DNA from: Triatoma infestans
Taxonomy: Eukaryota > Arthropoda > Insecta > Hemiptera > Reduviidae
Assembly: GCA_011037195.1 (NCBI GenBank)
Contig: JAAEAF010001967.1
Location: 62,001-126,000, forward strand
Length of the DNA stretch: 64,000 nucleotides
Direction of reading: 5' to 3'
Shown here: positions 1-64,000 of the stretch, in pieces
Layout: the number at the start of each line of letters is the position of its first letter
Numbering within the stretch: the first letter of the stretch is position 1
Program-made: the position numbers and the translations under genes
The notes under the pieces: generated by a model
Database searches by the model: none
Told to the model about the DNA's origin: nothing
Seen by the model: the letters and a program-made list of their open reading frames with translations, nothing else

Positions 1-129
1 TTGTCACCAACGGTTCGTTGTCTCTTTTACCAGCCAACTTTCCAATTTTTCCTCTAAACTCATTTTCAAAATATATTTAAAATTTCTAATTCTTCTACTT
101 CTTGATTCCAACACATTTAGTCAACGAGA

Positions 130-560
130 TCGTGTGTAAAAACCTTATTTTGTTTCCGTTGAGCGCCATAATAATTAAAAAAAAAAACTCCCTGGACAAA
201 ATGCTTCAGATAAAAGTGATGAAGCATTTCTGCGTTTTGATATTATATGAAGTTCAAAGAAAATCGAGAAATACCGGAAACAACAAACTTTCAATGAAGT
301 CACACTTCCGGTTGATGAATTTTGACCAAAATCATAATAGTGTTCCTACTTAAACAGAATATCAAATTTGAGCTACTTGCGATTTCTTTTTCGTTTTTGA
401 TATTTTGTGCATACACAATCACATACACACACACACAAAATTCGTTAAAAACATGTTTCATACTCGGGCGACGTCAAAAAAACATGTATTTCCGGTAAAA
501 AATCAATACCGTACAAAGAAAGTAAAAGTAAAAATAAAAATAAAAACGCAGAAGTTCAAA
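130..560 (+). repeat. DL repeat, 3' half
   Basis: Partial copy of the abundant DL family. Recognisable blocks in family order are a TTCAGATAAAAGTGAT segment, AAAGAAAATCG, CACTTCCGGTTGATGAATTTT, a CA microsatellite near 425-440, and CATGTATTTCCGGT. The 5' hairpin and the terminal palindrome are missing or decayed. The open frames across it are chance frames. Confidence 0.7.
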
Positions 561-1195
561 CTGGATGCTTCGCCCGTGTATCAAACGGGAATCCGATGTG
601 GGAAGTTAACGAACAAAATCTCGTAACCGGAAATACCACTATACAGATTGAATTTTCAACGACTATGGTATTGGCGATTTAAACTATGCGCATTACACAT
701 ACACCTATATGTGATATTTTTCTGAGAAAACTGATTTCAGTTTCAGAGCAGAGGGATCCTGAGAGGGAGGGAAGGGTATGGTAATCTCGCTAATAATTAC
801 AGTTAATAGTAGATTTAGAAAAACTATTATCCGCACAAAAAGAAAGCAGCACAAAATTCGTGGTTAATGAGTGGCCAATAATTTGTTAATAGCCAATAGT
901 CTAAGAAGTTTCCAGGTTAAAACTCTCTTCCCTAAATCAAAATTTATTTCCTTAAACGTTCAGAATAACCCACATTTATCTAAACATTCTAATCATGAGT
1001 AAATCTTCTTCAAAATGAAATAACCTAATGGATCAACTAACTCTACCCGATATAAAAAAAAGCTTAATAATGGAGCTTCATCTGTGTGAACCACTACAAA
1101 TAGACAAAAGTTCTTTGGTTTCTACAAATTATTTATAATAAAAAAAAAAACGGTTTTAAGAATTCAGTCTTACTGTCAGATGTCAGAAATATAGC
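561..1195. other. AT-rich spacer, no gene seen
   Basis: No open frame, RNA or element boundary can be supported here. It holds short A runs and a purine-rich patch near 750-775. Confidence 0.5.
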
Positions 1196-1440
1196 CCATA
1201 TTTTATCTCATTTTCGGCTATCAAGAATAGGGGGGAATAGGTACTATTATTCCTGCGTTAGAGGAAGGATACATCATTTACTGGTAGAATGTAGCTTTTT
1301 AGAACCGGTTAGAGTTTTAAAAGCGGTAAATCTATGATGGAATATATAAGAAGGTGTACTGTTTAGTTCGCGTTTCATATCTTCCGCTTTAAAAAAGAAA
1401 AAGTATTCTAATAAAGCATTAGAAATTCTACAAGTTTTCT
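1196..1440 (+). pseudogene. Possible LINE C-terminal remnant (zinc-knuckle end)
   Basis: One frame reads HHLLVECSFLEPVRVL from about 1273, followed by two stops and then SALKKKKYSNKALEIL. This matches the layout of the C-terminal end of the LINE-B elements at 15895-16155 and 37579-37900: an H-x4-C half of a zinc motif, then a hydrophobic stretch and a conserved L-x3-Y-x-N/R-x2-L-x-L tail. The first cysteine pair is only partly visible. It is short and decayed, so the call rests on similarity to the other copies in this window. Confidence 0.4.
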
Positions 1441-1769
1441 AGTCAACCGAGGTTAGAAGCAATTTTAATTAAGCAAGATTTTCGGTTAAAAATAATTCGC
1501 TAAAATATGTTAAATATTACCAAAATAAATTATGCTTTTTAATTAAATATGTATTTTAACTTTTTTAATGTCTATTTAACAATAAATTAAACATGAGTAC
1601 ACATTTTATAAAATTGTTTAACGCTAACCTAACATTCGTCTAGGACCAAACTGAATGTAACCTTCCCCTTTTCATTTGAAAAATACACTAATTCTTAACT
1701 CACATCTCCTATTTGATATAACATCCTTTTTGCGTAAAAAACTCAAAACCAGATATTCGGATTAGTTAT
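1441..1769. other. AT-rich spacer, nothing seen
   Basis: AT-rich sequence with no supportable feature. Confidence 0.4.
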
Positions 1770-1974
1770 CCGGAAGGAAGCAAGATTTCATCCAAATCTT
1801 TGAACGGATTGTTTTTTGGAAAAGGGTTCCAAAGATTTTCTTAAATGGGATGAAAACTGCACTTATGGAAATCTAACACTTATATTAAAGAAATACTTTT
1901 CCGGAAAAGTTGTTTTTTGGAGCGTTCTAGCGGAACTGTGAACTTCAGCTTTCCTCAGCAAAATCCTATATTTA

Positions 1975-2790
1975 CCTGTGATGGATTGCTGGCAGCATAT
2001 ATTCGTTAATTGCTACGTCATCCGCCACGTCACGTGACACATAACGCATCTCCCTACGACAAGCTAGGAGAAATTAAGATCCGTTTATCTCAATTCCTAG
2101 GAGATCTAGAAGGAGAAATAGTGGAAGTTTTCTTACTAGCATATATAAGGGCTAGGATAAAAACAATGAGTCAACAATTCAGTCTTGTACAAACGGTCTT
2201 CAAGAAAACATCACCATCACCAAATACTCATTCAGTTCAGTCGGCCATTTCTACTCACGCTACCACTTTCTAATTCACTTCTGAAAATCCTTGCAGTAAT
2301 CTGTTACTTGTTAATATAGCAGTAAGTGTACTTTTGTCTTCTACATTTTTTCTATCTACAAAGAAGCCCATTAAATTTAATATATTTCAGACAGTTTAAA
2401 TTTATTAATATTACATAATACGAAGCCACAATCGCGTTGTATTGAATATAACCGCGAAACACAAAATTCTTCACACAAACATACATATTGAACGCAATTC
2501 AACAATATTAAGCAACTAAATTGAAGGCTTATTGAGTTTATTGACCTTATTGAAGGCATGTAAGAAAACTTCCCCTACTCCTCTTTCCAGATCTCCTAGA
2601 GGGTTGAGCTAGACTGGTCTTGATCTCCCTTAGCTTCTAGTAGAAAGTTGCGTTACGTATCATGTGACATGGCGGATGAGTAAAATATGTTAAAGATCCG
2701 TTACGTCTCATGCGACATGGCGGATGAGTAGAATATGCGTCATATTGAGCGGAAGGCAGGCAAAATATGCTCCAGCAGTCCATTACTGCT
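1975..2790. mobile_element. Large foldback element with 150-230 bp inverted arms
   Basis: The left arm (about 1975-2136) is the imperfect reverse complement of the right arm (about 2560-2788). Matching blocks include GATCTCCTAG, CTTAGCTT/AAGCTAGG, the CACGTGAC/GTGACATGGCGGATGA block, and GCTGGCAGCATAT/ATATGCTCCAGC at the tips. The right arm has an internal tandem duplication (2648-2690 and 2695-2738), each unit with a GACATGGCGGATGAGTA core. The interior is about 420 bp and has no convincing gene; its 87-residue frame from 2010 runs through the left arm and looks like chance. Class is unknown: a MITE-like foldback is simplest. Confidence 0.6.
2142..2182 (+). promoter_or_regulatory. TATA-like and initiator-like motifs inside the foldback
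   Basis: TATATAAGG at 2142-2150 lies just inside the left arm. It is followed by TCA at 2171-2173, about 31 bp from the first T, and by ATTCAGTC around 2177-2184, an arthropod-type TCAGT initiator. Spacing to the TCAGT is a little long for a standard core promoter. Suggestive only. Confidence 0.3.
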
Positions 2791-3745
2791 GCGGCCACTA
2801 ATGAAACAAACCGAGCTTTTCTATGGCGAATTTACTGGTTGTTTGTTGGACAAAAAACATTAATTGAATCCAAAGTTTGAAGAAAAAATCGGTTAATCCA
2901 AAGAGCGATTTTACATAAAGGTTTCTCAATAATTAGTTTTATTTCAGATGTTTTTCCGAAAAATATTTGGTTTGCAACTTTTAGGGTATCTGTGAAGTCA
3001 TCTTGCTGAGGAATGATCGAAGTATTGACGGCAGAGCTACCATGTAATCACATTCAAATATCTGCTATGTGCTGAAAACCAACTATGTATCCTCTAGCAC
3101 AATAAAAATTCTAACTTTCAAGAAAATTTGTCAATGATAAAAGAGAAAAGCAGTTGCAAAAACCGTTTAGCGCAAGATTAAAGTGTTTTTATAGTATCGA
3201 ATAACTTGAACATAAATAAAAAGCCACTTTGCTCAAATTGTCAAATAAAAATTTGGAGTGAAATACACATGACTTTCACATACTACAGCTTACTGTTAAT
3301 ACAATTATTCTTCAAATTTGATTCATATATCCTAAAATAAAAATGGCGCTGGGGGTTGCAGGGAACAAGTACCTTCATAGGCAGGTGGTAGACGTGATTG
3401 TGATTACATTGTAGTCGACAAGAGAGCGTCATTAATATTGAAACAGACTGATAATAACACTTGAAATTTGACGGCCCAAATCCTGCAAAACTAAAAATCA
3501 GTTGTTTTTCTTTTTCAACATCTCAAATAAAAGTAACAGTTTTATATTGTGAGTAAGCGTTCCTAGTTTTTTTTTTGAAACGGGGGGGCCATGCACTGCC
3601 GGACTTTTTTCGGTCTATTGTGCTATGCCCCCTGAGTGCCGCAGGCTTGCCCACAGCACCCGAACAGATGTCCCAGCTGAACATCCGTTCTACAAAACCT
3701 CCATCAGTCTGAGATCCCTGAGGAATCCCAGTATCCTGACAGGCT

Positions 3746-4093
3746 CTATAGAGGGTATATCCCCCTCCTCCAACTAGTAGCTATCCAGGTTCTTGAACCT
3801 TCTCTGAGTAGCAGCCTCGCAGTCTGTTGTAATGGAGTTTCCTCCAGCTCCCCACAGAATCTGCATGAGCTATCACTTTCCAAACCCAGCTTCACCAGGT
3901 GTCCTCTAAGTCGGCAATGCCCCGGGAGGAAACCCGTAAGAACGCGGAGCTTGTTCTTGCTCAATCCAATGCAGGCCTCCGATCTTCGTCGGTTATAATT
4001 TCCCAAGCAGATCTTGGCCTGCCGCAAACCGGGGAGGGAGTACCAGAGTTGAGATCTCCTCGTCTCCTCTTCCTTCCTAAGAAGTTCCTCCAA
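3746..4093 (-). pseudogene. LINE C-terminal zinc-knuckle region
   Basis: Continuation of the LINE polyprotein downstream of RNase H, in a shifted frame. It contains LRVLTGFLPGHCRLRGHL followed by SSCRFCGELEETPLQ, the usual LTGH-x-L-x2-HL and C-x2-C...ET pattern that ends RNase H-bearing LINE proteins. The expected His/Cys that complete the knuckle are disrupted. The 3' UTR follows to the A tract at 3567-3576. It shares key residues with the fragment at 13084-13200. Confidence 0.75.
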
Positions 4094-4131
4094 CAGAAAC
4101 TGGTCGCTAACACCACAAAAAGGTTCCGGCC

Positions 4132-4486
4132 CTAGAAGCGGGCTCTAGCGCCTATCTTGGCCAGGGCGTCGGCCATCTCATTCCCAACATGCCCTGGCAC
4201 CCACCAAAGCACAACTTTGTTCCTCCTGCCTAAAGTTATTAATTTATCTACGCATTGCCAGACCATTTTAGAGTTGATAACTGATACATTCAATGCTCTA
4301 ATAGCTGCTTGACTATCGGAAAGGATAACAATCTCCTGGTTCCTATATCCCCTATCGAGGTTAAATTGTACACATCTTCCAATAGCGTATATCTCCGCCT
4401 GGAAGATGCTGGGAAATTTACCCATCGGTTCCGAGTGCTTGATCCTTGGACCGACCACCCCCGCCCCAGTCCCCTCGAGGGTCGCA
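4132..4486 (-). pseudogene. LINE RNase H domain, truncated
   Basis: C-terminal RNase H domain of a non-LTR retrotransposon polyprotein, the part that degrades RNA in RNA/DNA hybrids in I/R1-type LINEs. Visible motifs in order: an upstream glycine-rich GTGAGVVG strand, FQAEIYAIGR with the catalytic Glu, ILSDSQAAIRAL with the catalytic Asp, and WVPGHVGNEMADALAKIGA with the conserved His and Asp. The first catalytic Asp, normally just upstream, is lost with the 5' truncation. The frame ends in a stop at its 3' side and the downstream part lies in another frame, so this is a dead copy. A similar domain lies at 13084-13920. Confidence 0.85.
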
Positions 4487-4800
4487 TTCCTAGTTTAAAG
4501 GAAATCAATTATAATCTTTTACTATATTACAAAGATCTATATTCCTCTAATGTATATTAATATTATATAGATGGCAGAATCATATATTGTACCGAAATGT
4601 TTCCTTAGAGGAGGAAAGATTAATGCTACTATTTCAAAAGAACGTACTAAAATTCAATTTTCCTGGGAAAATGTTTCAAATAAAAATGATAGGCATTTAT
4701 GTAGGAAGAAAATAAAGGGAGTTTAAAGAAAATCGTTGGTGATGATATTCGAGAAAAACACTAAATATTGGGGAAAAAAAAATTCATAAAAGAAATTGAG

Positions 4801-5849
4801 TTATTGAGTTATTTAACATAATACTAAGAGTAACTTGATACTAAACTTAATGGAACTAAAAACAAAACAAAAATACAATAAAACTTTTCAATAAAACTTA
4901 AAAGCATCTTTTAAAACAAAGTTAAATTAAGAACAAAATGTTCAACATAACTTTACGAAATATTGATCGGTTTTTGTTTTTTTTATTTCATTTTTAACTT
5001 TAATCCATTTAAGACATGAATATAAAAAATATGAAACTTAATTTTTTTGAACTATTTTGTTTGTACGCTTATATATAAATCATCTACTACAAAATGTCTC
5101 AACTTTTATAGTTCCTATTGCGTAATGGATAGTTCTTAGTAAATCTGTTTCACTTATTTCTTAAAAGCAATTTTATTGTATATTATGTATTTGTATTAAT
5201 ATATTTATAACAAACGGCCGGATACATCAAATAAAAAAAAAACAAAATGCCATAATATCATTTGACACATTGAAGTTAGAGAAAGAGGAGTTTGGGACAT
5301 TCATTGTCTGAACGAACATGAAATTTATATTGGACGACCTTTATGGATTTTATTCTAAAATAGAAAGGTTGATATATATGTAGTCGGTTGACAACTGCTA
5401 TGTCTGTTCATGAGAGCTCTATCTCTAAATAAGGTTCATCACATTCTGCACTATATTTTCTGTTCATTCACTGCATATTTCCATTTCATAATATTGCTTT
5501 ATGTCAGTTTTTTCTAAATTTCAAGTTTTTTAACAGAAATTATGTTCTCCAATTATTTTGAACAGTAAAACGTTATTCTCAATTTCTTCTAATCCTGCTA
5601 AGCGTAAATATTGCGATCGTGGTATTGAGTTTTCATAAGAGATAAATGTTTTGAGATCCTCATAGTAAGAAAAAAAATTTCTTTAGAGAATGATCTGCAT
5701 ATGTGTGTATGTGTGTCCATGTGAGTGTATAATATTACAAAAAAATAGTATTGCAGAAAGCAGAAAGTTGGTATCCCCGTTTAACCATTAACAATGAGAT
5801 TTTATTCAAACCTATCAACCGGATGTGCGATTAAATTGAATACTTGTTT
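4801..5849. other. AT-rich spacer, no gene seen
   Basis: Very AT-rich. Contains A and T runs and a short TG-rich stretch near 5701-5725. No element boundary can be supported. Confidence 0.45.
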
Positions 5850-6137
5850 AACAAATACCAATTAACCAAAACCAAGCAGTAGTGAAGTGCTTACATTGTA
5901 GTCCAGAAGAACGCATCAATATATTCACCCAAACTCGCATATAACATTTGAAATTTAACGCAAAACTATTTAAAAATCAATTGGGGGGGGGATATTTCAA
6001 ATAAAAGTAATAGGTTAATATCTGCGCAATTAGCAGATCAAGTTTAAATCAAGCCGTTAAAATCATTTCAAGAAAATTCTAAAAAAAGAAAAAAATGTAT
6101 GCTATATATAAATTCCCGTTAACCGATTTCCATCAAA

Positions 6138-6422
6138 CCTATTTTCCGTGATAGCCTGCTTCTTTTTGTGGTCATCTATCGGTTTCAGGCGTACGCCCAT
6201 CATTAGGATGCGTTAGCCAAACAGTGTGATAACACAGACTTGCATAGAGCAAATTCAGTTTATACACTCTGTATATTTGTCTGTGTTATCACACTGTTTG
6301 ACAAATGGATCCTGATGAGATGGGCGAACGCCCGAAACTGGTCGATGACCACAAAAAGAAGCAGGCTATCACGGAAAATATCTCTGATGCTTTCCAGCTC
6401 TGCGGAACCAAACACAACAACA
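6138..6422 (+). mobile_element. Hammerhead foldback retroposon, copy A
   Basis: 285-bp element with inverted arms (left about 6143-6250, right about 6285-6390) and an asymmetric 3' tail GCGGAACCAAACACAACAAC. Flanks ATTTCCATCAAA (6126-6137) and ATTTCCACTAAA (6423-6434) form a 12-bp target duplication that differs by a TC/CT swap. The reconstituted target matches the DL block ending in AAATTTGG. Both arms encode the CUGANGA...GAAA motif, but here both are mutated (CUAAUGA in the left arm, a GA insertion after the core in the right). Confidence 0.85.
6307..6347 (+). ncRNA. Hammerhead ribozyme motif, degraded (copy A right arm)
   Basis: CUGAUGA at 6312-6318, helix II GGGC/GCCC with loop GAAC, GAAA at 6334-6337, CUGG instead of the symmetric CCGG, GUC at 6341-6343 and GAUG at 6344-6347. 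The extra GA after the core and the weakened helix III suggest poor or no activity. Confidence 0.5.
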
Positions 6423-6962
6423 ATTTCCACTAAATTTGGAATTCTAGTATTTATCGTATATTAATTTTATATAAATGGTAGAACCATACATTCATTTATA
6501 ATGAGATGGTAATTTAATATTTGAAGGAAAACTAAACGCTAGTGTTATTGCACAAACCACCCCAAAATAATCAATTTTTCCGTGGGAGAAATGTTTCAAA
6601 GTCAAAGGAAATGATATATACATTTATGTAAGTAGGCAGTATACAAAGTTTAATGGAAATTGATTCCAGCCTTATTCAAGAAAATCGCCAAAAAAACGGG
6701 AAAAAACATTCAGTAAAAGTCGCACTTATATTATGATTTGGCTCGAAATTTCCACGTCAGAGATGTTGTGGAGGGAGTATACAGGCGAAATGTTTAATTT
6801 CAGCTTGCTAAGATTTTTCATTTTTGCGATATGTATGTGCAGACAAACCACGTACACTAATCTATAGCTAGAAACCATTTTTTTCATACTCAGGCGGACC
6901 TCAACCATTTCTAAAATATGATACGATTGCAATACTTCCCCTTATTAAGAGGAAGTAAAAAT

Positions 6963-8091
6963 TTACCAATTAGAATTATAATTGCTAAGTGTTTTACAGA
7001 TGATGTCTTCTTTAAAAAAAAAAAAAATTTATTGGGTTAATCGCAATTTACATTTTACTTAAAGTTTTCATAGAACAAATTACTATAAAGTTAAAACAGA
7101 TGGGAAAATTAATTAATTTTATCTTAATTGTAATTATTTTTCTTTGTTTTTTTTTTAATTTATAAATTAAGATAAAAGAGAACCAGTGAGAGAGAGAGAA
7201 ATAGGAAAATATGGAGCAATAATTAAAAGTTATATAGACGGAAAAAAGAAGAGTGAACACAACGTAGTCAGACAGGATAAGTAGTGGAAAAGGGGAGAGT
7301 TTGTATTAGAAATAGGTCTGTCGTTGATGCTGTAATCGATTCTCGAGTTACCCTTGTCAAATGCAGACTAAACTTGCTAAGAGAGAGAGAATGAATGAGA
7401 GAGCCGGAAAATACGAGCGGCACAAGAGGTAGGAAGGACGACGACGTACTGTTTGGAGAACAGCAGAATGTACAGAGTGGAAAGCCAATCCAATCTGGAG
7501 ATATCAATGCAATCATCTATTATATTGGAAATAGCAACTTGTGAGGGCAAAGACTATTTAGCACAGAATCAGCTTGGGCAAGCCCAGCTTGTAAAGTCTG
7601 CTAAAGATATCCGTCTTCTATTATAAAATATATTCTATTATTAATATATTCTATTTTAAGTTTTAATTGAATATTTCGTACCAATTGTTTGCGAAATATT
7701 AGAAAATGTAATTTGTATTTATTTTTTTAATTGTTTATTTACACTCACATAATTTTTGCTGATTGACTTAAACTGACCAAAATCAAGTTTACCTGAAACA
7801 AAAAAAAAAAAAAAAACTTATTTTCACGAAAACGTCAAGCATTGAAAATGTTTTATGGTTCTTGCGCTACATCATAGCGACATTATACTGGTGAATGGTC
7901 ATTTTTTTTGCAACAATAACAGTTTGAATTCAATTGAACAATTTAAATTGGTTTTACTCCGACAAAAAAATAACTCCCAAAAAAACACCCCCTCCCTCTA
8001 ATCCTCGCTAGTACTCGCATTCCCCCCACTTGTCCGTTAGGCTGCAATCTAACGCCCCCCCCCACCCACCAAACCGCGTAAAACTTTAAAT
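6963..8091. other. Spacer with purine-rich block, no gene seen
   Basis: AT-rich flanks around a purine-rich block at about 7180-7540 containing GAGAGAGA clusters at 7189-7200 and 7380-7410. A minus-strand frame across the purine block is serine/leucine-rich and looks like composition, not a protein. A C-rich tract lies at 8053-8067. Confidence 0.4.
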
Positions 8092-8101
8092 AATAAAAGT
8101 G

Positions 8102-8531
8102 GTTGGTATTTTATCCGTCGTACCCCATGCATATTCCTTTTATTCCTGATCGGTTTCGGATTTTCATTCATCATCAGTGCAAATTCAACATGTTCTTGTA
8201 GAGAGTTCACTACAACGCAATGTTTCTGCTACACTCATACTTGTTGGTCTGTTGATTGTGCGGGAGGTTATAAGTTTACGCTATTATGTGTGTATGTTTA
8301 GTAATAGTAACATGACCTTATAATCTCCCACACATTCATACAAACAATAAACCAAAAGTGTGAGTGTAACAGAAACATTGCATTATAGTGAACTCTTTAC
8401 ATGAACTTGGTGAATTTGCTCTGACGATGGATGAAAATCCGAAACCGGAACAGGAATAAAAAAAGGAATATGATGCTACGACGGATAATATACCGGATGT
8501 TATCCAGTATTGCGGACCTATCCACACATTC
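8102..8531 (+). mobile_element. Hammerhead foldback, second subfamily (copy B)
   Basis: 430-bp element with arms of roughly 150 bp, left about 8105-8250 and right about 8340-8500. It is flanked by AATAAAAGTG at 8092-8101 and 8532-8541, a 10-bp perfect duplication. Its 3' tail (TTGCGGACCTATCCACACATT) parallels the tail of the other foldbacks. The sequence differs from copies A and C-G outside the ribozyme-like core and tail, so this is a separate subfamily. Confidence 0.75.
8416..8456 (+). ncRNA. Hammerhead-like motif, variant helix II (copy B right arm)
   Basis: CUGACGA at 8421-8427, one U, then GGAU-GAAA-AUCC (8429-8440), GAAA at 8441-8444 and CCGG. Helix II sequence differs completely from copies A and C-G but still pairs, capped by a GNRA loop. 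The expected U before the cleavage base is A here, so this copy is probably inactive. The left arm carries the same motif on the minus strand at about 8145-8180. Confidence 0.5.
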
Positions 8532-8860
8532 AATAAAAGTGTAGTTACATTAAATTCAGAATGCTGCACTCCCATAAAAAATTTTCAAAGTTAAAAAAAA
8601 ATAAAAGTAATAAAAACATATGATAATTTTTAATGAAATAAGCTGATAATTAACATAAATAAATTCTAGACGAATTACTAAAATAAAAAATAAAAACATC
8701 TGGTGTGAAACAAACACACGACTTTCTCTGCTGCGGTTTTCACAGATTTAAGTGACAAATTTTCGATGGTCCCTTTACTTACTGAACGATTTGCAAGCCT
8801 GTCAGTCCCATTGTAACAAAACAAATAAATAAATAAAGACAAAGTGACTGAAAATTTTCA

Positions 8861-8998
8861 GAGTGTGAAAACAAAGGTTGCTCCGCACAAGTCTGTGTTG
8901 TCACACTGTCTGACAAACGCATCCTGAAGATGGGCGAACGCCCGAAACCGGTCGATGAGCACAAAATGAAGCAGGCTACCACGGAAAATGTCTCTGAT
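8861..8998 (+). mobile_element. 5'-truncated hammerhead foldback (copy C, one arm)
   Basis: A 138-bp copy holding only the right arm of the family. Both sides carry GAAAATTTTCA (8850-8860 and 8999-9009), an 11-bp direct duplication. The loss of the left (5') arm with an intact duplication is what retroposition by target-primed reverse transcription produces, and is hard to explain for a cut-and-paste DNA transposon. Confidence 0.75.
8920..8957 (+). ncRNA. Hammerhead ribozyme, type I, intact core (copy C)
   Basis: Helix I CAUC (8920-8923) pairs with GAUG (8954-8957). Core CUGAAGA at 8924-8930 fits the consensus CUGANGA. Helix II is GGGC-GAAC-GCCC, preceded by an extra U. GAAA is at 8944-8947. 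Helix III is the self-complementary CCGG, then GUC at 8951-8953 with predicted cleavage after the C. A loop-less CCGG helix III is too short to be stable in one molecule and would favour action as a dimer, as reported for short-stem hammerheads. Confidence 0.7.
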
Positions 8999-9339
8999 GA
9001 AAATTTTCATTTCGATTAGCTTTTAATTCTCTTCATTTTCTTGGTGTAGTTCAGTATTTTTCAGTATTGAATGATATGTTTTTTGGTAATTATTTTATAT
9101 ATGTGATATTATCCATCATTGCGGACCCAACCACATATTCAACAATTATTTTCTACTTTATCTTAATGGGAAGTAAACAAAAATCAATTTTTTTTCACTT
9201 CTAAAAACCACTTTTTAAGACTTAGGGCACTCCACAATGTGTATTCAAGGTGAAAACACGCAAATCTGACACGACCACAATACTTATTAGTAAGAGAAAG
9301 TAATAAAAAACTAACTCAGTTGCCTTTAATATTATTTAA

Positions 9340-9480
9340 GAAAGAAACATTCTCTTGGGAAAAATGATTTTTTTTTCGGGAGTTCTGAGGGAACTGTTGC
9401 GCTAGGTTTCGCTCTAAAATATCACTTCAGTATCAATATATAGTTTACTATTTTTATAATATTATTATCGATTAGACTTA
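9340..9480 (-). repeat. DL repeat fragment
   Basis: The reverse complement reads ATACTGAAGTGATATTTTAG followed by a GTTCCCTCAGAACTCC block and a GAATGTTTC block, the central part of DL. Confidence 0.55.
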
Positions 9481-9982
9481 AAGATAGAATTCCAAATCGC
9501 TTTGTTGAGAAAATTATGGTAACAAAAACGAAGATACTTTGTCAAACGATTTCCAATACATTTCGAATTGAACGAATGGCCACTTTAGGGGGTAAAAGCT
9601 AAACGTTTGTAACACCCTCAAAATCTTCGTTAATTTCCCCATACTTGTTAAAAGTTTTTGAAATTCTTTCTAGTAGAAGAGATGAGACAAGATGAAAATA
9701 AAATGGAAAAAAATATCATAATAAAAAACCCCAATTTCTTTCCCATTGGTTAAAACCGCAACAGAGATGATAGGGTTCATCGGTGGCTTATCTCCATCAC
9801 TTCCCATCGTTGTTGATTGATTATATATTCATTCTTTTTGATTAGAAAATACGAACAAACAAATATATATATATATATACACACACACAAAACAAAATAA
9901 AAATTGGAAGCTTACCCTCAAATTCCTTTTGATGTTTTCATCAACAATGAAAAATATGAGAAAATGTGATGAAGGGAAGAAA

Positions 9983-10016
<34 letters not shown>

Positions 10017-10215
10017 GCCTCTCCAGTAATTACACGGAACGTAATGTTTATAAATTTGTTTATTTTAAGTATTATTATTTGATCATAAGATATAATAAGA
10101 AAGACTCAATAATATTTTGTGAAAAACATATTTAGTGTCCTACTTAAGATATTGAGCCTCAGCTAAGTTTAATCAAATGACATTTTGAATGAACTGAAAG
10201 ATTGAGACAGTTTAT
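9481..10215. other. AT-rich spacer with TA and poly-T tracts
   Basis: Contains a TA run at 9864-9879 followed by a short CA run, and a poly-T tract at about 9987-10014. No gene is supported; the open frame across the poly-T is phenylalanine-rich noise. Confidence 0.45.
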
Positions 10216-10410
10216 AGATTTATTAAAGGAAAACTTTGGTGTGTGAATCATTCACACAACTTTCTCTTACTGCGGTTAGCACAATATTCTATAACTGACA
10301 AATATTTAGAGTTAAAATTTTACTCATTTGAGCGCCAGCGCCAATTAATACAATGAAATGAAAGTGATAACGTTTATATTTGTGCAGTTTAAAATTGAGC
10401 TATGAACTAT
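10216..10410 (+). repeat. DL repeat, 5' end only
   Basis: Well-preserved 5' end: GTGTGAATCATTCACAC hairpin, then AACTTTCTCTTACTGCGG and TTAGCAC. It continues into the AAAGTGATAACGTTTATAT block and then breaks off. Confidence 0.7.
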
Positions 10411-10665
10411 GGTTCAGAAGTCATATTGTGGCGATCTATAGTACGGTTTTCTAAAACTTTGGGCTTTGTTTTGAAGCACACACCATGAACTAAATGATCC
10501 CAAAGCATCATTCTATGATATAGAGATCTTGCTGCAAAAAGGATGTCATTAGACTTGAGGCCATTCATTTTTTTACGAGATTTTAACAAGTACTTTTCTT
10601 TCATTGGCTCAAAGTTTTACTACTCTGGGGTTTAGAAAATTGTGGGCTATATTTTTAAAGATACT
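10411..10665. other. Unassigned AT-rich sequence
   Basis: No supportable feature. A 65-residue minus-strand frame has no recognisable motif. Confidence 0.35.
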
Positions 10666-11066
10666 TATAATAGGTTTTAGAAGGAAAGAAATTAGTGAGG
10701 AAAGGTTTTTGAGAAATAAGTTAGAATGAATGCTGAACACGTTATAATAAAATAGAGACACAAAACTGCTAGGACTTCACACGTAAACAGAAATTAAGTA
10801 GTGAGAGATTTAGAGTGAGTAAAGAGAAGGGTAGTAGTTAGTTGCTGACGCGTTGTAATTGCTGTATAAACTGTTGTAAAGACTGTCCCTTGTAAGCGCA
10901 GTGCAGCTATATATATATATATACAGAGTCTACCACTCTAGTCTGGCCTAAGTAGCGAGTGAGATTCTCAATTTTGTGTCTTTCGTAAAATTGAGTGAGT
11001 ATCTCAATTTTGTATCTTTCTCTCTGCTTTAGATCCCTCTCTACGGATCCTATTACAATACTGAAT
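10666..11066. mobile_element. MITE, copy 1 (GGATCC-end family)
   Basis: Right end GGATCCTATTACA at about 11046-11058; left end TATAATAGGTTTTAGAAGG at about 10667 is a decayed inverted match. The interior shares with the copies at 27675 and 41684: GAAATTAGTGAGGAAAGG, GAGAAGGGTAGTAGTTAG, CTGTATAAACTGTT, and CCACTCTAGTCTGGCCTA. Contains a TA run at 10908-10921. No coding capacity. Confidence 0.7.
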
Positions 11067-11149
11067 AGTGAAATTGATTGTCTATAGACCCTCTTGCTGC
11101 CATTCCATTCCATGTACCTACTACACGCAAACTGTGAGGTTTATTATCT

Positions 11150-11412
11150 TTCGATAGTTGCTTTCTATAAAACACATACACCTGCCAACAACGACATCAT
11201 CACAAGAATTTGTAATTAATGGAATGATTATGTACCTCGTGATGTTGATTTCTAAATGTCTACTTTGCTTAAACAAATATTTAAATAGTTATGGATAAGC
11301 TTATTGACTTTTATATCTTATTTTATGGATATATATTTTTTGTAGTACGAGTATTGTTGTACCTACTTGAGCCATTTTTGGCGTTTGCCGTTAAATAAAT
11401 AAATAAATATAC
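11150..11412 (+). mobile_element. LINE 3'-UTR remnant with AAAT tail
   Basis: The segment ends GGCGTTTGCCGTTAAATAAATAAATAAATA at 11379-11409, a short tandem tail of the type that closes many insect LINE 3' ends. No coding part remains. The 5' boundary is a guess. Confidence 0.4.
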
Positions 11413-12045
11413 ATTCTCAATGTAAAGAAAATCGTTTTTTTTTGGAGAAAATGCAAAAAAGAAACCACAAAAATCCATCCTGTAATGTCGCACTTTTCGT
11501 CAAATTTGGAGTTCTTGCATTGCTTCCAGTATACCACGATATTATGTAGATCCAACAGATCATTATCACTTCAACAAAATGGTTATGTAGACGAATGATT
11601 AAACGTTGTTGCTACCACAGAAATCCTCAAAAAATGTCAATATTTCTCGGAAAACTGATAAAAGTGATAAGCAATTATTTGTGTAGACAGAACACCAAGT
11701 TTAAAGAAAAATTGTTACAAACATTTTCGAAAAAAAGAACATTCAGTAAAGCCACATTTCTGGTTTGATCGATTTGGACCAAAATCTTATTCCCCTGGTG
11801 GTAAAACGAAATATCAAGGATGAACTTTCTACGATTTTCCATTTTTAATTTATGCTGATCCAGAGAACCAATTTCTAAAACCTCTTCAATTTGGACCTCC
11901 AAAACGGACCGCCAAACATGTAGGCAGATCCGGTGAAAGCTCAATTTATAAAATTTGATACGTTCGTAGAACTTCCTCTTCCTGGCAGAGAGAGAAACTA
12001 AAAAAGAATCGTTAAAGTTATACTTCTTCAAACGATTTTTTTTTT
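11413..12045 (+). repeat. DL repeat, no clear 5' end
   Basis: Starts abruptly at AATGTAAAGAAAATCG. It contains AACTGATAAAAGTGATAAGC (11653), ACATTCAGTAAAGCCACATT (11740) and a GGTTTGATCGATTTGGACC block, in family order. The 118-residue minus-strand frame here is a shadow of the repeat. Confidence 0.65.
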
Positions 12046-12059
12046 TTTTTAATTTAGAA

Positions 12060-12490
12060 TATTAGCAATGCATTTAATGTACATTAATTTTATATATAGG
12101 GGATACAACGATATTCTGAGCTTGCGCGGCACTTTACAGGTCAGCTAAACTTCGCAACACGCTCAGAACTTTCCAAAAAAATCAATTTTCCCATTAACAG
12201 TGATAGTCTTTTAAGTGTGAAGTTAGTATTGGATGTTTAAAGATAATCTTCGAAGTTATTTGTCTTTAAAAATGGCGAAAAAGGGTGTGAAGAGATTTTA
12301 GTAAAAAGCACACTTCCGGTTGATAGATTTGTCGGAAACCTTCGACAAGTCAGATACACTGGTGGTACATATTCGGAATATTAAGCCGGCGCCATTTCTA
12401 TTTTTAGATTCCCCACATTCACATATAAAACACATAAAGACTATTCGTTAAAAATCATATTTCCTCTCTTATTTCCATTGCTGAACGGAA
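12060..12490 (+). repeat. DL repeat fragment
   Basis: Contains AAAATCAATTTTCCC (12177), a GATGTTTAAAGATAATC block and CACACTTCCGGTTGATAGATTT (12310), then a CATTCGTTAAAAATCATATT-like block near 12440. It lies in tandem with the preceding copy. Confidence 0.6.
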
Positions 12491-13080
12491 GTCCAAGCCA
12501 TAGATACTAGACACAAGACATGTGTTACACAATGGAATTATGTGCGAGTAAACCAAACAAATCTTAACTAAGTTTTAGCAAGTATACAGCAGAAGAGCAA
12601 AGGGACTGAATAACAAGAGTCTGTACTCTGGAGAAGGCGGTATATAGTGCTCAACCAAATAGGAAGTGCCGCAATTTACACTAACTGTGTTCATCCTGTA
12701 TATCATATATACAAACAGACACACGTTACAAGTATGTATATATATTTATGTGAGAAGGTCTTGTAGTGCATATTTTATCTCTTTTACAACATTCTCTCAG
12801 CAATTTCTTACTTTTTTCTTTTGCAACGCAGATTTATTATCTCATGAAAATTTTTAATTTAAAAAACTAAAAATGAATCTAGTGACTCTTTTGATAGACC
12901 TTCTCACGCTAAATCTCAGCTTTTAGTATGAAAAGAGTAGAAAAAAAAAACCTTGAAGAAGCTTTAAACAGCTCCAGAAACCATGGAATTTTTTCATCAG
13001 CAACGTAACTATTGCAACGAGAGTTCCATAATCTCATAATAATAATATAATTTTTACTGATTGATTATTTTTATTATTAT
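12491..13080. other. Spacer, no gene seen
   Basis: Unassigned AT-rich sequence ending in AAT/TTA-rich DNA at 13034-13083, which is probably the 3' tail of the adjoining minus-strand LINE fragment. Confidence 0.4.
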
Positions 13081-13533
13081 CATTCATTGGGGAAGGACCA
13101 AACCCTGCAATGGTGTTTCTCCCACCATTTCACAAACTCTACAAAAGTATCTGGCATGAGCCCTATATTCGTAGAAGTGTCGCCTTAAACCACAGTATCC
13201 ATATCTGGAAGCTAGACACAGATCTACAAAGACAACCAAAGACACACCAAAGCAGGCTCGGAATCCATGAAGGAGAGAGAGGTGCAAATTTTTGGCAAAC
13301 CTATCTACCTCTTCATTCTCCAAGATTCCCATATTTATGACCTCGTACCCACACGGAAAAAACACATACTTAGAGGAAGAATATTCCAGTCTTCTAGAAC
13401 CATTCAGTATGAAATTGGAAGTGAAGATACATGAATTCGTGCTTTTAACGCGGCAGTTGGCTGTCCGAGTTGATACAAACACCTTGTAAGTTATCAGAGA
13501 CATTTTCCGTGGTAGCCTGCTTCATTTTGTGGT

Positions 13534-13571
13534 CATCGACCGGTTTCGGGCGTTCGCCCATCTTCAGGATG
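13534..13571 (-). ncRNA. Hammerhead ribozyme, intact core (copy D left arm)
   Basis: On the minus strand: CAUC (13571-13568), CUGAAGA (13567-13561), U, GGGC-GAAC-GCCC, GAAA (13547-13544), CCGG, GUC (13540-13538), GAUG (13537-13534). All conserved core bases are present. Confidence 0.7.
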
Positions 13572-13678
13572 CATTTTGTCAGACATTGTGATAGCAGAGA
13601 CTTTCACAGAGCAAATTTTGTTGATACGCAAATTTTACTCTGTACAAATTTTATGTTGTCACACTGTCTGACAAAACG

Positions 13679-13716
13679 CATCCTGAAGATGGGCGAACGC
13701 CCGAAACCGGTCGATG
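13679..13716 (+). ncRNA. Hammerhead ribozyme, intact core (copy D right arm)
   Basis: CAUC 13679-13682, CUGAAGA 13683-13689, U, GGGC-GAAC-GCCC, GAAA 13703-13706, CCGG, GUC ending 13712, GAUG 13713-13716. It is the mirror of the left arm, so a transcript of either strand holds one sense and one antisense ribozyme that can pair with each other. Confidence 0.7.
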
Positions 13717-13929
13717 ACCACAAAATGAAGCACGCTACCATGGAAAATGTCTCTGATGCTTTCCAGCTCTGCAGAATCAACCACCACAACAACCTTTGAA
13801 GTTAGTATTACGTACCCGTTCATCTACAATAGAACAGAAATAGCAAAAATCTCAGCCTGGAAAGCAGTGGTCCATTCATTAAGAAATATTGCCATCAGAA
13901 ATAGGCTCATCACAAAAAACAAAAAACTT

Positions 13930-14575
13930 GACAGACTACAATGCCCCCTCAATAATTTCAGAAAAATGTTTCAGATAAAAGTGATACGATTCTATCTCTG
14001 TAACAAGAATTCCATGTTTAAAGAAAATCGTTGCAACCGTTTTCGACCAAATACCAATAATCTCTAAAACCAATTTTGTAAAATTCCACTTCCGGTTTTA
14101 ACCAATTTTCTTCAAATTTGGATTAATACCAATGAGTATAATAGTGTTTCTACAGAACTCCCAAAAATATTTTCTCAAGAAAATGTTTCAAATAAAAGTG
14201 ATAGGGATTTATGTGGGTAGAAAGTAGGTATTTGAAGTTTAAAGAAATTCGTTGGAGCCAATTTCGAGGAAATCAGGAAAAAGTGGGAAAAAAAACTTTC
14301 CGCAAATATGCACTTACTGCTGATGGATTTTGCCCGAAATCTTCGGATCTGGTGGTGGATAGTAGTGCCTAAAACGGAATACCAAATTTGAGCTTACGGC
14401 GCGACTTTTCGTTTTTGAGACATTCTGTTATATATATATATTCAGACCATTCGCTAAAAAAATTTTTTCGTATTCAGGGGACTCCAAAACATGTATTTTT
14501 AATGAAACCCTAATTCGGAAACTAGCACGATCGCAATACCATTTGTAAGAGAAAGAAAAAAGATCAACAAATCAA
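13930..14575 (+). repeat. DL repeat, both internal halves visible
   Basis: The first half has AATGTTTCAGATAAAAGTG (13964) and CCACTTCCGGTTTTAACC (14086). The second half, about 220 bp later, has AATGTTTCAAATAAAAGTG (14182) and GATGGATTTTGCCCG. A TA microsatellite lies at 14429-14441, and the 3' end is ATCGCAATACC...TTTGTAAGAGAAAG (14548-14571). This copy best shows that DL contains an internal direct duplication. Confidence 0.8.
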
Positions 14576-15454
14576 CTGGATTGGACTTCCCTATATTTTT
14601 ATATAATTTAAAGCGAAAGAATTACTGAGAAAATTCCTGGTTTGAAAACTTCTGTCAGATAGGATTTTTTAATAATTACAGGAAGAGAGAGAGACGTGTC
14701 AATGTTTCACACTCTGGATTGTATCTCACCTATTATTATTATTATTATTATTATTAAAAAACACAATTTTACTTATTAAAAATTATTTCTGGATAAAGTG
14801 AATAGCACCCCAAATTCACAATTAGCCCACATAATTAACATCTATTCAGAAATGTAATCATGAACATATTCTGCAATTAAAAAAATGATGTGAAATGTTT
14901 GGAATGAATGAAATGAATATATACAATGTACGATGACTCATATGTCATGTTTAATTTAAAAATATCTAAAATTAATAGGGTGGTGGGGGACAGGATGTTA
15001 ATTTAGGAGGGGAGGACAAAATATTTACATTAAAAAGTTTTTTTTTGTACAAAATGAATGGCTATTGTTTACTTTAAAAAAAAACTAATAAAATTAAAAT
15101 AATAAATAATAATAAAACATGTTGTGAAGGCCATTTGGAGGAGTTCGTAGACCCAGTTCTAATCATGGCAAGGACATGTGATCATATTTAAAGACTATTA
15201 ATAATCTCTTTTCTTTTTTCTTTTTTTATTCTTTTAATTTCGCAAGTATTATAATCTAACAGTTAAATAATTAACTAACTGAAATATGAAAATATGAAGT
15301 GAAACACTATTACTCCAATTAGTAAAATATAATAAAGAAATTTTCTCAAAAACATTGCAACGTTACAACGTTTTAGTTGGGCTGGTTATAAAAATGTTAG
15401 TGGGGATCTTACTTGTATATCTGAACGGCTTTATGTGGAGAGCTCTATGTGAAA
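14576..15454. other. AT-rich spacer with TTA microsatellite
   Basis: TTA repeat at about 14731-14755. Otherwise AT-rich with no gene or element boundary that I can support. Confidence 0.45.
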
Positions 15455-15636
15455 ACCAACAAAGCTTGTGCAAATTTAATTTTTAACTAAATGACGAGAG
15501 GTTCACCCAAACTCAAGTTTCTACTAAATTTTCTCAGGATGTTAACTAATCAGAAACCCCTTTATGAATGGTTTTTTTCAGTTTTCGCGATTTTCTTAAA
15601 ATTGGTTCGAAACGAATTTCTTTAATCTATTAATAA
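15455..15636 (-). repeat. DL repeat, part left of the LINE insertion
   Basis: The reverse complement reads GATTAAAGAAATTCGTTTCG, AACCAATTTTAAGAAAATCG and CGAAAACTGAAAAAAACC. This is the direct continuation of the DL part at 18090-18430, so both belong to one copy split by the LINE between them. Confidence 0.65.
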
Positions 15637-18100
15637 TAATAATGTTTATTTCTTAGCAAAATATATACATATTTTAACAATTTAAAATAAAAGATAAAAC
15701 ACTATTCTGCTTGGAGAGTTCTCCGTCTGCAGAGTTGCTTTTTATATAGATAACTTAAACGCTTCAACTAAAAAAATAAAAAAATTTTTTTTCTCTTTTT
15801 TTTTTTAAATAATTAAAATGACAAATAAAATTCAAATTTCAAGAAGGCGTTAACATTAAAACTAAATACAAAAACTAAATACAGTGCAACCTTATTAATC
15901 ATAATTAAACTCCTTTATTAAAAAGGTTCTATAACTCAAGGCTTCTTTCAAAAAACAACACAGATTCAACCAATTTACACCATTTAAAACATCACACAAT
16001 TCACTTTCGGTGAGCTTATGTTTAGCAAAATAATTAAATCTGTATGGGGCGAGGATTGGACAGACAGCAATAAAGTGTACAATATCCTCAACCTGTTGTA
16101 AATTGCAAAGCGAGCACAGCTGACATACCTCACTGTTGAAAGGTCTGTAATTCAAACTTAGTGATTCAGTTCTTGCTTTCAGTATTACCCTAGCATCCTC
16201 AAAAGATCTGTTTGCTAAATAATCAATATTATACCTTAATTTAGGATAAATTTTGATATTTTGCTTGTCTTGCTTTTAATTCACACTTTAACTTTTCATC
16301 AGTTTCTATTTTGGTTAATAGATTATTTAAGGTTACCTTCCACTGTTCGACAGCATCTCCACAAAATTCATTCAATGTCATTTGATACTGAGTACAGAGA
16401 TGCTTCCACTCTGTAAACCAGCCAATGTTTTTCTCAATAATATTAATAGCAATCAATTTAGGTAATCTAGAGTCCGGTAGTTTAAGTAATTTTAATTTGT
16501 ATTTAAAATGTAAACCTAAAGTATATATATACATACTATTGAAACCTAATTCCAAATTGAAGATGTAATTTGAGGTATTAACAGGGAGCTGAAATAATTT
16601 TTTGATAAAAAATCTCTGCAGCCTTTCGACGTACTTTCTATAGCCCCATACTTGAGCTGCATAGCACATAATGGTTCTCGATGTAGCGTAAAATAATTTA
16701 TACTTTGAATTCGTTGGAATATTAGGATTAGCTATTAATTTGGACCAAGTTGAGTTTAATCCAAATTTAGCCACTTTCAACTTTTCATTTAAATGTGTGT
16801 CAAATTTTAACGAAGGTGTTAAATGGACTCCTAAATATTTATAATGATCAACAATTTCTATGTTTTGGTCATCAAATTTCCAATTCTCATTTTTCCCGTG
16901 TCTTCCCCCTTTTGTTCTGCAGATTAAAATTTGTCTAAATTTACTATCAGACCCCAAGTTTTACAATAATTACTTAGTGCATTTATCATTTGTTGTAGAG
17001 TTGCCGGTTTATCCGAAATCAACACTATATCGTCTGCGTATAACAGTACGCGAACATTTGTATTTCCGACATACAATCCACCGCCTATTTCATCTGCCAA
17101 ATCATTTAAATAAATTGAAAAGAGCGTTGGGGACAGAAGACAGCCCTGTTTAACACCAGTGAATGTGTTAAAAAATTCTGACATCCCTTGTTCACTCCAA
17201 ACAGCCGCTCGGGTATCGTCGTATAGTCTCCGTATTGTATTTATAAATTTGATGGATAGGCCGATAAGTGCTAATTTATAAAATAATAAATTTCTCGATA
17301 TACAATCAAAGGCGGATTTAAAATCTACAAAGAATTAGTAAACTTTGTTGTGTCCCTTCTCTTCTAATTTCAATTTTACTAAATTAACAAGACTGAAAAT
17401 ATTATCTGTTGTAGAGTATTCTTTCCTAAATCCCGCCTGATATTCGGATATTATATTGTGATTATCGAGCCACGACGTAAGTCTGTTTAACAGTAGGCCT
17501 GTAAATAGCTTCGCCTCCACATCGATAAAAGATATGCCCCTAGAGTTTGACACCAGTTTCATATCACCTTTTTTATGCAACGGGAAAATTAATGCATCTT
17601 TAAAATTTGAGGGGATATTCCCAGTTTCGTATATTTTATTGAAAAGCGAAATTAATTTATTCCACAAAAAATTTTTTGCATTCTTAAAAAACTCAGATGG
17701 AATTCTATTAATTCCTGGTGCTTTTCCATTTTTAGCCTTATTTAATACCGCCTGTAGTTCGGAAATTGTAAAATCGTTATCCAGCGCAGGATCGGTTATT
17801 GAAGGTTCAGCATATAGTACCACCGGCGCAACTACACATGGATTATATAGCTTCTCAAAAAATAATTTAAATTCTTCAGCTCCAATGTTAATACCACAGA
17901 TGTAAGTCTTTTTTTTTAAATATTTTAATCTTCTCCCAGAACTGTTTGGAATCTTTAACACTTTTGAAATTATCTATTACTGAGTTATAAAATTCGGATT
18001 GTTTTGACTGACAAAGCTGTTTATATTTCTTTTTACCGTCCACATACATCTTTTTAATTGCTATAGAGTTAGTTTTCCTATACACATTTAGCAAATTAAA
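15637..18100 (-). mobile_element. LINE-B1: 5'-truncated non-LTR retrotransposon inside a DL repeat
   Basis: About 2.46 kb on the minus strand: part of ORF2 from before the reverse transcriptase to the C-terminal zinc knuckle, then a 3' UTR ending in ATT repeats at 15628-15645. Endonuclease and ORF1 are absent. The 5' junction lies near 18090-18110, where DL sequence (TTCAAATAAAAGTGATA on the minus strand) gives way to coding sequence. No clean target duplication could be read, so the junctions are approximate. Confidence 0.8.
15895..18100 (-). pseudogene. Non-LTR reverse transcriptase, decayed
   Basis: Copies LINE RNA into DNA at the target site. Motifs in order on the minus strand: KNGKAPGINRIPSEFF (start of the domain, 17961-17335 frame), ALIFPLHKKGD, NSRGISFIDVEAKLF, YQAGFRKEYSTTDNIFSL, VDFKSAFDCI (block A), GVKQGCLLSPTLFSIYLNDL (block B), LLYADDIVLIS (YADD active site), YKYLGVHL (thumb), and a C-terminal C-x2-C...H-x4-C knuckle at 15895-16155. 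Lesions: frameshift at an A run near 17909-17917, a TAA just before block A near 17335, and frameshifts near 16945 and 16245. The catalytic residues remain but the gene is dead. RTE/CR1-like clade is likely; a tree would be needed. Confidence 0.85.
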
Positions 18101-18430
18101 AACTTTTCTTCGTATACTATCTGCGGGCACGTATATCACTTTTATTTGAAGTATTTTTCGAAGAAAATTGATTTTTTGGATGAGTTGTAGGGGAAGCAGC
18201 AACACATTAAGGGGTTTTCTTTAACACATTAAGAACATTTCTGGAATGTGAAATTTCACAAAAAAAATGGTTAACCACAAGTGCAACATTCACAGGATAG
18301 GTTTTTCGAGTTTTTTTTTTTTTAATTTTCTCAAAAATGGTTCTAAATATTTTCTTTGTATTTCGTTGAAAACACATTTATTTGCTAATAATGTTTCCGG
18401 AAAAATAGTAAAATTTCGAATGTTATGTGA
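18090..18430 (-). repeat. DL repeat, part right of the LINE insertion
   Basis: The reverse complement has TTCCGGAAACATTATTAGC, AAGAAAATATTTAGAACC, a CAACTCATCCAAAAAATC block and TTCAAATAAAAGTGATA, in DL order up to the LINE junction. Confidence 0.65.
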
Positions 18431-19037
18431 TCAATATTATTAGCACAACCTACATCGCGTTGCACTACCATCAGTCAGGTAGGTCATGACCAACTATAAC
18501 TTCCCGCTTTTTCACACGATATCTGTGGTCAACACCAACTTTGCTCTGACGGGAACCCTGAATTCTCGCACTAAAGGCTAATGCACTAATCACTAGATCA
18601 ACGCATGAAGGTTTCTTTATATTTATGTTAGAACAAATGAATAAAATCTGAAATTTAAATTCTAGCTAGGACAAGCTATTATATAATCTAACTAGGATTC
18701 ATAATTCAGTAGCCGTTGAAATTTATATATAATATATATCTTTATTATTGCAAATATGACATACATTTTATATATATACGTATATATATAAAACTAGTTC
18801 TATAAATAAAATAAAATATAGCGTTGTAAGTTGCATTGAGAATGTTGCAACCTCGCTGTAATTACACAGCGCTGAACGCTAAAATGTGCTAAACATTATC
18901 ACGCTTGACTGCAACACGTGGAATTTGTTTGCCTTGTCAGTACAACTGCATCTTTTGCTGGATTTAATATATATTATTTTTTTCTCACTCCACTAAGCTT
19001 GGTTAGAAAGGATTATATATATATATATATGTATCTG

Positions 19038-19083
<46 letters not shown>

Positions 19084-19404
19084 CAAAAAAAAGTTATGTT
19101 CATTTAGGGAATGATTTATATTATTGAACTTATATATATAAACTGTATCTCCACTGTCATGAATAAAAATGGGGGTAAAAATGAATATGTAGTATAGGAT
19201 GAGTTAAGAATTTATCTAGCAATTAACAACATTTGATGCATTTTGTATTTGACCAAAACCTAGCAAAGTAAATATAATATATCTATAGTAAATATAATAC
19301 ATCTAAAGTAATAAAGCTACAGTAAATGCCATACACCCATCATTTTTTTCATATTTATGTAATCTTCGGTAAGGATCAGAGTTTGTAGTCGTTTGTGTGG
19401 AGGA
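18431..19404. other. AT-rich spacer with TA and TG microsatellites
   Basis: TA-rich tracts at 18725-18790, 19015-19030 and 19038-19048, and a TG run at 19049-19081. The open frame across the TG/TA repeats has no protein meaning. No gene is seen. Confidence 0.5.
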
Positions 19405-19915
19405 TTTTATAATGGATGTGAGAAGGAGAGAGAATTAGATGAGAGAAAAGTTGGGAATGAAGAAGAAGAAATAACTAAATGATATGTATTATGAATATGA
19501 AAAACAAAATTATATAAATATAAAATATTTAATAATTATTTAAAATATATAAATAATTATATAAATATAAATTATATAATATATATAAAAATATATATTA
19601 TGTACTATGAAACATTGTATAATGAATAGAACACACAAAGTGCAAGGACTTTACAGTTAAATAGAAGTTAGGTAGCGAGAGAATAATAAAGAGACAGAAT
19701 GGCTGAGGTTGACTATAAGTTGCAGACTGGGATGTATTATTGTAAGGGCGTTGTAAAAACTGTCCTGAACTGTTCTGCCTTCGGTCTATTTATACGAATC
19801 GAACTCTTCCTTCCTAATCTGGCCTAGGTGGGGAGTAATTAACGTTTTATTCATTTTATGCCTGCTTTTTCGCTCTTTGGACCCTATGAATCTTTAATGA
19901 TTCGGATCCCATCAC
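19405..19915. mobile_element. MITE, copy 2 (diverged)
   Basis: Shares with the other copies CAAGGACTTTACAGTTAAATAG, AAGTTAGGTAGCGAGAGA, TAATCTGGCCTAGG and the right end CGGATCCCATCACA at 19902-19914. The left end GTGTGGAGGATTTTATAATGG is a poor inverted match. An AT-only stretch at 19500-19600 appears to be an expansion within it. Confidence 0.55.
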
Positions 19916-20132
19916 ATATTTATTTTATCCTGATCTAATAGAACTCTTTAAAATCACATGTAAGTTAAAAAAAAAAAAATACATTTTACTATAAAATTTC
20001 TTAATTTTCATGAAAAATGTCATACAAATGTACAAAAACCAACCGCGTAATATTATTCGAAAAAATGCAAGTATTAGCTGGGGAAACTGGCCCCCATTAT
20101 CCCAACTGGGGAGACTATCATTGTGTGCTCAC

Positions 20133-20174
<42 letters not shown>

Positions 20175-20385
20175 TGAAAATGTTATGTTGTTAATGATGT
20201 TAAACAGGAGCCTGCAAGGGCAGGACGCTAAACATCGCTGAAGTTATGGCTAATCCACTACACCAGATTAAAACTGGACTATCATTATGGTACTAAATAT
20301 ACATATATTAATTAATATAGTATAATACATCTTTTTATAATATACGTTAATACATTAATTAATTATATGCCTTAATAATAATTAA
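19916..20385. repeat. Spacer with long TA microsatellite
   Basis: TA run at 20135-20172, about 19 units. The frame crossing it encodes alternating Ile/Tyr and is noise. The rest is AT-rich. Confidence 0.7.
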
Positions 20386-20589
20386 TTATGCGTACTGGAC
20401 TCCCACGCGGAGGACCCGGGTTGGAATCCAGCTGTGCTACCCTTAGATTTTTTCTTCCTAGGAGCCTCTACAGCTCACTGTCCGGTGTTGACAGTGTTGT
20501 CTGTGACGAAAGAACACTGTCCGGAGGCCGGCAGTGCACGAGAAGGCTCCGGGCCCCAGTGACCATAGATATTGACGCGCCTTAAATTA

Positions 20590-20632
<43 letters not shown>
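20386..20632 (+). mobile_element. tRNA-derived SINE, 5'-truncated, AAT tail
   Basis: A GC-rich block in AT-rich DNA. ACTCCCACGCGGAG near 20398-20412 can form an anticodon-like stem-loop. GGGTTGGAATCC at 20419-20430 is one base from the Pol III B-box consensus. A unique body follows, then an (AAT)n tail at 20588-20630. The A-box half is missing. The open frame over the block is probably a by-product of its GC content. Confidence 0.55.
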
Positions 20633-20754
20633 TAAAATAATTAATTATATTCCGATTTCCTTTTTAACTCTCTCTGTCTTTCTAAACTATCGCAAAGACA
20701 AAAAACTGCATAAAAAAAATATTCTAACGGCTATAAGACGAATAAATTATTATG

Positions 20755-21425
20755 ATCGTGTCAAATTTCTGAAATAGAGTATTTTACCAGAAATATATGG
20801 TTTAGTGTACGGTTTGAGTGCTCCTAGTGTCGGCAAAAATGGTTTTTAGAAATTGGTCTGTATGTGTGTTTGTGTGTGTGTGTGTGTGTGTATGTGTGGT
20901 CAGCATATACTCATAAAACGGAAAATCACAGGAAGCTAAAACTTTGTATTTCTTTTAAGGTTCTATCAGCGGACGTGACAATGGAGGTTTTTGTCAAAAA
21001 CACTTGGACGTCCGATTTTACTGAATAAATTTTTACTTTCTCTTCTCTTTCTCTTCAGTTTTTAACTGTGATTTTCTTAAAAAACGGCTCCAACGATTTT
21101 CGTAAATCTTGGTCGATCAAACTAATCACATAAAAAGGAGTTACAACTTTTATTTTGAAACATTTTGCAGAGAAAATTCATTTATGTTATGGGTTGAAAT
21201 CAACGTTTCCACTAAAGTGTCATTTCAACATATTATACGATTCTATCATCTATATAATATTAATAAAAGTTTAATATTAGCCCAAAATATATTATCAGTT
21301 ATAATGTGAAATTTGGAACTCACTAATAAACGTATAAATAAATCATAAATCAATAATAATGTAAAGTGCAATAAGAGAAAGTTTTAAGAGTGTAAAAGAA
21401 GATTGGTAAAAGAAGATTTTTTTTT
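20755..21425 (-). repeat. DL repeat, near full length, short form
   Basis: Minus strand. The 5' end is at about 21410 (ACTTTCTCTTATTGCACTTT). It then has AATGTTTCAAAATAAAAG and a centre with TTCCGTTTTATGAGTATATG, a TG microsatellite at 20862-20890, and the 3' part ending in GAAATTTGACACGATCATAA at 20756. The terminal palindrome is lost. Confidence 0.7.
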
Positions 21426-22220
21426 AACCAATAAATCGATTGGTTGAAAAATTAATCATTAGGTGGAAATTGTGTAATTAAACAAAATTCAATAACAGTT
21501 AATCCATTATTAAATAATAGTATCAATAGTACATGTACAGGTGTAAACTTTATAATTAAGTAACTATCCTATTTTTCATTGTTTTAATCAAAAAGGTCCG
21601 CTCAATTTTTTATTAGTTATTGATTTTTATATGAAAATTATCTTTACAGATAAAAATTATTGTCAAGTGCTATTTTCATGGATGATATTATGATTATTAT
21701 TTTTTATCTTCTTTATATAATACAACAATAGGGCTTCGATTCCGCGTCCATCTCAGAAGGCCCAACCAACTACCCGGAAAACTTTAAAAAAAAGAAGAGA
21801 AATTAAAAATCTGGTACGATACACTTATGCGACTTTTAATTCCCTGTTATTATGAGGAATTCACTGATAAACAAGTTTATCTAAAAACTGGAATTTTTAG
21901 AACTGATTTCGTAATCAATATTCAAATAGTTTAAAAAAAAAAAACTTATCTTATCTAGGTTGTTGAATACTGTGATAGTTCGAATGTAAAGTTATTTCCT
22001 TAAAATTGAAACTAATGATGTTGGCCAACTAACTTATACAAAACTTTTACCTTCTTAATAAAAGAACAGATAAACTTTCAGGTTAGCCAATACAAAATTT
22101 CTTTTTAAATCTCAATATATTAAAAATGTTTTGAAGATTGTAGAAAACCCCTATATAACTAGCCCTTTGTGAATTCCCTTTACACAGTTGGAGAACCGTA
22201 CAATATGCTTCTCCAATAGT
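21426..22220. other. Spacer, possible SINE scrap
   Basis: AT-rich. At 21730-21795 a GC-richer stretch begins GGGCTTCGATTCCGCG, close to a B box (GGTTCGANTCC), and ends before an A-rich tract. This could be a very truncated SINE. Nothing else is supported. Confidence 0.3.
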
Positions 22221-22224
22221 ACTA

Positions 22225-22545
22225 TAATGGATGAATTAGGTGGAGGGAATTTGTCTGGTTGATGAAATAAGAAAACAGGGTTAAAACTGGTTAATATGTA
22301 TAATAATAAGAATGAGTGACCCTGTCTGCCTGGACTTTAAACTTGTAATGATACTGCATGGTAGAGTGGAAAATGGGTAATGACACTTAGTGAGTGGCTG
22401 TGTAGTAGGACGAACTGTATTAAACTGTATATCTCTGGACTGTCTGTCGTTCTATATATGTTTCTCCCACTCCAGTCCGAGAGAGTGATTGGGTTCGTTT
22501 CTCTTCTCTTTACTCTCTTTGATTGCTCTTACAATACCTACAAAA
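22225..22545. mobile_element. MITE-like, diverged relative of the GGATCC family
   Basis: The order AACTGTATATCTCT, TTTCTCCCACTCCAGTCC, GAGAGAGTGATTGGGTTCG, CTCTTTGATTGCTCTTACAA parallels the right half of the MITE copies at 10666 and 27675. The left end is not resolved. Confidence 0.4.
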
Positions 22546-22612
22546 TTAAATCCCCAAAAGAAAGAAATGGATGAAACAAATTAATAGACCTAAATGTTTA
22601 TGGGATGCATAA

Positions 22613-22895
22613 GTATCAGAGATATTTTCCGTGATAGCCTGCTTCTTTTTGTGGCCATCCACCGGTATCGGGCGGTGGCCCATTATCAGGATGTTTTTTT
22701 ATCAAAACAATGTGATAACATAGAACGCAAATTTGCTCTATGATAGTCTATGTTATCATCACACTGTTTTGATAAAAACATCCTGATGATGCGTGAATGA
22801 CCATAAAACCGGTATGGTGAATGGCCATAAAATGAAGCAGGCAATCATGGAAAATATATCTGATGCTTTACAGTTCTGTGGAACCAACCACAGAT
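22613..22895 (+). mobile_element. Hammerhead foldback retroposon, copy E
   Basis: 283 bp with arms left about 22615-22725 and right about 22740-22860, and the tail GTGGAACCAACCACAGAT. It is flanked by a perfect 10-bp duplication GGATGCATAA (22603-22612 and 22896-22905). Both ribozyme cores are decayed (CUGAUAA on the left arm, disrupted helix II and GAAA on the right), so this is an older copy. Confidence 0.85.
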
Positions 22896-22909
22896 GGATG
22901 CATAATTGC

Positions 22910-23665
22910 ATTAAAAAAAAAATCTGGTGTAAAACATTAAACTAAAGATATTTTTAATTCGTCCAACTATAAATAAGTAGGTAGCGGGAGGTACATGCTA
23001 TCTTTCGGAAGACAGGTAATACTTGAAGTGATTACGTTGAAACCCAGAAGAGAGCGCTAATAACATCGAAGAAACCCACATAAAATTTTACGTCATAAAT
23101 TCCTTAGAATCCCTTAAAATAATTTTTTTCTTCGAAAATTGTTTCTGATAAAAGTGATACGTTTACATCTGTGCCAAATAGCATTCCAAGTTTAATGAAA
23201 ATCGTTGTAGCCATTTTAGAAAACACTCCACATATATAAACCCTATTCAATAAGTTCAGTCTTGCGGTTAACCAATTTTCCTCAAATTTGGCAGCCTAGC
23301 AATAAATTCTTGTACCTTCACAGAACCATACATTGTACTGAAGCGATGCTTTAGAGGAAAATTTAACGTTTTCACCCACAAAAACAACAACAACAAAAAA
23401 TTTTATCGAGAAAAAATTAAGAAATTCAACAAATACGCACTTCCGGTTTGCAATTCAAATTTAAGCTTCCTGTGATGCTTTTTTTTTTTTTGAAATATTT
23501 TGTTCAGATAGAAACACAGACACACACATTCGCTAAAAACTTTCTTTTTTTTCTCAGGATACAACACTTATTTCCGGTGAAAAAAAAATCAATTTTGAAA
23601 ATCTTACAAGATCGTAATACCTCCTCTTTTACAAGGAGAATACAGAAAGGAGAATGCAAAAATTC
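22910..23665 (+). repeat. DL repeat, near full length
   Basis: 5' end AATCTGGTGTAAAACATT right after the foldback duplication, then GTGATTACGTTGAAACCCAG, AGAGAGCGCTAATAACATCG, TTCTGATAAAAGTGATACG, CATACATTGTACTGAAGC, CACTTCCGGTTTGC and CTTATTTCCGGTG. The end AAGATCGTAATACCTCC...AAGGAG retains part of the palindrome. Confidence 0.8.
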
Positions 23666-26048
23666 AATAATGCCATTTTTCGAGAAAATTTGTAAGACGA
23701 TGAAAAAAGAAGAACAACAACCATTTAGTTTTTTTTTCATTTTTAAATTAAAGTAGCTTTAATTAAATTTAATGCGATTATGTAGAACATTATTTATTAA
23801 AAATTAAAAAAGTCAAAAGAGAATGACTGAATCAAAGAATATGTTCACCAAATATGTAGTATACAGATATAATATAAAAAAAAAAAATACAGAAACAAAA
23901 CAGTTAACATAGAATAGAAACATATTGTGAAAGAGAAAGAGAGAGAGTGAGAGAGAATGTGTGAGCGAGAGAGGACTATTCTATTCTTAGTTGTAATGAC
24001 GTCACACAGTGTATTTCCTGTCGAATGCAGGATGTAACTAGACTAGCATCACAACTGCCTTCCCGTCAAATAGAGAGTACTATAGCTAGACATTTACAGT
24101 TCATACAGCAGCCCAATGGAGAAGGCAATTGCTAGTTATCTGTGTGCATTACATTTTAAACAAGTAAATATAGCAGACTATATATAGTAGCATATTATAT
24201 AGATATTATATATATAAAAATAGTTCACATCTTATTAAATGAAATTAAATATACCATTTGAATTCAAGCTAATTATTTATTTAACATTAAATTCTGTTAA
24301 TAATATTTAATTTGAATTTTTAATACTCTACTAATTTTCATATCAGCTTTTGGACATTTCTATACACATCACACTTTGGGTTCTGATACCCTCTTCCAAA
24401 ACTGTTTACCCTCTAAACTTCAATGTTGCTAGCTGTGTAAATCTCGATTGCTTTTACTTAATATTCTATGCTTTTTGGGCAGCAAGTACATTGGGGGCTC
24501 CTAAAGAAAATTCAACTTTGGTCTAACCATTCTTTGTTTCCAGATATTCCGTTTAAATCATCAATTTGGAAAGGATTTCACTTGTTCAGTGGAGGCCAGT
24601 ACGCGCTAATATCCAGCAATCAATCAACTTCTTCCTTTACATATGCCATCAATCCTACTTTGTTTTGAAAATTATTTGGCCATTTAGCTTTTTTTCTAAT
24701 TAGAAATGCCCAACGAATTCAACACTACAAGTATCATAGCAAGCATTTTATAATGCAGGGGCCCATGTGCGCCTATGAAATTTTTTCAATGCGCCCTTAC
24801 ATCCCCGATAGTCAAAAATTATTAGGAATAAAACAAAACAAAAAAATGATTATCTATATTCTCTTATAATATGTATGTAGTAGATTGTTAATTTTTCGAT
24901 TCCAGAAATGACTACATTTAATTGAATATTATCTTTAAAATATGAGCTAGTGTTATAGCTTACTAGAACAGAATAGAGTAGTTGTTAATGGTTCCATAAC
25001 ACAAGCAATGTTATGTACTAAACAATGCGTTAACCATAAAACAATCTCATTGCCTTTATGATGTGTTTAATTATACACAATTTTTAATAATATTGTTTAC
25101 ACTCTTAATACTTGCATTTCATTAACTTCAGAAACGATTTTTTTTTTTTTTGAGGTAAACGACACTTTGAATTAAGGAATACTCCTTAATCGTTATTGGA
25201 CGGCTGGCATTAATCCAAATATTTCCTACTCCAAAACCCAGTTCAGTTTATTAGATCTTCAGTTTCCTAGTGTTCTGCAGTACTTCCTTTCCTGGGTTGT
25301 ATTCTTTTTTATCACATTTTTTTATTTTATTTTGTAACAAAACCAAGAGAGGGGAACTTAGTGATAATAAATTTCACTAAGTGTATCTTCTAATTATTTA
25401 TGTTTATTCACGTAACATAAATTATAAATGATTTTTTTTTTTTTATTGCGGTCTAGTTATAATTAGGATTAAGGAGAAAATATGGTGACAGCATGGCTGG
25501 GAAAATAAATTTTCCAATGAGAAAAGTTGTGTTGAATATCTAGGAAGTAGGGGGAAAAAAAATTCTAGTTCCGTCTGTTCTTTTGTTTCTGGAAAAAAAA
25601 AAATAATTTATAATAAAACAGGAAAACAGGATATTTCATATGCTTATAAGTTTGTTGTAATTCAGCTAGCTGAGCTTACGGCTTATTGAAAAGTCGCAGC
25701 ACATTTTTTTCCTTGCTTTTTGGCTTCTTTGCATGTCTAATTGTGGTTTTTCTATTGTTATTTTGGACTTCTGTAAAGTTGAGAATTTTTTGTTATGAAA
25801 GTATATGTATAACCGGTCGATGACCGGTGGGAAGAGATTTTGATTAAAGAGACTGGTGTTTGAAGACGTATTAAAAACTAGGTCATTGCACATTTTAACT
25901 ATAGATCTATGCGTGGAATGTAAGCATTGGAGGCTAGGACATTGGGTTATATCCGCATTGACTTTTAGTTCCAGTTTTAATAATACTAACACTAGACTTA
26001 TACCGACGATATTGTTATAACAGGTCGCATATCGGTGGAAATGTTGTG
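23666..26048. other. Spacer of about 2.4 kb, no gene supported
   Basis: A purine tract with GA clusters lies at 23930-23975. A GC-richer scrap GGGGCCCATGTGCGCC near 24760 with GCGCCC further on (24792) may be an old transposon end. Frames at 24468-24668 and 25666-25992 (minus) have no recognisable motif. T runs are at 25139-25152 and 25432-25444. Confidence 0.4.
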
Positions 26049-26098
26049 ATTATTTTATTCAGAGACATTTTCCGTGGTAGCCTGCTTCATTTTGTGGT

Positions 26099-26136
26099 CA
26101 TCGACCGGTTTCGGGCGTTCGCCCATCTTCAGGATG
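26099..26136 (-). ncRNA. Hammerhead ribozyme, intact core (copy F left arm)
   Basis: Minus strand: CAUC (26136-26133), CUGAAGA (26132-26126), U, GGGC-GAAC-GCCC, GAAA, CCGG, GUC (26105-26103), GAUG (26102-26099). All consensus positions are kept. The right arm at 26275-26312 is the same except CCGA for CCGG in helix III. Confidence 0.7.
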
Positions 26137-26274
26137 CGTTTTTCAGACAGTGTGACAACACAGACTTGCACAGAGCAAATTCAGTTTACACAGTGACTCC
26201 GTTCACACACTGAGTCAGTGTGTAAACTGAATTTACTCTGTGCAAGTCTGTGTTGTCACACTGTCTGAAAAACG

Positions 26275-26312
26275 CATCCTGAAGATGGGCGAACGCCCGA
26301 AACCGATCGATG
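26275..26312 (+). ncRNA. Hammerhead motif, helix III variant (copy F right arm)
   Basis: CAUC 26275-26278, CUGAAGA 26279-26285, GGGC-GAAC-GCCC, GAAA 26299-26302, then CCGAUC, where one base breaks the symmetric helix III. GAUG follows at 26309-26312. Confidence 0.55.
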
Positions 26313-26514
26313 ACCACAAAATGAAGCAGGCTACCACGGAAAATGTTTCTGATGCTTTCTAGCTCTGCGGAACCAACCACCAGCAAACAATTATTTATTC
26401 CTTTTTTTTTTTTGTAATTGCAATTTTTTTTTTTTGGTAACGCATTTTTTAATAAACGAATCAAACTTTTTAAATAAACGATTAACTAAATAAATATTAA
26501 TTGCAGTATTACAA

Positions 26515-26925
26515 AGTTGTATGATGTTTTTAGCGAACGGTTTGTCTCTGTGTACGTGTGCCTGTGTACGTGTGTCTATATAACTAGAATTCTCTAAAAA
26601 TGAAAACTCGCAGAAATATTCCGTTCAGTTACACCAGCATATCTGACAATGAAGTTTTGATCAAAATCCATCAACAGGAAGTGCGACTTTACTGAAATTT
26701 TTTTTTTGCTCAATCTGATTGCCCCCCCCCCCCTATCGGTCATTTCTTAAACATCGTATACTATCTACAGACATAAATAACTATCACTTTTATTTGATCT
26801 ATTTTTCCAGGAAATTTTATTTTTGGGATTTTCAGGGGGGGGGCAATGTAAAACGTTCCTCTGAACAATGCATGGTTTTATGCTAACTACACAAAATTAG
26901 GTCACATTGCGAGCTGGAAGTTATG
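26515..26925 (-). repeat. DL repeat, 3' half
   Basis: The reverse complement has CAGAGGAACGTTTTACATTG, CCTGGAAAAATAGATC, AATAAAAGTGATAGTTATTT, AGTAAAGTCGCACTTCCTG, TTGATGGATTTTGATC and TTCGCTAAAAACATC in family order. C runs at 26725 and G runs at 26837 interrupt the homology. Confidence 0.75.
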
Positions 26926-27099
26926 GCATCCTGGAAGTTATGGAATTTTTTCGTATTTTCTGGAAAATAAGCTACAAGGAAAAAATTGCAGCCCGCTCAA
27001 CCCTCTTTTTCCGTTCCACCCACCTACTGTATCCGATATGCAGGATTCGATATTCGAAAATCCGTCAACAAAATCGGCAAATTTACTGATTTTTTTTTT
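26926..27099. other. Unassigned, T run
   Basis: Contains a short duplicated phrase GGAAGTTATGG (26918 and 26934) and a T run at 27091-27107. No gene. Confidence 0.35.
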
Positions 27100-27670
27100 T
27101 TTTTTTGTTCCACCAGGTTCCCGCATTATTATCGGAAATGGATCCCAATGATTTTTCTTTTAAGTTTGCGTAGTTTCTACACAACTGAATGCCTCTCAGT
27201 TTTTTATGAATATTTTTACAGGAAGATTGATTTTCCGAGCATTCTGGGAGAATGCTGAACGATCTGTGAGCTTTCTACGACACTGCCATAGCCAGAATTC
27301 CTGGTTTGATGAAAACTGGTTAACCAGAAGATGTAATGGACTTTACAGAACTGGCTTCTCCGTTTGCCGAAAATCTCTTGAAACGTTTCTTTAGTTTTTA
27401 ACTTTTATTTGAAACTTTTTCCGGAAAAATGAATATTCAGAGTTTTTGGAGAAATCTGTGACGTCAGATTTCAAGAAGTATTGGAAGTGATGTCGGTCTA
27501 CAAATGTGATCACATTCATATACACTTGTAATATTAAAGTTTAAGTAAAAATTCTTTCATATTAAAAGTAAATTTGTTAATTATAGCTGAGTTAACTGCA
27601 GTATCTGAATGGTGTTTTTTTTCATCTTTTTGCATTTTTCTGAAAATGGTTCCAATAATTTTCTTTAAAC
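27100..27670 (-). repeat. DL repeat, diverged
   Basis: The reverse complement reads AAAGAAAATTATTGGAACC, CTCCAAAAACTCTGAATATT, TTTCCGGAAAAAGTTTC and AAATAAAAGTT, then TGGTTAACCAGTTTTCATC. Boundaries are uncertain. Confidence 0.5.
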
Positions 27671-27674
27671 ATAC

Positions 27675-27928
27675 AATATATAGGTTTCAGAAGGTCAGAA
27701 ATTAGTGAGGAAAGGTTTTTGAAAAATAAGCTAATCAAGAGAAGGGTAGTAGTTGGTTGCTGATGGGTTGTAACTGCTGTATAAACTGTTCCAAAGACTG
27801 CCCCTTGTAGGGCTAGCGCAGCTGTATACATGCAAGTCTCCCACTCTAGTCTGGCCTATGCAGCGAGTGAGATTCTCAATTTTGTCTATCTCTCTCTGCT
27901 TTGTATCCTTCGCTTCGGATCCTATTAC
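27675..27928. mobile_element. MITE, copy 3
   Basis: Left end ATATAGGTTTCAGAAGG, right end TTCGGATCCTATTACA at 27914-27928. Internal blocks GAAATTAGTGAGGAAAGG, GAGAAGGGTAGTAGTTGG, CTGTATAAACTGTT, TCCCACTCTAGTCTGGCC and GCGAGTGAGATTCTCAATT match the copy at 10666 closely. Non-coding. Confidence 0.75.
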
Positions 27929-27934
27929 AAACAT

Positions 27935-28715
27935 GTTGCATCAATTGCACATATTGAAAGCTATAACTTTTATTTGTAACATTTCTCTGGGAAAATTCAT
28001 TTAAGGGTGGTTTTTGTAGAAGGAGTGGATTTCTCTTTTCCTATAAAGTGCTAAATGTCCTCATGTCCGGTCTAGTGGCTAGCGCACTCGCCTTTGGTGC
28101 GAGAATTCAGAGTTCGATTCCCGTGAGGGCAGAGTCGTGTTGACCCAGCATCGTGATAAAAAGTGGTAAGCTACAGTAAGTAGCGCCCTAGATAGCGAAG
28201 GCCGGAACTAAACGGCGTGGGAACTGCGGCGTGCTTACCACACGTCCCCCTATTCAAATCGCCGTCTGGCAAGCCTTGGCCCTTAATGGGCAGTTGCACC
28301 ATAGGGGTATAAAGTGCTAATTTAATTTTATTATACGAATCCATCTAAATAATATTAATTAGAATTAAATACATGTAACTAACAATTTGAGTTTAACAGA
28401 AAACTCGGTTGACCGGAAATGTGGGTATTTACCGAACAGTTTTTTTTTTTTTTAAATATATCAGCAATTTTCTCCATAAAAATGCCAATAATAGATTTCA
28501 TTAAAATCTGTACTACTAACCATAAATGCAGAGAGGTTAAGCTTTCCACAGAAAATACCGTTTTATTAAAATTATCATTTTTCCTGTTGACATAACATTG
28601 AAAACAATTAAACTTGAAGAATCCGAAGTTTGATGAAAATTTTTCAGTTACAACTAAGTAAAGTGCAGTAATAGAAAATCGTGTGAGCGATGCACATCAG
28701 ATTGTTTTCACAGAC
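27935..28715 (-). repeat. DL repeat, short form, split by a SINE
   Basis: Minus strand. The 5' end is at about 28705 (GATGTGCATCGCTCACACGAT then TTTCTATTACTGC). It continues with TTTGTTACAAATAAAAG-like blocks down to 27960. The SINE at 28055-28307 inserted at TATAAAGTGCTAA. Confidence 0.75.
28055..28307 (+). mobile_element. tRNA-derived SINE, full length, with 13-bp duplication
   Basis: The head (28057-28130) folds as a complete tRNA: acceptor GTCCTCA/TGAGGGC, A box in GGTCTAGTGGCTAGCG, anticodon stem CTCGC/GCGAG with loop CTTTGGT (TTG at the anticodon), B box GTTCGATTCCC. A body of about 175 bp with TGGCAAGCCTTGGCCC follows. It is flanked by perfect TATAAAGTGCTAA at 28042-28054 and 28308-28320. 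It would be transcribed by Pol III and mobilised by a LINE. A second copy is at 35811. It is not a tRNA gene: no independent end, and the body is conserved between copies. Confidence 0.9.
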
Positions 28716-29266
28716 ACAATAATAATTGAAATAGGTGCAGTGGGCAAGGGATAAAAAAGCAGGCTATGTAAAGTATATCAGGCTGAGAATAACTAAAAAC
28801 TGATTATAAGACCGATAATCCCAGAAAGAAGGGGAAAGAATGATAAATAGAAGGGGATAACAAACTGGTAAAGATTTCATTCTTGATTGTTTAATCTTTG
28901 AAACAAGTTTTTATATTAGGTAGAATTTTTTTAAAAATAAATTATCCCAGGATGTGATAGTGTGACCAATAATCTACAAAGTCTATAGTATTATTATAGC
29001 AAAGGTTATTGTGTGTATGTGTGCGAGATTGAGAAAGAAAGAGTAAAGGAAGCTTGTTTGATATGCCCACACTGCTGATATAGTTCACTTGCACCACTCA
29101 CACTCCAGTCTATTCCACTTTAGGGAACAACTAATTTATGTTCCAGTGGCCTGGTCACCATAAAACAAGAGCTCTACGCTTTAGGAGTGAAAACCTTCCT
29201 CCTACTACAGCGAATGCTATGTAGGGGCCATAACAAGTCTTCAGGGAACTCTATCACGCACTCACT

Positions 29267-29297
<31 letters not shown>

Positions 29298-29666
29298 ACA
29301 AACACACGTGAATACATGCAAACAACTGTACATATACAAACAAATACAACAGTTAGCATGTGTGAGTGTGTAGTATGTGCATGCGAGCGCGTATGCATGT
29401 AGAAAGGTTTTTAGTTAGTGTCCAGTTTTACTGGTATAAAGTTAGTTCCAAAGCTTACTTCAGGACACAACTCACTAATGAACTTTACTATACTGTTCAC
29501 GCAACCATACAAAAAAAACACACATACACACACACACACACTACAAACACACAAAAACCTAACAAATTATAGATTCCAAGTCCTTTATCTCAAAAATAAA
29601 ACAATCACTAACAACAATATATATATATATATATATCATTCATATTCATTAATTACAACTTACTTT
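28716..29666. other. Spacer with CA microsatellites
   Basis: CA runs at 29267-29293 and 29520-29541 and a TA run at 29619-29635. A 28930-29140 stretch has a composition like the MITE family (CACTCACACTCCAGTC at 29096) but no clear ends. Overlapping frames on both strands at 29174-29402 are products of the CA repeat. Confidence 0.45.
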
Positions 29667-30475
29667 CTCTTCCTGCCGTAAGAGGAAGTATTGCGAGTGT
29701 GTCAAATTTCTAAATATGGAGTTGTAAACACTCTATATCCGCTGAGTCTGGAAAGTTTTCCTTTTTTTTTTTGCAATTTTGCAATTGGTCCTTATATGTG
29801 TGAATGAGTGCATCTGTCTTTCTGTGATCAGCAATAAATAACTAGAAAACCAAAAATCGAAAAAAGGTCAAACTTAATATTACGACTAAAGTCAAAATCT
29901 GATTAACTGAATGGATTTTTCTGTTGTTTTTTTTTCCCGAGCTAATTTCTGAGCTGAAAAACGGCTCAAATGATTTTCTTTAACATTGGTATATCAACTA
30001 TACACATAGAGAGAACGCTACTACAACTTTACAACTGGAAATTTATTTAAGGGCGATATTTTGGGGGAGTGGTGGTTTACACTTTCCTCTAAAGTGCTAT
30101 TTCAATTAATTGTTACAACTATAAATCTACTATGTAAAATTTGAAAGCAAAAATTACAGGTCTGAAGAAAACCAGTTAAACGAAAGGTGGAACTTTTGAA
30201 CAGTTTTTTCGTTTTTCTGCGCCCCCTTCCCAAAACAAAAACAAAATATACGACAAGTTTCATTAAACTCTGATACTCACTGACTACAGAGGCCGATCAC
30301 TTTAGTTTGAAACTTTTTAAGTTTAGATTCTGCCATTCTTGTAAACTGAAGGCAACTAAATATCTAGTAAGGCTTTTATGTGTTTGAAGAGAAATTAGTC
30401 AATTATAACTTTGTAAAATGCAATAGGAGAAAGTTGTGCGAGTGTTTCACAGCAGATTTTTTCTTTTCTTTTTTG
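29667..30475 (-). repeat. DL repeat, complete short form
   Basis: Both ends are present on the minus strand. 5': AAAAAATCTGCTGTGAAACA, CTCGCACAACTTTCTCCTATTGC (30470-30430). 3': GCAATACTTCCTCTTACGG...AGGAAGAGAAAGTAAG (29700-29668). About 800 bp, a form lacking part of the longer copies. It is a good reference for the ends of the family. Confidence 0.85.
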
Positions 30476-30984
30476 TTCTTAATTAAGATGAAGTTTAAAC
30501 TAACAATTTTTTAACAGCTACTGTTTTTTAAAATGATTTTAAATTTATGGACATATTTAGAAATCGTATAATTAGCATTCAATTTCCGCGTGAAATTCCC
30601 CCGCAGATAATTCTATTCTGGTAATTCCACTCTAGTACATCAAAAATAACATAAAGAATGATAACTGATTAACAATCCCCTACAATAACAAACCAACTGG
30701 TAACTTTAAACAAACAAAATTTTAAAAAGTAAAAATGTTTTTACACTGGGTAATACATCCGGTGTCATGGATCGGTTTTATTCACTGAGCCTAAATATAA
30801 ACAATAAATACACAATCTGTGATTGGTACACTCGGAAAAGAAAGTAAAAAAAAAAAACTTTGTTGTAAAATTATCTCATAAACCAGTTTCAGATTTGACC
30901 ACTTTATGCAGCGCTACTATAAACCAAAGCCGAATCTAAACTGTAGAGATGAATGCTAAGAGTTCAAACGCAACCACAATCACA
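30476..30984. other. Spacer, nothing seen
   Basis: AT-rich, with an A run at 30848-30859. No supported feature. Confidence 0.4.
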
Positions 30985-31985
30985 AAAGACTGATGTGAAA
31001 TACTCACACTTTTTTTTATATAACACTTCACTGCTGTTAATACAACATGTTATACTCACTGCTGTTAATATAACATGTTATACTCACTGCTGTTAATATA
31101 ACATGTTATACTCACTGCTGTTAATATAACATGTTATACTCACTGCTGTTAATATAACATGTTATACTCACTGCTGTTAATATAACACTTCACAGTTTTT
31201 GCATTTGTCCTAACATTAAAATATAGAGCTAGTGGAAATGTCATTACATTTTAGTCCAGTAAGCAGCGCCAACACCTGAACAAACTAAATAACATTTGCA
31301 ATTTATCACTAACATAATTCACAGATAACCATTTATTTTATTTTATTTTTTATTTGCGAGAAAAGCGATCAAACAAATATGATGCGTTTATATCTATGCA
31401 GTTAGCACGCAAAGATTAAATAGAAAATCCCTTTGCTAGTTTCAGAAAAATCCCTCGCCCCCCCCGCAAACATTATTCTGTGTAAAAAAAAAGATCAAAC
31501 AATTCTGTTAACAGATTTTCCTTCAAAATTAGGAAATTCTATCAATGCCTATAATATACATTAATATTAATTAGGTTGTAGAATCATGAACTGTACTGAA
31601 GTAGTACTGGAAGCTTAGTCGTTACTGTTCCTCCAGAACTGCCTGCCTCCCTCCACCAAAATCAATATTCCCAGGAAAATATTACAAAGTAAAAGTGATT
31701 GGTATTTATGTAGGCGAAGTTTTAAACAAAATCTTTGTAGCCTTTTTCGAGTAATTTGCGAAAAACTGAAAATATATTCAGTAAATATAACTTCGGTTGA
31801 TGGACTATGCTTCCTTCATGGCCAAATGTGGTGGTAGTACCTAAACTGAATACTAAGTTTTAGCATTTCCTGTGATTATTATTATTATTGTTTTTTTTTA
31901 CACCTCAAAACACGTATTTTCGGTGAAACTCTAACACGATCGCAATACTTCCTCTTACCAGACGGACAGGAAAGTTAAAAGTGTT
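30985..31985 (+). repeat. DL repeat with tandem-expanded 5' region
   Basis: 5' end GATGTGAAATACTCACAC, then six 28-bp tandem units (31031-31198), then TTACATTTTAGTCCAG, TTTATATCTATGCAGTTAGC, ATGAACTGTACTGAAGTAG, CCAGGAAAATATTACAAAG, AACTTCGGTTGATGG and the 3' end GATCGCAATACTTCCTCTTACC near 31955. A full-length copy apart from the array. Confidence 0.8.
31031..31198. repeat. 28-bp tandem repeat, six units
   Basis: Units start at 31031, 31059, 31087, 31115, 31143 and 31171. Each carries CTGCTGTTAATATAACATGT plus TATACTCA; the first has a T-to-C variant (TACAACATG) and the last diverges after TAATATAAC. Each of the first five contains the 10-bp palindrome TAACATGTTA or a one-base variant. The unit derives from the DL 5' region (CTTACTGCTGTTAGCAC in other copies). 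Confidence 0.9.
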
Positions 31986-32099
31986 CCGCAATCTTGTAAA
32001 TAAAAGCGACACACTGCTTGGGTTGAAAACATAGAATTAAATTTAATGCTTTATATTTTGTAAACTTTATATTTTTCTGTAACATATTCTTAAATTAAA

Positions 32100-32385
32100 T
32101 CCGCAGAGCTGGAAAGTATCAGAGATATTTTCCGTGATAGCCTGCTTCTTTTTGTGGTCATCGACCGGATTCGGGCGTTCGCCCATCATCAGAATGCATT
32201 TGTCAAACAGTCGGATAATATAGATTTGCACAGAGCAAATTTAGTAATACACTCAATCAACTAAATCTGCAAATCTGTCACACTGTTTGACAAATGCTAT
32301 CCTGATGATGGGCGAACGCCCGAAACCGGTCGATGACCAAAAAAAGAAGCAGGCTATCATGGAAAATATCAGTGATATTTATTTT
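32100..32385 (+). mobile_element. Hammerhead foldback retroposon, copy G
   Basis: Left arm from CCGCAGAGCTGGAAAG at 32101, right arm to about 32380. The left arm here extends further than in other copies and includes the inverted form of the tail. No clear duplication could be read. The left-arm core has GAAU for GAAA (dead); the right-arm core is intact. Confidence 0.75.
32298..32335 (+). ncRNA. Hammerhead ribozyme, intact core (copy G right arm)
   Basis: UAUC (32298-32301) pairs with GAUG (32332-32335) with one G-U. CUGAUGA is at 32302-32308, then U, GGGC-GAAC-GCCC, GAAA 32322-32325, CCGG, GUC. It has the classical CUGAUGA core rather than CUGAAGA, showing natural variation at the one free core position. 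Confidence 0.7.
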
Positions 32386-32690
32386 TGTATGCAGTTTACG
32401 AAGTTTAAAGGAAGTGAGCTATTTCTGGAAAAAAAAATCATGAAAAACTGGGTGAAAAAAACATTCAGTAAAGTCGTACTTCCGGTTGATGGACTCAATT
32501 TTCATGTCTGATACGGTGGTAGTACCTAAATGGAATACTATGGATGAGCCTTGCTAAGTTACTAGAAACATTTTTTTCTCCCATTCAGGGAACCCCTAAA
32601 CATGTATTTCTGATTTCGGAAAATCTGGCACACGATCGCAATACTTCCTCAATTCCTCCTACAAGGGAGTAAGAGGAAGTAAGCGCAGGT
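32386..32690 (+). repeat. DL repeat, 3' end
   Basis: TTCAGTAAAGTCGTACTTCCGG (32464), TGATGGACTCAATTTTCATG, CATGTATTTCTGATTTCGG, and the end ACGATCGCAATACTTCCTC...GTAAGAGGAAGTAAG (32634-32685) with a 17-nt spacer in the palindrome. Confidence 0.8.
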
Positions 32691-33070
32691 CAATCGGAAA
32701 AATTACTTTAATTTTTCAGTTTATTTTTTTTGTTTTTTGTAATTATCTCATAAACACTTGCAACGATTTTCTTTATAAACTTTGTAAAAACATGACATAA
32801 ATGTTGATCTACGACTTCTATTGGAAACTTTTTCCATTAAACTTAATACTTTTCCGAGCAAATTAATTTCAACATGTGTGGGGGTCCTGAGGGAGCTAGG
32901 GAGATCATGTTTCCCTAAAAACAGTCGTTTTATTGTGTTTAACTTCTACCACTGATATAATATTGAAGCCAATAAAACAAAAATTAATCAAAATTTACAA
33001 TTTTGAAGAAATTTGTCAATTACGGCTATAAATCGCAGTAAGAGATGGGTCAGTTTTATATCAGATTTTT
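32691..33070 (-). repeat. DL repeat, short form, opposite orientation
   Basis: Tail-to-tail with the preceding copy. The reverse complement starts GATATAAAACTGACCC then ATCTCTTACTGC (33060-33030) and includes TTTCCAATAGAAGTCG and TTTATAAAGAAAATCGTTGC. Its own 3' end is truncated at the junction. Confidence 0.65.
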
Positions 33071-33729
33071 TTAAAACGTAGATAAGAATAGATTAGTAAA
33101 AAAAGTTACTTGAACAAACTCACATAAATAAACTAGAACGCGATCTATCTGTCTGTTCAATTTGTCAAAAATAAAAAAAGTGAACTTTTCATTGATCGAT
33201 TTAAAAGATATGGTAATAAAACATAAAAACTATTTGAGTTAAAAATAATGACCTTTGTATAAATAATAATAAATAGCTAGTTTAGTTTATATACGATAGA
33301 TAATGAAAAATTTTAGTGAATGTTTATTCTATTGAAATATTAATTATGTCTGAAACATGAAAGATCGTGAACTAACTTTAAAAGGAAACCAAGCTAATGT
33401 CTGTGCTGGTCAATAATAGCAAGATAATAATATATATATAGAGTTAGTATTTAATATTCTTTTCATTGCCATTTTTCTATTGCATTGTGTCAGAGAATAC
33501 GAAACAAAATATATATTACATAAAGTCTGTCAGTTTTTTTTGTTTTTTTTAAACTACATGCAAGGACTGCTAAAAATAACTTCGTAGAGTCTGTGGATAT
33601 GTGAATTCGAAGAAGCCATGAATGAATTCACCAAAAACTATTAATAAATTCAGTATTTCTCTCTATAAAGGATAAAAAATATAAAATGTTTAAATAAATA
33701 TACAAAATAAAAATATATTATGTTATATG
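33071..33729. other. AT-rich spacer, nothing seen
   Basis: No feature. Short TA tract near 33429-33441 and T run at 33534-33550. Confidence 0.4.
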
Positions 33730-34592
33730 CAGGGTGACGACTTTTTCTCTAAAACTAAGATAGCTAGAAAAAAAACTAAAAAATACGTGTCCCCGTAGTT
33801 TTTTGTTAGAAATCCAAATTTAATTTGCAAATTTATTTTGGTACTTCCTGAAGCGAGATACAGGCACCAACTTCATTTTTTCAAATGGGTAGGTGTGGTT
33901 TTTATTTAAGAAATAGATTCCTCTATTTTTTGTAAGAAAAATTTACTTGAACGGTTTTTTTCTGTGATATTTTACAAGTTATGACTTAAACATGATTCCT
34001 ATAAGAAATTCCAAAATGATATTATAACGGTTTTTTGATTGACTAAGAAGAAAAGTAATATTTTATTATAAATTTTACTCCTCATTAATTACAGATCTTG
34101 CTCGAACTGGCCTCCACCATTAGAGATGTATTTCTTTGGTCGTAAGGTACAAAAGGAAAAAGCATGTGTATGCATCTCTAAGGGTGGGGGCCAGATCGAG
34201 CAAGATCTATAATTAATGAGGAGTAAAATTTATAATAAAATATTACTTTTCTTCTTATTCAATCATAAAACCGTTATAATATCATTTTGAAATTTCTTAT
34301 AGGAATCATGTTTTCATTCATAACTTGTAAAATATCGCTCAAAGAAAAAAACCGTTTAAGTAAATTTTTCTTACAAAAAATAGAGGAATCTATTTCTTGA
34401 ATAAAAACCACACCTCCCCATTTGAAAAAATGAAGTTGGTGCCCTGTATCTCGCTTCTGGAAGCACCCCAAACAAATTTGCAAATTAAATTTGGTTTTCT
34501 AACAAAAAACTATGGGGGATTTTTTAGTTTTTTTCTAGCTATCTTAGTTTCGAGAAAAAGTCGTTATCCATATACCTTGGGACACCCTATAT
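33730..34592. mobile_element. Giant hairpin: foldback with about 400-bp arms
   Basis: The left arm (about 33731-34130) is the near-perfect reverse complement of the right arm (about 34170-34588). The loop is only about 40 nt. Tips: AGGGTGACGACTTTTTCTC on the left and, on the opposite strand, TATAGGGTGTCCCAAGG then AACGACTTTTTCTC on the right. The left tip is missing about 20 bp. Both arms carry ATTATAGATCTTGCTCGA/CTCATTAATTACAGATC next to the loop. Frames inside are mirror images. No transposase is present. A transcript would be a roughly 400-bp double-stranded RNA. Confidence 0.85.
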
Positions 34593-34639
34593 ATAAACAC
34601 ACATACACATAATATATATTTATAATACAAAAAAAATCA

Positions 34640-34867
34640 CTAATTTAATTGTATAGATTATATGTGTAGTGATTATAGCAAATTAAAGAGAAATCGTTGG
34701 TACGCTTTTCAAAAAAAATTACAAAAAACTGAAATTTAAAAAATTCAGTAAATCGCACTTCCGGTTGGTGGATTTTGCTAGAAATATTCGTGTCTGATCG
34801 GTAGTAGTCCTGAATGGAATACCAATCTGAGGTTCCTGCGATTTTTTTTTTTTTGAGATATTCTGTT

Positions 34868-34900
<33 letters not shown>

Positions 34901-35026
34901 TACTTTCTAAAAATTCTTTTTTTGGATTGAGGGGGACCGCAGACCATGTATTTTCGGTAAAAAATCAGAAAATCTGGCACGATCACAATACTTCCTCTTA
35001 CTAATAGTAAGAGAAAGTAAAAAAAC
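34640..35026 (+). repeat. DL repeat, 3' half with CA tract
   Basis: AAATTCAGTAAATCGCACTTCC (34741), GGTTGGTGGATTTTGC, a T run, TTTGAGATATTCTG, a CA run at 34870-34899, CATGTATTTTCGGT, and a classic end CACAATACTTCCTCTTACTA then ATAGTAAGAGAAAGTAA. The 3' palindrome here is an 11-base arm with a short loop. Confidence 0.85.
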
Positions 35027-35477
35027 ATTATTAACTACTATTAACTATTAATAAACTATTCCATACAGGTTTGTGGCGAAAGTTATTGTTTAAATACATT
35101 AGATATATGTTTTAGAAATTATTTAAAATTCACACATTGAATTTTTAGTAAGAGGGTCGGGTAGACGAGGTGTGTATACGTATATACATAGAAAAGGTAA
35201 TTTATGTTCTGAATTGGAACGAACTCTTACGTGTTAGTGAATAAGTTGATGTGATTGTATAATAAACCTAGTCAACTGGCTATAAAACATTACGCTGAAG
35301 AAATATATTATATTTGTGTTTATTTATTTATTAAGAATACAAATAAGTTTGGCGAAAACAATAATAATATATTTATCTACTATAGTATTATCTCATTCCC
35401 TATAGAACAATTTCTCTTAATAATGGAGTCAGTTTATTTATTAAGATAATTTACCAGTAAGCATTTCATAGATTTGA
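35027..35477. other. AT-rich spacer, nothing seen
   Basis: No supportable feature. Confidence 0.4.
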
Positions 35478-36756
35478 AAAAAATCTAGTGAGAAAACACT
35501 CGCCCAACTTTCTCTTACACTTGTTAGTACTATTACATAAAAAAAATGTCAATTTTTCTTGAAACTCAAATTTTACATATTTTTTTTCATATAAATAAAT
35601 AGGTGGTGGGTATAAATAATTACCTGCCCACTAACCTTGATGGTAGGTAGAGAAGTGATTATATTGTATCCCAGTAGAGCGCACCAAAAACATGAACCAA
35701 CTGCACATAGCATTTGAAATTTACCGTCGCCACAAATTCCGTCTATTATCTAAAATCCAATATTTTTGGATGAAATGTTTCAAGTAAAAATAATAGACTT
35801 ATATTTGTGTGTCCTCACGCGTTGGTCTAGTGGTTAGCGCATTCGCCTTTGGTGCAAGAATTCAGGGTTCGATTTCCGTGAGGGCAAAGTTAGTGTTGAC
35901 CCAGCCAGCATCGTGAGAGAAAGTGGGAAGCTACAGTTGGTAGCGTATCCTAGGTAGGAAAGTTGGAACTAAACGGCGAGGGGACTGCGGCGTGCTTATT
36001 ACCACTGTCTCCCCAACAAAAATCGCTGCCTGGCAAGCCTTGGCCCTTCATGGGTTATAGCGCCATAGGTTTTATTTATATATATCTGTGTAGTTAGCAT
36101 ATCAAGTTAAAAGAAATCGTAACAGGCATTTTTTTTTTAAAAATTCCGAAAAACTCAAAGTTGTATTCTGTAAAATCGCACTTCCGGTTAACCAATTTTT
36201 CTTCAAATTTGGAATTACAGTTAATCCGCATTAATATTATACGTATAAGTGGTAGAACTATATACTGCAATGAAGAGAGAAGCTTAGGGTTACAGTTCCC
36301 CCAGAGCCCCTCAAAAATCACATTTCCCGGGATCAAATATTTCAAGTAACTGTAATAGCTATTTATGTAGTATGTAGGTTGTATAATATATGAAGTTCAA
36401 TAAGAGCAGTATAATTAAGGATCGTTGGAGCCGTTTTTGAGTAAAAACTCAAAAAAATGAAAACAAAAACATTCAGTAAAGCTGCACTTGGATTTTGTTG
36501 AAAACTTTCGTATCAGATTGGTGATAGTACCTAAACGGGATACCAAGTTTTCAGTTTCCTGCGATTCTTCGTGATATTTGGTTCCTATACACAAACACAC
36601 TATGCTGTACGTTACTAAAGATACTAGACCATAGGCTAAAAACGCATTTATTCGTACTCAGGAGACCTCAAAATGTATATTTCCGGTCAAAACTCAATTT
36701 CGAAAATTTGACACGATCGCAATACTTACTGTTACCAGGAGAAAAGCGAAAGTAAT
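35478..36756 (+). repeat. DL repeat, most complete long copy, split by a SINE
   Basis: 5' end AAATCTAGTGAGAAAACACT then CAACTTTCTCTTACAC. It continues with GATTATATTGTATCCCAG, GAAATGTTTCAAG (35773), the SINE, CGCACTTCCGGTTAACC (36178), ACTATATACTGCAATGAAG, AAATATTTCAAGTAACTG (second half, 36335), AACATTCAGTAAAGCTGC, and the end GACACGATCGCAATACTTAC. Without the SINE it is about 1020 bp. Confidence 0.85.
35811..36072 (+). mobile_element. tRNA-derived SINE, second copy
   Basis: Same family as the copy at 28055. GTCCTCACG acceptor, GGTCTAGTGGTTAGCGC, CTTTGGT loop, GGTTCGATTTCCGTGAGGGC, then the body with GGAACTAAACGGCG and CTGGCAAGCCTTGGCCC. Inserted in the same DL family as the first copy but at a different internal site. 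The duplication is degraded: TATATTTGTGT before (35800-35810) and TATATCTGTGT after. Confidence 0.85.
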
Positions 36757-37187
36757 AGCATATAAAATGTAAATCGGAGATAGGCATTAGATCACTTACA
36801 ACACTAAGTGTGCTAAACATGTCATATTTAAAGCAAGGTAAAAACTTTTACTAAAGAGATATTGAGATATGCTGTTGGTATACTAATACTAAAGGATAAA
36901 TAGAGAAAGAAAATTCAAGAGGTGTAAACATTTTAGTTGCGGTTCTAAGAGGATTTTCATCTACCAAAGTACTAAGTTAAGCTTTCGAGTGTTTACACGC
37001 AATCCCTTCCTACTTTGCCAGCAACCCGCTTACCCCAGTATTAAGTATATGAACTTCACTATATATATATATATATATATCATCCCACAAAGCTATGTAA
37101 TGTATGTAGTCTTCTAGTCTTTGTAAATCAATATTAGAAGTTTCAAATTTATCGCAATATGGTAATCCAATTATTATTACATTAAGG
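36757..37187. other. Spacer, TA microsatellite
   Basis: TA run at 37062-37080. No gene. Confidence 0.45.
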
Positions 37188-37199
37188 GATATTTCAATA

Positions 37200-38287
37200 G
37201 ATAGATAGATAGATAAAAACTTTTATTAATATAAATACAATAATTATCACCTTAACATAGAAAAGTGATTACTGACATAGCTTAATGGCTGTCTGTCAGG
37301 GGTGCTGATTAAATCATATGTTTAAATTATTACTATTTAGAGTGTAATAGTAATCATTCAGAAATTCTAATACAAATTATTAATTAATTTACACTTATTT
37401 ATATACACAAATGCACATAATTACACAAATTTGTAATTAAATAATATATAAGCAAAATAACACTTTTTTGAATAAACCACTAGTCAAAAAATCAATAATT
37501 AACTTCTAATTGATATATAAAGAAAAAAGAAAATACGGAAAGAAAAATTTAAACTTAATTTCAAAACATTCCCTTAATTCAGTAATTAAAATTACTAATC
37601 AAAAACGAACGATACGCTAGAGCATGCTTTAAAAAACCAACCAACGCCAACCAGTCTGCACCATTCAGGTATTGTAACATTGCAGATTCTGACAAGCAGA
37701 GGGCTCCAAAAAACTTCAGTCTTATCATTTTAAGAATTCTACAACGTCCTAGGAAGTGGAACACATCCTCATTCTCTGGAAGGTCACACATTGAGCACTT
37801 GTAATTTCTTCCAGAAATGAAAGGTTTAAAATTTAAATTGAGGAGTTCCCCCCTTACTTTAATCAAATTACTAACGTGCGACCTTTCCAGACCCAGACCC
37901 ATATAGTCCACATCCAGGGACAGTTGTTTATATATGTTATGGAAAACACCACTCATAGCCCGCTGTCTGTAACACTCTTGGTAATAAACCATTAAAGCAT
38001 CCTTTATACCATTCATTTCTTTCTTAAATTGTTCATTTGTTACAAAAACTTCACTAAATTCACAACCTAGACGATTTGCCCAGTCAATCCAATCCTTAAA
38101 CCATAATATTTTCCTACTAATTACTTCCTTGGCTATTAATGTGGTCAAACGGAAATCTTTGTGATTTAAAGTTTTCAGTATGTAATTGAAGTGCAGTCCA
38201 AATGTAAAAATATGTATGGGAGTAGACTTGGCCTCTAAATAAATAATATAATCCGGGGTATTTTTAGGAAGTCTGAAAAGTTTTTTA
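37200..38287 (-). mobile_element. LINE-B2: 5'-truncated LINE with 12-bp duplication
   Basis: Minus-strand insertion of about 1.09 kb. Perfect duplication GATATTTCAATA at 37188-37199 and 38288-38299. Its 3' tail is a TAGA/TCTA tetranucleotide repeat at 37198-37216. It holds the C-terminal third of a LINE-B ORF2 and its 3' UTR. On the 5' side the duplication abuts an (AAT)n run at 38299-38339, so the target lay beside a microsatellite. Confidence 0.85.
37579..38287 (-). pseudogene. LINE-B C-terminal domain, 5'-truncated but open
   Basis: One uninterrupted frame of about 235 residues from the LINE. Starts KKLFRLPKNTPDYIIYLE, runs through IAKEVISRKILWF, and ends in a zinc knuckle YKCSMCDLPENEDVFHFLGRC (C-x2-C-x10-H-x4-C) followed by LNGADWLALVGFLKHALAYR. 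It is homologous across its length to LINE-B1 at 15895-16650 and LINE-B4 around the piggyBac. The run of isoleucines upstream in the same frame is the (ATT)n flank, not part of the protein. No frameshift, so this is the youngest LINE remnant here. Confidence 0.85.
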
Positions 38288-38295
38288 GATATTTC

Positions 38296-38298
<3 letters not shown>

Positions 38299-38339
<41 letters not shown>
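38299..38339. repeat. (AAT)n microsatellite
   Basis: About 14 AAT units abutting the LINE-B2 duplication. Confidence 0.95.
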
Positions 38340-38341
<2 letters not shown>

Positions 38342-38399
38342 GAAAACTTATAAAAATGCAAAAATTAAAATGGTAATTTTGAATATATATATATGAAAA

Positions 38400-38715
38400 A
38401 TGATAATTCAGAAAACCTTAAAGTAAAATTTGCCAGCAGAATGATAGGTTTATTAAAATATAATCAATAAGCATTCCTAGTTTTAATGAAAATCTTTGGA
38501 GTCATTTTAAAAAAAAAAATCGGAAACATGATAAATCAGTAAACATTTAAGAAAAGTCACAAATTCTGTTTAACATGACTTCTACAAAAATTCCGATTCC
38601 ACTAAAGCATTTAATTGGAACTTCAAACATTATATAAGATGGTAGAATGTAATATTGCCTGAAGTGGTACTTTAGAAGACGTTTCAGCTTTCATCCACCC
38701 TCCACCCTTAATAAG
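38400..38715 (+). repeat. DL repeat, central part
   Basis: AAGCATTCCTAGTTTTAATG (38470), AAAATCTTTGGAGTC, ATATAAGATGGTAGAATG (38632), GCCTGAAGTGGTACTTTAG. No terminal parts. The CATTCCTAGTTT here is the same target phrase that the LINE-A insertion duplicated at 3557. Confidence 0.65.
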
Positions 38716-39960
38716 TTACTTTTTAATGAAAAATGGAAAAAAAAAAGAATTATAACGATTTACAGCAAATGATTTTGTGCATTATAATAAAGGAAATAAA
38801 TATTGTGGTGGCGGGGCGGGGGCGTATATCATCCAAAGAAAAAGAGCCCCAATTATTTGTTGACCATTCTGAGGAATTACTTCAATTCATTTTCAGTTAG
38901 GTTGTATGAAAAAACCTTTATACCATCAACATATACCGTTACTAAAAAAAAAAAACCTCTGTACATATATGTTTCGCTTCTCTGCTTACTATCTACAGAC
39001 TTTAAAAGCTTCATTCGAAGAAAGCGGTTACCTGAACATTCAAAAACGTAATAGCCATGCTTTCCTTACAACATTGTACGTACCCCCACCCACCCAGTTG
39101 CTTACATACAAAAAAAAATCTTTTAAAGGTATACCATCGCAAACCTCAAGCAAGCCAGTCACCATCTCAAAGCAAGGTTTTCCGTTTTCCTTCTCTGTTT
39201 TCCACAAGCTTCCTCTTCTTATATATTCCTATTACTTCTCTTTTCATTTTTTTTTCTTCTTTGTAGCCGCTACTTTGAAGCAAAAGAGCATACAACACAC
39301 TACACTCTAATCACATACTCCGCACTGTCCGCCCTATCCGAAGACTAGTATGTACAGCAGCTTATCCCGTTGGAGTGCCCTCCAACCTTAAAGCAACCAC
39401 AAAATACCACTGTGACACCCATACATCCGTAAATTCCTTTTACATCTACTACTGCTATTTATCCCTTTAAAAAAAGAAAACAAAAAACATTCCCTTTTCT
39501 TCCTTTCATTCTGTATATATTTGGATTTTAATTCATGTTTAATTAAGCAAAGAACTTAAATCTTATTGGAGTTTTTTCTTTAAAAAAACATTTGGGGGAA
39601 AATTCTCATTATAATAAATGTTGAAGTGATCAAAGAGCCCTTCTCAGAATAGCAAAACCACGGCTGTAGTAGTTTTACGGTGGCATAATAAGCTAGTTTT
39701 ACAATGCTTTACTTATTACATTGGTACAGAATGAACTACCAGGCTATAAACAGAAGGAACTACCAAAACTAACCAGTTTTATGCTGCTTGGTGGTGATGT
39801 AAATCTGAAATCTCACAAAACTTTACAGCAATCAAATCACTGGCACTTTACACCAGTTTATATTTACAAACTTTTGCCCGGTGAAAAGCGTATATTGAGT
39901 ATAAAGAGTAAGAACGAAGTGTGATGTAGAAATTGGTAAGCTTTGGTTTGATGTGAGTCG
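38716..39960. other. Spacer, several frames, no recognised protein
   Basis: Pyrimidine-rich stretch at 39060-39270 gives overlapping serine/proline-rich frames (134 residues at 38906-39310). No domain, repeat or codon signal supports a gene. A 67-residue frame at 39721-39924 is equally unsupported. Confidence 0.4.
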
Positions 39961-40489
39961 TTGAAGAGCTGTTAGCTAACTAGAGTATTGCTTGTTCTAG
40001 CTTTAGACCGAGAGCGAGTTGATACGGATGATTGCTTGTTACAAGCAGCTGTAATAATTTTTTGAAAACTATGTTGTAGATTCACAGTAATTTCTTGAAT
40101 GTTTTGATTAGCTGTTTCTATTCTTGGTAGCTTGTTAGGACGCCTTGGAATTTGGTTGTATCTCTTCAATGTTAACTATTCAAGGTTTATTTTACGATTT
40201 GCTAAAAAACACTTCTTTTTTGTCAAAATTGAACTTATTCGCCCATATTGTGCAATGTAAGGAACCAATTGTAACCGTCGTATGACAGTTACATAAAATA
40301 AGATGTAAATTTATTTTAATTTTCAAATTACTCGTAATTTTATTCGTGTATTGGCATTGATTTATTAGTACGGCTGTGCTGCATCTAGGGCCAGGGTTAA
40401 TAGAAATACTGGAATGTACTTTGTACCACAATAGCAGAAAGTAGTGTACTATTGTATTATAGTATAGCATATACTTCGTACGTGCGTTA

Positions 40490-40730
40490 GTAGGCTAGTA
40501 GGTAGCCGTCGATCACTGTGTGAAGGTGAATTTTTTGTGACTGCTTTTTCTAAACGGCATTGCCGGATTTTGAGTGCACAGCACCGAACTCCTGATCCCT
40601 GTCAACTCGTCGGGTCGTCTGGCTCAAGAGGACGCCCCGAGTACCACGAAGGAGGTGGATTTCAACAGTTGGAGGAAAAAAAGAAAAAGGAAAAAGGACC
40701 CATCCGGTTGCAGGCAGTACCTCGACGGGA
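40490..40730 (+). other. GC-richer island, unidentified
   Basis: Stands out from its AT-rich surroundings, with CCTGTCAACTCGTCGGG, GGACGCCCCGAGTACC and GACCCATCCGGTTGC. It lies in a 118-residue frame (40537-40893) whose first 65 residues come from the GC-rich part. I do not recognise the protein. It may be an exon or, more likely here, part of an LTR element whose end may lie at 41420. Confidence 0.35.
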
Positions 40731-41159
40731 AACTGTATGTATTGTAGTTTCTTATACATATAACTATATAAAAAAAAGAAGAAACAATCACTCGGCGGCT
40801 ACCGCACTAAAGTGCAGTGAAGAGGAAAAGTGTTTTCCTCATTTGGTACCCTTAATACAGACTGAGGGCAGTTGTAAATTACGTATATTTTGAAAATCAA
40901 ATTACTTAAAAAGAAAGTTACTTAAAAATGAACTACATTAAATTACTCATTTAGTTTGTACCTTACTTATATCACTTATAGTAATTATAGATACTATTGC
41001 CGTTCACTTTAACTTCATAGTAGTTTTTTTAATGTTTTATAATATAGAATGAGAATTATTTTTTTTGTAAAGAGATTTATTTTGAATTTGGAAGTCATTT
41101 TTTTTTGGTGAACAGAATTATTTAAGTTATTATTATTTTAAGTTGGAAGTCATTGTATC

Positions 41160-41440
41160 GCTTTGTTTCCGGTGTACTTATATAAATTTGTTCCAGGGCC
41201 TGGACAAGTATCTATTTTTGATGTACATGTAGCTGAGAATTGCTGTTGAATTATACTTGGTTTTAATAAAGGAGGGTACAAGTACGTCTCAATTTCAACC
41301 TGTGTATTAATTACTTGGACCAGAGATAGCAGCACAGCCAGTTCACATAGACATACGGTTCGCTGTTGCCGTAAGCAATTAATTTTTTTTTTGTTTCTTT
41401 TATTAATTTAAGTTTAAATTACAACAGCGTGGCGCCCAAA
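41160..41440 (+). mobile_element. Possible LTR end with primer-binding site
   Basis: TATATAAATT at 41168, AATAAAGG at 41264, then ACAACA at 41421-41426 followed by GCG and TGGCGCCCAA at 41430-41439. TGGCGCCC is the primer-binding start used by many LTR retroelements, a few bases after an LTR ending in CA. No gag, pol or second LTR is visible nearby, so this may be a solo LTR scrap or coincidence. Confidence 0.3.
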
Positions 41441-41683
41441 TTTTCCTTTTCCCTCTTCTTGGATTTGTTTATCCTTTGATTTGTTTATTTATCTGATTTT
41501 ATTGATTTCGTTATTTATTTATTTATTTTTAAAACCCTCATAACCCCGCCCGTCTCCACTGCAGCCCAGCCGGGCATCTGAGAGTACACTGAGCAGGGAA
41601 TATGAGTGTAACACAATGCAGGTAGTTTTAGGCAAATGTGCTTGGAGAGCATGATGCTACGCTTGATACAACTCGTTGTAGCA

Positions 41684-41980
41684 TGTAATAGGATCCGAAG
41701 AGAGGGATCCAAAGCAGAAAAAGTAACACAAACTGCCAAGGATTTACACGTTTATAGAAATCAGGTAGCGAGAGATTTAGACTGAGAGAAGAGAAGCGTA
41801 GTAGTTGGTGCTGACTCCTTGTTAACTGCTGTAAGACTGTTGCATAAACTGTTGTAGGGCCAGCTCAGCTGTATATATGCTGAGTCTCCCACTCTAGGTT
41901 GGCCTAAGTAGAGAGATTCTCAATTCTCAAATCTGAGTTTCTCTCTCTGCTTTGGATCCCTCTCTTCAGATTCTATTACA
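41684..41980. mobile_element. MITE, copy 4, intact inverted ends
   Basis: 297 bp. Left end TGTAATAGGATCCGAAGAG, right end (opposite strand) TGTAATAGAATCTGAAGAG. The inverted match extends about 35 bp through GGGATCCAAAGCAGA. AGCA on both sides (41680-41683 and 41981-41984) may be a 4-bp duplication. Interior blocks match the copies at 10666, 19405 and 27675. It is non-coding, so the transposase family is unknown. Confidence 0.8.
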
Positions 41981-42084
41981 AGCAACATGAAGTCCGGCGC
42001 TTATGTGGCGAATTTCCTAAACAGAAAATTTATTCCATTACACTCTTAAATGAATCCAAAATTTCCCCAGTCTAATTTTTTTTT

Positions 42085-42330
42085 TTTTTTTGGGCGCATC
42101 AACTTCCATGGCTATTAGCGCCCCTCAGTTTGATTCGTTCTCCACCCGGTCCGCACGAGCTTGGATGGTACATATTCAACCTTTGTGGCGTCCAGATCAG
42201 TGCCTTGTCTAGCATGGCATGAGGAGCCCAAGGTTATTGAATAGGGTACCACACATCCCCTCTTATTTCATCGATCATGTCGACGAGGGAGAGTGTGGAT
42301 CATCTCTTGTTGTGCCATCCCTTTTTTAAT
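42085..42330 (-). mobile_element. Poly-A retroposon (SINE or LINE 3' end)
   Basis: Minus strand: GC-richer body, a terminal stem GGGCGC...GCGCCC around 42095-42126, then an A tract seen as the T run at 42078-42093. Likely a retroposon 3' end. No Pol III boxes are clear, so it may be the 3' UTR of a LINE. Confidence 0.5.
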
Positions 42331-42697
42331 TAAATCTTTTTTAACTATCTTATTTAAATATAAATATTATATATTAACAATTATACATATAAAATTTAAT
42401 ATGAAAATTCTGGATCTATTTGTATCATTTAAATGTGGAACTTTTGCATGCAGATAAATTTTTATGTAATATAAGCAAGAAACTATCCTGAAATATCTAT
42501 GTAACCTATCCTAAAGAGGCTATTTGCTCACTGTAAACTATTCTATTTTGGGTGTGCAGTACTTTTAACAAATATTCCTGCACACCCTTAAGTGAACTAA
42601 TCCTAATGTTAATCTACACCTAATAGGGTTGAAATACTTTTATAAAAAATCTTTCAACCCCGAAATAAAAAGCCTAAGCTAAACATTTGCCCTAACA

Positions 42698-42915
42698 GTC
42701 TCGCCAATAAATACATTCACACATAAAAGCATTCTCGCCAATAAATACATTCTCGCTAATAAATACATTCACGCTAATAAATACATTCACGCTAATAAAT
42801 ACATTCTCGCTAATAATACAATCGCACTAATAAATACATTCACGCCAGTAAATACATTCTCGCTAATAAATACAATCGCACTATAAATACATTCACACTA
42901 ATATATACATTCATA
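42698..42915. repeat. 18-bp minisatellite, about 12 units
   Basis: Unit ATTCTCGCTAATAAATAC with variants ATTCACGCTAATAAATAC and CAATCGCACTAATAAATA. Some units are 17 bp or lack a base. Each unit has one CG, rare in the surrounding DNA. Confidence 0.9.
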
Positions 42916-44759
42916 CGAGGGGAAAGTACTCGATATTCCTTTCCCCTAATCCCCAGTCTAATGTTTATATCCTAACCCCAAGGTTTCCTACAGCCATAAA
43001 TTAGCAATATCCGATCTACAAATTCCACAATAGCCTTTATCTTCCAAACATTTGTCCAAAATTTTTCTTACAGTCACTCCTAAAATATTTCTTTTCGGAT
43101 TGAACATTTAGCCACATTTCTCACACTATCCTACACATCTCTTAGCTAATGAGAAAAACAAGATTATTTCTGTAACCATTAACTGAAGAGTGGAAATTAC
43201 TTTAACAACTTAGATATAACAGATCTGTTGTTATTTAGGAAAATAGGACAAGTAATTGAAGTTAACAACAGGGCAATTATTTTATAATGTTACTTGTCAG
43301 CTATCTTGGTAAATGTGATATCCAATACCAACCATCTATACTCGCTTGGAGTTTGAAGTTGGGTTAAGGCTTTGGTGTACATTATACAGCTATATTATAT
43401 AAATAGTAACTCGATCAATGTTAATTACTGTTAATGAACTTCATCACTTTATTAATGTGTCTGTGAATAGTAAAAGTGATTCTGAGTAAATTTCATACTG
43501 AATCATTTCCCGGTCAAATAATAATTTTAATAAATTTTAATTAATAGATTCACACTATACCCAGCGACATGTTCTCAGGATAAGTGATGTTTATTTTATT
43601 TTACTAAGCAGCAACATAGCCAAGAATATTTGCAGTTTATATAAAGTGTGTATATATAATTCAGATATCATCTTTTATATATAGATATTACAATTTTTAT
43701 TGAAAATGCCATGTTGGAAAATCATTTTGTTAATCATTTTGTTTTCCCAACATACAACAGTTTGGTTGCAATTTGCCTGGAGTCTAGGTGAATTCAGGGA
43801 CAATAACTATGGAAAATATCCCACGGTTCTAATGTATCTACAAATCGGAGTCTCGGCATTAAACTTTTCCAGCTAGTAACAGTAACGTTTGGTAAAACTT
43901 CAAGGATTATAAAGATTTTCTACAGATGAGATTGATAAGCTTGATTCAGTATCATTTAATATCTTCCAAGATCCTTTAGTGCATTAATTATTCACTCATT
44001 CAGCAACTTCCCAGGTATGAAAATACCAACATATCGCACATACTCAAAGACACTAAAAATGATGCTGCATTCTTTACTAGAACCTAGTTTGTTGTAACCG
44101 CATTTGAAGTAGAAGTTAAAGAAAATAGGGACTAGTCCAGCCGACCCCTTAATAAGGATGATTAACCGCCAATTCACTCACATTCAAATGCCATTCAAAC
44201 AACCATCAACGTTCAACGACATCGTTTTCACTCCATCAGTTTGCCAGTCAGTCTGTCACTCTCTCCTTAGGTACCAACTGTTCTCTAAATTGGAAACAAT
44301 GTAAAATCCTTGCAGCAGTTCTCAATATAACCAGTGATCAGTAAGTATCAACTTATCTCAACTTAAGTTTTTCTCTTCTATCCGAGTCCCAAACACATCC
44401 ACTACATTTGTAAGATGTTGACAACTTACTTCCATGAAGAAATATTGTCAGTTAAGTTTGAAATCTGCTAAAGTACAAAGGTTGGATACTTGAATAAATA
44501 AAACTTTATTTCTTTAAAATAAAATTTTGTTTTAATTGTCTAAAAAAAGATTAGCAAGGAGTAATTTTGTTCTTTGTTTAATTCAAAATGAAATTATTTC
44601 AATCTGCTTATTATATTATTTAAATTAATTAATTTTTCTAATAATGAATTTAGAATTCAATTAATGTAAAATATAACCAATTTAATTTATTATTTAATAA
44701 ATAATTATTGAAAATTTATTATTATTAATATTAAGGTTCATCAAATACTATTAACCTTT
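42916..44759. other. Spacer of about 1.8 kb, no gene seen
   Basis: AT-rich. A small inverted repeat GTTGGAAAA/TTTTCCCAAC lies at 43712-43752. No element ends or coding frames are supported. Confidence 0.4.
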
Positions 44760-45185
44760 AAAAGGATTACAAAGCCTTAAAGTCTTTAGGCGCCTTTGGA
44801 GATAGACTGAAGAACGGCACTGATCTCTATCCCTACATCACAAACTCTCTCTCTCTGTAAGGGCTTCTTCCGGGACCTCTTACTTCTGCCAACTATTGCC
44901 GTTTAGTGCTATGGGTTTATAACCATCTCCTTGTTCCTAAAGGAGTGAAGCCCTGTATCTTTAGAAGGATGTCTTAAGTCTAGTTCATCTCCTGCTTGGC
45001 CTGTTGTAGTCGTATAAAGCTGGCAACAACGGTTGAGGTATGATGGTAGTAGCTTCTTCAAACCCTCCCTCTCCCATCAAATGCGGCGGGGTAAGCTTTC
45101 TCTTTAGTTCGTATTGTCCCGTTTCTGTTCCTGTAGCTGTTCTACTCTCATATTAGGTCAAGTTGGAGCAGGATTATTATTACAT
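44760..45185. other. Unidentified higher-complexity block
   Basis: Balanced composition with AGGCGCCTTTGGAGATAGACT (44790) and CTTCTTCCGGGACC (44866). It resembles the 3' region of a LINE in texture, but no motif confirms it. A small inverted repeat TTTAAAGG/CCTTTAAA-type lies at its left edge (44755-44765). Confidence 0.3.
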
Positions 45186-45476
45186 TCAATGTAAAAGATT
45201 ACATACAATTGGCTTCATATTCCAATTAATGCAATTTTTCTGACTATGAATTCTTCTAGTATTATTTAAGTTATCTTAATTTTTTTTTTAATGTTTTAAT
45301 AAAGAAACTGCAAAAATTCTTTAAAATAAATTCTAACTTCCGAGAACACCTCCTCCGCAACAAGCGTGCAACTATCACATGACTGCTGCATAGAATCCTC
45401 TGTTTTAGTGTTAACATCGTCAGCAACAATCCAGCATGAAAGGCCTATTTTGAGATTCAAAAAATAACTTTGCACG

Positions 45477-45477
<1 letters not shown>

Positions 45478-45518
<41 letters not shown>
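45478..45518. repeat. Poly-T tract of 41
   Basis: Uninterrupted T run. It could be the A tail of a minus-strand retroposon lying to its left (45290-45477), which has moderate complexity but no recognised body. Confidence 0.9.
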
Positions 45519-45522
<4 letters not shown>

Positions 45523-45850
45523 AAAAGGAAGAAAGAATACGGCTTTCAGTACTGAGTTCCACCTGTAATATGTCTTCCTAGTTAGCAAATACTCCAAGAT
45601 ATTAGACTTTGCCAAATACAAATGCCAATAATTTTGGCCTTCTGTTTGGCTGATATTATTTCAACTAATATTATTGTTCAAGCCTTCCACAATACAAGGT
45701 ACCTTTACTTGTTATGCTATTATTCTACCTGTACATAAACCATTTTTAGTTTAAAAGTTTTCCTAGAAGTTCACATATTTCTTAATAATATGAAGAAGAA
45801 AGTGATGAGGAAAACAATATCAACGAATCACTGTCTTCTGGAATTGCGAT

Positions 45851-46063
45851 TTGTTGCCTCATTATGCAGACCTATTTTTGTTGACCAAATTTGGCCAACC
45901 AGAGATTGTTAGTGACATCACAACGTTGTTTTCTGCACAAACTTTAATAATAAACTCATTGGATACACTTAAAAGGAGTTTCCCCATCCCTCATGTAGAG
46001 AAAGCCCAACCATCGATGGAACGCTTTCTTTTACTTTCTCAGCTTCGACATAAACACAATTGA
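45851..46063 (+). other. Orphan 70-residue frame, function unknown
   Basis: Reads LPHYADLFLLTKFGQPEIVS... to a PSMERFLLLSQLRHKHN end. Its composition is more protein-like than the neighbouring frames, and it lies after a GAAGAAGAAAGTGATGAGG acidic stretch at 45790. No motif lets me name it. It may be the tail of a transposon-derived gene; it may also be chance. Confidence 0.25.
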
Positions 46064-46089
46064 AATCATATTTACAAAAAAAAAAAAAA

Positions 46090-46520
46090 ATGATAAAAAT
46101 TATAAAAATCCGAAAAATCAAGAGAAAACTGTGGGAAAAAAATTATTTACGAAGTATTTCCATTTCTAATGATTTTGAAATGAAATAGATCATTGAACTA
46201 TATATTTTACTGAAGTGTTGCTCTACTAGAAGAGTCTTCAAAAAATCAATTTTCCTGGAAGATTCTTTTAAAATAAAAGTGATAGGCTTTTATTTAAGTC
46301 GGTACCGCAAAGTTAATGCTAAACGGAAATAACCCAAAACGGAATATCAAGTTTGAAGTAACTGCGATGTTTTTCATTGAGATAATTTTTTGGAAACACT
46401 CACAAGTGAATTGGTTTAAACTTCCCTTCCCCCTCGCGTGAATGGGCACCTGAAATAAACATTAATTTTATGAAAATTCAATTTCGAAAATTTTACAGGA
46501 TCTTCAGCAGTAACAGTTAA
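46090..46520 (+). repeat. DL repeat, central and 3' part
   Basis: TCAATTTTCCTGGAAGATTC (46250), AAAATAAAAGTGATAGGC (46270), CAAAACGGAATATCAAG (46336), then ACAGGATCTTCAGCAG in place of the usual end. Confidence 0.65.
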
Positions 46521-47077
46521 AAGATATTAATTATGAAAGGCGCTGATGGCGATACATCGAAATAAAATAAAATTATAAACTGACACAAAGGTTTAAATTA
46601 AAAGAAGAAGAAGAAAAAAAAAACAAAAAACAAACACACAAATTGACAATTTACATTTAGATTGACAAAATGTCAATTATAAAATCGAACAAGAGACAAT
46701 GAATTGTAAAAAAAAGTAGGAATGGGGATCGACGATATTTTCAATTTAGTTTAATTATTTGATCATCCGTACAATTGAATTCAGATAATCAGGTTTCAAT
46801 TATAATGGTTTTATAAGCATGTGTGTATGTGTGTGTGTGTGTGTATATTGTATTTGAGAAACTTACTTTACAGGGTTTTTAGATTTATATTATTAATTTA
46901 ATGCTACTGCATTAAATCCAACATTAAATGACTAAAATAAAATATATTACACGTTCACATCGGTTATTCTCCGCTCTATTGAAAATCGTCCATCCAAAAA
47001 TGGCTAGATGTTCTTCAATATACCTACTATCTCTTTTTTTTTGGGGGGGGGATCTTTTTATTGAAAGCCATAAAAAA
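46521..47077. other. AT-rich spacer, TG tract
   Basis: Short TG run at 46819-46842. No gene. Confidence 0.4.
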
Positions 47078-47333
47078 AAATCTGGCGTGAAACACTCATA
47101 CAACTTTCTCTTACTGCCATTTAGATAGTTATTACTGTTAAATATTCCTCCAAACTTGGGAATTTCCACCAAATTTAACTGGCTTCATATTAAATATACA
47201 GATGGGAGAATCCAAACAAAGCAACAAAAAAACTTGAGCGAAGCGTATCCTTTCCACTTCCTCGGAACACCCTCCTAAAATCAATTTTCCCGGGAAAATG
47301 TGTTAAACAAAGCTGATTGGTCCTATATAATGT
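47078..47333 (+). repeat. DL repeat, 5' end, cut by a LINE
   Basis: Clean 5' end AAATCTGGCGTGAAACACTC then ACAACTTTCTCTTACTGCC, through TCAATTTTCCCGGGAAAATG (47280) to TCCTATATAATG, where the LINE tail begins. Confidence 0.75.
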
Positions 47334-48520
47334 AGATTAGATTAGATTTATTTACTTTGTTTTTGAGGTGGAGTCCCACCCGCCCCATATAAGTGGAGTT
47401 AAGTTTTACATAATAATGGTACAAGTAATATAGAAAACATAAGAAAGATAAGAAACCAGACAAATATTACATAAAGTATAATAAAATTAAACCAATTAAA
47501 AGAAATACAAAAAAGCCAAGAAATGAAATACTAATCTTTGTAATAAAAAAAATATTAAGAAAATAAACTCTTACTAAAACAAAAGAATTGTTTTTAAACC
47601 ACAAATTTGAGAAGGGACGAATATCATGATTCTTAAAAGAATATCGTACATTTCTTGTGAATGTTCTATTGTATATTCAATGACAAAATAAAATTTCTCA
47701 TTGTTATAAAACTTTAAACAAAATAAAATAAATCGTTAAACTTATTTAAATAAAAAGTATCTAACAAAGTTTAAACTTTAACGTCATCACCAGAAATATT
47801 TAGAAATATATTTAGTAAAATATTTAGCTGTATATTATTCCAACCTCAAAACATTTTAATTAAAAAAAGCGGTTTAAATAATATTTTTCATGAATATTAC
47901 GTATAGAATAATTAGCAATATCTCTCTGAAAACTATTACTAAAACCGGAAGAAGTTATACGTAAAATAATAGGCAGACATATCCTCATCTGACTTATTCT
48001 TAAACAATTCATGTTCTCGGAGATATTATCTTTCTATAATTTTAACTATAATTCGAGTGCAGAACTACGATTATGTCCAGCGAAAATTGATTATTCAGAA
48101 ATTTCAAAACGCTTCCTTGAAATGTATTTTTTTTACCCCAATCATATTTAAGCAAATTATGTACATCAATAGAATCTAATTTATCTTGTAACTGTTTATA
48201 CCAATTAAATTTAGCAACCCAACCAACATTCATTGGAACTGACAGCTTTTAAAAAAAATGTTCAAAACATATTTTTGAAAGACGTTTACTATCCATTAGT
48301 TGAAGGTTCTACTACCACCTAATCATTCTTTTTAAAATTTCTATCTCAATGACCTCTAACCTAACTTCTAGACGAACATACATAATGGTTCGGCTATATT
48401 ACGTGGCTACTGATAAATAGATTTAATATATCTAAGTGGAACGCATTCTTATTTATGAAAATATAACGGAGCCCATAATTCCACGCTTCATAATAAAACG
48501 GAATTAATCATAGATTGTAA
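47334..48520 (-). mobile_element. LINE-B3 remnant with TCTAA tail
   Basis: Minus strand. The 3' tail is TAGATTAGATTAGATTTATT at 47334-47353 (opposite strand AATCTAATCTAATCTA). The long 3' region is followed by coding scraps up to about 48500. It inserted into the DL copy on its left. The 5' end is undefined. Confidence 0.6.
48042..48500 (-). pseudogene. LINE-B C-terminal coding scrap
   Basis: Minus frame with SKRLSKICFEHF, then NVGWVAKFNWYKQL, aligning with LPKLIAINIIEKNIGWFTEW of LINE-B1 (the stretch before the zinc knuckle). Upstream FYYEAWNYG-like residues match the region after the thumb. Several stops. No knuckle remains. Confidence 0.55.
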
Positions 48521-48599
48521 TAATTTTTTTTTTTTGCTTGTTTCCATCGAATCCAATATTGACTTTAATTAAAACTCCTCTGAATTTACGATGCTAACT

Positions 48600-48930
48600 G
48601 TGATATTTTTAAATAAAATAATTCGTTGTTTCTGATAGGTTTATATATATATATATATATATATATCTGTAGTTAGTGCACCAAATTCAAAGGAAATGTT
48701 TAATATCTACAGTGAGAAAAATCGCAGAATACTGAAAAAAAAGCTGTTCAGTAAAGTCGAAATTCCGGTGAGTCTATTTTCTTCAAAATCGAACTTCAGG
48801 CAACATACTTAATTCTTATTAATATTAAATAGGTCATAGAATATTATACAGAATCATATAATATACGGAAATGGTACTTTAGAGAAAGTCTAACTTTTTT
48901 GGCTGGTATCCCCCCCCCCCCCAGATTTTG
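48600..48930 (+). repeat. DL repeat with TA tract
   Basis: TAATTCGTTGTTTCTGATAGG, a TA run at 48641-48666, CTGTAGTTAGTGCACCAAATTC, TTCAGTAAAGTCGAAATTCC, GTACTTTAGAGAAAGTC, then a C run at 48911-48922. Confidence 0.7.
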
Positions 48931-50039
48931 ATATGAAACACTAGCACCGACTCTTTCTTACCGTATGACACATTGGCCCAACTAGCCCACGAACCTCTTT
49001 TTTTCACAGTGTACTCTATTTTTCAAGAAATTGTAAAAGTATGTATAAAATGGAAACTCATTAGACCATATTATCAAAAACGTTTTTGTCAATTTGGAAC
49101 ACCATTTACAGCAACCATTGGTTAACAGTTTACTCGCTAAGTTTTTAGGAAATAATAAATTAATAATCAGTAGGTTAGAAATTTCAGAAGGCGAACTGAG
49201 TAAATAATTAAATATAAATAATCAACTGATTTAAATACTTTCGGGTGCGCTAGGGTTGGGGGTAATTCTATGTAATATTATTTTCATGAAAGTGTCCTTT
49301 TTTTTACAGCTTCGGGTTAATATCCGCAATTAATTATTTCATTTACAATTAACCGAGACCTGATTTATTTAACTTTTTTATTCATTTGCCTGAAAAAAAC
49401 CGGCTTTTTTTGTTTTGTTTTTTTTTTAGGTACTGAAATCTCTATCCGATTAGATTCATGTTTTCTGATTTCATGTTTAAATGCTTAATAAAATTAGGAA
49501 ATTTCAGTAAAGAAAATGAGTACCAGAACGAACTAATAAAAAACAAAATGAAATCTGGTATTCTTGGGGGGGGGGGGGCGGAGTCCTCTAGATATCATAA
49601 TTTTTATTTTCACGATTTTAACAAAGTTATTAGGAAAGACAAATAATTTGGTTTTTAATAATTAATAGACAATAATATTAATAAAATTTTTATTATATTA
49701 ATAATCCTGTATGTGTTAGCTTGTCACAGTATAAATTATGTTATATGGACAATAAACTGAAATGCGATGATGTCATCACAGTGGTGGAATAGGTGGTAGA
49801 ACAATTGTTAAATCTATATAAATATACTGTCAATATTATAGCCCATAATTGTATGTCCACTTACACAAATATTGAGATGGATCAGCTGCATCAATGTTCC
49901 GGGGTAGGGGGTGGGGGTTTAGTTAATTAAATTTTAGCACGATGGGTTTGAGTCAAAGTGGAGAGTTGAGTTCTAAATGTGTTAGTGTTGGTGTTGGTGT
50001 ATGTGTGTATGTGTGAGTAGAGAAAGAGAATCAGGGGGG

Positions 50040-50042
<3 letters not shown>
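48931..50042. other. Spacer, no gene seen
   Basis: AT-rich; G run at 49566-49577. No supported feature. Confidence 0.4.
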
Positions 50043-50078
<36 letters not shown>

Positions 50079-50177
50079 TGAGAAACAAAGAGAATTGCGA
50101 ACAGGGAGTATCCTCTCAGATTAATCGGATACTGTACAGCATCACTGCTACACATCTCTCTCTCTCTCTCTCTCTCT
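50043..50177. repeat. Paired (GA)n and (TC)n tracts
   Basis: GA run at 50043-50076 and TC run at 50155-50177, complementary and about 80 bp apart, so together they can form a long imperfect hairpin. Confidence 0.9.
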
Positions 50178-50245
50178 AAATACTAGAGTAACTCTCTCAC
50201 TCTCTCTTACTTTCCCTTACCTTGCTCTTCTCATCTTCTTCATCA

Positions 50246-50296
50246 TGCCAACATCCTTTCACGCTCATAGTTACCAAACCCAGAAGGATGTTGGCA
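50246..50296. repeat. 13-bp perfect inverted repeat
   Basis: TGCCAACATCCTT at 50246-50258 and AAGGATGTTGGCA at 50284-50296, with a 25-nt spacer. Could be a stem-loop or a dyad binding site. No neighbouring gene gives it context. Confidence 0.7.
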
Positions 50297-50379
50297 CGCA
50301 CATTCTCTATCTCTCACTTATATGCGCACTCTTCCTCTAAACTCCAATTCTGAAATGATGAAATCAACCCTACCCACAC

Positions 50380-50760
50380 CCTAAAGAGAAGTTACACATC
50401 CAAAAGGGAACAGGCTAGAAACACAACCCGATTCGAGCTCGATACAGGCGGTAACAGCGATGGTGTACAGTACTTTCCTGTTAAAGCCTTTCAATATTGG
50501 GTGTAGAGAAAACTGGGTTGGTGGAGTTTTCCACCATCCTCCTGGGCCACCCACTTTCCAAACTGCCGCCAACCGTTACACTGGTGGTGGGGCGGCTGGG
50601 TTTTTGGCGGAAAGGCGCTGTCTCATCCTCTTTCTCATCCACTGCCTTGCCTCTCACTAAAACCCTATCAATTTCTATATATCCGAAACCAACTTTTTCA
50701 TTAAGTAACCAAAAGGTTATATTACACAATCCAGAGTAAGGGGGGAAAAAAAGAGACCAA
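50380..50760. other. GC-richer block open on both strands, unidentified
   Basis: Overlapping frames of 80 residues (plus, 50497-50739) and 95 residues (minus, 50481-50768) reflect its higher GC. The minus frame has an EKEDE acidic stretch but no known motif. Could be a host exon, a promoter-proximal region or an old element. I cannot choose. Confidence 0.3.
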
Positions 50761-50964
50761 TATGGCAATGAAATAATAATGAATTTTTATGGCTTTCTAT
50801 TTTCTTGTTATTAATTTTTGTATTATTAAAAATTTTTAAACACGATTAAATTAAAATAAAAATAATGAATCGACTATTAATTGCTTTTACGTTAAACAAT
50901 ATTACAAGCACAACAATTCCATAAAAAGAGATTCGAGACTTTATTGATGGCCGAGATGTAGAAT

Positions 50965-51556
50965 ATAAAAAAAAAAAAAGTGGGAAACACTCACACGACT
51001 TCTCTAATTCCTCTTATTCAGCGATGTATGTATAAATGGATCAATTTTCTTTAGATTTTCAATTTCGCTCATTTATCTTAACATAAATATATAGAGTGCC
51101 AACCTAGCACAATCAAGGCAGGTAGAGAATGATTACATTCTATAGAGCATCAATTATACTGAACAAACACACTTTAATTTTAACATCTCAGATTCATCAG
51201 AACCATCTACAAAAGATTTGTGTTTTTCTGAAAAATGTTATAAATAGAAAGTACTACATCTATGCAGTTAGCAATACAGATTTAAAGAAAATCGTTGAAG
51301 CAATTTTCTTGAAAATCGCAAAGAAATGGGATTTCCGGTTGATGATATTGACCGCAACCTTCCTGTACGATTCCCAGAGGGTGAAGCAACTAGATGGAAT
51401 ATCAAGCCGTACACATACATACACTTACAGACCAAATCATTTTTCTCGTAAAGAGCGGAAGTCAAAACATGCATTTCCGGAAATAACTCAATTTTGAAAA
51501 TTTGACTGATCGGATTACTTTCTCATACCAGTGGACGGACTAAAAGAATGTAAAAA
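50965..51556 (+). repeat. DL repeat, near full length, short form
   Basis: 5' GTGGGAAACACTCACACGAC then TTCTCTAATTCCTCTTA, GATTACATTCTATAGAGC, CTACATCTATGCAGTTAGC, TTTAAAGAAAATCGTTGAAG, TTTCCGGTTGATGATATTG, CATGCATTTCCGG, and the end TGATCGGATTACTTTCTC. Confidence 0.75.
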
Positions 51557-51948
51557 GTAAGATGTAAAATAATGCCAATTTTTAAAAGTTTAACAGCATT
51601 TGCTTTTTTCTAAATAAAAGGCAAAAATAAAAAATTCAAACGGTATCTGTCATATGGCACTTGTAACATGCGTAGAACAGGTTTTTACGTTTTTTTCATC
51701 CCCCTCTCCTCACCGATCATCACCAAACTACTCCCTCCAGAGAACCGCCCGGACTGCACTTAGTTCGCTTTTTCCAAATAGGTGCCTCACGTTAACAAAA
51801 AAATTTGATCATATTTTAAATTATTATACGGAATTTTTACAATAAACAAACACTCTGCTTATGAAAATATACTACAATCTGCATAATAATTTAACAATTA
51901 TTATAAATTAGTAGTAGTGAATGAAGCTCACTTCACAAAGCAGGTTAT

Positions 51949-51985
<37 letters not shown>

Positions 51986-52417
51986 ATATTTGACTTGAAT
52001 TAAATTAAATTCTCAGTATTTTTCACATCTTTTCAAATTTTTTTTCTATTCATAAAAGAATCAATTTTTAGTGATTGCAGAAAAATAAATGAATTATCCT
52101 ATATATTATGAATGAAGTATTTTTTACACTCAAGTTCAGTTACCGCAATCACTTTTGGACTGAAAGAAGCACTACTTTACTCACTGTTTGATAAATAAGT
52201 ATTATACATGTAGATCATTCATCAAAAACTTCATTTCATACTCAATGAACTTCCAAAAAAAAAAAAAAAAAAAATGTATGTATTTCTGATGAAATTTTCA
52301 TTTTCAAAACTTTACATTCGCGCTCTTGCCCTTAGGGAGTAGAGAAAATAAAAATATGAAAAAAAAAAAGAAGAAAAGATTGTTTTTATATTATACTACA
52401 ACACACCAACACACACT

Positions 52418-52464
<47 letters not shown>

Positions 52465-52964
52465 CCTTTCTCTTCTCTATCAATTCATCTTCGTTGCCAT
52501 CGTATAATATAAATTGGTTTTCCTTGTCCTACTATATTTATTGTTTTATATTTTTAGCATTTTATTATGTGAATATATATATATAAAAATAAATATCAAT
52601 CACCTTTCTTTTAAGATCTCAAGATGGCAGCCACCAAAGACAAAATGTCAAGGTAAATTGTCAACGAGATGACAGAATGAAATACAAATTGTTATTGAGG
52701 AAATTTATATCCTACAAACGATGGTAGTTGGTTTATAATGATATAGAAATTGCTATTTGGAAAAATATAAAAACTAGGAAAAAATACTGTAATATACATA
52801 CTTCGATATAATGAATTGATATACAAAAAATGATTCCTGTTGGATCAATACCAGCTTTGGACTAATGAGACGGGGAGATAATGTGGCGTATATAACATAT
52901 AACCACTTGGGGCAGAAAATGGATTTTAATATCCATTATTTCTTATAATTGCATCAATTGAGAA
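51557..52964. other. Spacer with GA and CA microsatellites
   Basis: GA run at 51950-51982 and CA run at 52419-52461. The 52190-52330 part has faint DL 3' similarity (CATTCATCAAAAACTTCATTT, ACATTCGCGCTC). No gene. Confidence 0.45.
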
Positions 52965-53257
52965 AACCTTACTTTTATCAGAAAATTATTCGCTTTACCT
53001 TTCTAACGCACCAAATTACATGCTCTATTTAGATACTGCTAGGTTGGTCTATTATTTCTATATATTCTCTGAGACTGTATTTTAATTATATCTCAAAGGT
53101 GAAGATATGTCAAGATGGTTGCCTATGAAGTCATTAATAGCAGTGTTCTTTGGTTTAACCCAGTGGACTATACATTATCATCCGTCCATCTGTCAGCTTT
53201 TAATTTTTCTGTCGATAATATTTCCGTGTGGCCAACTTTTTTTCTCCGAATTATTAA
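52965..53257 (+). pseudogene. LINE-B4 C-terminal part, left of the piggyBac
   Basis: Plus strand. RKLFALP then NAPNYMLYLDT (after a shift) matches the KKLF-x-LP-x-N-x-NY start seen in LINE-B1 and B2. Then VAYEVINSSVLWF matches IAKEVISRKILWF of B2. The frame runs into TTAA at 53254-53257, where the piggyBac inserted, and continues beyond it at 55698. Confidence 0.65.
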
Positions 53258-53273
53258 CCCTAGAACGACACAC
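53258..53273 (+). repeat. piggyBac left terminal inverted repeat
   Basis: CCCTAGAACGACACAC, preceded by TTAA. It matches the right end at 55678-55693 with two differences in 16. Confidence 0.9.
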
Positions 53274-53606
53274 TGGGGTGTACAACACCCCACTATATCT
53301 TTCTGTGTGATTTACAGAATTTGTCCTGTGTTTCCCAGGGTTTTCCCCACCATGTAAATACACTTCATTTACTGCTTATTCGTTACGCAACTCGTTCGGC
53401 ATTAGAAGTTTTTTGAAATTTCTGTAGTGTACAAGTAAAGTAATTTTGGGGTGCTTTTCACCCAGTGTGTTTTTTGGGTTTGCCACACCCCAATGTGTTA
53501 GATTAGGTTGCGTTGAGGTAAGTTTTAGTACTCAGTATAAACGTTTAATTATTATTAAATGTGACATTTATTACAGTTATTTTACTGGTTTTTAGCAAAG
53601 TAGGTA

Positions 53607-55307
53607 TGGCTTCTACTTCAAAGCAACCACTTTGTGACGGGACACCGGATGAAATCCAGAAAGTCCTATTACAATTGGAGGAAGATGAGAAAGAAGGGAA
53701 TGTCTTTTTTGGCGATGAAGATTCTGACGAAGAATCAGATAGTGTTACAGAACAAGAAGTCTCTGAAACTGAAGAAGAATGTGATGTAGAAAAGTCGCAA
53801 AAAATATGTAAGTCATCTATATTGCGAGGAAGAAATCAGTACAAATGGTGTACTGATGTTCCGTCAAAGAGAGGCAGAGCTAAGGCAAAACATATAGTTT
53901 CCCAAACCCCAGGTGCGAAAGGTGCTGCAAAAAATATTTCCACTCCCCTAGAATCTTGGAATTTACTAATAAGTAATGACATTATTTCTGCAATTGTGGA
54001 AAAAACAAACCAAGAAATTAGGAGGAATTGACATCAATATCCAGATGTCAGTCTTACCATAGAGAAACAAACGAAAAAGAAATTCGTGCTTTTATTGGCA
54101 AGTTATACCTTGCTGGTGTTAATAAATCTTCAAAGCTGAATATCGAAGAGCTTTGGTCCCCCCAATATAATGGTCATCCTTTGATTAGAATTACAATGTC
54201 GAAGAATCGATTTTATTTTTTATCCTACTGCTTGAGATTTGATGATAAAACAACTAGAGTGGAAGGAAAGTTTATAAGCTGGCACCTATAGGGAAATATG
54301 GGATATTTTCATAAAAAATTGCCAAGAACTGTACACCCCTTTTGAGCACGTGACAACTGATGAGCAATTGTTGGGGTGTAGAGGATGATGCCCATTTCGG
54401 GTATACTTGGCTTCGAAACCAGATAAATACGGAATCAAAATTGTTATGATGAGCGACTCCCGTACTTTTTACATGGTAAATGCAATGCCATATGTCGGGA
54501 AGGTGAACTGCCCGAAAGGTGAACCTGTGCCATCCCATTATGTCAAAGAATTGACGAAAATCATCCATGGTACAAACAGAAATGTGACTACAGACAATTG
54601 GTTCTCGTCCGTACAATTATTCGAACAGATGTTGACACAGTATAAACTTACCCTGGTTGGAAAATTACGTAAGAATAAAGCTGAAATCCCCCCTCAATTT
54701 TTGGTGCCCAAACAATCTGGGACGTCCTTATTCGCTTTCGACTCAAATAAAACATTGGTTTCATATTCTCCAAAACCAAATAAAATAGTACTTCTCCTTT
54801 CTACTCTTCATTATGACGATTCAATTACCGCCGTTACCGGAAAACCTCAAATTATTATGGATTACAATTCGCACAAGGGAGGAACTGACACATTTGATCC
54901 AATGTGTCATATCTACACTACAGCACGGAAAACAAGACGGTGGCCTCTTCGATTCTTCTGCGGCATGCTAGACCAAAGTGGTGTCAATGCATGGTGCTAT
55001 ATACTCTCGCCCAAATGCAACCAAAAAAAAGCGCCGTACATTTTTGCTTGATTTGGGTTACAGCCTAATCGAACCTCACCTTAGAGGCAGATCGCAAGCA
55101 GAAACACTTCGGCGGCCTCTTCGTATTACCATAGAGGACATACTAGGGGAAGTGACCCCTAGAAAAATTGAATATTTAGAAAAACAAGTTAAGTGCGTTT
55201 TCTGTCAAAGAGGTAAAGACAGAAAAACCAAAATGAGATGTTCACAGTGTAAAAGGCCAATTTGTAATGAACATAGAGCTGCGGTGTGTTATGAATGTAG
55301 CTCATAA
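53607..55307 (+). pseudogene. piggyBac transposase, disrupted
   Basis: Encodes a DDD transposase that cuts at TTAA and leaves no footprint. Start ATG at 53607 (MASTSKQPLCDGT); acidic N-terminal region, then the core domain from about 54028 (ETNEKEIRAFIGKLYLAGV, RITMSKNRFYFL), the three catalytic aspartates in MMSDSRTFYM (54455), VTTDNWFSS (54593) and KGGTDTFD (54887), and a C-terminal Cys/His cross-brace CVFCQRG...CSQCKRPICNEH ending in CYECSS at 55307. Lesions: frameshift near 54030, two small indels near 54255-54300, TGA at 54386-54388 replacing a likely CGA, and a frameshift at the A8 run 55023-55030. All catalytic residues are kept, but no full protein can be made. Confidence 0.9.
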
Positions 55308-55677
55308 ATCAACAAAAGAAAAACGTAATTGTGTTCATTTTATACATTCATTTTTTGTTTGTAAATACACATTTATATATTCTAGTTTCATTATAAGAAA
55401 TCGTATTAATAAAATATGTTATCAATTTTTGAAAATATAAATTAGTAGTTAAGTTAAAAATGTACTGATGAAGTTAGAAGAAAAATTTACTTTATTTTAT
55501 TTCTTTACAATAAAGTACATTAATATTATTTAAAATGTTTTACTTTATTTATATCCTAACTGACCTAGCAAATCACTGTAGTAGAGTTTCAATAGTCTTT
55601 AATAACAATTTGATAATATATTATTTAAATTGGGGTATGTGACACCCCAGTAGGTCAGATGAAGTACAAAGCAAGAA

Positions 55678-55693
55678 GTGTGGTGTTCTAGGG
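55678..55693 (-). repeat. piggyBac right terminal inverted repeat
   Basis: GTGTGGTGTTCTAGGG on the plus strand, followed by TTAA at 55694-55697. Confidence 0.9.
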
Positions 55694-55697
55694 TTAA

Positions 55698-56118
55698 TAA
55701 AATCCTGAAAGGTCATCAATTGGGGATTTTGGAGCGCGCTCAGTCTACCAACAGTTTTCTATTTTATAAATCTTTGAAATAGAAATTTTGATTTGTTTAA
55801 TTTTGCCATAAACAAGAATTACGATGTCTGTTTAAAATTAGAGGTGAGATCTTGAAATTGATTCCTTTTATAGAAAAGAAAAATGTACTCTTGTTCTATG
55901 TGTAACTCTCGGGTTAAAGAAGTCGATTGCAATCCGTCCATTTCATGGCAGAGTGTAATGTTTTATCCGAATTTAGAGTTTCGTATCTCGGCAGACCAGT
56001 TTTGACGACAACCGCCCAATTGATTGATATATTAAATTTTCCTAATCGCAATGTTATTGCATATGCTCGCATTGCGTGGAATTATCGCCAATATCTAATT
56101 GAACAATTCATTGTTTAA
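55698..56118 (+). pseudogene. LINE-B4 C-terminal part, right of the piggyBac
   Basis: Continues the frame broken at 53257: KILKGHQLGILERAQSTNSF aligns with the LKCELKARQAKYQNL region of LINE-B1. Further on, IRGEILKL, then a C-S-M-C pair near 55893 in another frame, then QSVHFMAECNVL with the H-x4-C half, and an IAWNYRQYLIEQFIV end at 56118. At least one frameshift. It marks the pre-insertion site of the piggyBac. Confidence 0.7.
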
Positions 56119-57027
56119 TTTCATCTGTAAATATTTACTTTAATCTATAAATTACTTATTCTATACATAAATATTATTATCTATTATCATATCCATATTC
56201 ACTGATTTCATTATATAACTCCTTATTTTTTTCACTTAATTCTTTTGTACATCTAAATATTATTTCTGATTTTCACATAGATCTCCAGCAGACATATATT
56301 TCCATGCTCTACAGTGCTTGTCTATTTCGTTATTTTGTAAAATTTATTTTGAAACTAACGTACTATTATAATTATTATTATGATTGCATCTAATTCAACC
56401 TATTAAATGTCATGGCACTTCGCAGAAAAATGTTGGGTTTCACTCTTAAATAAGTGTTTTTTTTTATTGACTCATTGCCTTGTTTTATTACCAAATAAAA
56501 ATAAAAATACAATTATTTAAATAAACGCATTTTATTCAGAGGCGAACAGATAATTTTTTTTTTTAATTCAATAAAAAAAAAGGAAGGTTAGTTCTAGAGA
56601 TAGTATTCTAAATTTAAAACATAATAAAATAAATACCTACTTTCAATAACAACGCAGAAAATCAGCTGTTTTCTCATATTTGAAATCTATTTTTAAATAT
56701 TATCAACCATCAAATCCACCACCACACGTTTTTGAGGTAGCCAATAAACGTAATATATAAACCATTATCAAAAACATGGGTTAAAACCACAACACATGTA
56801 ATTTACCAAATTCCCAGCGATGTTTGTAATATATTATATACATATGTACATTACAAATATAACAACCAAACACCAATATGGAACATATGTTGTTTCAAAG
56901 ACAAATACCTTCCAATGAATATATATATAATATTTGCAATGGTATTTTAAAATAACTATCTCATGTAACAAATATTTCTTTTTCATTTAATTCACGAAAA
57001 AAAGTAATATTTATCAAATTTGATTTT
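56119..57027. other. AT-rich spacer, nothing seen
   Basis: No supported feature. A loose inverted repeat TTTGTAAT/ATTACAAA at 56826-56858 contains a TATATACATATGTA core. Confidence 0.4.
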
Positions 57028-57065
57028 TAACAATATTAATTTGATTAATCAAATTAATATTGTTA
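57028..57065. repeat. 38-bp perfect palindrome
   Basis: The left half TAACAATATTAATTTGATT is the exact reverse complement of the right half, with no spacer. Could be a cruciform site or a symmetrical protein site. Confidence 0.9.
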
Positions 57066-57755
57066 GCTTAAAAGAGGTATTTTTGTTTTTTAATTAAATG
57101 AATTTTTTTACACTTCTTTGAAATGGATCTATTTTTCATTACCTGACGAAAGAAATATGTTATGATATCAGGAGACGTCTGCTATAATAAAGCGTGGTAG
57201 GATAGGGTCATATTTCTAGGAAGGTAGATCTGGAATACAAGAATATATTAATTTTTAAAGGGGCACTTTTAACAATTAGAATGATCATTATGATCAACAT
57301 GGCGTAGGCGACTTATTATTACCTACAATAAGTACAGTAGTAACAAGTGGATTTAATTAAGGTTGTATGGATGAAGTTTTGAGCAAGTTCTACTCGCATC
57401 ACCTAAAGTAACATTCCTTCATAGACTGGTTTTGTAAGTGAGTAGGATATGATGAATAATTAGTATGGTTTATTATACCGTATCACTACTATCTCATCTA
57501 TTTTACACTAAAAGTTTGCAAATATAACTCATCAATTGCACAAAAGTATGTTCTGCGAAAACTAAAAGATTCAATTATTAGTCTTTCAATAACATTCTAA
57601 TTAAGGTCCACATACAAGGTTTTTTTTTAAAGGTGTGCATAGGATGTACAACTATAAAATTCGCATCGTACTATCGATTAGATCAATGATTTTGTAATAA
57701 TTAATCCTTTTTCAGAAAGGTGAACAAATTAAATTAATGTTCATACTTCAGACTA

Positions 57756-57833
57756 ATTGTATCAGGGAATAATAGCTGCTACTGAGCTTCAATTTCAATA
57801 GGAAGTTGCAGCTATTCATTCCCTGAATACAGT
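57756..57833 (+). ncRNA. miRNA-precursor-like hairpin
   Basis: Left arm 57758-57779 pairs with right arm 57808-57831 over about 22 bp with two single-base bulges on the right side. Pairing continues inward: AGCTTC pairs with GGAAGT, leaving a loop of about 11 nt. Overall about 74 nt with 22-nt arms, a typical pre-miRNA shape. I do not recognise the arms as a known miRNA. Could also be a decayed MITE. Confidence 0.4.
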
Positions 57834-58849
57834 TTTGTTTAATTTCCATATTGTAATTGAAAAGAAAAATCGTAATTCTGCACTAACTCTGGAAAACCCA
57901 GTGGATTTTTTTGCGAAGTGGAAATCCGTTTTAATTAGAGCCATGGTTGAAGTTGAAACGAATCATAAGCGGCCAAATAAATGGTGCCTGAATGGTAAAC
58001 GCTTTTTTCAGAACAACCGAACTAGTTAGTTTGATTATTAACTCGTGTAGCAGGTAAAATGCCGACCTAGGGTTTCCACTAGCAGGATTGTTGTAAGCGA
58101 GTCCAGATGCAAGTTCTACATATTGGATCATGTTTAGAAGAAACATTGTTTATTTTTTTGAATCCTTTCCCGGGCAGAAATTCTTTTTTAATATCAAAAT
58201 AATTAGTAAACATTTATTTTATATTATTACTAAGTGTTTAAGAAAAAAATAAATAAATAAAAGGATAAAATAGTACTAATAAATGAATGTCTTGTAATTT
58301 ATAAAATTACAAAGTAAGGACAAAAAAAAAAGGAAAAATGCAAAGAAGAACTAAAAAACAAAACAAAAAAACTAAAAATCTCAAAGCAAAGGAAAGGATA
58401 ATTAAAAAAACAGAAAAAAAAGAATGTGGAGAAAGAGAATGGGGGGGCAGAGATGTTCAAAAAAGATAAAGAAAAAAAAATCCCGGAGGAGGGATAACAT
58501 GGTAACAAAGAGAAGGGGAAAAATAAAGGGCAAAAAATACCCTTTGATTTAAAAAGGAGCCCCTTTGAGAAAAAGGAAAGCTTCATCTCTGTTTCGGAGA
58601 ACAGAGGGAACTTACACCATTATTGGCGATATAGAAATTAGAATTACCATTAATTATGAGAAGATTTCTTAGTAATAATAATAATAATAATTACAGTGAA
58701 GGAGGACAAAGTTGGTCTAAAAAGAAGAGAATCTTCTCTTTTTTTTATTAAAATTATCTTGTTATATAAAATAATAATTATAATAATAATAATATTTCAA
58801 AACAACACTAGTGAGAAAAGTTGATCCTTAACCTTCCAGAGTACTTTCA
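57834..58849. other. Spacer with long purine-rich strand
   Basis: 58310-58600 is almost purely A/G on the plus strand, producing a phenylalanine/serine-rich minus frame that is noise. AAT repeats at 58675-58691 and 58780-58794. No gene. Confidence 0.45.
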
Positions 58850-59010
58850 AATATAATTTGAAAATTTAATCCAAAAAATACCTATCACTTTTATTTAAAA
58901 ATCATTTTTCAAGCAAAAATTTCTTTTAAGACTTATGGGGGGAATCTGAGTGTTATTGGAGTTTGACCTAAGCGCTGTTTTATGGGCTCCAATAAAATAT
59001 CACTCTCATT
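58850..59010 (-). repeat. DL repeat fragment
   Basis: The reverse complement reads AAAAATGATTTTTAAATAAA then AGTGATAGGTATTTTTTGG, the DL second-half block, with GAGTGATATTTTATTGG nearby. Confidence 0.5.
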
Positions 59011-59109
59011 TTTCTAAGTTTAAAGAATATATATCTAATATGTAATTTTATTTAACTGCAGTATGAGAATGCAATATGGAGTGTTCAATATCAGTATATT
59101 TTCTTTTTT

Positions 59110-59235
59110 ATTTCTGTGAAAATGGTAAAAATTTTTTTCTTATTCAAGGAAATTTGAAAACATACATTTCTGGGAAAATTTGACACGAATCCGTAGTAAT
59201 ATTTCCTCTCAACAACAGTAAAGAGAAATTAAAAA
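59110..59235 (+). repeat. DL repeat, 3' end only
   Basis: AAAACATACATTTCTGGGAAAA then TTTGACACGAATCCGTAGTA, ending ATTTCCTCTCAACAACAGTAAAGAGAAAT, a weakened palindrome. Confidence 0.55.
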
Positions 59236-59269
59236 TCACAAATTTCTCTTGTAACTGACAAAAAAAAAA

Positions 59270-59880
59270 AAAACGCAAAAACTGTTCAGTAAATATAATA
59301 TTTTCAGTTTCCTAATTTCCTTGAAACTCAGGATTTTGGCCAAGTATTTATTTCTAATTAATTCTGTTTTAGATGTTAGAATTGTATAATCAATTATGAT
59401 ACACTTTAGTGGGAACATAACCCCACTCCTTTCCCAATAGTCAATTTAAATGAGTTTACTCGGAGAAATGTTTCAAATAAAAGTTGTAGCTCGTTGTATG
59501 CGTAATTGTTGTAAAAAAGTAACAAGAAAATCGTTGGAGCGGTTTCGAGGAAATCAGAAAAAACTGAAAAATAAAAAAACCTTCAGTAAAGGGGCACTTC
59601 CGGTTGAACGATTTTTTTATGAAAAGCTTATTCTCAGATCTCCTGGTAGCACTTTTACTAAATATCAAATTTGAACATTCCGCAATTTTTCGTTTTTTAG
59701 ATATGCTGTCGTCACACACACACACACACGGAACAATTGTTAAAAACCTTCTTTTTTTGGAATTGTTTTTTGGACCTCTTTGTGCCTCAAAACGGATATT
59801 TCCGGTGAATACTCGTTATCGGAAATTTGACACGATTACAATATTTCCTTCCTACTAATTTTAAGAGCAAGTATAAATTA
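59270..59880 (+). repeat. DL repeat, 3' half
   Basis: GAGAAATGTTTCAAATAAAAG (59464), GAAAATCGTTGGAGCGG, TTCAGTAAAGGGGCACTTCC (59582), CAAATTTGAACATTCCGC, a CA tract at 59713-59728, GATATTTCCGGTGAATACTC, and GACACGATTACAATATTTCC near the end. Confidence 0.75.
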
Positions 59881-60552
59881 ACTACACAACACATATACTC
59901 CGTAACAAGTGAATGTGAAAAAAATGCAGTAACATGGAAGAAAATGAACGAATCATCATCACTAAAAGAGGGAAAGAAACTATTGTGACCTATACATTAA
60001 TGGGCGGAAAGTAAAACTTAGTTATATGAATCACTGTTACACGTTATGAGTCAGCAGTCAATTGTTGAAAGTTGGTAATTTATATATATATATATATATA
60101 ATAAGAGGGATTTGATCCCTATTATTGGGATGTTACCCTATGACATATATATGTGACACTCATATGATTATAGTTGGACTGCCAGTTTTACAGACTTCTG
60201 GTGGGGTGGAAGACAGTTGATGTTTGGTAGAGGAGGAGGGGGAGTTATTAGTTAGCACATAGTGTCATTAAGTTAGTTTTTTTTTTTTTTTTTTACTTAA
60301 TGAGTAGAAGAGGCATTAACTCTATGGAATCTAGGGATCCGTTTTGACCTTATAAAGCCAATTTAAAAAGGACTAATTGTAGCATATATAGAAATGGTTA
60401 GTGGTTGTACGTATGTGTGTGTATTTGTCCATATATATTAAGTGTATACGTGACTCATTGCTTGTACATATCATCAACATCATCATCATACGGGTCCCCG
60501 CTTGCTTTCACAATCCACAAACCAAATAATGTGTGTTTCCATACTATACATT

Positions 60553-60583
<31 letters not shown>

Positions 60584-63294
60584 CGTTCACAAGCTTACAA
60601 TGCCTCTCTATCTAATGTGATAAATCTATCATTCAATTTACTATACATGAACACCCTATAATATATATTTTGCTTGTTGTCGAACATCATCTTCGTTGCC
60701 ATGGCAAAGAAAAACGGAAAAAGAATAATCAAAACTAATTTTTTTTTATTTAATATGACCCGTATGTTGCGAATAAAACCAAAAAATCAACTTCTAAAGT
60801 GAATTAAATCTAATTGACTATCAAGGTCACAGTCACTGCACGTTATATTAGATAAAAAAATGTTATTTCGTTTTTTTAATATTCTCAGTGGTTTTTAACG
60901 ACTTTTTTATTTGTACATAATTCCATTTTAAGAAAGAATAAATAGCCAATTTATAAAATTATTAGTCTGTGGTTTTTGTTCGATATATTCAAAGTATTCA
61001 GCCGACAGTAGATTCCAGTTAATTGGATGAAAAAAGCTCGAAACTACTAGATATAACAACCTCAAAATAAACGTGCATGTAGTTCGACAGGTAACATGGG
61101 CCTTTGGCAGATCATCACATCGTGTTCGTACAGAATCGTGAATAAAGTTTGGAAGTTACAATCAGTAACGGTCTTTGTTGGCCCCTAAATGCAGCCTTCA
61201 TAAGCTGGTCAAAATCTTGATAGCATGGAAGACAAATATAAAGCGATTGTATGTGCGGAACAATGCGTAGGGAGCCGGAATTATATCAGGCTGATTCGTG
61301 ATGTGATTTCTTGGTAAACTTAGATTGGGTAACCACAGTCTTTCAGACAGAGCTAATCTTAGTAATTAATTATCTGTGATGTAGAAATAATAAGAGATAA
61401 TTCCCTAAATAAATTTCTCAGCTAGGCTGCTCTATGGGCCGTTAATTCCTACGAAATCAATTTAAAACTGGTGTCGGGACTGCTTGGGCATCTTCATGGA
61501 TAACAGTCAAAATAAGAATTATTTTGAAAATATTATTAAGAAAATAATGGCCGCCTCCTTAGGAAACCTTACTGGACGTGAACTCTTTTTGCAAGATGCC
61601 CTCATGTGTGCAGCCATTAAAGCATGGGTACATATTAGATAACAAGTATGATGGGTGACAACTCTAGGCGCCATGATGGGTAGACAAGAGGAAGCAACGA
61701 GGCGGAAATTGCACATACTACTTATGTCAATGTGAGAGGCCTGTGTGGCTGAGATTTCGCCTTTTCGGGATAGAGAACTTGATGGCTTCAGTCGCATAGG
61801 CTTATTAGCCAAACCTCAAAATACTCCGATATACTCTGAATACTAGTCAAATGCTCTGAAATACGATGATGGAAACTAAGACGTACAAATGTTTTTCAGC
61901 AATAAATTAATGCCCAAGTGGGCTGAGGCGTAATGTATCACAACTTACAAAAAATATGCATACAGCTAACATAACATACATTGCTAGGTCTGTTTTGCAG
62001 AATCTTCTAATGAAAAAAACTTTATCAAGTCACTTAAAAAAAATGTCTCACAGAAGGAATATCTTGCGCTGGAGAAATTTGCCATGAACAGCAATGCCAA
62101 TTTAATGCTTCCACTAAGTAACTTTACCCTGCCTAAGCATTCTGAAGCTCGATGGTAGAGATATAAATGAATTTACAAATAATCTAGCATGATTATAAAC
62201 CTTGAATAAGAAAGCACAATACACCGTAAAGGAAAGAGACGAGAAAGGAAAGCATCGTTTTACATTTTGTAGAAATATAATGCAATTTTAAAAACTGTAA
62301 TTTTAACAAACAAAAAAACACTCGTACCAAAGTTTGAATGCAGTTCTCCCTCTCTGACTTACTCACATTCTCTATCTCTCACACACAAGCCCAGCCCTGG
62401 CAGATTATGAGCTCTATTAGCTTTTTATGTAGTTAAACTTTTCAAAGTCCTTTTGTAGAGCTGAAAAGAGAGCGTTTTTTTTTCTGATTTTGTAATTAAT
62501 GCAAAAGATTATACAACCAAAAAAAAAAAAGGACTAGCTACATTACAACTTTTGAAGACTTTTGTCTACAGCTGCCTAATTTATGCCAAAAACAAGGGGA
62601 GCATTTTTATAGTGTATAAAAAAAAATACATTCCCCATTCAATTTCATTCACTCGACTGAACAAATAACATGAAAAGTTACAATAGTTGCCACAAAACTT
62701 TATAACTGACATTCAGAAAAATATTATAAATAAAATTGTACAAATATTTAAAAAAGTAAAAAATTAATAAAAAAGAATTTATTGTATGTGATTTAATTAT
62801 TATTTACCAATGTTGACGTTGGCCATCATTAATAGAAAATTCATGGGAGTGAAGTGTTGTTCATAGCAAGTGTTCTTCGTAGAAAGTTCATAGTAGCGTA
62901 GTATGAGAGGGGGAACGATCGAGAATGATTAGATTAGTTAGTCAAACAGCTTTTTCATAACTATCCTCTCCAGAATCTGAATGCGATACTGGAGAGTAGA
63001 TGAGAATTCTTAGGAAGGCGAAGAAATGAAAAACACAAAAACCCTCAAAAAACTCGATCGTTGTCCCCCCACCCCACCCTCATATTTCGTTCACTATCAT
63101 AATTGATTCGTTCTTGAGAATTTAATTACTACCATCCTATTTGAAGATTTTCTATATTTTTAATCCATTGATAAAAAAAAAAAAAATCTAAATATTTTAC
63201 GTAAATACAATTGCTGGTATGCCACATTAAACGGAAATTACCTGAAAGGTCATTAGGGAGATTAATAATAACAAAGTTATGACAATAATAAATA

Positions 63295-63343
<49 letters not shown>

Positions 63344-63644
63344 TAAAATAAAACCTATAATAGCTGGCAGCATGTTAGTATTCTTGAAATTCATAGAGAG
63401 AGACCTAGATACCAATATAGGATACATCTTTTGAATATGAATAGATTCCCATGGGAAAAATAATAGAAAAAGCTGAAATGGAATAGAAAAAAACTCAATA
63501 GGGAATCTATAAAACAAGGTTATATATTCCATATAAATATATATATATAAATACTATATAATAAAACTCAATTTCCCATAAAACTGTATTGTCCCACAAA
63601 GACATGGATATAAAATATAATAATAAAAATATATCAATTAAAAA
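59881..63644. other. Long spacer of about 3.8 kb, microsatellites only
   Basis: TA run at 60079-60101, T run at 60278-60294, GA run at 60560-60583, AAT run at 63297-63340. A more balanced stretch at 61080-61830 has no frame I can support; the 97-residue minus frame at 61519-61812 shows no motif. Confidence 0.45.
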
Positions 63645-64000
63645 TTTAAAAAATTGATGTGTTACATTCTCATGACTTTCTCTTACATCATCACAATACA
63701 ATTTAATTACCAAATTCTCTTTAAACTTGCAATATTTAGAATGTTTAGTTATGCTGGCCATAAAAAAAAAACTGATAGGAGTGATAATCAATAATATCTT
63801 ATTTAGCTGAGCAGACTTCTGTGGGGTGTCATCTGTCAAAACTACTAAAGCTGGTGAAATTTAAATTTAAACCTAACTGAACGTCAAAACCCCCTCTAAA
63901 AACAATTTTTTCGATTTTTTTTTTTCCATTAAATAAAAAAAATGATACATTTTTATCTGTTGCAGCGAGCGTTGTGAAAATTCTAAAAAATACAAACTCA
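63645..64000 (+). repeat. DL repeat running off the right edge
   Basis: 5' end GATGTGTTACATTCTCATGA then CTTTCTCTTACATC (63655-63690). Continues with CGTCAAAACCCCCTCTAAA and GATACATTTTTATCTGTTGC to the window edge. Confidence 0.7.

Follow-up and report, generated by a model that had tools for sequence, protein, structure and literature searches.

The window, meaning the whole 64,000-nucleotide stretch of the Triatoma infestans contig that was analysed, has a G+C fraction of 0.28-0.35 in 4-kb steps and holds several palindromes. BLAST and nhmmer searches resolve among them a family of five foldbacks and one solo arm, with arms at 6.1, 8.9, 13.5, 22.7, 26.1 and 32.2 kb (family 1), and one foldback of the same plan at 8.1-8.5 kb. 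The arm profile matches the right arm of the latter palindrome (E = 4.9e-05) and leaves its left arm below threshold (E = 0.44), and we treat it as a putative diverged second family (the 8.3 element). The palindromic elements measure 277-430 bp (Table 1), and the inverted arms of the 13.5 element, at 13493-13604 and 13646-13757, are 92% complementary. This inventory (foldbacks near 6.1, 8.1-8.5, 13.5, 22.6, 26.1 and 32.1 kb and the solo arm at 8.9 kb) bears out an earlier, sequence-only reading of the same DNA, whose count for the first 33 kb was about seven. Adjacent direct tandem copies of the arm unit, which we assign below to the pseudo-LTR (pLTR) of Penelope-like elements (PLEs), were not found in the window by either search, direct or partial tandem pLTRs being a feature of full-length PLE copies; a tRNA scan with bacterial settings returned none.

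Table 1. Elements of both families in window coordinates, with the parts of the 13.5 foldback.
Feature	Coordinates	Strand	Description	Basis
13.5 foldback	13493..13793	.	Two head-to-head inverted PLE-type pLTRs; left arm tailless (ends +68), right arm tailed (ends +104)	
13.5 tail	13758..13793	+	AC-rich end, right arm only	End mapping; cf. PMC11167929
13.5 left target-site duplication	13481..13493	+	ACCTTGTAAGTTA; 11/13 match to right copy	1.55% of 2000 random flank pairs as high
13.5 right target-site duplication	13792..13804	+	ACCTTTGAAGTTA; first two bases overlap the called tail end	
13.5 right-arm hammerhead	13679..13716	+	CAUC-CUGAAGA-U-GGGC-GAAC-GCCC-GAAA-CCGG-UC-GAUG	Motif search and arm sequences
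13.5 left-arm hammerhead	13534..13571	-	Identical in sequence to the right-arm motif	Motif search and arm sequences
13.5 right arm, presumed PLE ORF 5' end	13689..13796	+	MGERPKPVDDHKMKHATMENVSDAFQLCRINHHNNL	Translation
13.5 left arm, matching ORF start	13493..13561	-	MGERPKPVDDHKMKQATTENVSD; without tail	Translation and end mapping
6.1 foldback	6141..6423	.	Right arm tailed (+103), left arm ends +59; flanks ATTTCCATCAAA/ATTTCCACTAAA, 10/12	
8.9 solo arm	8861..8999	+	One pLTR, tailless, ends +69; exact 12-bp duplication TGAAAATTTTCA	
22.7 old foldback	22613..22895	.	Both cores decayed; exact 10-bp duplication GGATGCATAA	
26.1 foldback	26059..26388	.	Arms of 144 nt (97% complementary), longer than in any other member of the family; core in both arms; right arm tailed; flanks ATTATTTTATTC/ATTATTTATTC	
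32.2 foldback	32100..32376	.	Partial tail on the left arm (+86), right arm ends +68; duplication not found	
8.3 second-family foldback	8102..8531	.	M[D/N]ENPKP... N-terminus; ends +69/+104 set by exact 10-bp duplication AATAAAAGTG	

Hammerhead core and predicted pairing

Exact copies of CTGANGA...GAAACCGGTC occur five times in the window (8924+, 13538-, 13683+, 26103-, 32302+) and sit in both arms of foldback elements, with no match in 100 dinucleotide shuffles of the window, which confirms the hammerhead motif as real. A descriptor of core, 0-2 nt, 4-bp stem and GAA gives nine matches in the window against a mean of 0.25 and a maximum of 2 in 40 Markov simulations; eight of the nine fall within the foldbacks or the solo arm, and all eight carry an extra U between CUGANGA and helix II, present because it belongs to the AUG start codon described below. 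The 6.1R arm has three extra nucleotides at this position and is not a descriptor match, and a degenerate hammerhead pattern run over viral and prokaryote contigs found 0 matches in either set. The sequence-only reading had named copies C, D (both arms), F (left) and G (right) as keeping every conserved element in order; with coordinates given only for D, we take C, F and G to correspond to 8.9, 26.1 and 32.2 kb, and on that reading the five exact copies fit the list, save for the extra U before helix II. Judged by eye, the whole core is kept in 6 of 11 family-1 arms (8.9R, 13.5L, 13.5R, 26.1L, 26.1R and 32.2R, counting 26.1R with CCGA in place of CCGG) and altered in the other five, so that two of the five family-1 foldbacks (13.5 and 26.1) have an intact core in both arms.

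The covariance-model search that had been suggested to check the motif, run without a positive control, returned no Rfam hammerhead, an outcome that the sequence-only reading had named first among those counting against it: over the window no family matched at gathering score and none of the 25 matches at E ≤ 5 was a hammerhead, and on 121 bases of one arm a threshold of E ≤ 10 yielded Zeta-pan only (12.6 bits, E = 4.2). The best matches (MIR8007, mir-3149 and others) lie below their gathering scores and were set aside as long-hairpin or simple-repeat artefacts. We place little weight on the missing match because published PLE hammerheads are minimal variants without helix III (PMC6155905, PMC7761336). 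Covariation across the arms of the window is slight. In a sample of 12 arms (11 distinct; 22.7R excluded for its insertion), 93.1% of 87 cells in helices I and II are paired and four pairs are changed on both sides, a number reached in 14 of 500 shuffles; the two such changes in helix II (G-C to A-U and C-G to U-A) are contributed solely by the second-family foldback, through its two arms, those in helix I are single cells, and further pair types are no more numerous than in shuffles (498 of 500 as high). In the second family helix I is mostly lost, and the pairing of helix II is retained despite amino-acid changes, with one mismatched pair in the left arm.

Helix III consists of ACCGGU, which is too short to close on an ordinary loop; a single copy therefore forms at best one helix III pair, whereas two sense copies could pair fully. 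The motif thus resembles the minimal PLE hammerheads, which according to reviews may act as dimers (PMC6155905, PMC7761336, PMC6466107), in its type I form, open helix III and self-complementary ACCGGU pairable between copies, and appears to differ from them in that an additional U, belonging to the AUG, separates A9 from helix II. It is very probably the minimal, dimer-type ribozyme of PLE pLTRs, with predicted activity. When a 64-nt piece is constrained to the hammerhead it reaches -8.5 kcal/mol, against -11.9 for its preferred alternative fold, and RNAcofold pairs two 64-nt copies as an extended duplex (-31.2 kcal/mol) and not as a double hammerhead, so these folds do not demonstrate a dimer hammerhead.

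A start codon within the hammerhead

An in-frame start codon, which the sequence-only reading had missed, overlaps the ribozyme (CUGAAG-AUG-GGC-GAA-CGC-CCG-AAA-CCG-GUC-GAU-GAC), A9 of the hammerhead being the A of the ORF start codon, and the predicted cut after GUC would fall 24 nt into the ORF (+24). Ten of the 13 arms were translated from this AUG, with 6.1L, 22.7L and 22.7R rendered as DNA only. Family-1 peptides are close to MGERPKPVDDHK(M/K)KQA(T/I)TEN(V/I)SD and continue in the longer arms as AFQLCGTNHHNN, with a stop codon in the tail of 26.1R; the second-family peptide begins M(D/N)ENPKP... and is interrupted in the right arm by a stop at codon 11, continuing ...DATTDNIPDVIQYCGP. The N-terminal peptide matched nothing in a protein collection, in a search requiring three shared 5-residue words, nor in PDB or Pfam. 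Differences among family copies show no synonymous excess (3 of 38 across 10 arms, against 20% expected), and in this lack of coding constraint the copies behave as dead insertions.

No PLE reverse transcriptase or GIY-YIG ORF was recognised among the 24 ORFs of at least 110 aa in the window, the Pfam scan covering five of them and one LINE stretch that spans two more, and no autonomous PLE was found within the window. Other coding remnants comprise a LINE reverse transcriptase in broken frame on the minus strand (16241-17973; RVT_1 at 4.5e-23 for 16241-17334), an RNase H piece on the same strand (4132-4494) and a broken transposon at 53549-55307, presumably piggyBac-like, in which 54389-55051 matches DDE_Tnp_1_7 at 2.5e-33 and 53549-54031 has no Pfam family.

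Outer ends and target-site duplications

Matched against a tailed consensus, the outer ends of the 11 family-1 arms form two groups, at +59..+72 (6 arms) and +86..+104 (5 arms), the longer ends falling in an AC-rich stretch. When set by hand at the duplication edges, the short family-1 ends lie at +59, +67, +68, +68, +69 and +70 and the long ones at +86, +103, +103, +104 and +106; the second-family ends, obtained by the duplication-edge method only, lie at +69 and +104. Each of the six foldbacks of both families accordingly combines one short arm (+59 to +70) with one tailed arm (+86 to +106). All 11 family-1 arms extend past the cut site to at least 31 nt upstream of the start codon, and the 8.3 palindrome likewise extends past it, which argues that the RNA template had not been cleaved at that point.

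Six of the seven elements are bracketed by duplications of 10-13 bp (positioned in part by eye), which support the earlier description of the elements as short retroposed foldbacks. The duplications are exact at 8.9 (12 bp), 22.7 (10 bp) and 8.3 (10 bp) and imperfect at 6.1 (10/12), 13.5 (11/13) and 26.1 (11/12 with one gap), and for these six 0.001 to 0.039 of 2000 random flank pairs score as high; around the 32.2 element no duplication was found (0.57 of random flank pairs as high). With first-guess ends the corresponding fractions are 0.004 (8.9), 0.018 (13.5), 0.051 (6.1) and 0.135 to 0.654 (22.7, 26.1, 32.2 and 8.3), so that three of the six duplications, those of 22.7, 26.1 and 8.3, depend on ends moved after looking. 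At 60-92% A+T against 65-72% for the window, the duplications are little above their surroundings and show no AT preference. At the centre of the 26.1 foldback, positions 26205-26223 read ACACACTGAGTCAGTGTGT, which may be compared with the palindromes described at inverted junctions of rotifer Penelope elements (PMC3846280).

Origin of the foldbacks

Taken together, the elements are very probably insertions of PLE 5' ends, that is, of the pLTR and the first 20-35 codons, in most cases as a pair of inverted copies placed head to head. The basis of the assignment is anatomical, with a match to PLEs in several respects. In the Anolis PLE (PAc; PMC11167929), the hammerhead lies over the start codon, the ORF begins at stem II, the cut falls 26 bp downstream, and two reverse transcription start sites bound a 30-40 bp 'tail', the farther one AC-rich and 111-118 bp into the ORF. 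The elements here share with it the start codon at stem II, C3 and G8 ahead of that codon and the AC-rich far end, and differ in the cut (24 against 26 nt) and the far tail end (near +104 against 111-118). The Pen families of A. vaga (PMC3846280) have inverted, mostly head-to-head pLTRs with an optional 31-bp tail on one of them, 8-10 bp duplications and a pLTR that includes the first codons; the present elements have the same head-to-head inverted pLTRs, tail on one arm and short duplications, although the latter measure 10-13 bp, the pLTR takes in 20-23 codons compared with 12 in rotifers, and only pLTR pairs or a solo pLTR, without an ORF body, are seen here.

PLE repeats, which the sequence-only reading had cited as a precedent for hammerheads, were an apt one. 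Its further suggestion that a palindrome with one ribozyme per arm is a less described layout is doubtful: inverted, mostly head-to-head pLTRs recur in PLEs (PMC3846280, PMC8969392), and with the hammerhead located in the pLTR, each arm is bound to carry one. The PLE literature searched, however, yielded neither a two-ribozyme layout stated outright nor foldbacks of two pLTRs alone, and hammerheads go unmentioned in PMC3846280. The elements thus look like a further instance of an arrangement already known, and less like a type of their own. Metazoan non-LTR retrozymes are similar as short type I hammerhead retroelements of comparable size and low G+C, but they are direct tandem repeats that make circular RNA (PMC7229834), whereas the copies here carry an ORF start and occur inverted in pairs or, once, singly; direct tandem repeats, the retrozyme hallmark, were not found in the window.

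How the two arms came to be joined is a separate question. Under the mechanism that seems most likely to us, the PLE protein would cut DNA on both strands, and each broken end would prime reverse transcription within the element RNA, at either of two fixed positions (~+68 or ~+104); the resulting pair of cDNAs would proceed inward through the uncleaved hammerhead toward the RNA 5' ends and then join, leaving a palindrome with a flanking duplication of 10-13 bp. On a bolder reading, somewhat less likely than not, each foldback represents two independent starts, the short site having been used at one end of a single double-strand cut and the long site at the other; the PLE complex would then be asymmetric, with one start site per DNA end, and head-to-head repeats would result from two-ended priming and cDNA joining and not from self-priming. 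The ribozyme would serve the life cycle of the parent RNA, whose tandem pLTRs would be able to pair as a dimer, and would be a passenger in the foldback relics. According to PMC11167929, the Anolis protein cuts and extends both strands, with the same reverse transcription start between strands in vitro; unprocessed RNA is the main substrate in vitro, and hammerhead cleavage required the PLE protein and was dispensable for insertion in vitro. If arms chose their ends independently at 6/13, one short and one long end in 6 of 6 foldbacks would arise by chance in about 1.5% of cases. Partner arms also differ in their upstream reach (-39/-66 in 6.1 and -31/-65 in 32.2, as aligned locally against a single arm, a measure that decay may reduce), and together with the unequal ends this favours two separate priming events.

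Self-priming, in which a single cDNA or antisense template of the same PLE uses a palindrome at the inner end to fold onto its own strand and copy it, seems to us somewhat unlikely. It has been proposed by the authors of PMC3846280 for rotifer Penelope elements, and the sequence near the 26.1 centre is by eye self-complementary except for its middle base. Partner arms are moreover alike: of the 945 ways of pairing the arms, no more than 5, counting the true one, are as close. That likeness is partly subfamily structure, and private variants common to both partners number 0 (6.1), 0 (13.5), 6 (22.7), 0 (26.1) and 1 (32.2). A hairpin copy should, however, yield equal arms, whereas the outer ends fall into two groups and are unequal in all six foldbacks, and upstream reach differs between the 6.1 and 32.2 partners as far as local alignment tells. 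The same inequality bears on a non-autonomous DNA transposon (MITE or foldback) with terminal inverted repeats, to which the palindromic form, small size and short flanking duplications would be suited. A transposase needs two matching ends, while here they are unequal in all six foldbacks, the solo arm was inserted singly with an exact 12-bp duplication around it, the duplications range from 10 to 13 bp in length and the arms carry an ORF start; we consider this origin hardly tenable.

A functional reading of the inverted layout, in which sense cleavage and sense-antisense pairing form a built-in switch, fares little better and is highly improbable. In its favour, neither arm of 13.5 or of 26.1 has lost its core, and an antisense and a sense motif do lie on the same spanning transcript; but since the arms point outward, the antisense copy precedes the single sense copy on either strand, and RNA initiated within one arm would include only the sense motif and lack an antisense partner for any switch. 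In the predicted foldback RNA the arm duplex prevails: the 303 nt of 13493-13795 fold at -206.3 kcal/mol and the 316 nt of 26059-26374 at -271.9, compared with -8.5 for the constrained hammerhead in the 64-nt piece. This comparison is qualitative because the lengths differ, and that piece itself prefers another fold. A dimer-type helix III would further need two sense copies where a spanning transcript has one, and almost half of the family-1 arms have a changed core.

In line with a PLE origin, a start codon at stem II offers a simple criterion for recognising hammerhead foldbacks as PLE pLTR pairs in raw sequence, and the unequal ends provide a genomic record of reverse transcription start positions, their short and long pairs bearing on the formation of PLE inverted repeats. 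In a genome rich in PLE pLTR pairs, such ends could decide between two-ended priming and self-priming, a choice left open in PMC3846280, and could reveal whether any template had been cleaved by the hammerhead.

Elsewhere in the window, a much larger nested palindrome at 33791-34517, with arms of 51, 105 and 144 nt that are 92-96% complementary, is unmatched by the arm profile and is perhaps a foldback DNA transposon. At 41677-41987 lies a further short foldback, whose 54-nt inverted arms are 85% complementary and separated by 203 nt, and at 31027-31187 a short palindromic repeat with a unit of about 28 bp (TGTTATACTCACTGCTGTTAATATAACA) runs head to tail, giving overlapping inverted repeats by eye.
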